The position numbers and the translations under genes were made by a program. From Candidatus Dormiibacterota bacterium (GTDB lineage Bacteria; Acidobacteriota; Polarisedimenticolia; Gp22-AA2), in contig DASQAT010000018.1 of the NCBI GenBank assembly GCA_035635555.1, positions 1-64,000 of the forward strand: a stretch of DNA of 64,000 bases. Reading direction: 5' to 3'. The notes beneath the pieces were generated by a model. That model was given only the letters and a program-made list of their open reading frames with translations, searched no databases and was not told the DNA's origin. Numbering within the stretch: the stretch's first letter is position 1; every line of letters starts with the position of its first letter. Positions 1 to 64,000 of the stretch are shown here, one piece after another.

Positions 1-297
1 CCTGTGTACGCATAACGCTAATTGTACTGAACTGTATAACCCAGTAAGAGTAGCGTGCGTGCTGTATATCTCAATAAAGGTAGATCGGCCTATCACAAGA
101 AAGGCTGCGAACGCGTCACGGGAATGACAGCCAGGCGAGCATCGGCTGGGAAAGAGGTGCGCCCCACGGCCCTCGGCTTCACTGAAATACCCCAAGTCGT
201 GACAGATCGCTGGGGTCAATATACCGCGAGCGGGGGACGAAGGAGCAATGGATCGAGGTCACGCGGCTGCTTCGGAACAGCGGGCGGCCCCGGGCGG
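1..297. other. Left-edge non-coding stretch
   Basis: No gene is supported here. The first 120 bases are visibly richer in A and T than the rest of the window. The long plus-strand open frame that starts at 55 runs antisense through the peptidase gene and looks like a high-GC artefact. I see no tRNA, terminator or repeat. The stretch lies downstream of the minus-strand M20 peptidase gene, so it may contain that operon's 3' end. Confidence 0.5.
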
Positions 298-1674
<1,377 letters not shown>

Positions 1675-1700
1675 CGGTCGTGTCTCCTGTTGGGTCGGCG

Positions 1701-2870
1701 TCAGGCCAATACGGTGCGCAGAGTCCGGATGCGGCGGAGGGCCTCCTCGAGGTCGGGCATCTTCTTGGCGTAACACAGCCGGATCTGCTTCCGGCCGTCC
1801 TTCGGGTCGGGGTAGAACGACGAGCCGGGGATGACGGCGACCTTCGAGCGCTCGAGAATGACGCGCGCCGCCTCCTGGTCGTCCTTGAAGCCGATGTCCG
1901 AGAAATCGGCCAGCATGTAGTACGCCCCCTGCGGCGGGTACGGCGTCATCCCGGCCTCGCGGCAGGCGGCCACCGTCATGTCGCGCTTGACCTGGTAATC
2001 GCGGCGCATGTTCGTGTAGTACGACGCCGGAAGGTCGAACGCCGCGACCACACCGTGCTGCAGCGGGGATGGCGCGCACACATTGATCAGATCGTTGAGG
2101 ATGGCGAGCTTCGCGGCAATCGGCCTGGGGGCTATGGTGTATCCCAGCCGCCAGCCGGTCATGGCGTACGTCTTGGAGAAGCCGCTGATGGTGATGGTGC
2201 GATCGGCCATCCCGGGAAGCGACCCGGGGCTGATGTGCTCGCGTCCGTCGTACAGGATGTACTCGTAGATCTCGTCGGTGATGCACAGGGCGTCGTGCTT
2301 CCTGCACAGGTCGGCGATGTGCGTCAGCTCGGCGCGCGTGAACACCTTGCCGCACGGGTTCGACGGCGTGTTCACCAGGATGAACTTGGTCTTGTTCGAG
2401 AACGCCGCCTCGAGAGCCGCAGCGTCGTACGACCAGTCGGGCGGCCTGAGCGTGACGTACTTGAGCGACGCCTGGCAGACCTTCAGGATGTTGAGGTGAT
2501 AGCCGTAGAACGGCGAGAACAGGATCACTTCGTCGCCCGGGTCCACGAGCGCCAGGCAGGCGGCGACGAACGACCCCGTCGAACCGACGTTGACGATCAC
2601 CTCCCCGTCGGCGTCGCACGGGACCTTGTTGTAGTCGCGGACTTTCTTCGCGATGCGGTGCCGCAGCTCGTCGATCCCGTCGAGCCGCGTGTAGATCGAG
2701 CGGTCCTCCTGGATCGCCTTGATCGCCGCCTGCTTGATCACCGGCTCGACCGGCTGGTCGCAGATCCCCTGGCCGAGATTGATCCCATCCACCCTGGTGC
2801 ATTCCAGCGACATGCGGCGGATATCGGATTGCTGGAGCCCCTCGATCCGATCCGCGAACATCTTCTTCAA
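1701..2870 (-). CDS. PLP-dependent class I/II aminotransferase
   Basis: A 389-residue fold-type I aminotransferase that transfers amino groups between amino acids and 2-oxo acids using pyridoxal phosphate. The substrate-binding [10 protein letters not shown] segment is near the N-terminus. Family motifs follow: the [11 protein letters not shown] stretch, the ITDEIYEYI aspartate that binds the PLP pyridine nitrogen, and the Schiff-base lysine in [16 protein letters not shown]. The TTG at 2870 overlaps the upstream ubiE stop by 4 bases and has a G-rich stretch 7 bases before it. An ATG at 2861 is a credible alternative that removes three residues. The M20 peptidase follows, so the pair may release and transaminate amino acids (inference). 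Exact substrate is unknown; aspartate or aromatic aminotransferase are both possible. Confidence 0.92.
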
Positions 2871-3574
2871 GGTCTGACCCCCGTGTGGACGCAGACGATC
2901 CCGCCGTTCATGGCGAGGTAGCCGACATTCGAGAAGCCCGCCTCCTCCATCGCGGTCTTGAACTCATGGGCGTCCGGAAACAGGGCGACCGAGTCGGTCA
3001 GGTAGCGATAGGCCGCCTCGCGCCCCGTGATGAGCCCGCCGATGCGCGGCAGGACGTTGAAGAAATAGTAGTTGTACACGGTCCACCACAGTTTCGACGG
3101 GGGGGTCGAGAACTCGAGTATACAGGCGCGGCCGCCCTGACGCAGCACCCGCAGCATCTCCTTCAGGCCGGCGCGGAAGTCGGGCACGTTCCTGATGCCG
3201 AAGGCGATCGTCACCGCGTCGAACGACCCGTCCCGAAAGGGGAGCGCCTCGGCGGGGGCGTTGACCAGCGTGACCGCGGCGGCGGCCGGCTTCTTCCGGG
3301 CGAGACCCAGCATCGTCCGGCTGAGGTCGGCCCCCACCACCCGCGCCGCCCGCCGCTGCCGCAGAATCTCGAGCGCCATGTCGCACGTTCCGCACGCCAG
3401 GTCGAGGACGACGGAACGAGGAGGCAGACCCGCCAGTTGCCGGATCGCCACCCGGCGCCAGTGCAGGTCGATGCCGAAGGAGATGACCCGGTTCGTCAGG
3501 TCGTACCTGGGTGCTATCGCGTCGAAGTTGTCGCGGATCTGGATGTTCCGCGGTGTCAGCGCATAGGGCGGCAT
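2867..3574 (-). CDS. ubiE/menG: Demethylmenaquinone/ubiquinone methyltransferase
   Basis: A 235-residue SAM-dependent C-methyltransferase of the UbiE/MenG family, which performs a ring methylation in quinone biosynthesis. The family signature [19 protein letters not shown] lies near residues 15-35. The SAM-binding motif [13 protein letters not shown] and the post-motif [11 protein letters not shown] follow, and the C-terminal [16 protein letters not shown] region is typical. Length matches the family. No Shine-Dalgarno sequence is seen before the ATG; TATAAT ends 12 bases upstream, suggesting a nearly leaderless message. Its stop overlaps the next start. Whether the substrate is demethylmenaquinone or a benzoquinol cannot be told without other quinone genes. 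Confidence 0.93.
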
Positions 3575-3586
3575 GGGTGAGCGGGA

Positions 3587-3592
3587 ATTATA
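3587..3592 (-). promoter_or_regulatory. -10 element before ubiE/menG
   Basis: A perfect TATAAT on the minus strand ends 12 bases before the ubiE start codon. No convincing -35 is visible 16-18 bases upstream. The predicted transcript would start only about 5 bases before the ATG. Confidence 0.45.
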
Positions 3593-3610
3593 CCAGCAGA
3601 CGGGGGGTGC

Positions 3611-5299
3611 TCAGTGCGCCGCGGAGGAGTCCCAGACGATCCGCCCGCCCGCGATCGTGGTGACCGCCTTGACGTCCTTGATGGCGCGCGGGTCGATGGA
3701 GAAGATGTCGGCGCTGAGGATCACCAGGTCGGCGAGCATGCCCGGTGCGATCGATCCCTTCTCCTTCTCCTGGAACTCGGCGTAAGCGGAGCCCTTGGTG
3801 TACGCCTCGACCGCCTCCTTCACGGTGATCTTCTGGTCCGGCACCCAGCCGTCCGGGTTCCTGCCGTCGAGCGTGGCGCGGGTGGCGGCCGCGTAGATCG
3901 TCTGCATCGGGTCGAGGGGGGCGACGCTCCAGTCGGTGCCGAACGCCAGGCGCACGCCGCGGTCGAGGAAGGTGCGGAAGGCGTAGGTCGTCCTGATCCG
4001 CTCGGGACCGATGCGCTTCTCGGCCCAGCGGCCGTCGTCGATGGCGTGGTACGGCTGCATCGAGGCGATCACGTGCAGGGCCGCGAAGCGCTCGAAGTCC
4101 TTCGGCGCCACATGCTGCGCGTGCTCGATACGGAAACGACGGTCGCGCTCGCCGTTCGACCGCGCCACGTCGGCATAGAGATCGAGGATCATCGAGATCC
4201 CCCGGTCGCCGATGGCGTGGACGCAGAGCTGCAGTCCGGCGGCGTCGGCCTTCGTCATGCGATCGCGCATCGCATCGAGCGGCTGCATCTCGTCCGACAG
4301 GAGCCCGCGCGTCGAGGGTGCGTCGAGGTACGGCTCGAAGAAGCAGGCCGTCGTCGATCCGAGCGAGCCGTCGGCATAGCCCTTCAGGGCGCCGAGCCGC
4401 AGCCAGGAGGATCCGAAGGCGCGGCGCAGACCGATCTTCGCCTGGTCCCTCCAGTCGGTCAGCGACGGGGCGGCGTAGATCCGCGTCGTCAGCTCGCCGC
4501 GCTCGAGGAGATCGGCGTACACCGAGATGTCGTCGTACTCGGGATTCATGTCCTGCACGGACGTGACACCGAGCGAGGCGGCGTGCGCGAGCGCCCGGCG
4601 CGCCGCCCGCAGGCGTTGCTCGCGCGAGAAGGGGGGAATGACCTTCGCGACGAGCGACATCGCCGCGTCCTTGAACAGCCCGTTCGGCTCGCCCCGCGCG
4701 TCCCGGACGATCTCGCCGCCGGCGGGATCGGGCGTCTTCGCAGTCACGCCGGAGAGCCTCAGGGCGACGGAGTTCGCCAGCGCCATGTGGCCGTCGTAAC
4801 GGCTGAGGAAGACCGGTGTCGTAGGGGTCACGCGGTCGATGAGGGCGCGGTCGGGCAGCTTCGCCGGCGTCCAGTTCTGGTCGTCCCAGTTCCCCCCGAG
4901 GAGCCATTCCCCCTTCGGAGTGCGCGCGGCCCGCTCGGCGATCCGCTTCACGAACTCTTCCGTATCTTTCGTGTTCTTGAGGTCGAGGTTGTCGAGATCC
5001 ATGCCGCCGCTGACGAAGTGCACGTGCGCGTCGTTGAACCCCGGGACGACCCGCCGTCCCCCCGCGTCGATGACATGGGTGGCGGGACCGCGCCACGCGG
5101 ACACCTCGTCGCTCGCCCCCGCGGCCACGATGCGCTCGCCCAGGATGGCGACCGCCTCCGCCTCCGGATGGGCGGGATCACCCGTGAAGATCTTCGCGCC
5201 GGTGACGATCAGATCGGCCGCCGGCCGGGCCTGGAGGAGAGGGGTGGCCGGCAGAGACAGGCTCACGACCAGGAGAATCAGGGGAGGGCCGGCCCACAT
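3611..5299 (-). CDS. Secreted amidohydrolase family 3 protein (YtcJ-like)
   Basis: A 562-residue metal-dependent amidohydrolase of the amidohydrolase-3/YtcJ group. Residues 1-24 are a hydrophobic signal peptide, so it probably works outside the cytoplasm. The N-terminal beta-sandwich ([12 protein letters not shown]) is followed by [10 protein letters not shown] with the first two metal histidines at about residues 90-95. Later motifs include [19 protein letters not shown] and [13 protein letters not shown] with the catalytic Asp, and the C-terminal [15 protein letters not shown] closes the sandwich. The ATG directly abuts the TGA of the upstream helicase gene, so translational coupling is likely. 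Substrates in this family are diverse and poorly known; none is claimed. Confidence 0.9.
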
Positions 5300-7000
5300 T
5301 CAGGCCGCCTGACCCGGATTTCCGCCGGGGCCGCGGCCGCCCGGCGACCCGGGACCGCCGCCGTGCCCGCCGCGCCGGCGGCGCCGCCTCCTTCGTCCCG
5401 GCCCGGCCGCTCCGCCCCCCTGCGCGTCCTGGCGCTGGCCGCCGGACGCGGGTGGGTGCGCGGCGCGGCCGGCGGAGGACGACCCGCCCTCCCCGTCCGC
5501 GTAGACGCGCGGCGAGTCGACGGCGTCCGCGTCTCCCGCCGCGGCCGACTCGTCCAGAACACCGCGTGCCGCCTCCTCTTCGAAGTGGGTCTTCAGGAGA
5601 TAGCCGACGATCGCGAGCCTGTCGGCGTCGTCCAGGATTCCGCGCGCCATCGCCTCGTACTCGGCGCGCTCGTCCGGGGTGAGCCGCGCCGCCAGCTCCT
5701 TGAGCGTCTCCACGATCCGCCTCACTTTCCGGCGCGCCACTTCCTCATCGGAGGGCACGTCGATTTCGTAGGCCTTCAGATGGTTGGCCCGCACCAGCCG
5801 GTTGAAGTTCATGAGATCGAAGGCCGAGACGAGCGAGATCACGCGGCCGGTCTTGCCGATGCGGCCGGTGCGCCCCGCCCGGTGGATGTACTGGTCCGAC
5901 GAGTCGGGGGTCGAGTAGATGAAGACGTGCGACAGGTCCTCGATGTCGATGCCGCGCGCCGCCACGTCGGTGGCGACCAGGTGCTTGAGCGCCTTGCTCT
6001 TGAAACGCCGCATGACCTGCTCGCGCTTCTTCTGCGGCAGGTCGGAGGAGATCATGGCGACGGGAAGACCGCGCAGGGCCAGGTACGAGTGCACGAGGCG
6101 CGTTTCGGCCTTGGTGTTGCAGAAGATCATCGAAGAGGCCGGCGTCTCGTATTCGATCAGACGATAGAGCGCCGCCGCCTTGTCCATGCGCGACAGGATG
6201 CAGAACAGGTGCTGCACGCCCGTGACGTAGAGGGCGTCCTGCGACAGCATCAGCCGATCCGGCTCGCGCTGATATTTGATGGCGATCGCCTCGATCGACG
6301 ACGGGATGGTGGCCGAGAACATCAGGGTCTGCCGATCCTTCGGCACCTGGTCGAGGATCTGCTTGACCTCCTTCTCGAACCCCATGTCCAGCATCCGATC
6401 GGCCTCGTCCAGGACGAGGAAGCGCGTGGCGTCGAGACGGAGCGTCCTCTGGCCCAGGTGATCCAGGATGCGCCCGGGCGTCCCGACGACGACGTGCGCC
6501 CCCTGCTTGAGCCCGTCGATCTGCCGGGTCATCGAGTCACCGCCGTAGATCGCCAGGACCCTCACGCCCGAGCCCTGGCCGAGGCGGCCGAGCTCGTCCG
6601 CCACCTGCACGCTCAGCTCGCGCGTCGGGCAGAGGACGAGCGCCTGGACGCGCGGCATCGACGCGTCGACCTTCTCGACGATCGGAATGCCGAAGGCGGT
6701 CGTCTTGCCCGTGCCGGTGCGCGACTCGACGATCAGATCGCGGCCGGAGCGGGCGAGCGGGATGGAGCGTGCCTGCACCTCGGTCGCCTGGCCGTACCCC
6801 ATCGCCTCGAGAGACTTCAGGACCGGAGCGGGGAGATCGAGCGACGTGAAGGGCACCGGCACGGCCGGAAAGGCCGATCGCTCCTGGCCCTCGAGACGCA
6901 CCGGCGGCGCGGGCGGCGGCTCGCGCGGCGAGCCGCGCGGCCGGATCGCGACCACCCTCATCTGGCGGAGTTTCCCGGACTTCTTCGAAGGCTGATCCAT
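5300..7000 (-). CDS. DEAD-box ATP-dependent RNA helicase
   Basis: A 566-residue DEAD-box helicase that unwinds RNA duplexes or remodels ribonucleoprotein in the cytoplasm. The Q-motif region is near residues 50-80, Walker A SRTGTGKT at 93-100, PTRELS near 125, GTPGR near 173, DEAD at 198-201, SAT in motif III, ARGID in motif V and HRAGRTGR in motif VI. The last roughly 70 residues are Arg- and Gly-rich low complexity, a common RNA-binding tail. The ATG at 7000 shares one base with the TGA of the upstream cysteine hydrolase; the longer open frame to 7180 is an artefact. It resembles RhlE/CsdA-type helicases but I cannot assign a subgroup. Confidence 0.94.
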   Translation of the reverse strand: MDQPSKKSGKLRQMRVVAIRPRGSPREPPPAPPVRLEGQERSAFPAVPVPFTSLDLPAPVLKSLEAMGYGQATEVQARSIPLARSGRDLIVESRTGTGKTTAFGIPIVEKVDASMPRVQALVLCPTRELSVQVADELGRLGQGSGVRVLAIYGGDSMTRQIDGLKQGAHVVVGTPGRILDHLGQRTLRLDATRFLVLDEADRMLDMGFEKEVKQILDQVPKDRQTLMFSATIPSSIEAIAIKYQREPDRLMLSQDALYVTGVQHLFCILSRMDKAAALYRLIEYETPASSMIFCNTKAETRLVHSYLALRGLPVAMISSDLPQKKREQVMRRFKSKALKHLVATDVAARGIDIEDLSHVFIYSTPDSSDQYIHRAGRTGRIGKTGRVISLVSAFDLMNFNRLVRANHLKAYEIDVPSDEEVARRKVRRIVETLKELAARLTPDERAEYEAMARGILDDADRLAIVGYLLKTHFEEEAARGVLDESAAAGDADAVDSPRVYADGEGGSSSAGRAAHPPASGGQRQDAQGGGAAGPGRRRRRRRRGGHGGGPGSPGGRGPGGNPGQAA

Positions 7001-7650
7001 CAGATGCCGAGCACCCCTCCGATGATCTGGCCGGTCGTCATCATGCAGACTCCCCGGGACGCCCAGCCCGCGACCAGGCGCTCTCCCTCGTCGGGCTTGA
7101 TGGCCCGCGTCGCGTCCTGCACCAGGGCGACGCGGTAACGCTTCCTCACGAGGAGCCCCTCGATGGCGTACCGGTCGCACACGTCCAGGGCCACACCGTA
7201 TACCACGATGCGGTCGGGACGCACAGCCTCGAGGACGGTGTCCACGTTCGGGTTGCTGAACACGTCGAAGCGCTGCTTGCGGAACAGGACTTCGCCCCCC
7301 CGGTCGAGGTGCCGCTTCACGCGCTGCTTCAGCGCCACCTTGTCCTCCGGACTGCTGTCGATGAAGAGGGGATCCTTCGGGCGAGTGGCCTCGACCTTCT
7401 CCTGACCCGGCGTGCCGGCGAGGCAGTGCGGCGGGAAGGTCTCCCGGAAGTCGGGCTGGTCCGAGATCTCACTGTCGTTCGCGGCATGGTAATCGACCGA
7501 CCCGAGGAGCGGGAGGCGTTTCTCGCGCGCGAAGCCGGTCAGGGCCAAGAGATTCGGCAGGATCGCCTCGGCCCCCTGGATGTAGAGGTCCCCGTCCGGC
7601 ATGATGAAATCACGCTGCGTGTCGACATCCCAGAAGACCGTTCGCGTCAT
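7000..7650 (-). CDS. Isochorismatase-family cysteine hydrolase (nicotinamidase-like)
   Basis: A 216-residue cysteine hydrolase related to nicotinamidase PncA, which deamidates nicotinamide to nicotinate for NAD salvage. The catalytic triad is visible: Asp8 (WDVDTQRDF), Lys125 (FRKQRFDVF) and Cys158 (ALDVCDRYA). SVDYHAAND near residue 52 and FPPHCLAGTPGQ near 72 match the PncA metal-site and substrate regions. Length is normal. A promoter with -10 TAGAAT ends 11 bases before the ATG and there is no Shine-Dalgarno sequence, so the message may be leaderless. It heads a run with the helicase and amidohydrolase. Nicotinamidase is favoured over isochorismatase but not proven. Confidence 0.85.
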   Translation of the reverse strand: MTRTVFWDVDTQRDFIMPDGDLYIQGAEAILPNLLALTGFAREKRLPLLGSVDYHAANDSEISDQPDFRETFPPHCLAGTPGQEKVEATRPKDPLFIDSSPEDKVALKQRVKRHLDRGGEVLFRKQRFDVFSNPNVDTVLEAVRPDRIVVYGVALDVCDRYAIEGLLVRKRYRVALVQDATRAIKPDEGERLVAGWASRGVCMMTTGQIIGGVLGI

Positions 7651-7661
7651 GGCAGGGTCGG

Positions 7662-7690
7662 ATTCTATTCTGGACGGGGGTCCCGGTCAA
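7662..7690 (-). promoter_or_regulatory. Promoter of the cysteine hydrolase operon
   Basis: On the minus strand TTGACC is followed 17 bases later by TAGAAT. The -10 ends 11 bases before the ATG at 7650, so the 5' leader would be only a few bases long. Confidence 0.6.
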
Positions 7691-7698
7691 AATGAGGA

Positions 7699-7749
7699 CG
7701 CCCGCCGTCCATCCCCGGATGCCCGGGAGGGTGAGACGGACGGCGGGCG
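7699..7749. repeat. 12-base perfect inverted repeat, 27-base spacer
   Basis: CGCCCGCCGTCC (7699-7710) is perfectly complementary to GGACGGCGGGCG (7738-7749). It lies just upstream of the -35 hexamer of the cysteine hydrolase promoter, a position suited to a regulator site. It could also be a transcript hairpin from readthrough. Confidence 0.55.
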
Positions 7750-7965
7750 ATGGGGCATCGACGAAGAAGGATGGCCGGCTCTCCGTCAAGAGTCACGCCG
7801 CTTGCTGGGGGCGGCGAGACCGACCCCACTTCTCGATCTCCGAGGGGCCGCCTACTGCAATGTGCGTGCCTCGTGCCGCCCCGCGACGCGCAGTCGGGGT
7901 TCAGGCGCTGGCGTATCAACGAGATGCGCGAGTGGCGGAGTGACGATCGGTAGGATCTCGTACGA

Positions 7966-8089
7966 GTCTCAAGCGCCGTTTGAGACGGCTGCGGTCGCGG
8001 ACCCACACCCACGGTCATGGCAAAGCGGGCGCCGGCGCGACGGTTCGTGGAAAGTCTCAAGCAGAAGACATCAAGGCGGGGGTTGAGAC
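7966..8089. repeat. Two GTCTCAA/TTGAGAC inverted pairs
   Basis: GTCTCAA at 7966-7972 pairs with TTGAGAC at 7980-7986 across 7 bases. The same heptamers recur at 8054-8060 and 8083-8089 across 22 bases. All four can also pair crosswise. They lie in the 3' flank of the HtrA-like gene and upstream of the cysteine hydrolase operon. Confidence 0.5.
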
Positions 8090-8102
8090 GAACGGAACTG
8101 GC

Positions 8103-9512
8103 TTACAGCACTACCGGGTAGATCTTGCGGTGGACGTGGGCGCGGTCGAGGGCCTTGCCGCTGCCGAAATCCCAATGGACGAGTGCTACGAACTGCTCCT
8201 CGACAAAGCAGCGCGCCATGATCATCGACAGGTCCTCGAGCGAGGGGACCGGCAGGCGTCGCGTCAGGCCCGCGAGGGCGTTCTGGCCCGGCAGGATGGA
8301 GACGAGCGCGGGGCGCTCGTCGAACAGGGTCGCCTCGAACTCCGGGAGATCGCGGCGCGTGTACGACGTCATGCCAGCCAGCGACAGGGCGGCGCGGCTC
8401 TCCCGGCCCTCGGTCCTTGGCGTCAGGCGGAAGCCGGTGTGCAGCGCGAAGTCGTCGAGCGGGTCGGGGCGCGGATCGGCCGGACGAGCGGCCGCGACGA
8501 TAGGGAGCCGGAGCGGATGGCCGTCCCGTTCCACCGTGATCGTGGTCTTCTCCCCGATCGTCTGGTCGAGGACCGCGTCGAGCGCCTCGAAGACGTCGCC
8601 CGTGGCGACATCGCCCACGGTCACGACGCGGTCGCCGACCCGGACGCCGGCCTCGGCGGCGGGGCTGTCGGGGTAGACGCGTCGCACGCGCGCGCCGGCG
8701 TTCCTGTCCCAGCCCTTCCCTTCGCTCGCGGCCAGGAGCGGGTCGTCCATGAGCATTCCGATCCAGGGCCACTCCGCCTGCGGCGTTCCGAGCATCCGTT
8801 TCATGGCGCGCCGGGCATGGCGCGCCGGGATGAACAGGCCGGCGGCGTGCCGGTCGGTCCGCTGCGTCGCCTCCTCGGTGTAGGTGACGAGCAGGCTCGG
8901 GATGCCGACGAGGTGTCCGGCCGTGTCGAGGATGGCGCCGCCGGAATTACCCGGACCGATCGGCGCGTCGACTTCCGACCAGAACTCGAGCGGCCTGGCG
9001 CCGACTCTGACCCTGCGGTGCGTCCCCATCCTGGCCCAGGCGATCTGGGGGCCGCGATCTCCGAGATTGCCGAGGACGTACAGCCGCGTCCCGGGCGCCG
9101 GCAGGCCGTCCTCGGAGAACGGCACGGATCGAAGGCGGCCGCCGGAGGTCTTCAAGAGAGCCAGGTCGGAGGATTCGTCCACCGAGACGACGCTGGCGCT
9201 CAGGTCGCGGCCGTCCGCCGTCGCGATGTCCACGCGCGTGGCGCCCGCGACGACGTGAGCGTTGGTCAGGATGAGACCATCCTCCGAGACGACCACTCCC
9301 GATCCGGCGCCGAGTCCTTCCACCTGCTCGCGCAGGAAGCGGCCGCCGCGAAACACCGGCACTTTCACGACCTCGTGGACGCGCACGCTCACGACGGCGC
9401 CGAAGGCCGCCGTCACCGCCTCAGGGATCGACTCGACCCCCGGGGCGGACGGTGCGACGGTCATCGATGACGCGGCGAGAAGAGCGACGGAAGCGGACGT
9501 CAGGATGCGCAT
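8103..9512 (-). CDS. HtrA/DegP-like trypsin-family serine protease with PDZ domain
   Basis: A 469-residue periplasmic or surface protease of family S1C, expected to degrade or hold damaged envelope proteins. Residues 1-25 form a signal peptide. The trypsin-like domain has the catalytic His in LTNAHVV, Asp in ESSDLALLK and Ser in GPGNSGGA. A PDZ-like domain follows (RVYPDSPAAEAGVRVGDRVVTVG). The last roughly 130 residues have no match I recognise. The ATG at 9512 starts a proper signal peptide; the open frame extends to 10109 but that part is antisense to the neighbouring gene. Its -10 lies in a palindrome shared with the divergent protease-like gene at 9569, implying joint control. There is a single PDZ rather than the two of DegP. 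Confidence 0.9.
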   Translation of the reverse strand: MRILTSASVALLAASSMTVAPSAPGVESIPEAVTAAFGAVVSVRVHEVVKVPVFRGGRFLREQVEGLGAGSGVVVSEDGLILTNAHVVAGATRVDIATADGRDLSASVVSVDESSDLALLKTSGGRLRSVPFSEDGLPAPGTRLYVLGNLGDRGPQIAWARMGTHRRVRVGARPLEFWSEVDAPIGPGNSGGAILDTAGHLVGIPSLLVTYTEEATQRTDRHAAGLFIPARHARRAMKRMLGTPQAEWPWIGMLMDDPLLAASEGKGWDRNAGARVRRVYPDSPAAEAGVRVGDRVVTVGDVATGDVFEALDAVLDQTIGEKTTITVERDGHPLRLPIVAAARPADPRPDPLDDFALHTGFRLTPRTEGRESRAALSLAGMTSYTRRDLPEFEATLFDERPALVSILPGQNALAGLTRRLPVPSLEDLSMIMARCFVEEQFVALVHWDFGSGKALDRAHVHRKIYPVVL

Positions 9513-9518
9513 GCCGGT

Positions 9519-9535
9519 CGGGAATATAATTCCCG
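9519..9535. promoter_or_regulatory. Palindromic bidirectional -10 region
   Basis: CGGGAAT-ATA-ATTCCCG is a perfect inverted repeat with 7-base arms. It contains TATAAT (9525-9530) reading right and TATATT (9528-9523) reading left, serving both divergent genes. The leftward -10 ends 10 bases before the HtrA-like ATG. No good -35 is seen on either side, which could mean activator dependence. Confidence 0.5.
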
Positions 9536-9568
9536 CTCCACCTCGATGCCCGTCCGATGGGAGGCTTG

Positions 9569-11740
9569 ATGCGCTTTCCCGGCCTGCCGGTTCTCGTGGC
9601 GCTGGCGCTCGGTCCCGGTGTCGTCCTTTCGACTCCCCGGCCGGAGCGCATGGCGTCAGAGCCAGCGCCAGGAGCGGATCGGCCGGGGCGTCAGGGTTCC
9701 GCCGCGGCGGGCGCCATCGAGCTCGCAAGGCTTGGTGAGTTTCTGGACTGGGCCCATCCCGCGGGTGACGGCTGCGGGTCGCCTGCAGACCTCGCGATCG
9801 TCGAGACCTGGGACGGCGGCGTGCGCGCCAGTTACCGGATCGTCTGCGGCCCCTCGATCCGCGCGCTGGAGGGGGTCTTCCAGGTGCGCGAGCAGGTGCG
9901 CGACAAGGAGAGGGTCTGGCAGGTCTCCGGGGGCTTCGAGGCCGACGCTCCCCGGATCGATGCCGCGCTCGGGCCGCCCCGGGGCACCCCGGGCGCCGTG
10001 TCCGGGGCTGCCGGCGCCGGGCGCCCCGTTCCTCCTCCCGCCGGGCTCGCGCCGCCGCCCGCGAACACCGGCGCCCTGCCGCCGGATTCGCCGCTGCGCT
10101 TCGTCGCACCGCCGGAGGCGACGATCGAGACCCCGCCCGAGTTCCCCGAGGAGGCGGGCCGGGCGAGGCTCATCGGCGAGGCGCATGTCGAGCTGCTCGT
10201 GCAGATTTCCCCCGAGGGAGCGCCGCTAAGGGCGCGACCGCTGCGCGGACCCGATCCGGATCTCGGAATGCGACGCGCGGCGATCGACGCCGTGCTGCGC
10301 TGGCGGTTCGAGCCGGCGCTTCTCAGAGGCTCGCCGCTGACCTATTACAGGCCGGTCGAGCTGACCTTCGGCGGCCTTCCCCCGGAATCGCGGGACTGGG
10401 TGCACCGCGCCCTGTTTCACGTCGAGGCCATCGTCTCGGACGACGAGCTGGTGGTGCAGGAGGCCCTGCGCCGTGTGAAGGCGGGCGAGCCGTTCGCCTC
10501 GGTGGCGGAGCAGGCGATCGGGACCGGGCCGGAGCGCGGCGGCGACTGGGGGTTCGTGTCCGCGGCAGCCTTCCCCGCCGCCGTGCGCAAGGCGCTGCAC
10601 GAGGCGCGCGTCGATGGCCTGGCCGGGCCGGTGGCCGCCGAGGGACGCTTCTATCTTCTTCTGAAGCGCGGCGAGCTGTACTACGCCTTCGATCCGCGGC
10701 CGGGTGGCGGGATGTCGTACGACATTCTGCACCGGAGGAACGCTCCGGAGGGGGAGTCTCTCAAGCAGGCCGTGGAGGGGGATATCGCGGATTACCTGGC
10801 CGAAAACCGGCGGCAGGCCTACCTGAACGAGGCGGCGCGCACGATGGGGATCAAGCAGGTGGAGACGGAGATCGGACAGCTCGAGATCCGCACCGACGTC
10901 CTGGACGAGGAGGAGACCAGGATCCTGGGCCAGGTGGTCGAGGCGACCGTCCGCGCCCACCAGCAATTCTGGGGACCGCTCGTGACCCTGCGCCCTTTCA
11001 GCCAGAAGGTGCAGGTGTACGCCTGGGCGCGCAAGGCCGATCACGATCGGATGCACCGCCTGTGGCTCGCGTCCGGCGGGAAGGGGGCATCCGGAGAGAC
11101 GAGGCCCGCCGGGAGCGCCGGCGGCACCCCGTCCGGCTCCGAAGTATGGAGCTTCACCGGCGAGTACATTCCTGCGTCGCGCATCCTGTCGGTGCCGTGC
11201 GAGAGGATGTCGGGACACCTGCCGGTGCCGATCGTCATCCACGAAGCGATCCACATGCTCGACTACGAGAGGACGTACGGGCAGGGGGACCAGCCGTCGA
11301 AGTGGTTCGAGGAAGGGCTCGCGACCTACTTCGGGTTCTCGCAGATCGGGTCGCGGTTGAACATCGAGCCCGGGGCCATCCGCCGGTCCGGCACGATCCA
11401 GGCGGGGACGGTGCGGGTCCAGTTCGATCCGCGCACCCCCCTGCGGGAGTATATAAAGAGGATAGAAGGGGGCGAGCCGGTCCCCCTGCGCACTCTGCTC
11501 ACCTCGAAGGCGGGCGACACGCTGTGGAGCGGGGACCGGGCGGTCCTGGCCTACGGCGCCTCGTGGACGCTCGTCCACTTCCTGATCCACGGTGCGAAGG
11601 GGGCGCACCGCCCCGCGTTCGAGGATTACGCCCGCGCGGAGGCGCAGGGAAAGGGGGGCTATGACACTTTCGTCCGTCTGTTCGGCCCCGACCTGGTCCC
11701 GCTCGAGGAGCAGTGGCACGAGTACGAGGACGATCTCTAG
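9569..11740 (+). CDS. TonB_C / parvulin-like / gluzincin peptidase fusion protein
   Basis: A 723-residue exported protein with three recognisable parts. Residues 1-25 are a signal peptide. About 181-270 resembles a TonB C-terminal domain (EAHVELLVQISPEGAP, then RRAAIDAVLRWRFEPAL). About 278-374 resembles a parvulin peptidyl-prolyl isomerase (EALRRVKAGEPFASVAEQ, GDWGFVSAAAFP). The C-terminal part carries a gluzincin zinc site: HEAIH at 558-562 and WFEEGLATYF with the third ligand Glu near 581-582. The ATG at 9569 is preferred to 9557 because GGGAGG sits 4 bases before it. It is divergent from the HtrA-like protease through a palindromic promoter, so an envelope protein-folding or processing role is likely (inference). 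I do not know this architecture as a named family. Confidence 0.82.
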   Translation: MRFPGLPVLVALALGPGVVLSTPRPERMASEPAPGADRPGRQGSAAAGAIELARLGEFLDWAHPAGDGCGSPADLAIVETWDGGVRASYRIVCGPSIRALEGVFQVREQVRDKERVWQVSGGFEADAPRIDAALGPPRGTPGAVSGAAGAGRPVPPPAGLAPPPANTGALPPDSPLRFVAPPEATIETPPEFPEEAGRARLIGEAHVELLVQISPEGAPLRARPLRGPDPDLGMRRAAIDAVLRWRFEPALLRGSPLTYYRPVELTFGGLPPESRDWVHRALFHVEAIVSDDELVVQEALRRVKAGEPFASVAEQAIGTGPERGGDWGFVSAAAFPAAVRKALHEARVDGLAGPVAAEGRFYLLLKRGELYYAFDPRPGGGMSYDILHRRNAPEGESLKQAVEGDIADYLAENRRQAYLNEAARTMGIKQVETEIGQLEIRTDVLDEEETRILGQVVEATVRAHQQFWGPLVTLRPFSQKVQVYAWARKADHDRMHRLWLASGGKGASGETRPAGSAGGTPSGSEVWSFTGEYIPASRILSVPCERMSGHLPVPIVIHEAIHMLDYERTYGQGDQPSKWFEEGLATYFGFSQIGSRLNIEPGAIRRSGTIQAGTVRVQFDPRTPLREYIKRIEGGEPVPLRTLLTSKAGDTLWSGDRAVLAYGASWTLVHFLIHGAKGAHRPAFEDYARAEAQGKGGYDTFVRLFGPDLVPLEEQWHEYEDDL

Positions 11741-11755
11741 ACCCGGGGGTCGGCG

Positions 11756-12739
11756 ATGCACGAGGACCCGCAAGACGATTCCGGCGAGGACACCGAGCCC
11801 CCCTCGGAGGGATACGTCTGGGGATTCGCACGCCAGGAGCGCGAGCTGCCCGCGAAGGACTACCGCGCCCACATCCGTCTCCTCGACGAGGTCGAGGAGG
11901 AGGAGCTGGAACGGCTCGACCTGTCGCGCGCCGACGACTACATCCTCTGGGCGGCCGCGCAGGCGTTCGAGGAGATCGATCGCGACCAGGACGCCATCGC
12001 ACTCCTGAAACGAATCGCCGACTCGACGGCGCGCCACCCCGCCCTCAACTATGCCGACATCTTTCTGCGCCTGTCGGAGCACCTGAAGGACCGCGGCGAC
12101 TACGATGAAGCGGTCGCGGCGCTGGACAAGGCGGAAGGGATCGAACCGGACCTGCACGTCCCCTGCGACGAACGCCGGGCGGAGATCCTGGTCCTGCGCG
12201 GCCGGACCGGCGAGGGGCTGGCTCTGTTCCGGGAGACGGCGCGCGCCGCTCCCGGCGATCCCTGGGTGCCGCTGCGCGCCGGCTGGGCGCTCCTGGCCTC
12301 GGGGCGCTACGCCGAGATCCCGTCCTGGATCGAGGAGAGCGAGCGCGCCCTCAAGGACGTGAACGATGAAGAGGAGACCCGACTGGCGGCCGGCGAGATC
12401 GACCGTCTGCGGCAGGAGGCGGAGGGCCGGCTGGCCCGGCGCGAGCGCCTCGAGGCGTCAGGGGTGGGCCCGGTCGCGGGCCTCGAGCGGCTGAAGGACG
12501 AGATCCTGTCGGATCTCGACGCCGAGGAATCCCGGCTGACCGGAAATCCGCCCCGCACGGAAGACGCCCGCGCCCGGGCGGGCGAGCGCCTGGCCGCGCT
12601 GCACGCCCGCGCCTCGAAGGGGTGGGACGACGCGGTGGAGGCGCGTGACGAGACGCTCATCGCGGAATTCGACACTCTGCAATGGGACGTCGCCGGGCTG
12701 GCCGGTCGCTTCGCGATTCCGCTGCCGGGGGTCGATTAG
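11756..12739 (+). CDS. TPR-containing protein of unknown function
   Basis: A 327-residue soluble, acidic protein with no signal peptide. TPR-like helical pairs are visible from about residue 60 to 200 (ILWAAAQAFEEIDRDQDAIALLKRI and YDEAVAALDKAEGIEPD-type units, broken here by linkers). The C-terminal third is charged and probably helical. It starts 15 bases after the fusion-protein stop, with a G-rich stretch before the ATG, so the two are probably co-transcribed. TPR proteins mediate protein contacts; no partner is evident. The gene ends 18 bases before the convergent DsbA-like gene. Confidence 0.82.
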   Translation: MHEDPQDDSGEDTEPPSEGYVWGFARQERELPAKDYRAHIRLLDEVEEEELERLDLSRADDYILWAAAQAFEEIDRDQDAIALLKRIADSTARHPALNYADIFLRLSEHLKDRGDYDEAVAALDKAEGIEPDLHVPCDERRAEILVLRGRTGEGLALFRETARAAPGDPWVPLRAGWALLASGRYAEIPSWIEESERALKDVNDEEETRLAAGEIDRLRQEAEGRLARRERLEASGVGPVAGLERLKDEILSDLDAEESRLTGNPPRTEDARARAGERLAALHARASKGWDDAVEARDETLIAEFDTLQWDVAGLAGRFAIPLPGVD

Positions 12740-12757
12740 GACCGGGTGTCGTCCCAC

Positions 12758-13840
12758 CTACTGGTTGCGCTCCAGCTCCGAGTCGATGATCTCGGCGAAG
12801 GAGTTGACGTCGCGGGCGCCCACCATCGGGATGCCGTTGATGAAGAAGGTCGGGGTGCCGGTCACGCCGTACTTCTGACCATCGTCGAAGTCCTTCTGCA
12901 CCTCATCCTTGAACTTGCCGCTCTCCAGGCAGGTCTTGAATTTGTCCTTGTCGATTCCGGAGATGGCGGCGGCGGTCTCGACCAGCTCCGGCTGCGTGAG
13001 CTTGGCCTGGTTGGCGAACATCGCGTTGTGCATCTCCCAGAACTTGCCCTGGTCCTTGGCGCACTCCGAGGCCTGGGCGGCGATGTTGGCGTTCGGGTGG
13101 AACTGCAGCGGATAGTCGCGATACACGAGGCGCACCTTGTCCCCGTATTTCTTCAGGACCTCCTCCACCGTCGTCTCGGCACGGCTGCAGTACGGGCACT
13201 GGTAATCCGAAAACTCGACGATCGTGACGGGGGCCTTGGCGGGGCCCTTCGCGGCATCGTTATCCACGGCGATCTCGATCCGCGGCGGCTCGAGCAGCGT
13301 CTTGACCCCGTACTTCTTGCGCAGCCCCTTCATGTAGTCACGCTGCGCGTCCGCGAGCTTCTGGTTCTTGAGCATGGCGGCGATCTGGGGCGCGAGCTGC
13401 TCCTTCGTCTGGGTCCCGAATTGCGGCTTGTGCTGTTCGTAGAAGCTGTCGATGTCGGCCTGCGGCGGGTCGGTCACCTTGTCCGTGACATCGGTCTTGA
13501 GCAGGTCGTCCTTGCCCACCTTCTTGGCGGCCGCCTCCTTCATCAGGACTTCGTTGTTCACCATCGCCTCGAGCGCTTGCCGGCGGGCATCGTACTCCTC
13601 CTGACGCACCCGGGTGAGAGCGCTGGCCGCCTGGACGTCGAGCTCCTGCAGCGTGATGGTCTTGTCGCCGATCATCGCCACGGGCGTGGTCGGGCTCAGC
13701 GAGGCGGCGGTCGCGGTTGTCTTCTTCGCGTCCTTGCCGCTCTCCTTGCTGGGATCGCCCGTGGCTGCGGTGCACGCGAAGGCCGCGCTGGCGCACACGA
13801 CGGCGGCGAATGAAATGAGCCGTTTGCTGCGGGGTTGCAT
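12758..13840 (-). CDS. DsbA-family thiol oxidoreductase with SurA-like N-terminal region
   Basis: A 360-residue exported protein. Residues 1-23 form a signal peptide ending near a Cys (AFAC), so lipidation is possible but the lipobox is imperfect. Residues about 55-180 resemble the helical N-terminal chaperone region of SurA/PpiC proteins (EMVNNEVLMKEAAAK-like helix, then IDSFYEQHKPQF). Residues about 200-360 form a DsbA-like thioredoxin fold with CPYC at 215-218 and the cis-proline loop TGTPTFFING. It probably introduces or shuffles disulfides in exported proteins, relevant next to very Cys-rich secreted proteins. The start is supported by AAGGAGG 7 bases upstream. No DsbB or VKOR partner is in the window. 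Confidence 0.9.
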   Translation of the reverse strand: MQPRSKRLISFAAVVCASAAFACTAATGDPSKESGKDAKKTTATAASLSPTTPVAMIGDKTITLQELDVQAASALTRVRQEEYDARRQALEAMVNNEVLMKEAAAKKVGKDDLLKTDVTDKVTDPPQADIDSFYEQHKPQFGTQTKEQLAPQIAAMLKNQKLADAQRDYMKGLRKKYGVKTLLEPPRIEIAVDNDAAKGPAKAPVTIVEFSDYQCPYCSRAETTVEEVLKKYGDKVRLVYRDYPLQFHPNANIAAQASECAKDQGKFWEMHNAMFANQAKLTQPELVETAAAISGIDKDKFKTCLESGKFKDEVQKDFDDGQKYGVTGTPTFFINGIPMVGARDVNSFAEIIDSELERNQ

Positions 13841-13962
13841 GACGCCTCCTTATAGACGTTATGGTTGTCCTGGAATCGGCGAAGATTCTACTCCCGGAAG
13901 GCCCGCCGGTAAAGTACAATGCCCTCCATCCAGAGCCATAGCCCAGGGAGGAGTGCGCGCCG

Positions 13963-14412
13963 ATGAAGTACCGTCAGCCCGGCTACCGGGACCAGGACTA
14001 CAAGGAAGAACGGGAAAAGCGGAAGCAGGATGACAAGGGTCCGCGCGGCCCGCGCGAGCCGCGCGGGATGGCGCGCGAGGCCCGCCTGGTCACGCGCTGC
14101 TATCAGTGCGGCCATCAGGAGCAGGCTCTCGACAGCGTTCCGACCGATGCTCTCTGCCCGAAGTGCCGTGCGGCCCGGCACTCCTGCCGCAACTGCGTGC
14201 ACTTCGATCCGGGCGCGCGCTTCGAGTGCCGCCAGCCGATCCCGAAGCGCGTTCCCTCCAAGACCGCCGCCAACACCTGCGAGTTCTTCAAGCCCGAGAC
14301 CGTCCTCGACGCCACCGGCCGCCGCATCGTCAGCCCGGGACCGGCCGCGCCAGCGGGTGAGAGAGTCAGCCCGGGGCGCGCCGCGTTCGAGGCGTTGTTC
14401 AAGAAGAAGTAA
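13963..14412 (+). CDS. Small Cys-rich zinc-ribbon-like protein
   Basis: A 149-residue soluble protein. The first 45 residues are charged and Pro/Arg-rich. Then CYQCGHQ and LCPKC form a likely zinc ribbon, followed by HSCRNCVHFDPGARFECRQP and NTCEFFKPE, which adds four more cysteines in a second cluster. The start is supported by GGGAGGAG 8 bases before the ATG, and TACAAT (13915-13920) is a candidate -10. No enzyme motif is seen. It is divergent from the DsbA-like gene over about 120 bases. Function unknown; a nucleic-acid- or protein-binding role would be a guess. Confidence 0.82.
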   Translation: MKYRQPGYRDQDYKEEREKRKQDDKGPRGPREPRGMAREARLVTRCYQCGHQEQALDSVPTDALCPKCRAARHSCRNCVHFDPGARFECRQPIPKRVPSKTAANTCEFFKPETVLDATGRRIVSPGPAAPAGERVSPGRAAFEALFKKK

Positions 14413-14604
14413 TTCACCTGTCAGGTCAACACCCGAGATTACGCGCTGTGACGTCTCCGCGCGACGTGCGGGCCGCGAGTCGCGTCGGCGGCCCGAATGC
14501 GCTCCCGCGATGTGACCCTGCGACGTAACCTTCCTGCCGGGTGCTGGAGCGTCTCGCCGACGGCTCCCGATGCTCTAATCGCCACGATCGGAAAGGAGTC
14601 CATC

Positions 14605-17600
14605 ATGCTCAATCGTCCTTCGGGTGGCATCGGCCTGACCGTCGTCACTTCGTGTGTGGTTGCGCTCGGCTTCCTGTCGGCAGATGCGGCACGCGCCGAC
14701 TGTCCTGCCGGGCAGTCGAATCCGATCACGAGCGGCCGGGGCGACCTGCGGCCGCCGATCATCCTGGGCAATCTCGGGGCGGCGCCGCGGGCGTATTTCT
14801 ATCTCCTGGGCTCGGGGAACATCAACAACAGCGGCTCATTGCCGGCGTCGGCCTGGCTGCACAACGTGGGCGACCTCGACGGAGACGGCCGCCCCGATTT
14901 CCGCATCGACGCTCCCGGAGACGGACCGGGTGGCTGGGGCGATCCACGGACCAACGGCTGCCCGTCGACGCTCGACCCGTCGCATCCGCCGCTCGTGATC
15001 GTCATCACGCACGAGAGGGAGGACCGGGACGGTGACGGCAAGTTCGACATCTTCGAAGACATCAATCACAACGGCGTGCTCGACCCGGGGGAGGATCGGG
15101 ACGGGGACGGCCGCCTGACTCCGCCGGGCGGGTGCGAAGGGGCCCTGCGCGAGGACGTCGACTGCGACGGCCACGCGGACATGTTCTGGGAGGACGACAA
15201 CGGCAACCACCAGCTCGATCCGGGCGAGGACCGGGATGGTGACGGCCGGCTCGATTACATCGACGAGGACGCCAACCACAACGGCGTGCTCGATCCGGGT
15301 GAGGACAGGAACGAAAACGGCCGTCTCGACACGTTCGATCCCAGTTTCCCGAACATCCACCCGTACATCGAGGACAGAAACGGGAATTTCACCCTCGATG
15401 ACCGCTCCATCCCACGCAGCGACGATCCGGTGCCGCTCTACCCGTACGGCGAGCTGAGCCCGGCGCCGGGCGGGATCATCGTCGTCACGGTCGCATGGGA
15501 CGGCACGGCGTACGACCTGTCGAACATCACGACGCCCACCCGCATCGTGCCTGGCGTGCAGGGGCGGTTCCTGGATGCGACGTCTCTCGATCGTCTGACC
15601 CCCGCGGTGTCGGGCGTCAGCAGGAAATCCGATGCGACCTGGCGGATGAGGTTCGACGTGCGCGGCACCGACCTGGCCGACGACCTGGGCGGCACGCGCG
15701 ACATCTTCGATCGCTATTCGATCTCGGCGTTGACGCGACTGTCTCCGATGGACGCCCTTCTGGAGCGCTTCCTCTTCCTGGAGACCGGGACATCGCTCCT
15801 GACGATGCCGGCTGCCGGGAACGGCAGGGCGGGCGGATTCGCGTCGATCCTGCCGCGCGATCCGACGCGGCCCTTCCCGGTCCTCGGTCCGGTCGACGCC
15901 GGGCCGCTCGCCCCGGAGCAGGACGCACAGTTCGAAGCGGACGCGGCGCGCATCTTCCGGATCGACAACCTTCTCGATCAGGATGGCGACGGCGTGCCTC
16001 TCCCGCACGACATCTGCCCGGGAGTCGCGAATCCGGCGCAGGACGACGCCAACCACGACGGCCTTGGGGACGCCTGCGATCCTGCCCTGCTGTCACCCGG
16101 CTCCGTCGTGGATCGGTGGACGCAGGTCGCGGGTCCCGCGAGCCCGGGACCGCGCGACGGCGCTGCGGCTGCATTCGACGCGCGGCGCGGCGTGGCCGTC
16201 CTGTTCGGCGGATCGTCCGACGCCTCGACCTGGGAATTCAACGGCTCGACGTGGAGGCGAGTCGCAACTGCGGCGGCCCCCGCCCCCCGGCGCGGCCACG
16301 GCATGGTGTTCGACGCGGCGCGCGGCCGGGTCGTGCTGTTCGGCGGCGAACGTCGGTCCGACGGGACGCTCCTGAACGACCTCTGGACCTACGATGGGAC
16401 TACCTGGCGCCTGGTGACGACCGCGGTCGCCCCTTCGCCGCGCGCCGAGTTCGGCCTCGCCTTCGATTCGACCCGGGGCCGCACGGTCATGTTCGGGGGC
16501 CGTTCGGCGCACGGAGCGCTGGGGGACACGTGGATGTTCGACGGCTCGGCGTGGCGGCTTCTGCCTTCGCCGCAATCGCCGGCAGCGCGCTTCCAGGCTC
16601 AGATGGCTTTCGACGGATTCCGCCAGGTCACGGTCCTGAACGGCGGCATCGATCCCGCGGCCGCGATCCCGCAGCTCAACGATACCTGGGAGTTCGACGG
16701 CGCTGCCTGGCAGCCTGCCGACACGCGCGGCAACGTCCCGCCGACCTGGAACGGCGTCCTGACCTTCGACCCGCCACGCCGCCGAATGGTCCTCTCAGGA
16801 GGCGTCACACGCGACCCGGCCCGCCTGTCCACGGGACTGGCGGTGATCCAGACGGCTGCCGCCCGTCTGTACGACGGCGTCTCATGGAGCGCCCTCGCCA
16901 CTCTGGCCACGCTGCCGGCGCGCGCCGGACACGCGGCGGCGCAGGACCTCGTGCGCGGCGTCCTGCTGGTCCACGGAGGGCACGCCTCCGGTGCGCTGGC
17001 CGACTCGTGGACGCTCCGACAGGGGGGGGACGCGGACGGCGACGGTGTCGCCGACGCGAGCGACAACTGTCCTCTCGTGGCGAACCCCGCCCAGGATGAT
17101 TTCGACGGCGACCGCAGCGGCGACGCTTGCGACAACTGTCCCAGCACGTTCAATCCCACGCAGCGCGATCTCGATCGGGACGGCCAGGGGGACGCCTGCG
17201 ACGACGACCTCGACGGCGACGGCGTTCCGAACGGCAGCGACGCCTGCCCGGCCGCCTACGTCGCCGGCCGGCCTGCGGCCCAGATCGGGCAGGGTGGCGG
17301 GCCGGACAGCGACGGCGACGGGATCCCGGACGACTGCGACGTCTGCCCGCGCGATCCGGCGAACGATGCCGATCACGACGGCGTGTGCGGCGACCGCGAC
17401 AACTGTCCCCTCGCCTTCAACCCGCTGCAGTCCGACGCCAATGGAGACGGCGCGGGAGACGCCTGCCAGCCCGTGGTCCGCATCGCCTCCGTCACCCTCA
17501 TGCGTGACGGAACCCTGAACGCCCTGGTCGCCGCCGGCGATCCGGACGGCGACACGCTGCGAGGAACGGTCGAGGTGTTCGCGACCACGCGTCTCCTGAA

Positions 17601-18129
17601 CGTCATCCCGCGCCTGTCGGAGGCCTGCTCCCTGGCCTTCCAGCCTGACGGAGTCGCGGGCGAAGGGATCGTCTACGCCGTCAACCCGGGGGCGCCGCCG
17701 TTCCTCGCCGACGTCGATTCGAACGTCGGGTGCTCGGACGGCCAGGCCGACTTCCTGATCGCCATCGGCACCTGCGCCGAGGCGCTGGTATCCGGCCTCT
17801 TCTCATCCGAGGCGGTCCTCGATCGCACGGCGCCATTCCAGGTCTGCGTGAGGCGCGTCTCCGACCCGGGGCACCTGTCCGAGTACACGCTCTTCAGCTA
17901 CGACAGCGGCTCGGCGGCCCTCGGCCCGGTCGGACCGGCGGTCGTGTCGATGCCGTACGACCGCTCCCGCCTGCCGCGGTCGATCGATCTCACGTCCCTG
18001 CCCGGGCCCGGCACGTACATCCTCCGGATCACCGCGGACGACGGCGAAACACCCGCAGCCTCGGACCAGCGAGCCTTCCCATGGAGCGGGGAGAGGGTGC
18101 TGTACCTCAACCGTCCGCCGCGCCCCTAG
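14605..18129 (+). CDS. Large secreted TSP3 / kelch-type protein
   Basis: A 1174-residue exported protein. Residues 1-32 form a signal peptide. Residues about 139-265 hold four Asp/Gly-rich calcium-binding units of the form EDRDGDG...DxNxNGVLDPGED. One TSP3-like unit lies near 452-495 (DGDGVPLPHDICPGVANPAQDD). Residues about 502-808 form kelch-like repeats with the recurring pattern VLFGG...TWEFDGxxW, a probable beta-propeller. TSP3 repeats resume at about 809-955 (DNCPLVANPAQDDFDGD and relatives). A tail of about 220 residues follows. The ATG is supported by GGAAAGGAG about 6 bases upstream; the open frame to 14497 is unlikely to be used. No sorting signal was recognised at the C-terminus. 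Likely extracellular, calcium-stabilised and adhesive or structural (inference). Confidence 0.86.
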   Translation: MLNRPSGGIGLTVVTSCVVALGFLSADAARADCPAGQSNPITSGRGDLRPPIILGNLGAAPRAYFYLLGSGNINNSGSLPASAWLHNVGDLDGDGRPDFRIDAPGDGPGGWGDPRTNGCPSTLDPSHPPLVIVITHEREDRDGDGKFDIFEDINHNGVLDPGEDRDGDGRLTPPGGCEGALREDVDCDGHADMFWEDDNGNHQLDPGEDRDGDGRLDYIDEDANHNGVLDPGEDRNENGRLDTFDPSFPNIHPYIEDRNGNFTLDDRSIPRSDDPVPLYPYGELSPAPGGIIVVTVAWDGTAYDLSNITTPTRIVPGVQGRFLDATSLDRLTPAVSGVSRKSDATWRMRFDVRGTDLADDLGGTRDIFDRYSISALTRLSPMDALLERFLFLETGTSLLTMPAAGNGRAGGFASILPRDPTRPFPVLGPVDAGPLAPEQDAQFEADAARIFRIDNLLDQDGDGVPLPHDICPGVANPAQDDANHDGLGDACDPALLSPGSVVDRWTQVAGPASPGPRDGAAAAFDARRGVAVLFGGSSDASTWEFNGSTWRRVATAAAPAPRRGHGMVFDAARGRVVLFGGERRSDGTLLNDLWTYDGTTWRLVTTAVAPSPRAEFGLAFDSTRGRTVMFGGRSAHGALGDTWMFDGSAWRLLPSPQSPAARFQAQMAFDGFRQVTVLNGGIDPAAAIPQLNDTWEFDGAAWQPADTRGNVPPTWNGVLTFDPPRRRMVLSGGVTRDPARLSTGLAVIQTAAARLYDGVSWSALATLATLPARAGHAAAQDLVRGVLLVHGGHASGALADSWTLRQGGDADGDGVADASDNCPLVANPAQDDFDGDRSGDACDNCPSTFNPTQRDLDRDGQGDACDDDLDGDGVPNGSDACPAAYVAGRPAAQIGQGGGPDSDGDGIPDDCDVCPRDPANDADHDGVCGDRDNCPLAFNPLQSDANGDGAGDACQPVVRIASVTLMRDGTLNALVAAGDPDGDTLRGTVEVFATTRLLNVIPRLSEACSLAFQPDGVAGEGIVYAVNPGAPPFLADVDSNVGCSDGQADFLIAIGTCAEALVSGLFSSEAVLDRTAPFQVCVRRVSDPGHLSEYTLFSYDSGSAALGPVGPAVVSMPYDRSRLPRSIDLTSLPGPGTYILRITADDGETPAASDQRAFPWSGERVLYLNRPPRP

Positions 18130-18141
18130 GGGGGCACGGCG
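18116..18141 (+). terminator. Hairpin spanning the TSP3/kelch stop codon
   Basis: CGCCG-C-GCCCC (18116-18126) pairs with GGGGC-A-CGGCG (18131-18141) around a TAGG loop, with one C/A mismatch. No T-run follows, so it would be a weak intrinsic terminator or a 3'-end protecting stem. Confidence 0.35.
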
Positions 18142-18180
18142 CCGTAGTTCGTTGAAGCGGCCTGGTGGTAGGATGAAGAG

Positions 18181-19476
18181 GTGTCCGCGTCCCTCCGTCC
18201 TGCCGCATCTCTTCTGGTCATCGCCTCGTTTCTCGTCGGGCAGACGGGCTGTCTGACGACCAGCGTGCCGCCGGTCGGTGCGGAGGGTCCCGCCTTCAAG
18301 CCGGCGAACGACGAGCGCCGGTTGTGGGACCAGGCGAAGGAGGAGGAGCGCAAGCTCCGCGACAAGGCGACGCTGTATCAGGACCCGCTCCTGGAGGACT
18401 ACCTGAATCAGGTCGCGGGCCGCCTGGCGCCGCCCGAGGTGAAGGGGCAGGAGGCGATCCGTCTGCGGGTCCACGCGATCAAGGATCCGACCCTCAACGC
18501 CTTCACCTTTCCCACCGGCTCGATCTACGTGCACACGGGGCTCCTGGCGCGTCTGGAGAACGAGGCGCAGCTGGCGGTGGTCCTGGGCCACGAGGAGACG
18601 CACGCGACCCATCGCCACGCCCTCGAGTTCCAGCGCAGCGCGCGCAACAAGGCGATCGGGTTCTCCATCGCTTCGCTCGCCGCCAGCATCGTGATCGCCG
18701 AGCAGGCGGGGAAGAAGGCCGAGCGGGGGAACTGGGGCGGCGCCTACGTCCTGAGCCAGGTCGGCAACATCATCGCCGGGCTCGGTCTGCAGCTCGCGTA
18801 CATGGCGGCGGTCAACGGCTTCGGCCGCGAGCTGGAGCGCGAGGCGGATGAGGTCGGCCTGGAGCGCACCGTGGCGGCGGGGTACGACCCGCGCCAGGGG
18901 CCGCGCGTCTTCGAGCTCCTGAAGGACGACCGCGGGGACGACTCCAGGATGGAGATCTTCTTCTTCGGAAGCCATCCCCGGCTGGATGAGAGGATCGCCG
19001 ACATGAAGGAGATCCTGTCGACGCGCTACAGCGGCGTCGGCGGCGACGACCGCACGAAGGATACGCACGATTTCCAGATGCGCATGCGGGTCCTGGTGCG
19101 GGACGACGCGGCCGAGAACCTGCGCCTTGGGCGGCTCGGCAGCGCCGAGGCGGAGATCGGCAGGGTCCTCGACCTGACCCCGAACGATCCGGTCGCCCAC
19201 TATCTGACGGGACAGGTCGCCGAGACGCGCGCGGCGGACGCGCAGGACCGTGCCGCAGCCGACAGCCAGCTGGACAAGGCCCTCGAGGCCTACGAGCAGG
19301 CGAGCCGCCTCGACCCGCGCTATGCCGATCCCTACCGCGCCATCGGCATCATCCGGTACAAGGCCGGCGAGAAGGACGAGGCGCTCACGGCGTTCCGCCG
19401 CTACCTGGAGCTGAAGCCGGACGCGCAGGACGCCCAGCAGGTCCGGGACTACATCCTCGAGCTCGAGCCGCGCTGA
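18181..19476 (+). CDS. M48 family zinc metalloprotease with C-terminal TPRs
   Basis: A 431-residue exported protease similar to the BepA/YfgC group, which acts on outer-membrane protein assembly. The hydrophobic N-terminus ends in QTGC, a possible lipobox. The zinc site is GHEETHATHRH with His137, Glu138 and His141, and the third ligand lies in LEREADEVGLE near residue 220. A short hydrophobic stretch near 160-175 and the LSQVGNIIAGLG helix are typical. Residues about 300-431 hold TPR-like repeats. The GTG at 18181 is only 6 bases after a TAGGAT hexamer with no Shine-Dalgarno sequence, so it may be leaderless. An SDR gene follows after 25 bases. High confidence in family, moderate in role. 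Confidence 0.9.
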   Translation: MSASLRPAASLLVIASFLVGQTGCLTTSVPPVGAEGPAFKPANDERRLWDQAKEEERKLRDKATLYQDPLLEDYLNQVAGRLAPPEVKGQEAIRLRVHAIKDPTLNAFTFPTGSIYVHTGLLARLENEAQLAVVLGHEETHATHRHALEFQRSARNKAIGFSIASLAASIVIAEQAGKKAERGNWGGAYVLSQVGNIIAGLGLQLAYMAAVNGFGRELEREADEVGLERTVAAGYDPRQGPRVFELLKDDRGDDSRMEIFFFGSHPRLDERIADMKEILSTRYSGVGGDDRTKDTHDFQMRMRVLVRDDAAENLRLGRLGSAEAEIGRVLDLTPNDPVAHYLTGQVAETRAADAQDRAAADSQLDKALEAYEQASRLDPRYADPYRAIGIIRYKAGEKDEALTAFRRYLELKPDAQDAQQVRDYILELEPR

Positions 19477-19501
19477 ACCGTCGGCCGGAGGGCCTCCCCC
19501 C

Positions 19502-20302
19502 ATGGACCTCGGACTCGAAGGCCAGGCGGTCCTCCTCACCGGCGCCAGCCGGGGGATCGGCCTGGCCGCGGCGCGCGCCTTCGCCCTGGAGGGAAGCCGC
19601 ATAGCGCTGGTCGCGCGGGACGCAGCGAACCTGCGCGAGGCCGCGCGCGAAGTGCGGGAGATCCGTCGTCCCGGCTCCCCTCCGGCCACGGCGGCACCCG
19701 AGGTGATGGCGGTCGCGGCGGACGCGACGCGCGAGGAGGACGCGGCGCGCGCGGTGCGCGAGACGATCGCCCGCTTCGGGCGGGTCGATGTCCTGGTCAC
19801 GCTGGTCGGCGGCTCGCGCGGCGACCCGGGGGTCGAGGCGCCGGAGGCCGACTGGGACGCGGTCGTCTCCGCCAACCTGCGTGCGGCCGTGACCATGACG
19901 AGGCTGGTCCTCCCCTCGATGAAAGAGCGGCGGAGCGGCGCCGTCGTCCACGTCACGTCGATCTTCGGGAGAGAGTGGGGAGGGGCCGCGTCCTACATGG
20001 CGGCCAAGGCGGGACTCATCGCCTACAGCAAGGCGTGCGCCCGGGAGCTGGCCCCCCACGGTATCAGGGTCAACAACGTCGCGCCGGGCTCGACCCTGTT
20101 CCCGGGCGGCTCGTGGGATCGCCGTCGCAAGGCCGACCCCGAAGGGATCGCGGCGTTCGTGGCGCGCGAGCTGCCCCTCGGGCGCTTCGGCCACCCGGAC
20201 GAGGTGGCGGCCGCCATCCTGTTCCTGGCATCGAAGGCCGCTTCGCTGATCATCGGCGCCTGCCTGAACGTGGACGGCGGGCAGAGCCGCTCATTGATCT
20301 AG
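19502..20302 (+). CDS. Short-chain dehydrogenase/reductase
   Basis: A 266-residue classical SDR that oxidises or reduces alcohols or ketones with NAD(P). The cofactor motif TGASRGIG lies at 13-20. The catalytic residues are Ser153 in VTSIFG and Tyr165/Lys169 in SYMAAK. The C-terminal LGRFGHPDEVAAAILFLAS and LNVDGGQSRS motifs are typical. Arg38-Asp40 after the second strand cannot by itself decide between NADP and NAD. It is close to 3-oxoacyl-ACP reductase-like SDRs, but no fatty-acid gene is adjacent. It sits between the M48 protease and a TPM-domain gene on the same strand, with GGAGGG about 8 bases before the ATG. Confidence 0.92.
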   Translation: MDLGLEGQAVLLTGASRGIGLAAARAFALEGSRIALVARDAANLREAAREVREIRRPGSPPATAAPEVMAVAADATREEDAARAVRETIARFGRVDVLVTLVGGSRGDPGVEAPEADWDAVVSANLRAAVTMTRLVLPSMKERRSGAVVHVTSIFGREWGGAASYMAAKAGLIAYSKACARELAPHGIRVNNVAPGSTLFPGGSWDRRRKADPEGIAAFVARELPLGRFGHPDEVAAAILFLASKAASLIIGACLNVDGGQSRSLI

Positions 20303-20319
20303 GGGGCTCTTTGCGAGGC

Positions 20320-20961
20320 ATGAGACGAGGGTCCCTCGCCGTTCCGCTGGCGGTCCTGCTCCTGGCGACGACCGCGCGGGGCGAGGCCCGCGTCGAGCTC
20401 CCTCCTCACGACGACCGCTCCGTCTACGATCTCGCCGGCGTCGTCACTCAGGAAGACCGGCGGACCATGGAGCGGAGTCACCGCGACCTGCTCGAGAAGA
20501 CGGGGGTCGCGATCGCCGTCGTCACCTTCCCCCGCCTGGAGGGGGAGGCGCTGGAGGATCTTCTGGCGCGGGCAGGGCCGGAGTGGGGGATCGGAAGGCA
20601 GCCCGAGGATCGCGGCATCGTCGTCGCCCTGGCGATGGAGGAGCATGGGGTCATCATCGCGACCGGTCACGGCGTCGAGGAGTTCCTTCCGGACACTCGC
20701 GTCCGCACGATCATCGATCGGTACATCCTTCCCCGGCTGCAGAGAAGCGACGTCTCGCACGCGATGCTGCATGCGAGCGCCGCCCTGGTCGCCGCCGCCT
20801 CCCAGCGGTATCAAAAGGAGATCGAGGCCCCCGCGGCCACCTCGGACTCGCGGAGGATGCCGGCGCGAAGCTGGTCCGCCTCGCTCGTCGTCATTCTGTT
20901 CTTCGTAGCGCTGGCGCTGCGCCCGATGGTTCTGCGTCTGTTCGAGAGGCGCTCTCAGTAG
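20320..20961 (+). CDS. TPM-domain membrane-anchored protein
   Basis: A 213-residue exported protein. Residues 1-22 form a signal peptide. A TPM domain (Psb32/TLP18.3/MOLO-1 family) spans about 30-170, with VYDLAGVV, TGVAIAVVTFPRLEG, EWGIGRQPEDRGIVVALA and the GHGVEEFLPD loop. A C-terminal transmembrane helix at about 188-205 is followed by a short basic tail. Some family members bind calcium or have phosphatase activity, but the role is mostly unknown. The ATG at 20320 is used; a TTG at 20311, 4 bases after AGGGGG, would add three residues and is a real alternative. The 3' end overlaps the convergent membrane-protein gene by 7 bases. Confidence 0.83.
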   Translation: MRRGSLAVPLAVLLLATTARGEARVELPPHDDRSVYDLAGVVTQEDRRTMERSHRDLLEKTGVAIAVVTFPRLEGEALEDLLARAGPEWGIGRQPEDRGIVVALAMEEHGVIIATGHGVEEFLPDTRVRTIIDRYILPRLQRSDVSHAMLHASAALVAAASQRYQKEIEAPAATSDSRRMPARSWSASLVVILFFVALALRPMVLRLFERRSQ

Positions 20962-22004
20962 ACGCCCTCGACGATCTTGCGGTTGGTGTCACCCCTGCCC
21001 AGACGCCAGATATAGGCGTCCACGATGAAGTGGTGGATGTTGATCACCGCGACGGACACCAGCCTTCCGTCGAAATAGTCGAACCCCATCGCGGCGTAAG
21101 TCTTCGGCAGAAGGATGAACAGGATGCATCCGAGCCCGAGGCTGATCCCGTAGAACCAGAGCGTGTGGAACAGCCTGCCATGCGTATTTCCGGGAAGCGA
21201 CACCTGATCTTTGACGTCGAAGATGATGACGATCGCCAGGTACTGGAGCCCGTGAAAAATGGTCGCCCAGAGGAAGGCGCTCAGGGGGTCCAGCACGAAA
21301 AACCAGATGGCGTTGCTGAACACGGTCAGCAGGCTGATCAGGGGCATCGGCCCGCTTCTGGCCCGCCACACTTTGATGAACAGAAGGAAAGGCGCGACCA
21401 CGCTGAGAGCCACGAGCGCCGTCCTGAGGGAGGGGAGCAGTCCGCTGATGGAAGGAAGGAGCTCGCCGATGGGCACCGGGAGACGGGAGCCGAGGAGGTT
21501 GCCGCCCATGTAGAACAACGGGATCATGCACACCCACCGAAGCAGCTTCTTGTCGGTGCTCTCGAGGTTGCACCCCGAGCGATAGCTGTACATGACCGCC
21601 AGTCCTTAGGCCTGGGCCGCGTAGTGGTACGGAGACCAGGTCAGATAAAGAGTGTCCAGAATCCTGCCCACGCGTCCCACGTAGACGACGCAGAGCGTCA
21701 TGAGGATGATGACGATCGGCGGAACCACTTTCGACAGGAAGGGCATGGACCCGGCGGCGCCCGGCTTCGTGTACAGCCGCACGGTGGACGCCGCGAAGTG
21801 GGCCCCGTTGCTGAACAGGACGATCCCCGCCATGGCGGCCCCCGTCCCGAGAAGCTCCGACCGCATCGGGGTGAGGACGACGATCGCCGTGACGAACAGG
21901 CTCAAGCCGCCGCCGATCAGCAGGTAATCGAGCAGAGGATGGACAAAACAGCGTCCCGTCAGCGTCGTGAGAAGGCCTGGCGGGACGTGTTTCGGATTCT
22001 TCCG
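20955..22004 (-). pseudogene. Multi-pass membrane protein gene interrupted by in-frame TAA
   Basis: One reading frame encodes hydrophobic protein on both sides of a TAA at 21606-21608. The left part (21609 to about 22004) reads KHVPPGLLTTLTGRCFVHPL and then membrane segments ending WSPYHYAAQA. After TAA and GLAV it continues in the same frame with MYSYRSGC and about four more membrane segments to 20955. I judge this a single polytopic protein of about 350 codons split by one base change such as TAC or TAT to TAA. No ATG, GTG or TTG precedes the apparent N-terminus after the arginase TAG at 22005; TTG at 21905 is the first usable start. AAGGA lies 9 bases before the ATG at 21593, so separate translation of the downstream part is possible. 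Function unknown. Confidence 0.72.
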
Positions 22005-22976
22005 CTATCCGCGTCGCAGGGGGGGCTGGGGGCGCCCGCCTTTCTGACGCCTGTCGGCCAGCACGGCCAGGGACTCGAAGATGATCTGCAGCGCCAGGAA
22101 GAGAGTGACCCCGGACGGGTCGAGGGGAGGGGAGACCTCCACGATGTCCATGGCGCGCACCGGCAGGTGGCGTATCAGACCGCGTGTCAGCTCCAGAAGC
22201 TGCCGGCTCGACAGTCCCCCCGCGACCGGCGCCCCGGTGCCGGGGGCGCACGACGGGTCGGCCACGTCGATGTCGAGACTCAGGTAGATGTTGCCGACTC
22301 CGGCCAGTCTCTCGTGCGCGAGATCCACGATGGCGTCGACACCGGACCTCTCGATCACGCGCGCCGGCACGAAGCGGATCCCCTTCTCCTTCATGAAGTC
22401 GAGCTCGACCTGGTTGTAGGAGCGGGTCCCCAGGATCAGGAGGTGTTCCGGCTTCAGGCGGCTGCCGTCGAGCGCGCGCCGCATCGGACAGGCGCTCGAC
22501 AGGGGCGATCCGTCGTACGTGTCGAACAGATCGGGATGGGCGTCGAGCAGGACCAGCCCGAACCCCTCCGGAAACTGGCGTCCGAATCCCCGGACCAGGG
22601 GGATGCTGACCGAATGGTCCCCGCCGATCGACAGGAGGAAGGTATCCCGTCCGGCCATGGCGCCGAGCTTGAGGATCTGGGCCGCCGCCTCTTCGACGCG
22701 CGAGAAGTACACCTGGCGCGCGCCGTCCCCCTGCAGGCCGTCGCCGGGCGCGACGTCGCCGGCGTCGCGGACCCGCAGGAGGCCCGGGTCGACCACATAC
22801 CCTTCTTCGGAGATGGCCGGCGAGGTGGCGGAGATGTCGCGCAGCCGGCGGGGCGCTTCGGCCGCCCCGGCGCGCCAGCAGGCGGCGCCGTCGAACGGCA
22901 CCCCCAGGATGACGACGTCGTGCGGGTACTCGAGGTCGGGAAGCGCCAGGCCCCCCCAGGGGTGACGGGTGATCAT
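22005..22976 (-). CDS. Arginase/agmatinase-family ureohydrolase
   Basis: A 323-residue binuclear-manganese ureohydrolase that hydrolyses a guanidino substrate such as agmatine or arginine. All metal ligands are present: His121 in IGGDHS, Asp145/His147/Asp149 in LLDAHPDLFD, and Asp235/Asp237 in LSLDIDVADPS. Length is usual. Agmatinase, arginase, formiminoglutamase and guanidinobutyrase are hard to separate by eye; SLDIDVADPSCAPGTGAP resembles agmatinase-type enzymes. TAGAAT ends 7 bases before the ATG and no Shine-Dalgarno sequence is seen, so it may be leaderless. Its TAG stop is in the same frame as the interrupted membrane-protein gene just downstream. Confidence 0.91.
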   Translation of the reverse strand: MITRHPWGGLALPDLEYPHDVVILGVPFDGAACWRAGAAEAPRRLRDISATSPAISEEGYVVDPGLLRVRDAGDVAPGDGLQGDGARQVYFSRVEEAAAQILKLGAMAGRDTFLLSIGGDHSVSIPLVRGFGRQFPEGFGLVLLDAHPDLFDTYDGSPLSSACPMRRALDGSRLKPEHLLILGTRSYNQVELDFMKEKGIRFVPARVIERSGVDAIVDLAHERLAGVGNIYLSLDIDVADPSCAPGTGAPVAGGLSSRQLLELTRGLIRHLPVRAMDIVEVSPPLDPSGVTLFLALQIIFESLAVLADRRQKGGRPQPPLRRG

Positions 22977-22983
22977 CGTCCGG

Positions 22984-22989
22984 ATTCTA
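22984..22989 (-). promoter_or_regulatory. -10 element before the ureohydrolase gene
   Basis: TAGAAT on the minus strand, 7 bases before the ATG at 22976. The -35 is weak. It lies in a very short divergent interval with the TlpA-like gene. Confidence 0.45.
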
Positions 22990-23059
22990 CCAGCAGGGTA
23001 AGATGAGCGGTGACCGGAATCGGCGCCGATCTCTGGATCGGCGCGCGCGGGGAAAGGAC

Positions 23060-23692
23060 ATGGGTCAGGGCCCAGGAGCGGCTCCCGGTGATCGACGCGG
23101 GGCCGCGGCGTTCGCGTTCGGCCTCATCCTGGGGTCGAGCCTCGCGGCGTGCGACGCCCCTTCGCGCGCCCCCGCGTCCACCCCCGCGCGTGAGGCCGGT
23201 GCGGTCGAAGCGAGAGTCGAGTTCGCGGACCTCGATAAGATCCATGCGACCCTCCAAGGGCTGCGCGGACGGCCCCTGTTCGTCAACTTCTGGGCGACCT
23301 GGTGCGTGCCGTGCGTCGACGAGCTGCCCGCCCTGGCGGACCTGGCGCGCGAGGACGCCGTCGCGGGCGCCGGGTTTCTCGGCATCTCTCTCGACGCCTG
23401 GATCACGGGGAACGGCGCCGAGACGGAGGACAAGGTCAGGCAGGCCCTGGCCGGGTCCGGCGTTGGGTATCCCAACCTGATCTACCGGGGCGATCAGGAC
23501 CCGTTGATCGAGGGGCTGGATCTTCCCGGCCCTATTCCGTATTCGGTCCTGTACGACGGGCAAGGGAAGCGGGTGGCGAGCTGGACGGGCCCGGCCGCCA
23601 TAGAGGAGGTGCGACGGGCGATCGCCGCGGGGTTGCCGCGGACCCGGCCGACGGCTGCGGACCCGCCTCCGGCCGCGTCGGATCACCGGTGA
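23060..23692 (+). CDS. TlpA/ResA-like thioredoxin lipoprotein
   Basis: A 210-residue exported thioredoxin-fold protein, probably a membrane-anchored reductase. The signal peptide ends at SLAAC, a good lipobox. The active site FWATWCVPCVDELP is near residue 80, with the GISLDAW strand and IPYSVLYDGQGK cis-proline region after it. TlpA/ResA proteins reduce disulfides in apocytochromes or other exported proteins. The ATG at 23060 has a GGGGAAAGGA stretch before it. An ATG at 23003 would add 19 charged residues before the signal peptide and sit only 26 bases from the divergent gene, so it is less likely. The 3' end overlaps the convergent kinase-phosphatase gene by 161 bases. Confidence 0.86.
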   Translation: MGQGPGAAPGDRRGAAAFAFGLILGSSLAACDAPSRAPASTPAREAGAVEARVEFADLDKIHATLQGLRGRPLFVNFWATWCVPCVDELPALADLAREDAVAGAGFLGISLDAWITGNGAETEDKVRQALAGSGVGYPNLIYRGDQDPLIEGLDLPGPIPYSVLYDGQGKRVASWTGPAAIEEVRRAIAAGLPRTRPTAADPPPAASDHR

Positions 23693-25031
23693 CGACCGCC
23701 TCGGAGGGCAAGGCGCGCGTCTGGGCTCTCAATCCGACACCTCCGGGCAGCGACCGGCGCGGCCGGTAGTGGGCGCGCCGCGCCGCCACGGTCGTGATCT
23801 CCAGCTCCGGGTAGCGCAGGGCGGTCAGCTTCCCGCCGTACACGCAGCCGGTGTCGATGTTCAGCGTCCTGCCGATCCATTCCGGCTCCACGACCGGCGT
23901 GTGCCCGTACACCACCAGGGCCTTCCCTGTATAGCCGGCGGCCCACTTCACCCTGACCGGAAGCCCGAATCGGTCGAGGCCGCCCGTTGTCTGGCCATGG
24001 ATGGCGAAATGACGCGCTTCCGGGGACGTCTGTCCGAGATACTCGTCGGTGATCCCTGCGTGCGCCACGGCGAGGCGGCCGCGGTCCAGGACCAGGTGCG
24101 ACGGCAGGCGCAGGAGAAACTCCTCGAACTCGTCGAGAAATCGCCGACGCGCGGCCGCGGGCAAGGCCTCGATCTGGCGGATCGTCCTGAACGTGCCGGG
24201 GCTCACGCTCCGGGTGCCGTCGTGGAGACAGCCGAGGAGCGCGATCTCGTGATTGCCCGGGACGCAGAAGGCGCTGCCCGCCGCGGTCATGCGCATGACG
24301 ATGCGCGCCGCCCGCACGACGTGAGGTCCGCGGTCCACGAGGTCGCCGACGAACACGGCCCGCCGTCCCCCGGGGTGGCGGAACGGGGCGCCGGGCGCCG
24401 ACCGGCGGTAGCCGAGCCGGAGGAGAAGCCGCTCGAGCTCGTCGGCGCAGCCGTGGATGTCGCCGATGACGTCGAACGGCCCCAGTTCCTTCCGGCGATT
24501 GCACGGTGCGGAGGTCGAAACTGCCACCTGGGTGCGGCGGGCCGCGGCGGCTCCGCGCACGACGTGCACTACCGCGAATCCCTCCGAGCGCAGCCGCGGG
24601 AGGCCTCGGGCGAGACGGCGCGCCTGGTCGACGATCACGGCGCGGCCGACGCGGCGCGCGCGCCTCCTGTCGTTGGCGACGCAGGTCTCGACCGGCAGGT
24701 CCAGGACGATCGCGATGGCCGGCACGTGACGACGCGCGGACAGGGCGACGAGCGCCCGGCGGGCCCGCGGTTCCACGCTCGTGGCATCGAACACGGTCAA
24801 CAGGCCGCGCCGCAGGCGCTGTTCCGCCATCCGATGGGCCAGGAGGAAGGCCCCGGGGCTCACGCCCTGGTCGGCCTCGTCGCCCGCGAGCAGGAGGCGG
24901 CAGGCATCGGTGCTGACGATCTCGGCGGGGCGGAAGCTGCGCCGGCAGAAGCTGGACTTGCCGGACCCGGCGGGGCCGACCATGACGACGAGGCAGGGAG
25001 ACGGGACCCTCAGAATCCTGGTCCGCGGCAT
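23532..25031 (-). CDS. Polynucleotide kinase-phosphatase-like protein (no ligase domain)
   Basis: A 499-residue two-domain protein resembling bacterial Pnkp, which repairs RNA ends. Residues 13-165 are a P-loop kinase domain with GPAGSGKS at 19-26, the catalytic-type Asp in VSTDACR and an Arg-rich lid near 122-130. Residues about 186-420 are a binuclear metallophosphatase with GDIHG at 191-195, GDLVDRGP, GNHE, VAHAG and YGHTPV. The last roughly 75 residues are Pro/Arg-rich low complexity where Pnkp would have an adenylyltransferase ligase domain. No Hen1-like methyltransferase is nearby. The C-terminal 53 codons overlap the convergent TlpA-like gene. A kinase/PrpE-type phosphatase of other function is possible. 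Confidence 0.83.
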   Translation of the reverse strand: MPRTRILRVPSPCLVVMVGPAGSGKSSFCRRSFRPAEIVSTDACRLLLAGDEADQGVSPGAFLLAHRMAEQRLRRGLLTVFDATSVEPRARRALVALSARRHVPAIAIVLDLPVETCVANDRRRARRVGRAVIVDQARRLARGLPRLRSEGFAVVHVVRGAAAARRTQVAVSTSAPCNRRKELGPFDVIGDIHGCADELERLLLRLGYRRSAPGAPFRHPGGRRAVFVGDLVDRGPHVVRAARIVMRMTAAGSAFCVPGNHEIALLGCLHDGTRSVSPGTFRTIRQIEALPAAARRRFLDEFEEFLLRLPSHLVLDRGRLAVAHAGITDEYLGQTSPEARHFAIHGQTTGGLDRFGLPVRVKWAAGYTGKALVVYGHTPVVEPEWIGRTLNIDTGCVYGGKLTALRYPELEITTVAARRAHYRPRRSLPGGVGLRAQTRALPSEAVVTGDPTRPEAGPQPSAGSAATPRRSPVAPPLWRPGPSSSPPASLARRTGPNTE

Positions 25032-25073
25032 GACGACTCCGCGAGCGACAGCGGCGCTCCTTGCTGCGCGCTC

Positions 25074-27125
25074 TCAGTACGCCAGCAGGTCCTTGATGGC
25101 CTGCGCGATCTGCTCGACGCTCGGAAGAACCGCGGCCTCGAGGTTCGGAGCGAACGGCACGAAGGAATCCCTCGCCCCGACCCTGCGCACGGGCGCGTCG
25201 AGATACTCGAAACCCCGGTCGGCGAGCACGGCCGCAATCTCGCCACCCATCCCCGCGAACAGCGGAGCCTCGTGCGCCACGAGGGCGCGACCGGTTTTGG
25301 CCAGCGAGGCCAGCACCGTTTCGGTGTCCAGCGGTGCGACCGTCCTCAGATCGATCACCTCGACCGAGGGTTCCCCGCCCGCCCCGGCGGCCACCTGGCT
25401 GATCGCCTGCTGCACCATGTGCACCGCGCGTCCCCAGGCGATCACGGTCAGGTCGTCCCCCGGCCGGATGATCCGCGCCTTGCCGAAGGGAATGACGTAA
25501 TCGCGCCCCGGCTCCGGCGTCTTGGTGTACACCTGGCGGTACAGACCCTTGTGCTCGAAGAACAGGATCGGGTCGTCCATCCGGCAGGCGGCCTTGATGA
25601 GACCCTTGGCGTCGGCCGCGTTGCTGGGGTACGCCAGGTACCAGCCGGGCGTGTGGGCGTAGAGCGTCTCGGGCGACTGCGAGTGGAACGGGCCGCCCCG
25701 GATGTATCCGCCCACCGCCACGCGCACGACCATCGGGCAGGTCCAGCCCGAGGCGCTGCGCCAGCGGAGCGTCGAAATCTCGTTGCGCATTTGCATGTAG
25801 CCGGGGTAGGAGTAGTCGCCGAACTGGATCTCGACGACGGGCTTGTAGCCGCCGATCGCCATCCCCTGCGCAGCGCCGACGATGGTCGCCTCGGCGAGGG
25901 GGGAGTTCACCACGCGGCCCGGGAACGCCTCGGTCAGCCCTCGCGTCACGCCGAACACGCCCCCCTTGGGATCCTGGATGTCCTCGCCCCACATGACGAT
26001 CTTCGGGTTGGCCTCCATCTCCTCGCGCAGCCCGTGATTGATCGCCTCGACCATCGTGATCGGCTTCTCGGACACGAAATCCGGCCCGGTCTCCTGCGTG
26101 ATGACCCGATCCGCGCTGTAGATGTCGGCCGCCGCGGTCGATGCATCCGGGTAGGGAAGGGCGTCGATCCTCCGCGCCGCCTCCTCCACTTCGGCCTTGA
26201 TGCGCGCCCGCCACTCCTCCACCTCCCGGTCGGTCAGGAGCCCCATCTCGCGTACGCGCAGCTCGCTGTGGGCCAGCGGGTCCTTGCGGCGCGCCTCCTC
26301 CATGTTCTTCGGGTCGCGGTACTTCGTCTGGTCGTCCGAGGACGAGTGGGAGTCGAGCCGGACGACCATCGCCTCGACGAACAGGGGACCCCGGCCCTCG
26401 CGCAGGTCCTGCACGAGCGGCTTCAGAGTGTTGTACATCTCGGTGAAACGGGTGCCGTCGACGCGCACCGATTTCATGCCGAATCCGGCCGCCACCTGGT
26501 AGATCTGCGAGTGCGTCTGCTGCTCCTGCGGCACGCTGATGGCGTAGCCGTTGTTCTGGATCAGGAACAGGACCGGCAGCCGGTCGTGCTGCGCCTTGTT
26601 GACCGCCTCGAAGAATTCCCCTTCGGACGTCGATCCCTCGCCACCCGAGACGTACACGATCTCGTCCTTCTGGTCCGCCTTGACCGCCATTCCCATCCCG
26701 ACGGCGATCAGGAACTGCGTGCCGGTGCAGGCGGTCGGCGAGACGACGCGCAGGGCGCGGGAGGAGAAGTGCTCCGACATGTTCCGGCCGAGGGAATTGG
26801 TGTCCCCCTCGCGCGACAGCATCCCCTGGAAGATCTCGTCGAGCGGCATCCCCAGCCCGACCATGAGCGCCTTCTCGCGATAATAGGGGAAGAACCAGTC
26901 CCGTCCGGGCTGCAACAGCATGGAGACCGCGATCTGCACCTTCTCGTGCCCGCGCGCCGAGGCGTAGAACGAGCACTTGCCGGCGCGCACGAAGATGCGG
27001 CACTGCTCCTCGACGAAGTAGGCCCTGAGCATTTTCTCGTAGAGCTTGAGGAACAGGTCGGGGTTCACGCCGGGGGCCGCGGTCTTCGGGCGCGGGCGCT
27101 CCGCGGGCAATTTCCGCACAGCCAT
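25074..27125 (-). CDS. Fused alpha/beta E1 of a 2-oxoacid dehydrogenase complex
   Basis: A 683-residue thiamine-diphosphate enzyme carrying E1-alpha and E1-beta in one chain. It decarboxylates a branched-chain 2-oxoacid, pyruvate or acetoin and passes the acyl group to E2. Alpha spans about 20-330 with the ThDP motif GGEGSTSEGEFFEA from 161 through NNGYAIS near 191-197; the first acidic Mg ligand is Glu rather than Asp. The phosphorylation-loop region DSHSSSDDQTKYRD follows. Beta starts near 345 (KPITMVEAINHGLREEME) and includes VMWGEDIQDPKGGVFGVTRGL, then VNSPLAEATIVGAAQGMA. CGGAGGT lies about 6 bases before the ATG. No E2 or E3 gene is adjacent. Branched-chain specificity is the likeliest reading, not certain. 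Confidence 0.92.
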   Translation of the reverse strand: MAVRKLPAERPRPKTAAPGVNPDLFLKLYEKMLRAYFVEEQCRIFVRAGKCSFYASARGHEKVQIAVSMLLQPGRDWFFPYYREKALMVGLGMPLDEIFQGMLSREGDTNSLGRNMSEHFSSRALRVVSPTACTGTQFLIAVGMGMAVKADQKDEIVYVSGGEGSTSEGEFFEAVNKAQHDRLPVLFLIQNNGYAISVPQEQQTHSQIYQVAAGFGMKSVRVDGTRFTEMYNTLKPLVQDLREGRGPLFVEAMVVRLDSHSSSDDQTKYRDPKNMEEARRKDPLAHSELRVREMGLLTDREVEEWRARIKAEVEEAARRIDALPYPDASTAAADIYSADRVITQETGPDFVSEKPITMVEAINHGLREEMEANPKIVMWGEDIQDPKGGVFGVTRGLTEAFPGRVVNSPLAEATIVGAAQGMAIGGYKPVVEIQFGDYSYPGYMQMRNEISTLRWRSASGWTCPMVVRVAVGGYIRGGPFHSQSPETLYAHTPGWYLAYPSNAADAKGLIKAACRMDDPILFFEHKGLYRQVYTKTPEPGRDYVIPFGKARIIRPGDDLTVIAWGRAVHMVQQAISQVAAGAGGEPSVEVIDLRTVAPLDTETVLASLAKTGRALVAHEAPLFAGMGGEIAAVLADRGFEYLDAPVRRVGARDSFVPFAPNLEAAVLPSVEQIAQAIKDLLAY

Positions 27126-27316
27126 CTCGTACCTCCGAAACCCGGGATCGACCCGATCCTACATCTTCATACCGTGGAACGCCAGCCGGGGTGACGCCGC
27201 GGGTGCCAGGACGGGACTGGGAGGTCTTTCCCCCCGCTTCCTGACGGACGGTTGACGGCCGCGCCACGCTCGCGTGTCCCCTTCGTGGAAAGCCTTGCCG
27301 GTCGCGGGCTTGAACC

Positions 27317-27345
27317 TTGCCCGCGAACGATGCGGCCCATATATT
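27317..27345 (+). promoter_or_regulatory. Promoter of the kinase gene
   Basis: TTGCCC and TATATT are separated by 17 bases. The predicted start of transcription near 27352 lies after the upstream ATGs at 27252 and 27330, which supports the ATG at 27372 as the translation start. Confidence 0.5.
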
Positions 27346-27371
27346 CCGAGCGGTTCGCGGAGCAGGCTCGC

Positions 27372-29177
27372 ATGTTCGAAAAGAAGAAGCGAAAATCGAA
27401 GAAGCAGGTCGACCGCGCAGACGGGCAGGTCGACGGCCAGGATGCCGCCGCGGCCGGAGAGGAATCGGCCGCCGGGGCGGCTCCCTCGGGCCCGCCGACG
27501 GGCGAGCCGGGCTCGCGCATCGGCCGTTACACCATCGAGTCGACGCTCGGCCAGGGGGGCATGGGCAAGGTCTACCTTGCCCGCGACCCCGTGATCGGCC
27601 GGAACGTCGCCCTCAAGGTCATCACCATCAGGCCGGATCTGTCCGACGAAGAGGCCGGGCAGTACCGCGAGCGGTTCCTGCGCGAGGCGCAGGCGGCGGG
27701 CGCCCTCATCCACCCGAACATCGTGGCGGTGCACGACATCGGGCAGGACCCCGCGACGCGGTGCCCCTACATCGTCATGGAGCACGTCCCGGGCCAGGAT
27801 CTCAAGAAAGTGATCCTGTCCCGCGCGCCGCTGACCGGAGGGGACGCGGTCGCCATCGTCCAGCAGATCGCCGCGGCGCTCGATTACGCCCACCGGAGCG
27901 GCATCGTGCACCGGGACATCAAGCCCGCCAACGTCCTGATCACGGAGCAGGGGCGGGTGAAGATCACCGATTTCGGTGTGGCGCGGCTGGCGGGATCGGA
28001 TCTGACGCGCTCCGATCAGTTCGTCGGCTCGCCCGGATTCATGTCGCCCGAGCAGCTCAAGGGAGGGCAGGTCGACGGCCGCTCCGATCTCTTCGCGCTG
28101 GGAGTCATTCTCCACCAGCTCCTGACTGGCAAGGCGCCGTTCGAGGGGGAGAGCGTCTCCGAGGTCCTGTACCGGATCTCCACGCAGCCGGCCGAGCCGC
28201 CCAGCGAGTCGAACAGCGATGTGTCGCCCGATTTCGATCCGATCCTCGAGAAGGCGCTCGCCAAGGATCCGGCGCAGCGCTACCAGACAGGCCAGGAGAT
28301 GATTGCCGCGCTGGCGCCCCTGGCGCGGCAGGAGGCGCCGGACGCGGAGACGGGGAGCAACACCGCCGAGGAGGGCCAGGACCAGCCGTTCGTGGCGTCC
28401 CCCTGGTTCACCCTCACCAGCCAGTGGCGCCTGGGGGCGCTGGTGGCGTTCCTGGTGCTCGCCCTGATCGGCGTGAACTGGGGCATCGTCACCCTGTTCC
28501 ACGGCCCGCTCGGGAACAGCGTCCTGCTCGACGAAAACCCCGGGAAGCGTTCGGTCTCGGAGAAGGCGCCCGTGACGGCGCGGGGTTCGGTCAGCATCGC
28601 GGGGACCTCGGTGCCGGTGGCGCCGGAACGCGCCGGAGGGTGGATCGGCAACCCGCGCCAGGCGATCGGCGCGGCGCGGGACGACCTGAAGACGGCGCGC
28701 CAGGAGATTGAGACGGCGGAGACGCTCCAGCCCGACAGGCCGATCAAGGCGATCTGCGCCATGACCTACGCGGGGCCGTCCGAGATGGGCCGCGTCGTCC
28801 AGGCGGCACGGCAGGCGCGCGCCGCCAAGTCGCAGAACGCCAGCCTCGTCCCGCTGGATCGCCCGAACGGAAGGATCAGGCTCGAGGTGAAGCACCGGAT
28901 GAAGGGCGGGCGTCTGGTCGTGCTGGTGGACGGCAAGACGGTCCTGTCGAAGCCGTTCGAGGCTCAGAAGGGCAAGTCGGGGACCGTCACGCACGTCCTG
29001 TCCGTCCCCGCGGGCAGGCACGGCGTCGAGGTCCGGCTCCTCGAGGACAAGGGCGGGTTGCTCGTGAAGTCCAGGATCACCGGAACCGTCACGAAGAACG
29101 AGGTCGCGCTGCTCACGGGCGAGCAGCGCTCAACCGGGAAGAACAATCTCAGGCTCGACTGGCAGGACTCCCACTGA
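27372..29177 (+). CDS. Membrane serine/threonine protein kinase (PknB-like)
   Basis: A 601-residue eukaryotic-like kinase that phosphorylates Ser/Thr on target proteins. After a Lys-rich, low-complexity N-terminus the kinase domain spans about 53-320: Gly loop LGQGGMGKVY, ATP-binding Lys82, HRD at 180-182 (HRDIKPANV), DFG at 200-202 and the SPEQLKG activation-segment end. A single transmembrane helix lies at about 354-376. The extracytoplasmic region has a helical stretch and a C-terminal beta-rich domain (LVVLVDGKTVL, VPAGRHGVEVRL). No PASTA repeats are seen. The TGA overlaps the ATG of the FHA gene, so the two are translationally coupled. Confidence 0.92.
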   Translation: MFEKKKRKSKKQVDRADGQVDGQDAAAAGEESAAGAAPSGPPTGEPGSRIGRYTIESTLGQGGMGKVYLARDPVIGRNVALKVITIRPDLSDEEAGQYRERFLREAQAAGALIHPNIVAVHDIGQDPATRCPYIVMEHVPGQDLKKVILSRAPLTGGDAVAIVQQIAAALDYAHRSGIVHRDIKPANVLITEQGRVKITDFGVARLAGSDLTRSDQFVGSPGFMSPEQLKGGQVDGRSDLFALGVILHQLLTGKAPFEGESVSEVLYRISTQPAEPPSESNSDVSPDFDPILEKALAKDPAQRYQTGQEMIAALAPLARQEAPDAETGSNTAEEGQDQPFVASPWFTLTSQWRLGALVAFLVLALIGVNWGIVTLFHGPLGNSVLLDENPGKRSVSEKAPVTARGSVSIAGTSVPVAPERAGGWIGNPRQAIGAARDDLKTARQEIETAETLQPDRPIKAICAMTYAGPSEMGRVVQAARQARAAKSQNASLVPLDRPNGRIRLEVKHRMKGGRLVVLVDGKTVLSKPFEAQKGKSGTVTHVLSVPAGRHGVEVRLLEDKGGLLVKSRITGTVTKNEVALLTGEQRSTGKNNLRLDWQDSH

Positions 29178-29872
29178 TGGAGAGGACGATGAGGACACCG
29201 ATGGATCGCGCCAAGGACCAGAACGCAAAGGTGCGCCGCTCGACCGGCGCGTGGCTGATTCGCAAGGAGCTGCCGGTCGGCCGCCCCAAGCCTCCGGCGC
29301 GCCCTCCCTCCCCCGGCGGGATCAACACACCCGGCGGCACCACCGGCGGCGGCATGATCTGCCCAGGAACGGATCGAACTCGTGGCACCGCCGCCGCGGG
29401 GGCCGTCGTGGCCGCGCGCGAGATCGGCAGGCGCCTGGCGGAGGGTGAGGCCGGAGCGCGCGCTCTCCTCGTGTCCGGCGCGGGCGCCGTCGACGAGACG
29501 GCCCTGGAGTCGCCGGCGCAGAGGGTCCTGAGCAAGCCGTCGGCCCTGGGCGGGAAATCGATCTACCTCACGGTGATCGAAGGAGATCTGAAGGGGAAGT
29601 CGTTCGACATCACCGGCATCGGAACGTACACGATCGGGCGCAAGGAATGCGACATCGTCCTGGACGACGACAAGGTGTCGCGCAAGCACGCTTCGGTCGT
29701 GATCATCCGCGAGCGGCAGTACGCCGTCCAGGACCTCGCCAGCAGGAACGGCACGTTCGTGAACGGCGTCCGTCTGACGCGCCGCAACGTGCAGCACAAC
29801 GACCTGATCCGCGTCGGTAACACGACGCTGCGTTTCACGGTGTTCGACGGTCCGGTCCCGGTCGAGGCATGA
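29177..29872 (+). CDS. FHA-domain protein
   Basis: A 231-residue protein with a Pro/Gly-rich N-terminal half and a C-terminal FHA domain at about 130-225. Conserved phosphothreonine-binding features are present: YTIGRKECDIVL (Gly-Arg), VSRKHASVVI (Ser and His) and LASRNGTFVNG (Asn). FHA domains dock on phosphothreonine, so this is the obvious partner or substrate of the kinase encoded just upstream. The ATG at 29177 shares one base with the kinase stop; an ATG at 29189 preceded by GGAGAGGA is an alternative. The N-terminal half may be an unstructured phosphorylation region (inference). Confidence 0.88.
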   Translation: MERTMRTPMDRAKDQNAKVRRSTGAWLIRKELPVGRPKPPARPPSPGGINTPGGTTGGGMICPGTDRTRGTAAAGAVVAAREIGRRLAEGEAGARALLVSGAGAVDETALESPAQRVLSKPSALGGKSIYLTVIEGDLKGKSFDITGIGTYTIGRKECDIVLDDDKVSRKHASVVIIRERQYAVQDLASRNGTFVNGVRLTRRNVQHNDLIRVGNTTLRFTVFDGPVPVEA

Positions 29873-29906
29873 GCGGAACCGGCCGCGACGCGGCGGAGTT
29901 GTCGGA

Positions 29907-30227
29907 ATGAAGATCAAGGGGATCGAGACCCTGTCTCCGGACCAGCTGCGTCACGAGATCGAGAGAGGCGGCCGGTTCGTGATCTTCCAGTACTGCATCT
30001 CGATCGTCGTCCTCACCTTCAAGAGGGTCTCCGACATCCAGTTCATCAAGGGGGACGAGAGCGCGTTCCGCAAGGGCGCCGCCTACTCCCTCATTTCTCT
30101 CCTGTGCGGCTGGTGGGGCATTCCCTGGGGCCCCATCTGGACCGTCTCCACCCTCATCACCAACTGCCGTGGCGGCCGGGACGTGACGGCCGACGTCGTG
30201 CGGGCCCTCTCCTCGAAGGCCGCCTGA
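29907..30227 (+). CDS. Small membrane-associated protein of unknown function
   Basis: A 106-residue protein. Two hydrophobic segments are visible, at about 22-40 (FVIFQYCISIVVLTF) and 58-80 (AAYSLISLLCGWWGIPWGP), with a short cytoplasmic-type C-terminus. The Trp/Pro-rich turn GWWGIPWGPIWT recurs, as I recall, in small uncharacterised bacterial proteins often found near FHA or zinc-ribbon genes. It starts 34 bases after the FHA gene on the same strand, so it probably belongs to the same transcript as the kinase. No catalytic motif is seen. Confidence 0.8.
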   Translation: MKIKGIETLSPDQLRHEIERGGRFVIFQYCISIVVLTFKRVSDIQFIKGDESAFRKGAAYSLISLLCGWWGIPWGPIWTVSTLITNCRGGRDVTADVVRALSSKAA

Positions 30228-30240
30228 CACCCGCCCACGA

Positions 30241-30363
30241 GAGCCGCGGCGGGCTCGCAGCGCGGTGCGGCTCATGCTCGCTCGCGAGGCGTAACGGGCG
30301 CTCGGGTCGGACGCATGGCGCGGCGAGAAATCGCCACACCGCGCTGCGAGCCCGCCGCGGCTC
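30241..30363. repeat. Long hairpin element, copy 1
   Basis: A 27-base left arm at 30241-30267 is perfectly complementary to the right arm at 30337-30363. After a C/A mismatch three further pairs (GGC/GCC) extend the stem. The apical region (about 65 bases) contains GGCTCATGCTC near its left side and, read from the other strand, GATTTC and GCCGCGCCATGCGT. Copy 2 at 30532-30648 is the same element in opposite orientation. It lies 13 bases after the small membrane protein gene. Confidence 0.85.
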
Positions 30364-30463
30364 GTCGGGCCCGAGGTCGACCCACCGCGCGGAGGTCCCG
30401 CCCGTCGTTCCAAGCAAAAAGGGATCCGCAGCCAAGTCACTGCTCGCGACTGACGATCGCTGC

Positions 30464-30485
30464 CCTTCCGGGCTAGCTCGGAAGG
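30464..30485. repeat. Small inverted repeat between the two hairpin elements
   Basis: CCTTCCG at 30464-30470 pairs with CGGAAGG at 30479-30485 around an 8-base loop. No T-run follows. It may be incidental. Confidence 0.35.
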
Positions 30486-30531
30486 AGTGGTCATTCGCAT
30501 CGGTCCGCAACCGTGGGGGCGCTCGGGACGT

Positions 30532-30648
30532 GCGTGGCGGGCGCGCAGCGGGGTGTGGCGATTTCGAGCCGCGCCATGCGTGTGACATGGCAGCCCCTTA
30601 TCCCGCGCGAGGGAGCATGAGCCACACCCCGCTGCGCGCCCGCCACGC
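30532..30648. repeat. Long hairpin element, copy 2 (inverted relative to copy 1)
   Basis: A 28-base left arm at 30532-30559 is perfectly complementary to the right arm at 30621-30648. Compared with copy 1, at least three arm positions differ and the partner base on the other arm has changed to keep pairing; the C/A mismatch of copy 1 is a T-A pair here. The apical sequence matches the reverse complement of copy 1 at GATTTC, GCCGCGCCATGCGT and GAGCATGAGCC. It lies about 35 bases upstream of the DUF255 promoter. Confidence 0.85.
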
Positions 30649-30683
30649 GGTCCGGCTGAAGGTCTCCTGCGCGATACGGACCC

Positions 30684-30712
30684 TTGCACAGGCCGCCCCG
30701 CTCCTGTAGCCT
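30684..30712 (+). promoter_or_regulatory. Promoter of the DUF255 gene
   Basis: TTGCAC and TAGCCT are spaced by 17 bases. The -10 ends 9 bases before the ATG at 30722, with no Shine-Dalgarno sequence, so the transcript may be leaderless. Confidence 0.45.
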
Positions 30713-30721
30713 TGGCGCTCC

Positions 30722-32821
30722 ATGGCTGAAGCGAAGCGCGAGAACCGGCTGGCGCGGGAGACCAGCCCGTACCTGAGGCAGCACGCCCACAATCCGGTCG
30801 ACTGGTACTCCTGGGGCGAGGAGGCGCTGCGGCGCGCCCGGGAGGAGGACCGGCCGATCTTCCTGTCCATCGGGTACTCCTCGTGTCACTGGTGCCACGT
30901 GATGGAGCGCGAGTCGTTCGAGGACGACAGCGTCGCCCTCCTGATGAACGAGCTGTTCGTGAACATCAAGGTGGATCGGGAGGAGAGGCCGGATCTCGAC
31001 GAGATCTACATGGCCGCCACCCAGATGCTCACCGGACAGGGGGGCTGGCCGAACTCCGTGTTCCTCACGCCCGAGCTGAAGCCGTTCTTTGCCGGCACTT
31101 ATTTCCCGCCGGCCTCGCGCTGGGGCCGGCCCGGCTTCGCGGACGTCCTGCGATCCGCCGCCGACGCCTATCGATCGAAGAAGGACGACGTGAGGCGCAT
31201 GGCGGACGAGGTGGCGGCGCAGATCGCGCGCCTCTCCGAGATGACCCCCTCGGCGCAGCGGCTCACGCCGTCGGTCCTCAACCGGGCGTTCGGCGACCTG
31301 GCGGGACGGTTCGACAACGAGGAAGGGGGATTCGGCGGGGCGCCGAAATTTCCGCACAGCATGGACGTCTCCTTCCTGTTGCGCTACCACCGCCGCGCCG
31401 GCAACCCCGAAGCGCTGCGCATGGCCGTCCTCAGTCTCGAGAAGATGGCCCGCGGCGGCATTCACGATCAGCTCGGCGGCGGATTTCACCGCTACGCGGT
31501 GGACGCGAAGTGGCTCGTGCCGCATTTCGAAAAGATGCTGTATGACAACGCGCTCCTGTCGCGCGTCTACCTGGAGGCGGCGCAGGCGGTAGGACGCCTG
31601 GGGGTCTCGGCCGCGCTGCCGTCGGGCGGACCCGCGACCGCGGCGTTCTTCAAGGAGGTGGCGCGCGACACGTTCGAGTGGGTGCTGCGGGAGATGACCT
31701 CGCCCGAGGGCGGGTTCTACTCGAGTCTCGACGCCGACAGCGAGGGGGAGGAGGGGAAGTACTACGTCTGGACACCGCAGGAGATCGCGCAGGTGCTCGG
31801 CCAGCAGGAGGCCGCCCTGTTCTGCAACGTCTACGGGATCGTCCCGGGAGGGAACTTCGAGCAGGGCCGGAGCATCCCGCACCTGGCGCGGTCGATGGCG
31901 CAGGTCGGCTCCGACCTGCGCATGGAGGAGGGGGAGCTCCGGCTGCGCATGGCGTCGGCCCGCGCGAGACTCCTCAAGAGCCGGGAAGGACGCGTTCGTC
32001 CGGGGCGCGACGAGAAGATCCTGGCCGACTGGAACGGCCTGATGATCTCGGCGCTGGCGTTCGGATCGCGCGTTTTGGACGAACCACGCTGGGCCGACGC
32101 GGCGGGACGGGCCGCCCGACTGGTGCTCGATCGCATGGTGCGTGACGGCCGCCTGCTGCATTCCTTCATGGATCGGGAGGCGCGCCATCCCGCCTACCTG
32201 ACCGATCACGCGTTTCTCCTGGCGGCGTTCCTCGATCTCTACGAGACGACGTTCGACGCCGCCTGGGTCGACGAGGCGCGCCTCATGGCCTCCCGCCTGG
32301 TCGATCGGTTCTGGGACGAACGCGGCGGCGGTTTCTATTTCACGGCGAGCGATCACGAGACGCTGATCGCGCGGACACGTGAAGGCAACGACGGCGCCGT
32401 TCCCGCCGGCGCCTCGGTCGCCGCCCTGGCCCTCCAGCGCCTGAGCGCTCTGACCGGCGACGCGTCGCTCCTGACGAAAGCCGGCGAGACGCTCCGCCTT
32501 TACCGCGACCGGATGGAGCGCTTCCCGTCCGCCTTCGGAATGATGCTGTGCGCCGCCGACCAGCACCTCGCCGGGACGCGCACGATCGTTCTCGCCGGAC
32601 CCCGTCACGATCCCGGCGTGCGCGCGTTCCTGCAGGCGCTCCGTGACTCCTACGATCCGAACAGCGTTCTCGCCCTCGCCGATCCCGCGGTCGCGGGGGC
32701 GGAGCGGGCGCTCCCCGTTCTGGCTGGCAAGTCTCCCATCGAGGGACGATCCGCCGCGTACCTGTGCGAGGCCGGCACGTGTCGCGCGCCGGTGCTGTCG
32801 CCCGCCGAGCTGGAAATCTGA
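30722..32821 (+). CDS. DUF255 thioredoxin-domain protein (YyaL/SSP411-like)
   Basis: A 699-residue protein of the conserved YyaL/spermatogenesis-associated protein 20 family. The N-terminal DUF255 thioredoxin-like domain (about 5-165) includes [15 protein letters not shown] and a CHWC motif at Cys55/Cys58. It is followed by an (alpha/alpha)6-barrel region resembling N-acylglucosamine 2-epimerases and glycosidases ([37 protein letters not shown], then [17 protein letters not shown]). No signal peptide is seen. Substrate and reaction are unknown in the family. Length is normal and all conserved blocks appear intact. Confidence 0.93.
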
Positions 32822-32868
32822 TCTCCCCCGGACGCTTGGGGTCTTTACCCTAATCGCGTTCGGGGGGA

Positions 32869-32898
32869 TTGACACCGACGAGATCCCCCCCCTAGAGT
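32869..32898 (+). promoter_or_regulatory. Promoter of the cold-shock gene with overlapping inverted repeat
   Basis: TTGACA (32869-32874) and TAGAGT (32893-32898) are 18 bases apart. GGGGGGAT (32862-32869) and ATCCCCCC (32883-32890) form an inverted repeat that brackets the -35, a possible operator. The resulting leader of about 140 bases has CGGTCTG/CAGACCG self-complementary segments, reminiscent of the long structured leaders of cold-shock genes. Confidence 0.6.
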
Positions 32899-33043
32899 TT
32901 CTCAATCAGCACAGTCGTCCCCTTCAATTGGCGTCGGGCGGTCTGTGGCCGGGAAGGGCTGGCCCCATGGGTCAGGGCCTCGCTTTTGCAAGTCAGGTTT
33001 GCAAGCAGACCGTCCTGTCGTAGCACCTGTGAGGGGAGTGTGT

Positions 33044-33253
33044 ATGGCGCGCGGCACTATTGCGAAGGTCGTTCGGGATCGCGGTTTCGGCTTCATCCGC
33101 GGGAACGACGGCAAGGAAGTGTTCTTTCACCGCTCGGGTCTCGTCGGGATGAACTTCGACGACCTCGAGCAGGGAACGATGGTCGATTTCGAGGTCGAAA
33201 AGGGCCCCAAGGGACTGCGCGCCGCGAACGTGCGCGGCGCCACGGGCGCCTGA
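33044..33253 (+). CDS. Cold-shock domain protein
   Basis: A 69-residue OB-fold protein that binds single-stranded RNA or DNA and melts mRNA structure. The RNP1-like motif RGFGFIRG and the RNP2-like VFFHRSGL are present. The C-terminal VEKGPKGLRAANVRG is typical of the family. The ATG at 33044 has GAGGGGAG about 5 bases upstream; the longer open frame from 32945 lies in the untranslated leader. A good promoter and a long leader precede it. It ends 24 bases before the convergent PD40 gene. Confidence 0.94.
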   Translation: MARGTIAKVVRDRGFGFIRGNDGKEVFFHRSGLVGMNFDDLEQGTMVDFEVEKGPKGLRAANVRGATGA

Positions 33254-33277
33254 TCCGCGGAAGCGGAGTCGATCCGC

Positions 33278-34282
33278 TCAACGGCCGGCCAGGCGGCGTG
33301 TGAAGTCGCTGTAAGGCGCCTGGTCGCGCGTCACGCGAGCGAGGTTGAAGCCTCCCAGCGCGATTCGATACACGGCGAAGCGGCCCCCCCCGCTTCGCCT
33401 GTCCTTGCCCCCCGCCGGTCCCGCCACCAGCAGGATCGTCCGCTCATCGAGAACGACCGGCTCGGAGGCACCGTACGGCAGCGTGAGCGGGTCGGTGATC
33501 TGCCGCAGTCCGGCGCGCGCCCCCTCGCGACTCACCTGAAAGATCTGCGAGACACGACCCTCGGGCTCGCGGCCGAAGACGAAAGAACCGTCCGGGAGAG
33601 GCACCGGTCCGTGGTCCGCGAAGTCTCCGGTCCCGCCCGAATCCGGCGGGACGTGCGGCCGGGTCTCGGTGAGACAGACGGCGCCCGAATCGGGATCCGG
33701 GGCCTCCACGTCGGGAATCAGCCACACCCGCGGCGCACCCGTGCGGTCCGAGACGAAGACGACGGTGCGGCCGTCCGCGGTGCCCCAAGGCTCCGCGTCG
33801 TCCGCGGCGTGGCGCGTCAGCCGGCGCAGGTCGCCGCCATCGAGACGTATCGTGTAGAGATCGCGCCGGGAGTCTTTCGGCGCGCCGGCGTCGATGCCTG
33901 CGAATACGATACGGTTCCGACCCAGGGGAGCGGGCGCCGAGACCTCGGAGGGACCCGAGTCGGATGTCAGGCGCCGGACCCCGCCTCGAGGTGGAGCCAG
34001 ATAGATCGCCGGGGTGCCGTCCCGGTCGGAGACGAAGACGACGCCGCCGTCGGGAAGGCGGGCCGGCATCGTGTCGGCGTGCGGGCTCGCCGACTCGGCG
34101 ATCGCGACGGGCCGCGCGTTCCCCCGGTCGATCTCCTCGTAGATACGGTACGAGCCGCCCCGGTCCGAAACCAGAAGGACGCGAGCGTCCAGGCCGGGTG
34201 CGCTGGACGGTGCGCCACAGGCGGCGAGGAGAAGGAAGAGGGCCGACTGGTACCGGACGAGGAGGACGCGCGGCGCGGTCAC
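33278..34282 (-). CDS. PD40/TolB-like beta-propeller lipoprotein
   Basis: A 334-residue exported protein with a lipobox (LLLAAC) near residue 22. Repeats of the WD40-like PD40 type follow: VLLVSDRGGSYRIY, VVFVSDRDGTPAIYLA, DLYTIRLDGGDLRRLT and VVFVSDRTGAPRVWLI, indicating a TolB-type propeller of about six blades. Such propellers bind proteins or peptides at the envelope. The GTG at 34282 overlaps the TGA of the DUF885 gene by 4 bases, so the pair is translationally coupled and likely functions together. No enzyme motif is seen. Confidence 0.87.
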   Translation of the reverse strand: MTAPRVLLVRYQSALFLLLAACGAPSSAPGLDARVLLVSDRGGSYRIYEEIDRGNARPVAIAESASPHADTMPARLPDGGVVFVSDRDGTPAIYLAPPRGGVRRLTSDSGPSEVSAPAPLGRNRIVFAGIDAGAPKDSRRDLYTIRLDGGDLRRLTRHAADDAEPWGTADGRTVVFVSDRTGAPRVWLIPDVEAPDPDSGAVCLTETRPHVPPDSGGTGDFADHGPVPLPDGSFVFGREPEGRVSQIFQVSREGARAGLRQITDPLTLPYGASEPVVLDERTILLVAGPAGGKDRRSGGGRFAVYRIALGGFNLARVTRDQAPYSDFTRRLAGR

Positions 34283-36198
34283 CCCCCGTCGCCGGGCGCG
34301 GCAGCCCGCGAGGCGACAGTCCCCTTGATGACCAGACGGCGCAGGGCGCCCATCGGGATCGCCCCGTACGAAAGCACCGCGTCGTGGTAAGCGCGCAGGT
34401 CGAAGGCCGCGCCGCGCTCCGCCTGCGCGTCCCGGCGCAGCCGGCGCCAGGCCTGCCAGCCGACGAAGTACGTCGGGAGCTGGGTCGAGGACAGCTTGGC
34501 CCGCCGCAGCTTCCCCTCGGCCTCCGGTTTCTCCTGGAAGGTGTCCTTGATCATCAGATCGAGAGCCTCCTGATCGGTCATCCCGAGCGTATGCAGCTTC
34601 ACGTCCAGGATGGCGTTCGCCAGGACCCGCAGCTCCTCCTTCCGGAACGTCAGCGCCATGCGCGGGTCGCCGCCGTCGTGGAAGCCCTGCTCCAGCATGG
34701 TCTCCTCGGCATACTGGGCCCAGCCTTCGATGTAGGCGTTGTTCCCGTAAACGCTGCGCAGGAGCCTGCGCCACTCCGGCTGCACGCGGTTGGCGTACTC
34801 GAGCTGCGTGTAGTGTCCCGGCAGCGCCTCGTGCAGCGACAGGAGCAGGAGCTTGTAGCGGTTGTACTCGCGCAGCTTCGCCTCGGCCTTCTCGGCGGGC
34901 CACGCGCCCGGGATCGGCGTGACGTAGTAGAGCGACTTCAAGGCCGGCTCGAGGGGCGGGGCGGCGTTCAGCCCGGCGACGCTGTAGATGCCCCGCAGGA
35001 ACGGCGGGGTCTCGATAATCGACAAATTGTCATGCCGGGTCATCGTCAGGATCGCGTGCGATTCCAGGAATCCGGCGATCTCCTGGACGTCACGGCCGAT
35101 CGCCTGGGAGAGCTGGTCGCGCGCCGGGTGCTCGCGCCCGATGCGATCGAGGGTCTCGCGCACGATGGTGTTCGCGCGCGCCTCCTGATCCTTCAGGGTC
35201 TTGTGACCGTCGTGTCCGGCATACCACTGGTCATGCAGCGGCGCCGCGAGCGCCAGCATCTCGGAACGGACGCGCCGCACGCCGTCCTCCGCCTCCTTCA
35301 GGACCGCTCCGGGGTCGAGGTCCTCCTGGAAGTAGGCGGCAAACTTCTCGCGGTAGAGCGCTCCGCCGAGCCGCCAGTCTCCGGTCGATCGCTTCTTGAG
35401 ATCATCCGACAGGAATCGCCCCAGGCGGTCGACCGCCCGCAGCGCTTCCGCGCTCTTCGTCTCGAACTGCGCCCGGAGGGGAGAGCCCTTCTCGAACAGG
35501 GCCGGCAGGGCGTTCTGGATCACGTCCCGGTTGCCGTCGTTCTCCTCGATCGCGACCTCCGTGTAGATCGGGGCGCTGCTCTTGAGAGCCGCGATCGCCC
35601 CGTCGACGAAGGCGGGCAGCTTCTCGAGGCGGGCCAGGATGTCGGCCCCCCGGTCCGCCGCCGGGGCGTACTCGAACACGACCGGGAAGAACAGCGCCGT
35701 GCCGATCGACTCGACCGCGGTGGTGGGGTTCGTCTCCATCGACCGCACCCGCTCGAGATCGAGGAGGGCCAGGCGGCACTGCGCCGCGATGATGCCGCGG
35801 TCGATGCGCTCCTGCTCCGGCAGGGACTCCGCCGGAAACTCGCGGTCGAGCGCCTCGAGCGTGCCCCGGTAGTACCGCACTTTCCCGGCCGTGCCCTCCG
35901 CCGAGACGTCGTCCAGCTCACGGTCGAGATCGATCTCCCGGCCCGTCTCCGGGTCGCGGTGCCGGTGGAGGCCGGCGAGGGTGGCGGACGGAGGGGACAG
36001 GGCGAGCGAGTCGCCCGTGAACCGCGAGGCGAATTCGGCGAAGGAGGCCGCCGTCGCCCCGTTCCCGCCGCGCGTGCCCGGCACAGGCCGCTGCGCGCAA
36101 GCCGTCGCGACAAGGGTCAGGACGGCGAGCACCACGAGGCGGTGCGGGCGCCACGCGCCGGGGTTCCTGGAGCCGAAGACACTGCATGCGATCGTCAT
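34279..36198 (-). CDS. DUF885 family lipoprotein (putative metallopeptidase-like)
   Basis: A 639-residue protein of the DUF885 family. The hydrophobic N-terminus ends with VATAC, a likely lipobox. The family motif HEALPGH lies near residue 465, with EGWAQYAEE about 40 residues later and LHTLGMTDQEALDLM near the C-terminus. The HExxxGH pattern resembles zinc metallopeptidases of the gluzincin type, and peptidase activity is suspected for the family but not established here. The next gene downstream is a propeller lipoprotein in a 4-base overlap. The gene is divergent from a TPR gene across an interval with a strong hairpin. Confidence 0.88.
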   Translation of the reverse strand: MTIACSVFGSRNPGAWRPHRLVVLAVLTLVATACAQRPVPGTRGGNGATAASFAEFASRFTGDSLALSPPSATLAGLHRHRDPETGREIDLDRELDDVSAEGTAGKVRYYRGTLEALDREFPAESLPEQERIDRGIIAAQCRLALLDLERVRSMETNPTTAVESIGTALFFPVVFEYAPAADRGADILARLEKLPAFVDGAIAALKSSAPIYTEVAIEENDGNRDVIQNALPALFEKGSPLRAQFETKSAEALRAVDRLGRFLSDDLKKRSTGDWRLGGALYREKFAAYFQEDLDPGAVLKEAEDGVRRVRSEMLALAAPLHDQWYAGHDGHKTLKDQEARANTIVRETLDRIGREHPARDQLSQAIGRDVQEIAGFLESHAILTMTRHDNLSIIETPPFLRGIYSVAGLNAAPPLEPALKSLYYVTPIPGAWPAEKAEAKLREYNRYKLLLLSLHEALPGHYTQLEYANRVQPEWRRLLRSVYGNNAYIEGWAQYAEETMLEQGFHDGGDPRMALTFRKEELRVLANAILDVKLHTLGMTDQEALDLMIKDTFQEKPEAEGKLRRAKLSSTQLPTYFVGWQAWRRLRRDAQAERGAAFDLRAYHDAVLSYGAIPMGALRRLVIKGTVASRAAAPGDGG

Positions 36199-36258
36199 CG
36201 GAAGCCTCCGTTCGAATCGCGTATCTTAGCATCCGGAAATGCCCTCGTGTTCGGGGCC

Positions 36259-36282
36259 GGCGGGGCGGCGGCCCGCCCCGCC
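36259..36282. repeat. Perfect 10-base-pair hairpin in a divergent promoter interval
   Basis: GGCGGGGCGG (36259-36268) and CCGCCCCGCC (36273-36282) pair perfectly around CGGC. It lies between the DUF885 gene (minus) and the TPR gene (plus), about 34 bases before the TPR promoter. It could be an operator, a cruciform or chance GC-rich symmetry. Confidence 0.5.
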
Positions 36283-36315
36283 ACTCGAGGACGTGAAGAC
36301 AGAGCGCCAGGCGCG

Positions 36316-36344
36316 TTGACGAAGGCGACGAGCGCCGCTAGGAT
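36316..36344 (+). promoter_or_regulatory. Promoter of the small TPR gene
   Basis: TTGACG and TAGGAT with a 17-base spacer. The transcript would start near 36351, leaving about 20 bases including GTGGAGGGGG before the TTG start codon. Confidence 0.6.
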
Positions 36345-36371
36345 GGAGCCGGCCCGTGGAGGGGGAACACC

Positions 36372-36863
36372 TTGAGTGACGAGAAGAGGCTCGGCCACGC
36401 CGTTCGCATCCTGCGGGAGGCGTACGAGCGGCAGATGGCGGGACGGCTCGACGAGGCGGTCCGCCTGTACCAGGCCTCGATCGCCGAGTGCCCGACCGCC
36501 GAGGCCCACACGTTTCTGGGCTGGACCTACAGCCAGAAGGGGCGCTACGAGGACGCGATCGAGCAGTGCAAGATCGCCATCACGCTCGATCCCGGATTCG
36601 GCAACCCTTACAACGACATCGGCTCCTACCTGATCCACATGGGGCAGGTCGATCAGGCGATCCCGTGGCTGGAGCTGGCCAAGAAGGCGCCGCGCTACGA
36701 GCCGCGTCACTTTCCCTACCTGAATCTGTATCGCGCCTACTCGAAATTGGGAGAGCTCGACAAGGCGCAGCGCGAGCTGCAGCAGGCGCTGTTCATCCAG
36801 CAGTCGCTGGAGCAGCAGTCGGGTGTCGTGGAAGAGGACGCCGGCACGGGGCCGGTCAACTGA
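36372..36863 (+). CDS. Small TPR protein
   Basis: A 163-residue soluble protein made of about three TPR units (AGRLDEAVRLYQASI, GRYEDAIEQCKIAITLDPGF, GQVDQAIPWLELAKK) with a Gln/Glu-rich C-terminal helix. The start is TTG at 36372, supported by a strong G-rich Shine-Dalgarno sequence 7 bases upstream and by the promoter at 36316. No signal peptide. It probably mediates protein contacts; no partner is evident. It ends 18 bases before the convergent glutamate dehydrogenase gene. Confidence 0.86.
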   Translation: MSDEKRLGHAVRILREAYERQMAGRLDEAVRLYQASIAECPTAEAHTFLGWTYSQKGRYEDAIEQCKIAITLDPGFGNPYNDIGSYLIHMGQVDQAIPWLELAKKAPRYEPRHFPYLNLYRAYSKLGELDKAQRELQQALFIQQSLEQQSGVVEEDAGTGPVN

Positions 36864-36881
36864 GTCGGCCGCGGGCGGGGT

Positions 36882-38318
36882 TCAGGGGAAGACACCCAGC
36901 TCCATGTAGCTGCGCGCCACCTTGCCGATGGCCACGGCGAAGGCGGCCGTGCGCAGGTCCTCGACGCGCGGGTCCTTGTCGAGGGCCTCGCGGATTTCCC
37001 GGTAGGCGTTCTGCATCGTCCCCTCCAGGCCGGAGTTGACCAGGTCCACCTCGTCGGCCCCCCTCAGCAGGTCGCGCCTCTGCTTGTCCGGCACCGGCTT
37101 CCCCGTGACCTGCTCGATGGTGGAGACGAGCTTGTCCCGGTAGATCTCGTCCAGACGCTTTTCCATGCGCCCGTAACGGATGTGGGACAGGTTCTTCGTC
37201 CACTCGAAGTAGGAGACGGTGACGCCACCGGCGTTCAGGTAGATGTCGGGGACGATCAGGACACCGCGCTTGATCAGCTTCTCGTCGGCCCCGACCGTCG
37301 TGGGGCCGTTGGCCGCCTCGGCGATCATCTTCGTCTTGATCCGGTCGACGTTGTCGAGCGCTATCTGATTCTCCAGGGCGGCGGGGACCAGGAGGTCGCA
37401 CTCGATCTCCAGGACGTCGCGCGGCCCTCCCAAATCCCGGACGCCAGGGAACCCCTTCAGGCCGCCGGTCTTGTCGCGGTATTCCGACAGGTTCGCGATG
37501 TTCAGTCCGTCGGCGCTGAAGACACCGCCGGCCACGTCGCCGATCGCGATGATGCGGCAGCCGTCCTCCTCGGACAGGAACTTCGCGACGTGGTACCCGA
37601 CGTTCCCGAACCCCTGGATCGCCACGCGCTTCCCTTCGAGGCCCCCGGTCAGACCGTGCTTCTTCATGTCGGCCTTGATCTTGAACGCCTCGCGGATGCC
37701 GTACTGCACGCCGCGACCGGTGGCTTCCTTGCGTCCGCGGATGCCCCCCTGCGTCACCGGCTTGCCGGTCACGCAGGCGAGCGAGTCGACCTGCCCCGAC
37801 GTCAACGCCTCGTAGGTGTCGGCGATCCAGGCCATCTCCTGCTCGCCGGTCCCCAGGTCCGGCGCCGGCACGTTGATTCCGGGGCCGATGAAGTTCTTGC
37901 GCACGAGCTCGGCCGTGTAGCGGCGTGTGATGTGCTCCACCTGCTCGCGGGTGTATTTCTTGGGGCTGAAGCAGATGCCCCCCTTGGATCCTCCGAACGG
38001 CACGTCGACGATGGCGCACTTGTAGGTCATGAGCGCCGCGAGCGCCATGACCTCCTCCTGCGTCACCATCTCGCTGTAGCGGATGCCGCCCTTGGTCGGC
38101 TTGCGGTGCTGCGAATGTTCGGCGCGCCAGCCCTGGAAGAGCTCGTAGCGGTCCCCGATGCGCACCGGGAACTGCATGTAGTAGACCGCGTTGCAGGCCT
38201 TGATCTGGTCGAGCAGCCCTTTCGGGACGTCCAGGGTCGCGGCGGCTTTGTCGAACTGCCGCGACACGATGTTCCAGAGATTGAGATCCTCGCCTCCGCC
38301 CCTGCGGGAATTGTCCAT
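36882..38318 (-). CDS. gdhA: Glu/Leu/Phe/Val dehydrogenase (glutamate dehydrogenase)
   Basis: A 478-residue enzyme that interconverts glutamate with 2-oxoglutarate and ammonium using NAD(P). Substrate lysines lie in RKPTKGGIRYSE (Lys76) and MTYKCAIVDVPFGGSKGG (Lys100, Lys112), and the catalytic Asp is in APDLGTGEQEM. The dinucleotide fold has GFGNVGYH. Length fits the hexameric small-subunit class, slightly long. The ATG at 38318 has GGAGG 7 bases upstream, so the extra 25 residues of the open frame to 38393 are rejected. It lies alone between a TPR gene and the tRNA. Amino-acid catabolism is a consistent role given nearby genes. Confidence 0.93.
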   Translation of the reverse strand: MDNSRRGGGEDLNLWNIVSRQFDKAAATLDVPKGLLDQIKACNAVYYMQFPVRIGDRYELFQGWRAEHSQHRKPTKGGIRYSEMVTQEEVMALAALMTYKCAIVDVPFGGSKGGICFSPKKYTREQVEHITRRYTAELVRKNFIGPGINVPAPDLGTGEQEMAWIADTYEALTSGQVDSLACVTGKPVTQGGIRGRKEATGRGVQYGIREAFKIKADMKKHGLTGGLEGKRVAIQGFGNVGYHVAKFLSEEDGCRIIAIGDVAGGVFSADGLNIANLSEYRDKTGGLKGFPGVRDLGGPRDVLEIECDLLVPAALENQIALDNVDRIKTKMIAEAANGPTTVGADEKLIKRGVLIVPDIYLNAGGVTVSYFEWTKNLSHIRYGRMEKRLDEIYRDKLVSTIEQVTGKPVPDKQRRDLLRGADEVDLVNSGLEGTMQNAYREIREALDKDPRVEDLRTAAFAVAIGKVARSYMELGVFP

Positions 38319-38444
38319 CGCGTGCCTCCGCCCTCCGAAGTTCCGGCGCGGGGCGTATCCTTGCACAGGCGGCCTCCCGGGAACAAGGAGCACAAGACCC
38401 CATCGCGAGAGAGACCGCGCAGGCGGCGGTCGTGGCGGCTTCGC

Positions 38445-38450
38445 TATAAT
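38445..38450 (+). promoter_or_regulatory. -10 element of the tRNA gene
   Basis: A perfect TATAAT 18 bases before the mature tRNA 5' end. No clear -35 is visible at the usual distance. Confidence 0.5.
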
Positions 38451-38468
38451 GTCGTCGTCTCGTCAGCC

Positions 38469-38543
38469 GGGCCCATAGCTCAGTCTGGTAAGAGCAGCTG
38501 ACTCATAATCAGTTGGTCCCTGGTTCGAATCCAGGTGGGCCCA
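38469..38543 (+). tRNA. tRNA with CAU anticodon (probably Ile2, possibly elongator Met)
   Basis: A complete 75-base cloverleaf. The acceptor stem GGGCCCA pairs with TGGGCCC, the D-arm has AGCTCAG, the T-arm CCTGG-TTCGAAT-CCAGG, and the anticodon CAT is at 38504-38506 in loop CTCATAA. The discriminator is A and CCA is not encoded. The C4-G69 and C5-G68 pairs and the GACTCATAATC...TTGGTC stretch look more like tRNA-Ile2, whose C34 becomes lysidine by TilS, than like elongator tRNA-Met. Initiator tRNA is excluded by the paired first base. The assignment between Ile2 and Met is not certain. Confidence 0.95.
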
Positions 38544-38591
38544 CCTCAGAACCCCTGCGGGTGCAGGACTCTCGTCATGGCGGGGGAGGGC

Positions 38592-39470
38592 ATGAGCAGG
38601 ACAGGCGGTCTCTCCGAGGTCGCGTCAATCCGCCGCCTCATCCTCAAGCGTCCGCAGGACGCCTTCGTGGACGAGCGCCGGATCGAGGCGCAGTGGCGGG
38701 ACCTCCGCTTCACCGCCCGCCCCGATCTCCGCAAGGCGGCCGCGGAGCACGAGCGTTTCGCCGAGCTCCTCTGCGGGTCCGGGGCCGAGATCCTGTTTCT
38801 GCCGCGCGACGACGAGACCGGCCTGGATTCGATCTACGTCCGCGACGCCGTCGTCGTGTCGGAGCGGGGCGCGATCCTGTGCAACATGGGGAAGGCGCAA
38901 CGCCGCCACGAGCCCAGGGCCGCCGCCCGCTATTTCGAAGCGGCGGGAATCCCGATCGCGGGTCGCATCGAGGATGAAGGCAGGCTGGAAGGGGGAGATG
39001 TGGTCTTCCTCGACGCGAGGACGGTGGCGGTCGGTCAGGGATACCGGACGAATGGAGAGGGGATCCGCCAGCTCCGGGAGATCCTGGGGGGCGGGGTGGA
39101 CGATCTGATCCCGGTGCCCCTGCCGCACTGGAGCGGTCCGGACGACGTACTCCATCTCATGTCGCTGCTGAGCCCGATCGACATCGATCTCGTCCTCGCG
39201 TACTCCCGGCTCCTGCCGGCTCCGTTCCGGCAGTGGCTGCTGACCCGCGGCACCGAGATTCTCGAAGTCCCCGACGAGGAGTTCGCCTCGATGGGCTGCA
39301 ACGTCCTGGCCACGGCACCCGGCCGGTGCATCATGCTGCAGGGAAACCCCCGGACCAGGCGCCTGCTCGAGACAGCCGGGTGCGAGGTCACCGTGTACGA
39401 GGGGAGGGAGATCTCCCTGAAGGGATCGGGGGGGCCGACCTGCCTGACGCGGCCCCTCGTGAGAGAGTGA
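38592..39470 (+). CDS. Amidinohydrolase/arginine deiminase-family protein (DDAH-like)
   Basis: A 292-residue protein of the guanidino-group-modifying superfamily (arginine deiminase, dimethylargininase, amidinotransferase). The conserved blocks are SIYVRDAVVV, RLEGGDVVFLD with the acidic substrate ligand, the catalytic His188 in LHLMSLLSP and the nucleophile Cys284 in GGPTCLTRPL. These enzymes release citrulline from arginine or methylated arginines. The ATG at 38592 follows GGGGGAGG closely; an ATG at 38577 is an alternative adding five residues. It starts 48 bases after the tRNA. Whether the substrate is arginine or dimethylarginine cannot be decided. Confidence 0.88.
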   Translation: MSRTGGLSEVASIRRLILKRPQDAFVDERRIEAQWRDLRFTARPDLRKAAAEHERFAELLCGSGAEILFLPRDDETGLDSIYVRDAVVVSERGAILCNMGKAQRRHEPRAAARYFEAAGIPIAGRIEDEGRLEGGDVVFLDARTVAVGQGYRTNGEGIRQLREILGGGVDDLIPVPLPHWSGPDDVLHLMSLLSPIDIDLVLAYSRLLPAPFRQWLLTRGTEILEVPDEEFASMGCNVLATAPGRCIMLQGNPRTRRLLETAGCEVTVYEGREISLKGSGGPTCLTRPLVRE

Positions 39471-39488
39471 GAGAGAGCGCCGCGCGCC

Positions 39489-41108
39489 TCAGCGCAGCTG
39501 CTTCGTCTTCCAGTCCTTGAGGATCTGCCGCGAGGCGTTGTAGCCCGGCGCCCCGGTGACGCCCCCTCCGGGATGGACCCCGGCGCCGCACAGGTAGAGA
39601 CCGCGCACGGGGGTGCGGTAGCGGGCCCAGCCTGGCACGGGGCGACCGAGGAAGAGCTGGCCCAGGTTCAGGTCGCCGTGGAAGATATTCCCCTCCGTCA
39701 ACCCGAAGCGGCTCTCGAGGTCGACCGGCGACAGGATATCGCGCTCCAGAATCGACCGCTTGAAGCCGGGCGCGACCTCGTCGATGGTGTCGGTCACCCG
39801 GTCGGCGAGCCGGTCGCGCTCGGTCGCCCAGTCGCCGTTATTAAGATGATAGGGGGCGTACTGCACGAAGGCGGTCAGGACGGCCCGGCCCTCTGGGGCC
39901 AGGGTCGGGTCGATGTGGGTCGGCACCACGCAATCGACGTACGGCTCGCTCGAGGACATGCCGTGCTTGCACTCGTCCCAGGCCCGCTCGTGGTAATCGA
40001 CGCCGTGGCACACCGTGAAGTCGGACTTCTCGGCGGGCGACAGGATTCCCTTCGGCCATTGGGTCAGGACGGGTGCCGTGGACAAGGCGAAGTTGATCTT
40101 GGCGCACGGGCCCGCCATCTTGATCCGCCGGACGTCCTCGAGGAAGCGCCCCTCGACCTGGCGCTCCTCCAGGAGCTTCAGGAAGGTGCGCTTGGGATCG
40201 GCGTTGCTGGCTACGGCCCGGGCGCGGATCTCCTCCCCTGACGCCAGTACGACACCCGTGGCCCGGCCGTTGGCCACCGTGATCCGCGCCACTTCGGCGC
40301 CGGTCCGTATGACGGCCCCGAACGAGCGGGCGGCCTTCGCGAGCGCCTCGCTGATCGTCCCCATCCCGCCGTGCACGTGCCCCATGTAACCCTGGGACAC
40401 CTCGTCCCCTCCCGACATGCTGTGGAACATCAGGCCGGAGGCGGAGCAGGGGGTCATCGGTCCGTTGTGCGCCCCGAGGACGTTGGAGCAGCCGATCAGG
40501 TTCTTCACCTCGTCGGTCTCGAAGCGCGCGTCCACGAGGTCCACGACGCTGGCGGTCAGGAACTGCATCAGACGCCCCGCGTCCTCCTCGGTCAGCCTGC
40601 GCATGCGCAGGCCGAGACGGGCCAGGTCCTTGAGCGACGCCAGTCCGTGGTCGAGCGCCGGGGGCGGCTCCAGGAAGAACACCTCCAGATACGCCGCCAG
40701 CCTCTTGATCTCGGCGTCGAACTCGAGATAGGCGCGGGCGTCGCGCGCCGAGATCGCTTCGATCCCGGCCGCGGTCCTGCGGGCGTCCTGGTACATGAAC
40801 AGCGGCCGGCCGCTGCGGCTGGGAACGAACAGGAGCGGGTCGCACGGCGTCATCCTCAGGCCGTACTTCGAAAGGCCCAGCTCGCGGATGACCTCCGGAC
40901 GCATCATGCTGGCGATGTAGGCGGCGGTCGAGGCGCGGAATCCGGGCGCGATCTCCTCGGTGACGCAGGCGCCGCCGACCAGGCCGCGGCGCTCCAGGAC
41001 GCAGACCTGGAGGCCGGCGCGGGCGAGGAACCCCGCGGTCACCAGACCGTTGTGTCCGCCGCCGATGACGACGACGTCGAACGCGTGGGGGGTGCCCGTG
41101 CCCGTCAT
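39489..41108 (-). CDS. FAD-dependent phytoene-desaturase-like oxidoreductase
   Basis: A 539-residue flavoprotein of the phytoene dehydrogenase/PYROXD2 group. The FAD-binding GGGHNGLVTAGFLARAG motif is at about 16-32 and the downstream VLERRGLVGGACVTEEI block is typical. The C-terminal FAD motif GLYLCGAGVHPGGGVTGAPG is present. Despite the name, most bacterial members do not work in carotenoid synthesis and their substrates are unknown; no carotenoid gene is nearby. The ATG at 41108 lies 2 bases after the stop of the next oxidoreductase, so the two FAD enzymes form one unit. The open frame to 42035 beyond the ATG is antisense artefact. Confidence 0.9.
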   Translation of the reverse strand: MTGTGTPHAFDVVVIGGGHNGLVTAGFLARAGLQVCVLERRGLVGGACVTEEIAPGFRASTAAYIASMMRPEVIRELGLSKYGLRMTPCDPLLFVPSRSGRPLFMYQDARRTAAGIEAISARDARAYLEFDAEIKRLAAYLEVFFLEPPPALDHGLASLKDLARLGLRMRRLTEEDAGRLMQFLTASVVDLVDARFETDEVKNLIGCSNVLGAHNGPMTPCSASGLMFHSMSGGDEVSQGYMGHVHGGMGTISEALAKAARSFGAVIRTGAEVARITVANGRATGVVLASGEEIRARAVASNADPKRTFLKLLEERQVEGRFLEDVRRIKMAGPCAKINFALSTAPVLTQWPKGILSPAEKSDFTVCHGVDYHERAWDECKHGMSSSEPYVDCVVPTHIDPTLAPEGRAVLTAFVQYAPYHLNNGDWATERDRLADRVTDTIDEVAPGFKRSILERDILSPVDLESRFGLTEGNIFHGDLNLGQLFLGRPVPGWARYRTPVRGLYLCGAGVHPGGGVTGAPGYNASRQILKDWKTKQLR

Positions 41109-41110
41109 TC

Positions 41111-42292
41111 TCAGGCCATGATCGGGTCGTCTTTGTACATCGATCGGAGGAGCTGTCCTCTGGCGAAGCGCTCGAAGGACAGGGGTGTGATGTCCAGGCT
41201 CGGCGTCCCGCTCAGGATCAGCTCCGCGATGAGGCGGCCGGTCACCGGGGCCTCCTTGAAACCGTGCCCCGAGAAGCCGTAGCAGAGGATCAGCCCCTCG
41301 ACCCCGGGCGCGGTTCCCATCACCGGGTGGAAGTCGGGTGTCCCCTCGAGAAGTCCCGCCCACCCGCCCCTCGGCGTGCCGCTCGCCAGGCGCGGCATGG
41401 CGCGGGCCAGCCGGACCGAGACATCCTCGATGTAGCGATCGGAGGGTTGCGTGGGATAGGCGTCGGGGTCGAGGCTGCCCTTGAAGTAGGAGCTGCCTTC
41501 GGCGACGACCGTGTGGCCGGTCCCCTCGGGCCGGAAGGACAGGCCGTTGACGAAATCGTAGACGCTCGGCGTGTCGATAGGATACGTGTCGGGCGCCTGC
41601 ACACGGATGACCGCCTCCTCGATCAGCTCGAGCCTGAGGGGAAGCTCGAGGCCGACCCACCGTCCGACCCGGTCGGCCCAGGGTCCGGCCGCGTTGACGA
41701 CCGTGCGGGTCGCGATGGTCTCGTGAGGCGTGACGACGCCCGCGATCCGGCCGTTGTCCAGGACGAGACCGGTCGCCGGCGTGTTCTGGAGTATCGTCGC
41801 GCCCCTCTCCTTCGCGCGGCCGGCGAAGGCGACGGTCGAGCCGTAACCGTCGCCGTATCCGGCGTTCTCCTCGAACCCGAACCTGACGGCGCCCTCGGTG
41901 TTCAAGCCCGGCACGCGCTCCCGCGCCTCGGTCTCGTCGATCAGGCGCGTGGGCACGCCGTGCCTCCGCCCGAGGGCGATATTGTGCTCGAGCGCCTCCA
42001 CGTCCTTGTCCGTGACCATGTAGACGAGACCGCACTGCACCCAGCCGGAGTGTCCGCCCACGACGGCGTCGAACGTCGCGAAGAAGTCGCGCCCCTGCCG
42101 GGCGATCTCGGTGACGAGATCGGTCGAGTAGTGCTGCCGGATCATCCCGCCGGTGCGACCGCTGCAGCCGGACGCCAGGGTGTCCTTCTCGAGGACCACG
42201 ACGTCCGTTCCGGCGCTTCGGGTCAGGTGATAGGCGATGGACGCCCCCTGGATCCCGCCGCCGATGATGACCACGTCCGCCGTGCGCGCCAT
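41111..42292 (-). CDS. DAO-family FAD oxidoreductase (sarcosine/glycine oxidase-like)
   Basis: A 393-residue flavoenzyme of the D-amino-acid oxidase family, which oxidises amines such as sarcosine, glycine or proline. The dinucleotide motif GGGIQGASIAYHLTR is at about 11-25, followed by LEKDTLASGCSGRTGGMIRQ. The NAAGPWADRVG block and the C-terminal LILCYGFSGHGFKEAP motif are characteristic, including the Cys-containing region near 340. A TTGACA promoter lies about 50 bases upstream. It precedes the phytoene-dehydrogenase-like gene with a 2-base gap, suggesting sequential oxidation of one substrate (inference). Closest functional guess is a sarcosine oxidase beta-like enzyme. Confidence 0.9.
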   Translation of the reverse strand: MARTADVVIIGGGIQGASIAYHLTRSAGTDVVVLEKDTLASGCSGRTGGMIRQHYSTDLVTEIARQGRDFFATFDAVVGGHSGWVQCGLVYMVTDKDVEALEHNIALGRRHGVPTRLIDETEARERVPGLNTEGAVRFGFEENAGYGDGYGSTVAFAGRAKERGATILQNTPATGLVLDNGRIAGVVTPHETIATRTVVNAAGPWADRVGRWVGLELPLRLELIEEAVIRVQAPDTYPIDTPSVYDFVNGLSFRPEGTGHTVVAEGSSYFKGSLDPDAYPTQPSDRYIEDVSVRLARAMPRLASGTPRGGWAGLLEGTPDFHPVMGTAPGVEGLILCYGFSGHGFKEAPVTGRLIAELILSGTPSLDITPLSFERFARGQLLRSMYKDDPIMA

Positions 42293-42317
42293 GCCGTCCG
42301 CTCCGTGGGATTCGGAG

Positions 42318-42344
42318 AGGATACCATGCGTTTTGCTATGTCAA
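42318..42344 (-). promoter_or_regulatory. Promoter of the FAD oxidoreductase pair
   Basis: On the minus strand TTGACA is followed after 15 bases by TATCCT. It starts at the very end of the symporter gene, so the oxidoreductase pair can be transcribed separately. The hexamers resemble those before the two secreted-protein genes at 48906 and 63766. Confidence 0.5.
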
Positions 42345-43673
42345 TCAGGGTTTCAGGATGTGGCCCTCGGACCGGGCCACGCAGGCGGCGACGGTCACGT
42401 CTCCCGTCACATTCAGGACCGTGCGGCACATGTCGAGGATTCGATCGACACCGAGGATGATGCCGATCGCGTGCGCCGGGATTCCGATGGTCACCAGCAG
42501 CGCCATGACGAGGGGAAGCGATCCGCCGGGCACGCCGGCCGTGCCGATGCCGGAGAGGATCGACAGCAGGACCACGGTGACCTGCGCGCCGACCGACAGG
42601 TGGATGCCGTAGAACTGCGCCAGGAACAGGACGGTGACGCCCTCGTAGAGCGCGGTGCCGTTCTGGTTGAGGGTCGACCCCAGGGTCAGAACGAAACCGC
42701 CGATCGATCGGGGGATCCCCAGCTCCTCTTCGGCCACGCGCAGAGTCACGGGGAGCGTCGCGTTGCTGGAGGACGTGGAGAAGGCGGTGAGCACGACGTC
42801 CTCGATCCGCCTGAAGAACCGCCATGGTGAGAGGCGGGCCACGAACCGGATCAGGAGGGAGTAGGTCACCGCCTGGTGCAGCGCAAGACCGAGGAGGACG
42901 GTGACGACGTACAGACCGAGGAGGGTCACTGATTTGGGGCCGAGGCGCGCCGTGATGGTGAACAGGAGCGCCGCCACGCCGAGCGGCGCCAGACGCATGG
43001 CCAGTCCGATGACCTTCAGGACCACCTCGTAGACGGCCCGCAGCCAGGCCAGAAGCGGTTCGACGGCGGTGCGGTCGATGAGGGTCACCGCGACGCCGAT
43101 CACCAGGGCGAACACCATGACCGCGATCATGTCGCCGCGAAAGGCGTTGACCATCGCTTCGACGGGGTTTTCGGGAATGAGATCGAGAGCGATCTGCAGG
43201 CCCGTCTTCGGCTGGGGAGGCTCCCTGACCGGGCCGGCCGATCGACCGATCGCCTCGAGCGCTCTGTGCGCCGGCTCCGAAAGCCCCACCCCTGGGCGGA
43301 TGATGTTCGCCAGCCCGACGCCGATGAGCACCGACACGCTGCTCAGGGCGAGGGTGAATAGGAGGGTCTTGAGCCCGATGCGCCCCAGCCTGCGCACGTC
43401 CCCCAGCTCGGCCACACCGAGGATGATCGCCGAGAGGATCAGCGGGATGACGACCATGAAGATCAGTCGGAGGAAGATCTGGCCGAGGGGGTAGCTGATG
43501 TTGTCGATGGACCACTGCAGCCCGGCGCGTCCTTCGAAGGCATGATGCGCGATGAGCCCGAGAGTCCCGCCCGCCACCATCCCGATCAGGATCTGGGTGT
43601 GCAGGGGAAAGGCGCGGCGCGCCGGCCGGGGCGTGCCGGAAGGAGCGCGGGTTTCGTTGTCGTCTTTTTTCAT
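42345..43673 (-). CDS. Dicarboxylate/amino acid:cation symporter (DAACS family)
   Basis: A 442-residue inner-membrane carrier of the GltP/GltPh type that imports glutamate, aspartate or C4-dicarboxylates with Na or H. Eight membrane segments and two hairpins are expected. Signature motifs are present: the Ser-rich FSTSSSNATLP of hairpin 1, the GSTLNQNGTALYEG sodium-site loop, GVPGGSLPLV of hairpin 2 and DRILDMCRTVLNVTGD in the last helix, with the substrate-binding Asp and Asn. An extra loop of about 40 residues near 130-165 is Pro/Gln-containing. Neighbouring amino-acid oxidoreductases fit an amino-acid uptake role. Confidence 0.93.
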   Translation of the reverse strand: MKKDDNETRAPSGTPRPARRAFPLHTQILIGMVAGGTLGLIAHHAFEGRAGLQWSIDNISYPLGQIFLRLIFMVVIPLILSAIILGVAELGDVRRLGRIGLKTLLFTLALSSVSVLIGVGLANIIRPGVGLSEPAHRALEAIGRSAGPVREPPQPKTGLQIALDLIPENPVEAMVNAFRGDMIAVMVFALVIGVAVTLIDRTAVEPLLAWLRAVYEVVLKVIGLAMRLAPLGVAALLFTITARLGPKSVTLLGLYVVTVLLGLALHQAVTYSLLIRFVARLSPWRFFRRIEDVVLTAFSTSSSNATLPVTLRVAEEELGIPRSIGGFVLTLGSTLNQNGTALYEGVTVLFLAQFYGIHLSVGAQVTVVLLSILSGIGTAGVPGGSLPLVMALLVTIGIPAHAIGIILGVDRILDMCRTVLNVTGDVTVAACVARSEGHILKP

Positions 43674-43742
43674 GGGCGGCGGTTCCCCGGACGGGCCAGG
43701 AGCGCGCGCTGCGACGGGCGCGGGATGGTAACACGCGCGTGG

Positions 43743-43748
43743 TATAAT
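43743..43748 (+). promoter_or_regulatory. -10 element of a candidate small RNA
   Basis: A perfect TATAAT about 10 bases before the first hairpin of the candidate RNA. No strong -35 is seen. Confidence 0.5.
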
Positions 43749-43754
43749 CCCGCT

Positions 43755-43910
43755 TCTTCGGCGAAGCGATTCTCCCAGGGGCGTCCCGTGATGAAGAGTC
43801 CGCCAGTGACCCTGTCGATCGCGAGGTCGGCCTGGCCCGGCCGCCCCCGCGGTCTGTCCCGCGGGCGGACCGCCCCCGGGGTGCTTCCTTCGGGAGGCAC
43901 CCCTTTTTTT
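43755..43910 (+). ncRNA. Candidate small RNA or attenuator leader
   Basis: About 155 bases lie between a perfect TATAAT and a strong intrinsic terminator. The 5' end can form CGCTTC/GAAGCG, the middle is GC-rich with GTCC/GGAC and GGGCGG/CCGCCC pairings, and the 3' end is the terminator. No match to a known RNA family was recognised; 6S, SRP and tmRNA hallmarks were not found. A 47-codon frame (43791-43934) crosses the region and ends in ATGA with the next gene, but its Arg/Pro-rich content and internal terminator make coding unlikely. It could be an independent RNA or a riboswitch-like attenuator for the zinc-ribbon/RNase HI operon. Confidence 0.5.
43878..43910 (+). terminator. Intrinsic terminator with TTCG tetraloop
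   Basis: GGGGTGCTTCC and GGAGGCACCCC pair over 11 positions (one G-T wobble) around a TTCG tetraloop, followed by seven T. It sits 20 bases before the zinc-ribbon ATG, so the operon needs readthrough or regulated antitermination from the upstream promoter. Confidence 0.88.
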
Positions 43911-43930
43911 GTGCCCGGTGGATCGAGATC

Positions 43931-44680
43931 ATGAACGACGACATGAAGCGCCTGGTGCGCGTGCAGGACATCATCTCGGAAATCGAGGCGGTGCAGGAGA
44001 AGGTCGGCGCCATCCCCGTCGAGGTGGCCCGGCTCGAGAAGGAGCTGCTCGCCGCGCAGAAAGACATCGAGATCGAACGGGGGCGCGTCCAGGAGCTCGG
44101 CAAGGACCGCAGACGCTTGGAGATGGAGCTGATGGGGATCGAGACGAAGATCACCAAGTATCAGGCTCAGCTCCTCGACGTGAAGACAAACAAGGAGTAC
44201 CAGGCGATGCTGCACGAGATCGAGGGGTGCAGGAAGGAGCGCGCCGCCCTCGATGAAAGGATCCTCCTGGAGATGGAGGAGAGCGAGACGCGCAACGTCG
44301 CCGTGCGCTCCCTGGAGGAAACGCTCGAGCGGCGGCGCCGCGAGACCTCGCAGGGAAAGGCGCGGCTCGACGCCGAGGCTCAGGAGCTGAAGGCGCGGGC
44401 CGCGTCCCTGGACGAGGAGCGGCGGGCGCTCGAGACCGGCATCTCCGCCGACTACCTGAAGCCGTTTCTCAAGGTGGCGGCCCAGCGCAAGGGCCTGGCC
44501 CTCGTGGCGGTCCGCGACGAGCGCTGCGGCGGGTGCCACGTGCGCGTCATGCCGAAGCTCATCCAGCAGGTCCGCCGGGCGACCGGTCTGATCGCCTGCG
44601 ACTCCTGCAAGCGCTTCCTTTACGTTCCCGACGATCCGCTGCGGGCGACCGTCGCGGCCGCCGAGTCCCCCGCCCAGTGA
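43931..44680 (+). CDS. Coiled-coil C4-type zinc-ribbon protein
   Basis: A 249-residue protein of the CT398/zinc-ribbon family found widely in bacteria. Residues about 10-175 are a long Glu/Lys/Leu-rich antiparallel coiled coil. The C-terminal zinc ribbon has CGGC at about 198-201 and CDSC at about 220-223. The family is often encoded beside RNase H, as here, and a nucleic-acid or secretion-related role has been proposed without firm proof. The stop overlaps the RNase HI start by 4 bases (GTGA). A terminator lies 20 bases upstream of the ATG, so expression may depend on attenuation. Confidence 0.9.
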   Translation: MNDDMKRLVRVQDIISEIEAVQEKVGAIPVEVARLEKELLAAQKDIEIERGRVQELGKDRRRLEMELMGIETKITKYQAQLLDVKTNKEYQAMLHEIEGCRKERAALDERILLEMEESETRNVAVRSLEETLERRRRETSQGKARLDAEAQELKARAASLDEERRALETGISADYLKPFLKVAAQRKGLALVAVRDERCGGCHVRVMPKLIQQVRRATGLIACDSCKRFLYVPDDPLRATVAAAESPAQ

Positions 44681-45204
44681 CTCGCCGTCGACGGCCCGCC
44701 GCCACCCGCAAGCGCGCGACCGCCCGGACGTCCGGCGGCGGCCTCGTCGCCCACATCGACGGCGGAGCACGCGGCAACCCCGGCCCGGCGGGGTACGGGG
44801 TCCACGTCGAGGACGAGCAGGGGCGGGTGGTGGCGCAGCTGTACGGTTACCTCGGAACCGCGACCAACAACACGGCGGAGTATGCGGCCCTGCTGGCTCT
44901 TCTGGAGTACGCCCGGGCCCACGAAGCCGCGGCGCTGCGGGTCCTGTCGGACTCGGAACTCCTCGTCAGGCAGATGCGGGGCGAGTACCGCGTCAAGCAT
45001 CCCGGGCTTCAAGTGCTGCACGCCGCCGCCTGCCGGCTGATGACGTCCGTCCCCTCCGTCGTTCTCGAGCACGTCCCGCGCGAGCGGAACGTCGAGGCCG
45101 ATGCGCTGGCGAACCGCGCCATGGACCTGCGCGACAGCTCGGGTCCGCTTCCAGAGGCGCTGCGGGATCTGCCGCCCCTTCCGTTCCAGCCTCGCCTCGC
45201 CTGA
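44677..45204 (+). CDS. RNase HI family protein
   Basis: A 175-residue RNase H-fold protein that cleaves RNA in RNA-DNA hybrids. After a basic N-terminal tail of about 25 residues, the acidic catalytic residues appear as HIDGGARGNPG (Asp), NNTAEYAALL (Glu), LSDSELLVRQM (Asp) and ERNVEADALANRAMD (Asp). It resembles the short RNase HI-like group that pairs with the zinc-ribbon protein. The GTG at 44677 overlaps the upstream TGA. The basic tail is not an HBD by eye. A separate promoter for yggS starts 25 bases downstream. Confidence 0.91.
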   Translation: MTRRRRPAATRKRATARTSGGGLVAHIDGGARGNPGPAGYGVHVEDEQGRVVAQLYGYLGTATNNTAEYAALLALLEYARAHEAAALRVLSDSELLVRQMRGEYRVKHPGLQVLHAAACRLMTSVPSVVLEHVPRERNVEADALANRAMDLRDSSGPLPEALRDLPPLPFQPRLA

Positions 45205-45228
45205 TCGACGCCCGGAAGCGCCGGCGGA

Positions 45229-45256
45229 TTGACAGGCGGCCGGGGGCCGCTATATT
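45229..45256 (+). promoter_or_regulatory. Strong promoter of the yggS-divIVA-hutI run
   Basis: Perfect TTGACA and TATATT with a 16-base spacer. The -10 ends 8 bases before the ATG at 45265, predicting a transcript that begins at or next to the start codon. Confidence 0.75.
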
Positions 45257-45264
45257 TGTTGTCT

Positions 45265-45963
45265 ATGGCGCCGGGCGCGATAGCGGATCGATTGCAGGGG
45301 ATCCGCGAGCGGATCGCGGCCGCGGCGGGCCGCGCCGGGCGCGATCCGGAATCGGTCACGCTCGTGGGCGTGGGCAAGACCGTCCCGCCGGATCGAATCC
45401 TGGAAGCCGTCCAGGCCGGTCTGGCGGATCTCGGCGAGAACCGGGTGCAGGAGGCGCGCGACAAGGCGCCCCTCCTTCCGGGAACGGTCCGCTGGCACCT
45501 GGTCGGGCACCTGCAGGCGAACAAGGCGAATCACGCCGCCCGGCTGTTCCAGGTCGTGCACTCGATCGATTCGGTCGAGACCCTCGAGCGGCTTGAGCGC
45601 GCCGCGGAGCGGGAGGGCCGGCGGATGACGGCGATGGCGCAGGTCAATCTGGCCGGTGAGGCGACCAAGTCCGGGGCGCGGACCGAGGACCTGGATCGGA
45701 TCCTCGAGACGGCGGCCGGCCTGAGGAGTGTAGCGCTCACCGGGCTGATGATCCTGCCGCCCTACGATCCGGATCCGGGCAGGAGCCGGCCCTTCTTCCG
45801 GAGACTGCGCGAGCTCCTCCACGAGACGCAGGGGCGGCACCCGGGGCTTTCCCTGCGGCACCTGTCGATGGGGATGACGGAGGATTTCGAGGTGGCCATC
45901 GAGGAAGGGGCGACGATGGTGCGTGTCGGACGCGCCCTGTTCGGAGAAAGGAGAGAGGCATGA
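45265..45963 (+). CDS. YggS/PROSC-family PLP-binding protein
   Basis: A 232-residue single-domain PLP protein of the alanine-racemase N-terminal fold, involved in PLP homeostasis rather than a known catalytic step. PLP binds Lys38 in LVGVGKTVP. Family motifs follow: LGENRVQEARDK, WHLVGHLQANK, VHSIDSV, QVNLAGEATKSG, LTGLMILPP and the C-terminal LSMGMTEDFEVAIEEGATMVRVGRALFG region. The ATG lies 8 bases after TATATT and has no Shine-Dalgarno sequence, consistent with a leaderless mRNA. The stop overlaps the divIVA start by 4 bases (ATGA), matching the common yggS-divIVA order. Confidence 0.93.
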   Translation: MAPGAIADRLQGIRERIAAAAGRAGRDPESVTLVGVGKTVPPDRILEAVQAGLADLGENRVQEARDKAPLLPGTVRWHLVGHLQANKANHAARLFQVVHSIDSVETLERLERAAEREGRRMTAMAQVNLAGEATKSGARTEDLDRILETAAGLRSVALTGLMILPPYDPDPGRSRPFFRRLRELLHETQGRHPGLSLRHLSMGMTEDFEVAIEEGATMVRVGRALFGERREA

Positions 45964-46466
45964 AGATCACTCCGATCGACATCAACAGCCACCGCTTCGC
46001 GAAGAGGATGCGGGGCTTCGACCCGGAGGAGGTGAGGTCCTTCCTCAACCTCGTGTCGGGCGAGTTCGAGAAGCTCGTGATCGAGAACAATGCCCTGAAA
46101 GAGGACCTGTCCCAGATCAAGGCCGGCATCGCCGACTACAAGGAGCGCGAGCGGATCCTGAAGGACACGCTCGTGACCGCCCAGAAGCTGGCCGAGGACA
46201 TGAAGGAGGAGGCCCGCAAGGAGGCGCAGCTCATCATCAAGGAAGCCGAGATCAGGGGCGGGCAGCTCCTCGACCAGGCGGCGCGCAAGGCGGGCCAGAT
46301 CGAAGGGATGATCCAGAATCTGCGCGTCGAGCGCGACGCCTTCGAGCAGCGCGTCCGCTCCGCCGTCGAGCAGCATCTGCGACTCCTCGACATGCACAAG
46401 AAGGAAGAGGAGGTCGAGGATCGACTGCGGTTCATGAAGAAGCCGCCCGCCGGAGAAGCCCGCTGA
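45960..46466 (+). CDS. divIVA: DivIVA-domain protein
   Basis: A 168-residue coiled-coil protein of the DivIVA/GpsB family, which marks membrane curvature or organises the division or polar machinery. The N-terminal membrane-targeting domain has ITPIDINSHRFAKRMRGFD and PEEVRSFLNLV. Residues about 30-155 are nearly continuous heptad coiled coil. It overlaps yggS by 4 bases, a recurrent pairing, and its TGA overlaps the CTG start of hutI by 4 bases. No other division gene is in the window. Confidence 0.92.
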   Translation: MKITPIDINSHRFAKRMRGFDPEEVRSFLNLVSGEFEKLVIENNALKEDLSQIKAGIADYKERERILKDTLVTAQKLAEDMKEEARKEAQLIIKEAEIRGGQLLDQAARKAGQIEGMIQNLRVERDAFEQRVRSAVEQHLRLLDMHKKEEEVEDRLRFMKKPPAGEAR

Positions 46467-47800
46467 TAGAAGCCGATCTGGCCATCGTCGACGCCAACGA
46501 GCTCGTGACCGTGGGCGGGGGCGCCCCAAGGCGGGGCGCCGCCCAGGGGGACCTCGGAATCGTCGAGCACGGCTGCGTCGCGTCCCGCGACGGAGTCGTC
46601 GTGTTCGTGGGGGATGAGCGCGATTACCGGCGCCAGGTCCGGCTCGAGAGGAGCGGCGTCGAGATCGACGCAACCGGCCGCACCGTCCTGCCGGGCTTCG
46701 TCGATCCGCATACCCACCTGCCGTTCGCCGGCAGCCGCGAGCGCGAGTTCTCGCTGCGTCTGCAGGGCGCGCGCTACGAGGCGATCGCGGCGCAGGGGGG
46801 CGGAATCCTGTCCACCGTCGAGGCCACGCGGCGGACTTCGTACGACGCTCTCGTCGATCTCGGAAAGACACGCCTGAACCGCATGCTCCTGCACGGCACG
46901 ACCACGGTCGAAGCCAAGAGCGGCTACGGCCTGACGCTGGACGACGAGCTCAAGCAGCTGCGGGTGCTGAAGGCGCTCGACGGCATCCACCCGGTCGATA
47001 TCGTGCCGACGTTCCTGGGGGCCCACGCGGTGCCGAAGGAGTACAGGAGCGACCGCGACGCCTACGTGCGCGAGATCATCGATCGGATGATCCCGGAGGT
47101 GGCGCGTCAGAGCCTCGCCCGCTTCTGCGACGTCTTCGTCGAGGAGATCGCCTTCACCTCCGGGGAAGCGGAGGCGATCCTCACGGCTGCGGCGAAGTGC
47201 GGGCTCGGTCTGCGGGTGCATGCCGACCAGCTGTCCGATTCGGGCGGGGCCCACCTGGCGGCGCGTCTTCGGGCCGCCTCCGCCGACCACCTCGAGCACG
47301 CGGGCGAGGCGGGGATCCGCGCCCTCGCGGGCTCGTCCACCGCGGCCGTCCTCCTCCCCGGCGCCGCCTTCTTCCTGCGCGTGCCCGGCTCGGGTCTCGG
47401 CCGCAGGCTGGTGGATGCCCAGGTGCCGGTGGCGGTGGCGACCGATTTCAACCCGGGGACCTGCCCGACGGAAGCGATGCCGGCGATCCTGCCGCTCGCC
47501 TGTCTGAACTTCGGTCTGTCGGCGGCCGAGGCGATCGTGGCGGCGACGCTGAACGCGGCCTACGCTCTTGGATTGGCGCAGACAGCCGGGAGCCTGGAGG
47601 TCGGGAAGACGGCCGACGCGCAGGTTCTGGATGTCCCGAACCACCTCCATCTGGTCTACCATTTCGGGGTGAACCACTGCCGCACCGTCGTGAAGAACGG
47701 GCGGGTGGTGGTCGAGGACGGCGCGATCGCGGGCGGAGCGACGGGCACCCCTGCCGGGAACGCCGCGATGGACAAGACTTCCGGCGGATTCCGACCTTGA
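46463..47800 (+). CDS. hutI: Imidazolonepropionase
   Basis: A 445-residue amidohydrolase that opens imidazolonepropionate to N-formimino-L-glutamate, the third step of histidine breakdown. Metal-site motifs are PHTHLPFAGSR (His83, His85), LRVHADQLSDSGG, ADHLEHAGEAG and TDFNPGTCPTEAM. The GTTTVEAKSGYGL block is diagnostic for HutI. No ATG, GTG or TTG lies upstream in this frame near the conserved N-terminus. The CTG at 46463 has GGAG 6-7 bases before it and overlaps the divIVA TGA, so it is the preferred start; the next normal start (GTG at 46505) would delete the first strand. Reaction assignment is confident; the start is less so. Confidence 0.9.
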   Translation: MIEADLAIVDANELVTVGGGAPRRGAAQGDLGIVEHGCVASRDGVVVFVGDERDYRRQVRLERSGVEIDATGRTVLPGFVDPHTHLPFAGSREREFSLRLQGARYEAIAAQGGGILSTVEATRRTSYDALVDLGKTRLNRMLLHGTTTVEAKSGYGLTLDDELKQLRVLKALDGIHPVDIVPTFLGAHAVPKEYRSDRDAYVREIIDRMIPEVARQSLARFCDVFVEEIAFTSGEAEAILTAAAKCGLGLRVHADQLSDSGGAHLAARLRAASADHLEHAGEAGIRALAGSSTAAVLLPGAAFFLRVPGSGLGRRLVDAQVPVAVATDFNPGTCPTEAMPAILPLACLNFGLSAAEAIVAATLNAAYALGLAQTAGSLEVGKTADAQVLDVPNHLHLVYHFGVNHCRTVVKNGRVVVEDGAIAGGATGTPAGNAAMDKTSGGFRP

Positions 47801-47900
47801 CAGCCCGGGGACAGGACCGTAAATTTCCATGCCGACGGCGGGTCGGGCACTGGCCAGATGGCTCGCGCGTCTGGTGCATCGGTTGCGAGGAGACGGAGCG

Positions 47901-48533
47901 ATGTTGTCCAGAATGACGCTGGAGCAGTTCACGGAGGCGCTCGCCGCCGCGACGCCGACGCCGGGTGGCGGCAGCGCCTCGGCCCAGGCGGGAGCGATGG
48001 CGGCCGCCCTCGTCCAGATGACGTGCGATCTGACGATCGGGCGGGAGGCTTACCGGGCGCACGACGAGGCCGTGCGGGAGATCCGCGCGCGGTCCGAGGG
48101 GCTGCGCCGGGATCTCCTGGCTCTGGTCGACCGGGACGCCCAGGCGTACGACGAGGTGGTGCGCGCCCTGCGCCTGCCGAAGACTACCGACGCCGAGAAG
48201 CGGGCCCGTTCCGAGGCGCTCGCGCGGGCGAACCTGTTCGCCATCGAGACCCCGCTCGCCACCGCCGACGCCTGCGCCGCGCTCCTGGAGATGGCCGCCG
48301 AGCTGGCGAGCAAGGGGAACGTCAACGTCGTCAGCGACGTAGGCACGGCGGCTCTTCTGGCCTACGCCGGCCTGCGCGGCGGCATTCTCACGATCCGCGT
48401 CAACCTCAAGGGCGTCGTGGACGGGGCCCGCGCCGGGCAGCTGCGCGAGCGGGTGCGGCGTCTCGAGGTCGAATCCGAGAGACTCCGCGAGGCGGCCCTG
48501 ACGGCGGCCTACGTCCGCAGCAACGGTCGCTGA
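47901..48533 (+). CDS. Cyclodeaminase/cyclohydrolase family protein (FTCD-like)
   Basis: A 210-residue helical protein similar to the C-terminal domain of formiminotransferase-cyclodeaminase and to FchA, which processes formimino- or methenyl-tetrahydrofolate. The family motif is ATPTPGGGSASAQAGAMAAALVQM near residues 15-38, split here by no gap, with YDEVVRALRLPK and the SKGNVNVVSDVG block near the C-terminus. Following hutI it could take the one-carbon unit from formiminoglutamate, although no separate formiminotransferase gene is seen. The ATG at 47901 has GGAG upstream; an ATG at 47829 is possible and adds 24 basic residues. Confidence 0.88.
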   Translation: MLSRMTLEQFTEALAAATPTPGGGSASAQAGAMAAALVQMTCDLTIGREAYRAHDEAVREIRARSEGLRRDLLALVDRDAQAYDEVVRALRLPKTTDAEKRARSEALARANLFAIETPLATADACAALLEMAAELASKGNVNVVSDVGTAALLAYAGLRGGILTIRVNLKGVVDGARAGQLRERVRRLEVESERLREAALTAAYVRSNGR

Positions 48534-48655
48534 GTCACCGTCCGCCGCACGGTCCTGTCCTCCCCTCCTGGCGCATTGGCGTTATGACAATGCCCCATAG
48601 TCATTCGAGAGAAAGGACTGACTGCTCAGGGAGTTGTCCGATTGCTGTAAGCGCA

Positions 48656-48683
48656 TTTCTCATCGTAAAACCGTTTCTCATCG
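48656..48683. repeat. Tandem direct repeat TTTCTCATCG upstream of a promoter
   Basis: TTTCTCATCG occurs at 48656-48665 and 48674-48683, an 18-base period, ending 13 bases before the -35. The spacing fits two binding sites for a regulator of the protease gene. Confidence 0.55.
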
Positions 48684-48696
48684 CACAAGAATCAAG

Positions 48697-48725
48697 TTGA
48701 CAACCCCACCCTCGCACCGTATCAG
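48697..48725 (+). promoter_or_regulatory. Promoter of the giant subtilisin-like protease
   Basis: TTGACA and TATCAG with a 17-base spacer. The GTTGACA...GTATC arrangement recurs at 63632-63660 before another secreted-protein gene. Confidence 0.7.
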
Positions 48726-48905
48726 ATAGGCCAACTCTGGATTATTGCCGGTTCCGGCAGAGGCAGCCGTCGCCCGGGAACGGCGGACAGAAGAAGGCTC
48801 GAGGGGCAAGTCTTTCTGCTATCAGATGATGATTCAAAGCTGTCTTCGTTGAACAGGCGCCACCGTGACCTGCCGGGCGCCTCTTCCCATTTCGGGAGGT
48901 TTTCG

Positions 48906-51900
48906 ATGAACTGCAGTACGTTCCGTAACGGGATCCGTGGCGTCGTCGTCGCGGGCGTGTGCCTTTCGCTGCTGCTTATCGTCCCGGCCGCCATCAACTG
49001 GGCGGGCCGCGACGGGCACCAGGTGCAGTCGCAAAGTGCCGCATCACAGGCGGATGCCGCGGCGACCCAGAGATGGTTCCGCATGCATCCCCGCATGACG
49101 GCCCAACCCCGTCCGGGCGGCTTGACGCCGTTCGGTCGCGATTTCAAGGCGGACCCGCGAGGCAACGCGCGCGGTCTCGTCGCTACGACCGTCGGCTATC
49201 TCGATCTGAAGAACCCGTCCGCGGTGCTCGACCGGCTGCCGGCCGAATTCAAGGGCGCGGGACCGGGATTCCGGAACCATCCCAAGGGCAGCCTGCAGGA
49301 CGGCGTGAACATCATCCAGATCGACGAGGCGTCCGTGAAGAGCCAGGGCTACGGCCAGATCGCCTCCGAGGTGGGCCGCTACGGCCGCATCCTGGGACAG
49401 GTCCCGGACCGCGGCATTCTGGTGAAGGGAACGGCCGGGCAGCTGGCGCGCCTCGCCGCGCAGTCGTTCGTCGAGGGGACGGCGGCGTATCGCGCGGCGT
49501 TCAAGCTCGATCCCGCGATCGGGCAGATGCCCCTGATCCAGGCGAGCCGTGCCAAGAGCACCGTCCTGGACCTGCAGGTGAAGCTGTGGAACGGAGAGGA
49601 CGCCCAGGAGGCCAAGGGTCGCCTGGCGCATCTGGTGGGTGATGCGAACGTCAGCGACTACAGCATGGACGGGCACCTGCTGCGCGTGAAGGCGTCCCGG
49701 GCCGACCTTGCGAAACTGGCGGGCGACGACGCCGTCGAATTCCTCACCGAGGTGCCGGAGTACATCCTGACCAACTCCGAGGTGCCGACGATCATCATGA
49801 TCGGCAACACGGAGGAGAGCTACAACATCTCGCGGCCGTTCCAGGATATCGGGATCGACGGCGGCGGCAGCGGCGCGCTGCTGTGCACGCAGGCCCCGGC
49901 CAGGACCTGCGCCACGAACAACGACTGCACCAACAACACCCAGTGCGTTGCGGCCGGCAACCCGACGGCCTGCTGCACGGGGGCAGGCGCCGGCACCTGC
50001 ACCGGCCCGGGGCCGGGGGGCGTGTGCACGCTGCAGAAATACAACAACGATACCGCCGCGGTTCCCCCGCAGATCGTGGCGGTGACCGACAACGGTATCT
50101 CGACCGATGCCGTGCACTTTTCGCAGACGCTGACGCAGGTCAGCGACCTGACGCACGGGATCGGTCCGGCCCATCGCAAGGTGCACGCGATCCAGAACGT
50201 CGAGGACAACGGGACGTCCTGCGACTCCCTGCTCTCGGGGGCCAACACACACGGCAACGTCGTGGCCGGCATCATCGCAGGCGCGCCGGGCGACTTCGGA
50301 CTGAGCTACTCCAAGGCGGTGGACCCGGCGGACGGTGTGCCGCTGCAGAACATCAGCCTGGACGCCCTGGCGCGGGGCGCGCGCATCATCATGCAGGACG
50401 CGGCGCTCCCCAGCCGCTGCATCGCGACCGAGCTGACCGAGGTCGGCGGCAACGTGAACCCCGGCAATCTGCTGGACCGCCTGAACGCGGCGATCTGCCC
50501 GAAGAGCGGCGGCACCGGAGCGTGCGCCGGAGTGACGGGCGGCGGCGAGGAGGTCCACCTGCAGGTCCTGCCGTTCGGCGTGCCGAACTGGGACAACGCC
50601 CTGAACAACACCGAGAACGGGATGTACAGCCTGGAGGCGCAGCAGATCGACACCTTCCTGGTGAACAACCGGGACTACATGGTGTTCAGCCCGGTTGGAA
50701 GCCAGGGCACCGACCCGGGTGATCCGAACACCAACCTCATCTGGCCCGACATGTTCGACGGCACGGCCCTCGACGACGATCCCAACAAGCCACGGGACAT
50801 GCAGATCCCGCCGCCGGCGACCGCCAAGAACAGCGTCACGGTCGGCGCCACCTTCTCCGACATCTGGACGGTGAACGGCACCCTCAACCAGGAGGAGAAC
50901 GACTACAACATCACCTCGCACGGCCCGGCCACCGCTGCGTCGCTGCGCACGGCACCCCTTCTGATGACGGTGGGTATCGACGGCACGGGCGTGTTCGCCT
51001 ACCCGCTGTTCCAGGCGGCGGCGACCAACCGCAGCCATGACAACGACAACGTGGCCCCGGTGGAGAACGAGATCGACGACGGGAACTGGGGGACCTCGTT
51101 CTCGGCGGGATTCGCGACGGCGGCCGGTGCCGTGGTCCGCGACTACTTCGCGCAGGGCTTCTACCCGACGGCGACGCGGCAGGCGGGCGACCGCATGCCC
51201 AGGGTGTCCGGCAGCCTGGTGCGCGCCGCCCTGGTGGCGAGCGCCAACAGCCTCGACCAGGAGTCCATTTCGAACAGCCAGCAGGCCACGGCCACCGACA
51301 AGCTGATCGCCAACAGCCGAGGGGCCGACCTCGGCAGCGTGTCAGGCGTTCCGGTCGGCGTCATGGGCAACAACACACAGGGGTACGGGCGGCCGGTCCT
51401 GGACCAGGTCCTGCCGATCACGAACTACCCTTCGACGCGCGGCATCGGCTCGCCTGACACCATCGAGTATCCGGCGGCCGGTCTCCTCGTCTACGACATG
51501 CTGGGGACGGGCGAGGCGCCGATCAACAACTCGACGAATATCCTGACCGAGAAATCGTTCGTCGTGGACGGCGTCAACACGGTCGTCCTGGGCGGAACGC
51601 GCTTCATCGAGAACGGACAGCTGCGTATCGCCCTCTCCTGGCCCGACCCGCCGAGCACGGTCCTGGGGACGACGGCCAACCTCGGCAGCGGCGCCCTGGT
51701 CAACGACCTCGACCTCGAGGTCGAGTCTCCCGGTCCGGACAACAACATCGCGACCACTGGCGACAACATCGTCTACGACGGCAACGTCTATGTCCAGGGC
51801 CAGCCGATTCTCTTCGGTCAGTGGTCGAAAGGACACCCTGTGTCGCAGGCGTCTGTGCACGACAAATACAACACCATCGAGGCGGTGCACCTGGCCACCC

Positions 51901-54900
51901 TGCAGAACCGGTTCCTGCCGAACTCCGGCAACCAGATCCCGACCGGGACCTGGAAAGTCCGCGTGAAGCGGGGCGCGGGCGGGTTCATTGCCGGGCAGAT
52001 CACGGCGATCAACGGCACCCCGGATGGCCACAATGAAGACACCAACGGCAACGGCCGGCTGGATACGGGAGAGGACACGGACGGCGACGGCCTCCTGGAC
52101 GCTGGCGGACAGCCGTTCGCGCTGGTGATCGCAGGTCCGGTGCTCGGGACGGCCGGCCAGACGCAGAATTGGAACGGCTCGTCGCACTCCCTGCCGGGGA
52201 GCACCGTGCGCCTCGACAAGTACCAGTACTCCTGCTCCGACAGCCTGACGGCCACGATCCTGGATCCCCTCGCCGCGTCGGTGAGCGGCAATGTCGTCTT
52301 CCAGGTGGTGAACGCGGCCGGCACCGTGCTGGACGAGGAGAAAGGGATCGCCTTCACGGAAACCTACAGCACCAGCCACGACTTCCGCTCGGCGCCGCTG
52401 CCGACGAGGCTGGGGTCGCCTGCGGTGAAGTACAACGGGGTGATCGAGGGGGACAACGGGCAATCCGTGTTCATCCGGTACACCACCTCGCCGCGCAACG
52501 CCGAAGCGAGCGCCCGCTTCCAGTGCACCCCGAACATCATCCAGGGAGCGATCGACATCAACGGGCGTACCAACCAGCCGTCGTTCATCGGCGGCGGCTG
52601 CGACGGCGACCAGTACCTGGACGCGAACGAGCGGGTGACCTACTCGATCGCCATCCAGAACTTCGAGCGGGCCGACGACCTGAACGACGTCGTGGCCACC
52701 CTGACGCCATCCGGCCCCGGGGCGGGTGCCATCCGGGTCCTGGACTCGCCGAAGGGCATCGGGCGGATCCCCGGGGGCCAGAGGACGGGGATCACGTTCT
52801 CCCTGTTCGTCGACCCGACGGCGGCCAACGCACTCTCGGTGGCGAACCGCAAGGTCGACCTGGTCCTTTCGCTCGACGGAAACGCCCGCGGCGTGCGGAT
52901 CTCGCGCACGACCTACACGTTCAACAACGTCATCAACGCCGACAGCGAGACGCTGCACTATTCAACCGACTTCCCGGGCGGCGGCCGCGAGGTGCGCGAC
53001 TTCAACCGCAATCTCCAGATCGATGCGGCCGACAAGATCGATCCCTTCAAGGGGCTGTTCTTCCCCGACGAGGACATCACCTTCTCGAGCATGTTCGTGG
53101 TCGGGACCGCGAGCGGCAAGGTGAGCAACACGCTCGGTGAAGACCTGAACGACAACAACGTTCTCGACGCGGGAGAGGACACCATCCCGAACGGGCGGCT
53201 GGACCGCGGCATCCTGGCATCGGCGACCGGTCCGACCCTCCATGTGGACAAGGTGCCGTGGGACTTCGATTACAACGACGGCGGCTGGGTCCCGTTCCGC
53301 TCCAGCTTCAGCAAGCGGGGCAACGCCAGCCCGAATCCGCTGTGGGAATATAAGGGAGGCGGAGTGTGCAGCAGCCTCAGCACGACGCCCGGCAAGCAGT
53401 GTTTCGCGGTCGCCGACTGCCCGGGCGGGACCTGTAACTTCCACACCGGCGTCTGCGGCTTCCAGACGGCCCGCTTCGACACGGGCCAGACCGGCGTCCC
53501 CTGGTTCCAGAACGGCGGCGCCGGCATCTGGCACACGGGCGACGGCGACCTGACGACTCCGCTGTCCAACACGAACACGTGCGACAACTACACGATTCCG
53601 ACCGATCTATCGACGCCCAATTTCGAGGAAATCATCTTCGACCTCCTGGAGTCGCCGATCGTCGCGAAGGTGAACCAGGTCAACGACGCACGCGGCTTCC
53701 CCTATACCGTGGAGTTCCAGCGCCTCGGATTCAACCTGAATATCCAGACGTATTACTACGCCGGTGGTGGCGTCGATCTGGACAACGACATCGACAGCGA
53801 CCAGCGGAACTGTCTCATCTGCTCGTATTTCTACGGATCTGTCCGGTTCGAGGACATCTACGAGCTGGCGCAATTCAATCAGTACCAGAACCCCATCGAT
53901 CCGCTCTTTGGAAATCCGAGGACCTTCGGGCCGCTGACCGATCCGGACGGATCGTTCGCCCAGAACAAGACGATCACCGGAGACGAGACCGGCTTCACCG
54001 GGTTCACGCAGAACACCAACCCGGACAGCACGAGCCCGATCCCTCTCGGCGGAGCCGACTTCACCCCGTTCCCGCGTCCGTTAGCGCCGGCGATCGGGGC
54101 GCCGGGCTGCACCTGCAACATCGACCCCAACCAGGCGTGCTGCCAGAAGAACACGGATGCCGGCCCCGCCCGCAGCTTCGACATGAGCCTGCTCGAGTAC
54201 GAGGACGGCGTCATTCAGATGAGCCTCGGCAAGGGACAGTTCGAGCCCACCGGTTCCTTCTCGCCCGGCCCGGCCAAGAACCGCTGGCAGATCGGCATGG
54301 GGTTCATCGTCCAGGAGAACGCCGGCGGCTTCGCCGACTATGGGATCGGTTTCGACGACCTGGTCCTGGAGTGGGACGAGGTGCACCCCGTCGACGAGGG
54401 GGCCTTCGTGCCGGCCCACACCCCCGCCTGCAACCGCTTCGGCACGCCCGGGAACCCGGCGGGCCAGCAGTGCGCCACGCTGGTGGTCGACCGGCTGAAC
54501 CTTTACGAGTGCAACGACACCGTGGAGGTGACGGTGGACGACCCGCGCCGCTCCGGCCTGACGAGCGTGCCGGTGTTCGGCGTGACCGACTCCGACAACA
54601 TCGAAGTGCAGACCGGAGTGGTCGCGGCGAAGCACCCGCGCAAGTCGTTCAGTCTTCCGGCCGTGCCGGGGAGCCCGGGCCTGTTCAGAGGCAACGTCAC
54701 GCTCGGCGCCCTGTTCGACAACTCCAACCTGCTGTTCACCGGCTTCAGCGACTCGAACATGACGTTCTACTACCTGGACCCCGAGTGCGACGGCGACGGC
54801 GACGGCACCGCGGGGGAGGACTCCTTCGGCGACCTCGACAACGATCATATCGTCCCCTCGTCCGACAACTGCCCGTTCGAATACAACCCCGGCCAGGAGG

Positions 54901-57900
54901 ACGGCATCTGCTCCGGCGGCCCCACGCCCGGGTTGCCCTGCTCGACGTCCGCGGTGTGCGGCGCGGGGACCTGCATGATCGACGGAGACAACATCGGCAC
55001 GCTGTGCGACAACTGTCCGGGAGTGTCCAATCCCACGCAGAAGGATTCGGACGCGGACGGAGTCGGCGACGCCTGCGATTTCGACGACATCGACTTCGAC
55101 GGCATCGTGAACTCGATCGACAACTGCCCCGACGTCTACAACCCGGCGCAGGTGCCGGCGGGCGGGTCCTCGACCCGCGGGGCGGCGTGCAACGGCAACA
55201 CCGACACCGACGGCGACGGCGTCCAGGATCGCCTCGACAACTGCGTGCGAACGGCGAACATCGGACAGGTCGACCACGACTTGGACACCATCGGCGACGC
55301 CTGCGACGGCGACTGCCTGAACCCCCGCCCCTCGAACCTGGCGGTCGGCTCGTGCAACCTGATCAGCGAGACCTTCTGCACGGCCGACACCAACGCCGCG
55401 TGCCCCGTGGGACAGACCTGCTGCCCGCAGGTCGGCCACTGCAGCATCAGCACGAGCATCCTGTGCACGGCCGGCGCCACGCAGTGCACGGGGAGCCAGA
55501 CCTGCGATGGTCTCGCTTCGCAGACCTGCCAGAAGCAGGGACTGGTCAATGACGGCTCCTGCGGCACGGTGCAGGACGACGCCGACGGCGACGGAGTGCC
55601 GGACAACGTCGACGACTGCCCCAACAGGGCGAACCCGGCGATCATCCCGGGAACGTTCCGGCAGCTCGACACCGATCAGGACGGCCGCGGCGATATCTGC
55701 GACCCGCCCCAGACACTGGACGACGACAACAACGGCATCCCGGACGACGCGGTCTCCTTCACCACCACCGTCTCCTGCAGGAGGGTGCCTCTGCCTCAGC
55801 TGGTCGTCCTGCCGCTTACCCCCAGAGACCTCAACGGCGACCACGACATCTTCGCGGACGCCGGCGAAGTCGTGCGGATGGGCGTCGAGGTCACCAACAA
55901 CAGCGCCATTGCCGTGAGCGGCGTCACCCTCATCCTCGGCACCTCCGACTCCGACATCTCGTGCGTCACCAAGGGGACGATCCTGATCCCGTCCATCCCG
56001 GCCGGTGGCAAGGTGAACACCGTCACCGATCCGGGCATCAACACGCCGCCGGGAGCCGGTGAGTTCGAGTTCATCGTGTCTCCGACGGCCAGCACGACGG
56101 ACGGGACCAATCCGGCGAAGGGAGACTTCTTCGTCACCCTGACGAGCAACGAGGCGGTGGGCCTCGGAGGGAAGTCGACCTTCTCCATCCTCCTCGATAT
56201 CGACGCCCCGACCGCCGGTCTGCCCGCCAGGGTGAACGGACCGGATAACATCCCGGGCAACGCAGATGACGGGACCATCAAGGAGACGTTCGACCTCGAT
56301 CGCGACCACGACGGCCTGTTCACCATCGACAGCCGCTGCGAGGTCGTCACCCAGGCGGGGGATACCGACCCGACCGGTCCGACGTACTGCAACCTGAACT
56401 CGACGGGGGTGAAGAACGACACGATCGGCGTGTGGGTCGGCACGGCCCCGGGCGGCCTCAACGTGCTCTCCGCCGTCGGCTGCGCCGGATTCAACGTTCC
56501 GCCCGACGACCCGGCGTGCGAAATCGATCCGGACAACGACATGGACTGGCACATCCACTGCCCGCCCGGGCCCTTCCAGGCTGCCTGCCCGAATCTGTCG
56601 CAGCATCAGACGCCGGTGAACGACGCCCAGTCCTTCGCCGGGGACAACTCGCTGCACTGGGGCTACCATCTGGACCTTGCGAACAAGCTGTTGGACACTA
56701 CGCGCTTCCGCCAGATGGCGGCGTTCATGACGAACCCGATCAACCTGACGCCGCTGCCGATTCCCGGCCGGATCCCACCGGATCTCGAGCTGTCGTTCTA
56801 CCATATCGCCGCGATGATGGATAACAACTGGTACAACCTGCCTCCGGGCTACGCGAACGACTACGGCGACGTGCAGATCCAGACCGACAGGAACCAGAAC
56901 CCGGGGATCGACGACTGGAGCCCGTGGGACAAGCTCGCGCCGTTCCAGAACGTGTACGACCACATCCCTTACCTCTGGTCCCAGTTCGGAGGGGGGCTGT
57001 CCTATTGCGACCTGACGCCGACCGATACCGGCACGGCGCCGCCGGCTCCGCGCGGCGTGCACGAGACCATGTGCTACCCGAGCGGCATCTGGTCGAGCTG
57101 CGGCAACCCGCGCGACCAGACGACCACGTTCCAGTGTCAGAACGGCACTCCGGGGAACCAGGCGCCTTCCTCCGGCAGCCTGTGGGTGCAGACGAAGTTC
57201 AGTCTGGCCAGCTTCCTCGGCCAGCGGGTGCGAATTCGCTGGATCGCGATGTCCTGGGAGTTCGATAACACCGACTCGTCGTACGACGAGGTCGGCTCCT
57301 GGATCGGGACGCAGGGAGACGAAGGGTGGTACGTGGACGACATCGTCATCACCGGCGCCCTGCAGGCGCAGGCACCCCCCCTGGCCGACGTCAAGACACC
57401 GGCCAACGGGGTCTGCCCGACCAAGGCCTGCGACGCGACGCAGGGGGACAGCGGCTTCAACCTCAGCCTGAACCTGGCCCAGGCGGTGGAGGACAACATC
57501 GTAGTGTTGGGCGAGAAGGTTGTGGTCTCGGCGGCCAACACGACGAACCCCGGCGGCTGCATCGGCGGCGGCGCGCAGTTCCGCTTCTTCAAGAACAACC
57601 TCCTGGTGCAGGACTGGTCGGAGATCCCGACGTTCACGGACAACCCGACGATCGATGCGTCGTACCGCGTTCAGGTGCGCTGCAGCATCGACACGACCTG
57701 CACCTCGAGCGCCACGGCCTCAGGGGTGAACAGCCGGTCGATCCAGGTGTTCTCGGGAGACGGCGCCGACATCCCTCTGTCGGTGACCTACAACCGCACG
57801 GTCGTCCCGCCGCTCACGACGTTGAGCTGGCCGGCGAGAGTGCAGCCACCGTCCCTGTCGGGCTTCGACGTCTTCACCGGCAACAGGGTGGACGACGGCT

Positions 57901-58145
57901 TATCATCGACGCAGTTGTTGCCGGACAACAACCTGTCGACCCTGACACCCCTGGGGCCGGGCTTCTGCAATCTGGCGAACGGGGCGCCCGGGAGCACGGT
58001 GACGGCGACGTCGACCGTCGATCCACAGATGAATACGGTGTTCTACTACCTCGTCGGCCACAACCCGGTGGTCGCGGGCGGCCAGGCGGCTCTCGGGAGG
58101 CGGGGTGACGGAACGCTCAGGCCGCTCGCCCCGGTCTGTCCGTAG
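48906..58145 (+). CDS. Giant secreted subtilisin-like (S8) protease with TSP3 repeats
   Basis: A 3079-residue exported protein. A signal peptide spans about 1-40. The S8 triad is Asp395 in AVTDNGI, His449 in [14 protein letters not shown] and Ser731 in [13 protein letters not shown], so the domain extends over about 390-760 with long insertions. Four Cys-rich modules (near residues 327, 1487, 2002 and 2160) recur. TSP3 calcium-binding repeats occupy about 1959-2269 ([37 protein letters not shown]). Asp/Asn-Gly calcium units also occur near 1040 and 1415. The C-terminal 800 residues look like beta-sandwich, carbohydrate-binding or jelly-roll modules. The ATG has GGGAGG 6 bases upstream. No sorting signal was recognised at the C-terminus. 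Probably an extracellular or surface protease or adhesin. Confidence 0.88.
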
Positions 58146-58157
58146 GGTAACGAACTC

Positions 58158-58175
58158 CTGTCCCGCCGGGGACAG
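58158..58175 (+). repeat. Hairpin after the giant protease stop
   Basis: CTGTCCC and GGGACAG pair around GCCG, 13 bases after the stop codon and just before the main terminator. Confidence 0.5.
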
Positions 58176-58189
58176 GGACTGAAACTACA

Positions 58190-58218
58190 GGGGGCCCCGA
58201 TCGGGGCCCCCTTTTTTT
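58190..58218 (+). terminator. Intrinsic terminator of the giant protease gene
   Basis: A perfect 22-base palindrome (58190-58211) of GGGGGCCCCGA and TCGGGGCCCCC is followed by seven T. It ends the plus-strand transcript before the convergent DUF4845-like gene. Confidence 0.95.
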
Positions 58219-58261
58219 CCTGGAATCGATCGACTCGGTCGCGAACGGCGCCGCGCAGCGC

Positions 58262-58627
58262 TTAAAAGAGCGGGGCGCTCAGCGACTCGTCGAGGCTCCA
58301 CTTGTAGGTGTACACCGGGGTCTCGATCGGGACGGTGTAGCGGACCTGGATGTCGATCCGCGTCGAGCTCCGGTTCACGATGACGTCCTTGGCGCCGACG
58401 GGGAGCTCGAGCTCCCGGGCCTTGAGCAGTATGGCGTGCTTGACCACCTCGTCGTCGTGGCGCGGGAGCGCCGCGAAGCGGGCCTGCTCTTCGATCGAGT
58501 CGCGGAACTCGTAGACGTTGATCAGGATCGGCACGATCTTCACTCCAAGGTAGATGAAGACCGCCAGGACCACGATGCCGAAGAGTGTCCCGAGTCGTCC
58601 CTCGCCCCGTTCATCCCGCAGAAACAC
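58262..58627 (-). CDS. DUF4845-like single-pass membrane protein
   Basis: A 121-residue protein. A short basic N-terminus (RDERGEGRLG) precedes one transmembrane helix at about 13-33 (TLFGIVVLAVFIYLGVKIVP); a soluble domain follows with DSIEEQARFAA, a central helix and a C-terminal beta region. This resembles DUF4845 or pseudopilin-like small proteins. The GTG at 58627 has AGGGGG 8 bases upstream; a GTG at 58705 in the same frame is less likely. It follows lepB and lepA, the position DUF4845 genes hold in many proteobacteria. Function unknown. Confidence 0.78.
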   Translation of the reverse strand: MFLRDERGEGRLGTLFGIVVLAVFIYLGVKIVPILINVYEFRDSIEEQARFAALPRHDDEVVKHAILLKARELELPVGAKDVIVNRSSTRIDIQVRYTVPIETPVYTYKWSLDESLSAPLF

Positions 58628-58754
58628 GGCGGATGCCCCCTTTCGCGGCGTCGAGCGTTGCCTCCAGGCCAATATAGGAACCGGCGCGCGCTCTTGCAAG
58701 GACACGATTACGGTTCTGTGATCGAACGCGGGCGGGTGAAGGTGTTTCGGGTTG

Positions 58755-59468
58755 TCAGCGGATCAGACGGCCGCTGCGGTCCCAGCGTGTCCCGGTGAAG
58801 AAGGCACCGGCGCTCGTCAGGAGGCGGGAGGCCTTGGTCGGGGAGGGGTGCCGGCCGGCGGCCCGGACGCCGTCGCGATCGGCGCGCACGAAGGACCAGT
58901 AGATCAGGAGCCCCCGGCCGATGATGTGATCGCGCGGGACGAGACCCCACTCACGGCTGTCCAGGCTGTTGTCGCGGTTGTCGCCCATGACGAAATACTG
59001 GCCTTCGGGAATCGTGAGCGGGCCGAAGTTGTCGAGCTCGGGCGGGACCGAGCCGGGATCCTTGTGGTTGCTGTACGGCTCGATGATCGGCACGTAGCCT
59101 TCCTGGCCCGGCTTCTGGATGTAGACGACGCGGTCGACGATCTTCACCGTCTCGCCCGGAAGCGCGATGGCGCGCTTGACGTAATCCTGGGTCTCGTCGT
59201 GCGGGTAGCGGAACACGATGACGTCCCCCCGGCGCACCTCGGCGAGCGGCATGAAGGCGCGCTCGAGCGGGGAGGCCAGGGAGGCGAGGGCGAACTTGTT
59301 CACCAGGATGTAGTCCCCGACCAGGAGGGTGTCCTCCATGGACGGGCTGGGGATGGTGAACGGCTGGACGAGGAAGGTCCGGACGAACAGCGCGAAGATG
59401 ATGGCGACGAGCCCCGCCTGCGTGTACTCGAAGAAGAACCGTCTGGGCTTCAATGAAATCGTCATCAT
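58755..59468 (-). CDS. lepB: Signal peptidase I
   Basis: A 237-residue inner-membrane serine protease that removes signal peptides from exported proteins. One N-terminal transmembrane helix lies at about 15-37. The catalytic Ser43 is in IPSPSMEDTL, the general-base Lys98 in DYVKRAIALPG, and the GDNRDNSLDSREWG box lies near residues 160-175. The C-terminus has about 40 extra polar residues. It starts 70 bases after lepA on the same strand, the classic lepA-lepB order. Its substrates would include the many secreted proteins in this window. Confidence 0.95.
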   Translation of the reverse strand: MMTISLKPRRFFFEYTQAGLVAIIFALFVRTFLVQPFTIPSPSMEDTLLVGDYILVNKFALASLASPLERAFMPLAEVRRGDVIVFRYPHDETQDYVKRAIALPGETVKIVDRVVYIQKPGQEGYVPIIEPYSNHKDPGSVPPELDNFGPLTIPEGQYFVMGDNRDNSLDSREWGLVPRDHIIGRGLLIYWSFVRADRDGVRAAGRHPSPTKASRLLTSAGAFFTGTRWDRSGRLIR

Positions 59469-59538
59469 CCGACCCCGGATAGAGTATGCAGCGATCGACC
59501 GCCGGTTTCCATGTGGAAATGCCCGTGCGGCGCCGGCT

Positions 59539-61335
59539 CTAGTCGACCTTGAGCAGCGCCAGGAAGGCCTCCTGGGGGATGTCCACGCGCCCGACCTTCT
59601 TCATCCGCTTCTTCCCTTCCTTTTGTTTCTCGAGAAGCTTGCGCTTGCGCGTGATGTCGCCGCCGTAGCACTTCGCCAGGACGTTCTTGCGCATGGCCGC
59701 GACGTTCTCACGGGCGACGATCTTGCTGCCGATCGCCGCCTGGATGGCCACCTCGAACAGCTGCCGCGGGATCACCTGCCGCAGCTTCTGGACCAGGGCG
59801 CGCCCTTTCTGGGGGGCGCGCTCCTTGTGCACGATGAGCGACAGGGCGTCCACCGGCTCTCCGTTGACCAGGATGTCGAGCTTCACGAGGTCCGACTCCC
59901 ACCAGCCGGTGTGGTGGTAATCCAACGAGGCGTAGCCGCGCGACAACGTCTTGAGCCGGTCGTAGAAATCGAGCACGACCTCGTTGAACGGCAGGTCGTA
60001 GGTGATCAGCACGCGGTTCGTGGTGACGTACTTCAGCTCCTTCTGGACGCCCCTCTTGTCCTGGCACAGCGCCAGGATTCCGCCGACGTGCTCGGGCGGC
60101 GTCAGGATGAGGGCGGTGATCACCGGCTCCTCCCAGCGTTCGATTCTCTGAGGCGGCGGGAGCTTGGCCGGGTTGCTCACCTCCAGCTCCTGGCCGTCGG
60201 TCGTGGTGACGCGGTAGCGCACCGAGGGCGCGGTCGTGATCAGCTCCATCCCGAAGTGGCGCTCCAGCCGCGCCTGCACGATCTCCATGTGCAGGAGCCC
60301 GAGGAAGCCGCAGCGGTAGCCGAACCCGAGCGCCTCGCTGGTCTCCGGCTCCACCGTGAAGGACGAATCATTGAGCCGCAGCTTGTCGAGCGTATCGCGG
60401 AGATTCTCGTAGCTCGACTCGCCGATCGGGAACAGACCGGCGAACACCATCGGGCGCATCTCCTGGAAGCCGGGGAACGCCGCGTCGGTGGGATGGCGGG
60501 CGTCGGTGACCGTGTCGCCGATCTTCACCTCGGCCGAGTTCCGGATGTTGGCTATCAGGACGCCGACCTCGCCGACCGACAGCGATTCGGCCGGCGTCAT
60601 CTTGGGTGTCAGGAGACCCAGCTCCTCCAGGTCGTAGTCGCGCCCCGTCGCCATCAGCCGGATGCGCATCTTGCGCTTGAGCGTCCCGTCGATGACGCGC
60701 GCCAGGATGACGACACCGCGGTAGGGGTCGAACCACGAGTCGAACACCAGCGCCTTCGCCGGCCTCTGCGGATCCCCCGCCGGCGGCGGGACCTCCCGCA
60801 CCACCGCCTCCAGGATCTCGCGCACGCCCGTCCCCTCCTTGGCGGAAGCGAGAATGGCGTGCTGCGCGGAGAGACCGATGATGTTCTCGATCTGGTCCTT
60901 GACCTTGTCCGGCTCGGCCGAGGGCAGATCGATCTTGTTGATCACCGGCAGGACCGTCAGGTGGTGATCGACCGCCATGTACGAGTTGGCGAGGGTCTGC
61001 GCCTCGACTCCCTGCGAGGCGTCCACCACCAGCACGGCCCCCTCGCAGGCCGACAGGGAGCGCGACACCTCGTAGGCGAAGTCGACGTGCCCCGGAGTGT
61101 CGATGAGGTTCACGCGGTAGGTGTTCCCGTCCGCCGCGCGGTATTCGAGCGCCACAGCGTGCGCCTTGATGGTGATGCCGCGCTCGCGCTCCAGGTCCAT
61201 GCCGTCCAGGACCTGGTCCGACATCTCCCGCTGCGTCAAGGCGCCCGTCAGCTCGAGAATGCGATCCGACAGGGTGGTCTTGCCGTGGTCGATGTGGGCG
61301 ATGATGCAGAAGTTCCGGATGAGCCGTGGGTCCAT
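59539..61335 (-). CDS. lepA: Elongation factor 4 (back-translocating GTPase)
   Basis: A 598-residue translational GTPase that acts on the ribosome under stress. G-domain motifs are [25 protein letters not shown] and NKIDLP; domains II, III and V follow. The diagnostic LepA-specific C-terminal block is present ([20 protein letters not shown] near 560-580, here cited by position). Length is standard. It starts 16 bases after tsaD and precedes lepB, forming one minus-strand run from mtnA. Confidence 0.97.
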
Positions 61336-61351
61336 CGTTTCGGCCAGGTTC

Positions 61352-62398
61352 CTAGAACTCGAGCCCGGGATCGGCGTTGACCGCGAGGTCGGCGATCTCG
61401 CCGCGCAGCAGGAGCCGCCTGCCGACCTCGGCGATCATGGCGGCGTTATCGGAGGCGAGCGACGGGCTGACGGCGTAGCTCTCGAGCCCCGCCTTCCGGG
61501 CCTCCTCCGCGACGCGGGACCTCAGGAGAGAATTGCACGCCACACCCCCCGACAGGCCGATCGAAAGCGCCCTCTCGCGGATCGCGACCGTCATCACGCG
61601 CTTCACCATGAACTCCACCACCGCGGACTGGAACGAGGCCAGCAGATCGCGCGTCTCCTGGTCCGGCTCGCCGGCTGGAAAGGGGCGGTCGAGCCCGCGG
61701 GCCCGGGCGTGGCGCAGCACCGCGGTCTTGAAGCCGCTGAACGAGAAATCGAGGCTGCCGTCGCTCATCTTCGGGGGGGACAGCGGGACCGACAGGCGGT
61801 CTCCCGTTTTGGCCAGGCGATCGACGACCGGTCCGCCCGGGTAGCCGAGACCGACGAGCTTGGCGACCTTGTCGAACGCCTCACCCGAGGCGTCATCGCG
61901 GGTGCGCGCCAGGCGCACGACGCTCTCCTCGTCGACGGACAGGTACAGCGCCGTGTGTCCTCCCGAGGCGATGAGGCTGATTGCGGGGAAGGGCGCTTCC
62001 GGATGCTCCAGCCAGACCGAGCGCAGGTGCCCCTCGAGGTGGTTGACCGCCAGCAGCGGAAGGCGACGCACGTAGGCGATCCCCTTGGCCGCCTGCAGGC
62101 CGACCAGGAGCGACCCGACCAGACCGGGGCCGCGGGTGACCGCCACGGCGTCGAGGTCGTCCAGGGAGAGCCCCGCGCGCCGGAGCGCAAGGTCGATGAC
62201 CGCGTCGATCCGCTCGAGGTGGTGGCGCGAGGCCAGCTCCGGGACGACGCCTCCGTACTCGCGATGGATGTCGGCCTGCGAGGCGATGACGTTCGACAGG
62301 ATGACGCGTCCCCGCAGGACCGCCGCCGCGGTCTCGTCGCAGGAGGTCTCGATTCCGAGGATCAGGGGGTTCGCGACGGACGTCACGCCGGCCGTCAC
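61352..62398 (-). CDS. tsaD: tRNA N6-threonylcarbamoyladenosine synthase subunit
   Basis: A 348-residue ASKHA-fold enzyme that transfers the threonylcarbamoyl group to A37 of ANN-reading tRNAs. Motifs are [33 protein letters not shown] with the metal histidines, [13 protein letters not shown] and the C-terminal [12 protein letters not shown]. The GTG at 62398 overlaps the mtnA stop by 4 bases (GTGA); a second GTG lies at 62386. Partners TsaB, TsaE and TsaC are not in the window. The open frame to 63028 upstream of the GTG is artefact. Confidence 0.95.
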
Positions 62399-63474
62399 CG
62401 CCCGGCCGGGCGGAGGGAGGGCGCCCCGGACGTCGCGGCGGACCCGCAGATCGCCAGGAGACCCGGCTCGTAGGGCGGGCGCACGACACCCCGCTCGGTG
62501 ATGATGGCGGCGATCAGTCGATGAGGCGTGACGTCGAAGGCCGGATGGATCACCGGCACCCCTTCCGGGACAATACGCCGGCCGGCGATGTGCTCGACCT
62601 CGTGCGCCGCCCGCTCTTCGATCGGGATATCGGCCCCCGTGGCCGCCCCCGCGTCGATGGTCGTGGTCGGGGCCGCGACGTAGAACGGCACGCCGTGCGC
62701 CTGGGCCAGAACCGCCACCTGGTACGTTCCGATCTTGTTGGCCGTGTCGCCATTCCGCGCGATGCGGTCGGCGCCGACCAGGCAGAGATCGATCTCCGTC
62801 TTCTGGAACAGGTGCCCCGCCATCCCGTCGGTCAGAACGGTGACCGGGATGCCGTCGCGGTGCAGCTCCCAGGCCGTGAGGCGCGCGCCCTGCAGGAACG
62901 GCCGCGTCTCGTCGGCATAGACCGCCACCTTCTTGCCGGACTCGACGGCCGACCGGACGACTCCAAGCGCCGTGCCGTAGCCGGCCGTCGCCAGAGCGCC
63001 GGCGTTGCAATGGGTCAGAACGCGGCACACATCCGGCAGGAGAGTCGCTCCGTGCCGGCCCATGGCGCGGTTCGCCTCGATGTCCTCACGCCGGATCGCG
63101 ATCGCTTCCTCCCGCAGGACGGCGGCGAGGCGCGGGAAAGGATCGGCGACGTGCTCCATGAAACGGCGCCGCATCCTGTCGACCGCCCAGAACAGGTTCA
63201 CCGCCGTGGGCCGGGTCGATTCCAGGAGCCGCGCGACGATCTCGAACCGGGCGCGGCGGTCGTCCGCGGGCGCGTCGCCCGCCCTCCCGATGCCGAGCGC
63301 GATCCCCATCGCCGCGGCCACGCCGATGGCCGGCGCGCCGCGGATCACCATGTCCCGGATGGCCGCGGCCACCTCTTCGGCGGTCCGGAGCGTGAGATAG
63401 ATCTCCTGCTCGGGGAGACGGCGCTGATCGAGCATGACGACGCCGTCGTCCGTCCACTCGATGGTGCTGAACAT
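62395..63474 (-). CDS. mtnA: Methylthioribose-1-phosphate isomerase
   Basis: A 359-residue enzyme of the eIF2B-related family that isomerises methylthioribose-1-phosphate to the ribulose form in methionine salvage. The substrate-binding [13 protein letters not shown] motif is near residues 45-57, the catalytic Cys in [12 protein letters not shown] and the catalytic Asp in [19 protein letters not shown]. Length is typical. The first gene of the mtnA-tsaD-lepA-lepB run, with a promoter at 63484-63513 and GAGG 5 bases before the ATG. No other methionine-salvage gene is present. A related ribose-1,5-bisphosphate isomerase is less likely from the motifs. Confidence 0.95.
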
Positions 63475-63483
63475 AGGGACCTC

Positions 63484-63513
63484 ATGTTACTGGAAACGCC
63501 CACCGGGGCGCAA
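63484..63513 (-). promoter_or_regulatory. Promoter of the mtnA operon
   Basis: On the minus strand TTGCGC and TAACAT are spaced by 18 bases, the -10 ending 9 bases before the mtnA ATG. Confidence 0.45.
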
Positions 63514-63631
63514 TTGACGCCGAATCGGCCAATATTCAGCGCGGACAATGGCAGACTCGCCGCAACAGGCATGCAGGGGCATGCCGGTCGCCAAGGGGTC
63601 GGGATACGTTGAGTCGGCCGTTCAAAACTCG

Positions 63632-63660
63632 TTGACAGGACAGCAACTTGAACGTATCTC
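63632..63660 (+). promoter_or_regulatory. Promoter of the right-edge secreted-protein gene
   Basis: TTGACA and TATCTC with a 17-base spacer, followed by a leader of about 100 bases. The hexamers and spacing match the promoter of the giant protease. Confidence 0.55.
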
Positions 63661-63765
63661 AACGCGAAAAGGTGCAATTCTGGACGAGTGTCTTATGACG
63701 CCCGAACGCAGCCTCTCATGCCCGGTCCGGGACGGGTGGGGGAGTGTCTTCATCTGGAGGGTCTG

Positions 63766-64000
63766 ATGCGCAGGCTCGTTAGCCTGAGGTCGCTGTTGCT
63801 CGCAGCCTATGCCGCCTTCGTCCTGGCGGCCGCTTTCATCTTCGGGATCGAAGCGAACCTCGCCGGTCGCAACTCCGCCCCGGGGGTCGGGGCCCCTGGA
63901 GTGAAGCAGAAAGGCGGCGGCTTCGAGGAACGGTTCAGCCCGTCGAGCTCGTACGATTTCTGGCAGCGCACGACCCTGCCCACCCTGCAGGGAAGAGTCC
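63766..64000 (+). CDS. Secreted protein, N-terminal part (cut by the window end)
   Basis: Seventy-eight codons are visible. The first 30 residues are a strong signal peptide (basic MRRLVSLR, then a hydrophobic core), after which a Gly/Pro/Ala linker and a polar region (GGGFEERFSPSSSYDFWQ) begin. GGAGG lies 5 bases before the ATG, and a TTGACA promoter lies about 130 bases upstream. Domain content beyond the edge is unknown; the promoter similarity suggests another large exported protein. Confidence 0.8.
   Translation, partial: MRRLVSLRSLLLAAYAAFVLAAAFIFGIEANLAGRNSAPGVGAPGVKQKGGGFEERFSPSSSYDFWQRTTLPTLQGRV

Follow-up and report, generated by a model that had tools for sequence, protein, structure and literature searches.

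Within the 64,000-nucleotide stretch of DNA analysed here (the window), positions 9569 to 11740 of the forward strand form one open frame of 723 residues, with an ATG at 9569, a stop codon at 11738-11740 and a GGGAGG a few bases 5' of the ATG. Judged by its sequence, this is a single intact gene under purifying selection. The open frame, Pfam matches, alignment and a structural model together point to an exported protein with a signal-peptide-like N-terminus, a region that we call the N-domain, a TonB_C domain, a parvulin-like domain and a gluzincin-type zinc peptidase, in that order. Domain scans place an HtrA-like serine protease (Trypsin_2 plus PDZ) on the reverse strand at 8103..9512, divergent from this gene and separated from it by a 56-bp gap, and a TPR protein without an evident signal peptide 15 bp downstream, on the forward strand at 11756..12739. 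A further 18 bp past the TPR gene, on the opposite strand at 12758-13840, lies a gene for a DsbA/Thioredoxin_4 protein with a weak SurA_N-like match, below cutoff, at its N-terminus.

In the Pfam scan of the whole protein, TonB_C and DUF1570 exceed their curated cutoffs; Rotamase and Rotamase_2 do not reach theirs. At E<=1, TonB_C and DUF1570 are matched in all six complete orthologues (the window's copy included), and Rotamase and Rotamase_2 in four of the six each. The initial annotation had named the TonB_C, parvulin-like and zinc-peptidase parts, and these three calls are borne out by Pfam, the orthologue matches, profile searches and, for the first two, the model. It had also recognised no named architecture in the whole, and indeed no single Pfam or NCBIfam family spans the full combination in whole-protein scans. 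We did not find the architecture in the open-access literature searched, and the combination of N-domain, TonB_C, parvulin and DUF1570 is new to us. It is a real and conserved combination, assembled from known parts.

Modules ahead of the peptidase

Residues 1-45 (9569..9703, forward strand) comprise the signal-peptide-like N-terminus and a variable linker, and evolve fast among the orthologues. The hydrophobic stretch is short, with a maximum KD19 of 1.86 here and of 1.41-2.03 across six orthologues. We infer that the N-terminus acts as a Sec signal and is cleaved off, and hence that the protein would be periplasmic or extracellular.

The N-domain, residues 46-136 (9704..9976, forward strand), was absent from the initial description. 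A separate model of this domain, with a pLDDT of 89.8, predicts a helix, four strands and a closing helix, and two cysteines, Cys69 and Cys93, are invariant in 6/6 orthologues. Whole-protein scans gave no Pfam or NCBIfam match here, and there was no credible sequence match to solved structures. Fold matches are middling only, to VirB8, NTF2-like and cystatin structures; the best Z-score, 7.8 for the VirB8-like 6zgn, and that of 7.3 for a cystatin are both within the range of a common arrangement. The N-domain was found in 7 of 396 phylum genomes, all of them from this bacterial family.

The TonB_C domain, residues 189-263 (10133..10357, forward strand), scores 28.7 bits against the Pfam model PF03544 (E 1.9e-6; cutoff 24.6), and the NCBIfam TonB model is 0.1 bit under its cutoff on the 723-residue protein. 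TonB structures come at the top of the Foldseek list for the AlphaFold model (mean pLDDT 57.7, with the N-domain, TonB_C and parvulin parts fairly confident), which is headed by the TonB C-terminal structure 1u07 (E 2e-3) and SurA. The domain shares both fold and sequence with the TonB energy transducer, but it lies in mid-protein (189-263 of 723) where TonB's is C-terminal, and the protein shows no clear membrane anchor. A transducer role is therefore unlikely, and the earlier label of energy-transducer-like suits the fold and not the work done.

A parvulin-fold domain follows at about residues 278-376 (10400..10696, forward strand), supported by profile, model and alignment, and after it come a strand and a long helix, residues 377-430 (10697..10858, forward strand), that appear in the model and are conserved. 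The protein on its own matches weakly, with an E-value of 0.018 and 16.4 bits against a cutoff of 21.7 for Rotamase (PF00639) and an E-value of 0.032, also below cutoff, for Rotamase_2. The best Rotamase_2 E-value among the six complete orthologues is 4.2e-5, and among solved structures SurA (1.3e-5) and PrsA (4.5e-5) are retrieved with a profile built from residues 268-428. VIA-align of the predicted parvulin part gives Z 12.8 for PrsA 6vj6 (98 residues at 2.8 A) and Z 12.2 for Par14 3ui4 (1.7 A over 91 residues). As the part is firm in the profile and in the predicted fold, weak as it is in the lone protein, the parvulin call stands; profile searches of each third of the protein and, for the TonB_C and parvulin parts, the predicted structure agree with the initial annotation.

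Catalysis is another matter. In the alignment to PrsA, the positions of what we take to be the two catalytic histidines of parvulins are occupied by A287 and Y362, both invariant in 6/6 orthologues. A one-residue shift of the alignment would bring position 361 to the second site; this position is histidine in five of the six and phenylalanine in the window protein. Because both histidines are replaced by invariant residues, prolyl isomerisation by this domain appears unlikely, so that "prolyl-isomerase-like" holds for the fold and probably not for catalysis. Nor is this the genome's main isomerase, since five other Rotamase matches in the genome are above cutoff; the parvulin-region profile found no second matching place in the same genome.

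A TonB_C fold is able to pair with the extended strand of a partner, and a dead parvulin fold can still bind an extended peptide, so by analogy these two domains may bind peptides as well. The envelope parvulins PpiD, SurA and PrsA also have a parvulin fold followed by a helix. The window protein differs from them in that the Pfam scan recognised no SurA-type N-terminal chaperone module, in being fused to a peptidase and in falling below the Rotamase cutoff. A dead parvulin in an envelope protein has precedent, as the parvulin domain of the E. coli envelope chaperone PpiD is devoid of isomerase activity, and the chaperone activity lies outside that domain, according to PMC2956729.

The putative zinc peptidase and its relatives

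Residues 431-723 (10859..11737, forward strand) are assigned to the DUF1570/peptidase MA gluzincins by Pfam, profiles and alignment. The DUF1570 model (PF07607) matches residues 555-674 with 23.1 bits (E 9.7e-5), narrowly above its cutoff of 22. The motif HEAIH occupies residues 558-562, and E582 is the glutamate before the glycine in WFEEGLA; H558, E559, H562, E581 and E582 are invariant in 6/6 orthologues, completing an HExxH with a downstream glutamate, and E582 is also present in every row of a 21-row alignment drawn from several families of the phylum. The same HExxH, downstream glutamate and WxxEGLA-like motif are found in the DUF1570/Peptidase_MA (PF07607, PF13485) putative gluzincins. 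A wider peptidase profile also matched M9 collagenases and M1 aminopeptidases, both of which are gluzincins, at the HExxH region with E-values of 0.018 or weaker. The assignment of a peptidase fold rests on sequence profiles, because the full-length model is poor in this region, with residues 415-626 below a pLDDT of 50. From these residues the zinc-peptidase active site looks intact.

Relatives in the DUF1570/peptidase MA group vary widely, and to our knowledge no function has been tested for any of them. Those that we saw lack the N-domain and the parvulin, and most lack TonB_C, whereas the window protein has all three. The glutamate of HExxH is missing in several (L018, L019 and L054), so activity is not a safe assumption for the wider group. 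In L018 (HGVSH) and L019 (HSVSH), the genes for the glutamate-less peptidase relative and for a separate TonB_C protein meet tail to tail, as unfused neighbours (1126-2094 and 2115-2933 of L018; 1102-2079 and 2098-3006 of L019). In L054 and L046, two more relatives of the peptidase, HExxH is degenerate as well. Going by these motifs, pseudo-enzymes may be common among the DUF1570 relatives.

Fusion of TonB_C to this type of peptidase is seen beyond the family. Among ten chosen proteins, four from other Acidobacteriota have the same order, TonB_C and then peptidase, in one protein: L020, with both domains above cutoff; L021, where TonB_C passes and DUF1570 falls short (19.5 against 22); and, more weakly, L060, with DUF1570 above and TonB_C below, and L064, with both below. 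All four differ from the window protein in lacking the parvulin and the N-domain. Part of the architecture is therefore wider than the family. Separate origins for the two TonB_C-DUF1570 fusions were considered and set aside: a first AU test rejected a single clade (p 0.00033), but this hinged on L046, a sequence lacking TonB_C that clusters with the TonB_C set. Without L046, neither a single fusion origin (p 0.195) nor a grouping of this family and five peptidases that lack TonB_C (p 0.374) was rejected. Both rounds of AU testing left out the long branches L007, L023 and L054, the second also L046, and L073, L076 and L077 fell outside the peptidase tree owing to the domain E-value limit.

Distribution and selection

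The gene is present in 7 of the 8 genomes of its bacterial family, the window's included. Five relatives (G001, G002, G003, G005 and G006) have full-length orthologues with 52-71% identity by blastp, while G004 has the N-terminal part only, cut at a contig end and covering the first 274 model positions, and was excluded from the orthologue alignment (A1). The eighth genome, G007, which is 63% complete, gave no match to the gene.

Among 396 genomes of the phylum (this family included), with the two best candidates per genome scored, only the six complete copies match over the whole length, and, the cut G004 copy aside, the remaining matches are to peptidase alone or to TonB_C alone. The outcome was the same in 41 genomes of the class with up to 28 candidates scored per genome. 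The Pfam DUF1570 model is too insensitive for such a survey, as at 1e-5 it detects 7 of the 41 class genomes and misses the window's copy itself. This survey of Acidobacteriota architectures, a check that had been suggested from the outset, shows on the sequence evidence that within the genomes searched the full architecture is restricted to one family, with TonB_C plus DUF1570 lacking the parvulin being more widespread. A single-sequence search of a wider set of genome contigs, which leans on short conserved peptides, gave no relatives, and a search with the alignment as query gave five loci, all from Acidobacteria; since such scans depend on short conserved peptides, distant copies could exist in other phyla. 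A plasmid collection gave no match.

We estimated dN/dS by the Nei-Gojobori method for three orthologue pairs (window-G003, G002-G001 and window-G002, in that order). The values are 0.18, 0.16 and 0.22 for TonB_C, 0.27, 0.19 and 0.23 for the parvulin, 0.27, 0.26 and 0.38 for the peptidase, and 0.35, 0.46 and 0.42 for the N-domain. These ratios show purifying selection on every domain, with TonB_C and the parvulin at least as constrained as the peptidase.

Gene neighbourhood and possible function

The HtrA-like gene, which had been described as lying opposite the peptidase gene and does so, is divergent from it in 7/7 of the family genomes having the gene (6/6 relatives examined, plus the window). 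The G006 match is in two pieces, so the HtrA gene may be broken or divergent in sequence there. The gap between the two genes contains a conserved TATAAT-centred near-palindrome, GGGAATATAATTCCC, at 9520..9534, that is found in 7/7 genomes, with no mismatches in four of them, one in G005 and G006, and two in G003. The 4.28-Mb genome has no second copy of the element's 13-bp core. Near-symmetric TATAAT elements can drive transcription in both directions (PMC10268837), and by this analogy it is a reasonable inference that the element is a shared or bidirectional promoter of the HtrA gene and the peptidase gene; an operator site is the alternative reading. The HtrA start codon is just 7 bp from the element, and thus the HtrA transcript may have almost no leader.

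On the other side, the TPR gene is kept downstream in 5/5 relatives whose contig extends that far, and it is likely to be in the same operon as the peptidase gene. As the TPR protein has no evident signal peptide, the operon would not be purely an envelope one. These five relatives also have a DsbA-type gene at a distance of up to about 5 kb.

An envelope maturation or quality-control role for the 723-residue protein, as the initial annotation had proposed, is a plausible reading, and one that the conserved divergent pairing with HtrA strengthens. The explanation that we favour, and hold with moderate confidence, is that the protein is an exported gluzincin-type metallopeptidase with three non-catalytic modules ahead of its active site, acting with HtrA in envelope protein quality control or processing. 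The signal would place the protein in the periplasm or outside the cell, where the TonB_C fold and the dead parvulin fold, by analogy with their better-known counterparts, might hold substrates or partners for the C-terminal zinc site to cut. HtrA would probably be expressed from the same intergenic promoter region, and the two enzymes might jointly serve the quality control or processing of envelope proteins. An unlikely, more ambitious version makes the protein a self-contained "hold-and-cut" machine of the envelope, in which TonB_C and the dead parvulin, as folds that bind strands or peptides, would trap unfolded proteins of the outer membrane or the TonB system and pass them on to the zinc peptidase fused behind. 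A single symmetric promoter would turn on this machine and HtrA together, and in this lineage the machine would take the place of chaperone and protease systems that are otherwise separate.

It is also conceivable, if somewhat doubtful, that the N-domain, TonB_C and parvulin are mainly a pro-region or an inhibitory or structural scaffold, with the peptidase latent until processed, for example by HtrA. The modules do come before the peptidase and a divergent protease gene does adjoin in 7/7 genomes, but conservation of TonB_C and the parvulin equals or exceeds that of the peptidase. A disposable pro-region would not need so much, and this counts against the reading, if not decisively. A specialised envelope metallopeptidase apart from quality control, digesting nutrient peptides or shedding surface proteins, would fit a lineage-restricted gene with widely varying relatives; we think it decidedly unlikely, as the HtrA linkage, kept in every one of those seven genomes, points to quality control. 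For a TonB-like transducer or TonB competitor, engaging TonB-dependent receptors and processing their cargo or plugs, one may cite the Pfam score and the resemblance of the model to the TonB C-terminal domain, but the domain is internal, the N-terminal hydrophobic stretch is short in all six orthologues, and the genome has other TonB_C proteins, including L003, in which a TM-like segment (judged from the sequence by eye) precedes TonB_C as in classical TonB, so that we consider this role quite improbable. Least probable is that the protein works as a prolyl isomerase or foldase in the maturation of exported proteins, the peptidase then acting second. The clear parvulin fold speaks for this, but under the PrsA alignment both catalytic histidines are lost to invariant alanine and tyrosine, and the slipped alignment offers the window protein only a phenylalanine at 361.

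Returning to the metallopeptidase with substrate-holding modules, a working analogy, and only that, is BepA, an M48 periplasmic metalloprotease with TPR (PMC7950410). Like the window protein, BepA joins an envelope zinc peptidase to a non-catalytic part, although the peptidase family and the accessory domain both differ. If the explanation we favour is true, an envelope peptidase would have taken over folds familiar from energy transduction and from protein folding as modules for peptide capture, HtrA would have a testable partner in a little-studied bacterial group, and one DUF1570 lineage would have its first functional lead. If the protein is merely a lineage-specific peptidase, it would still be a clean case of domain recombination.

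Two other long frames in the window were seen by eye. At 14497-18129 is a 1210-residue open reading frame rich in calcium-binding-like repeats of the DxDxDG type, along with stretches that look kelch-like. At 3614-7138, a 1174-residue open frame runs antisense to genes that look like an amidohydrolase and a DEAD-box helicase, and is most likely a high-GC artefact.
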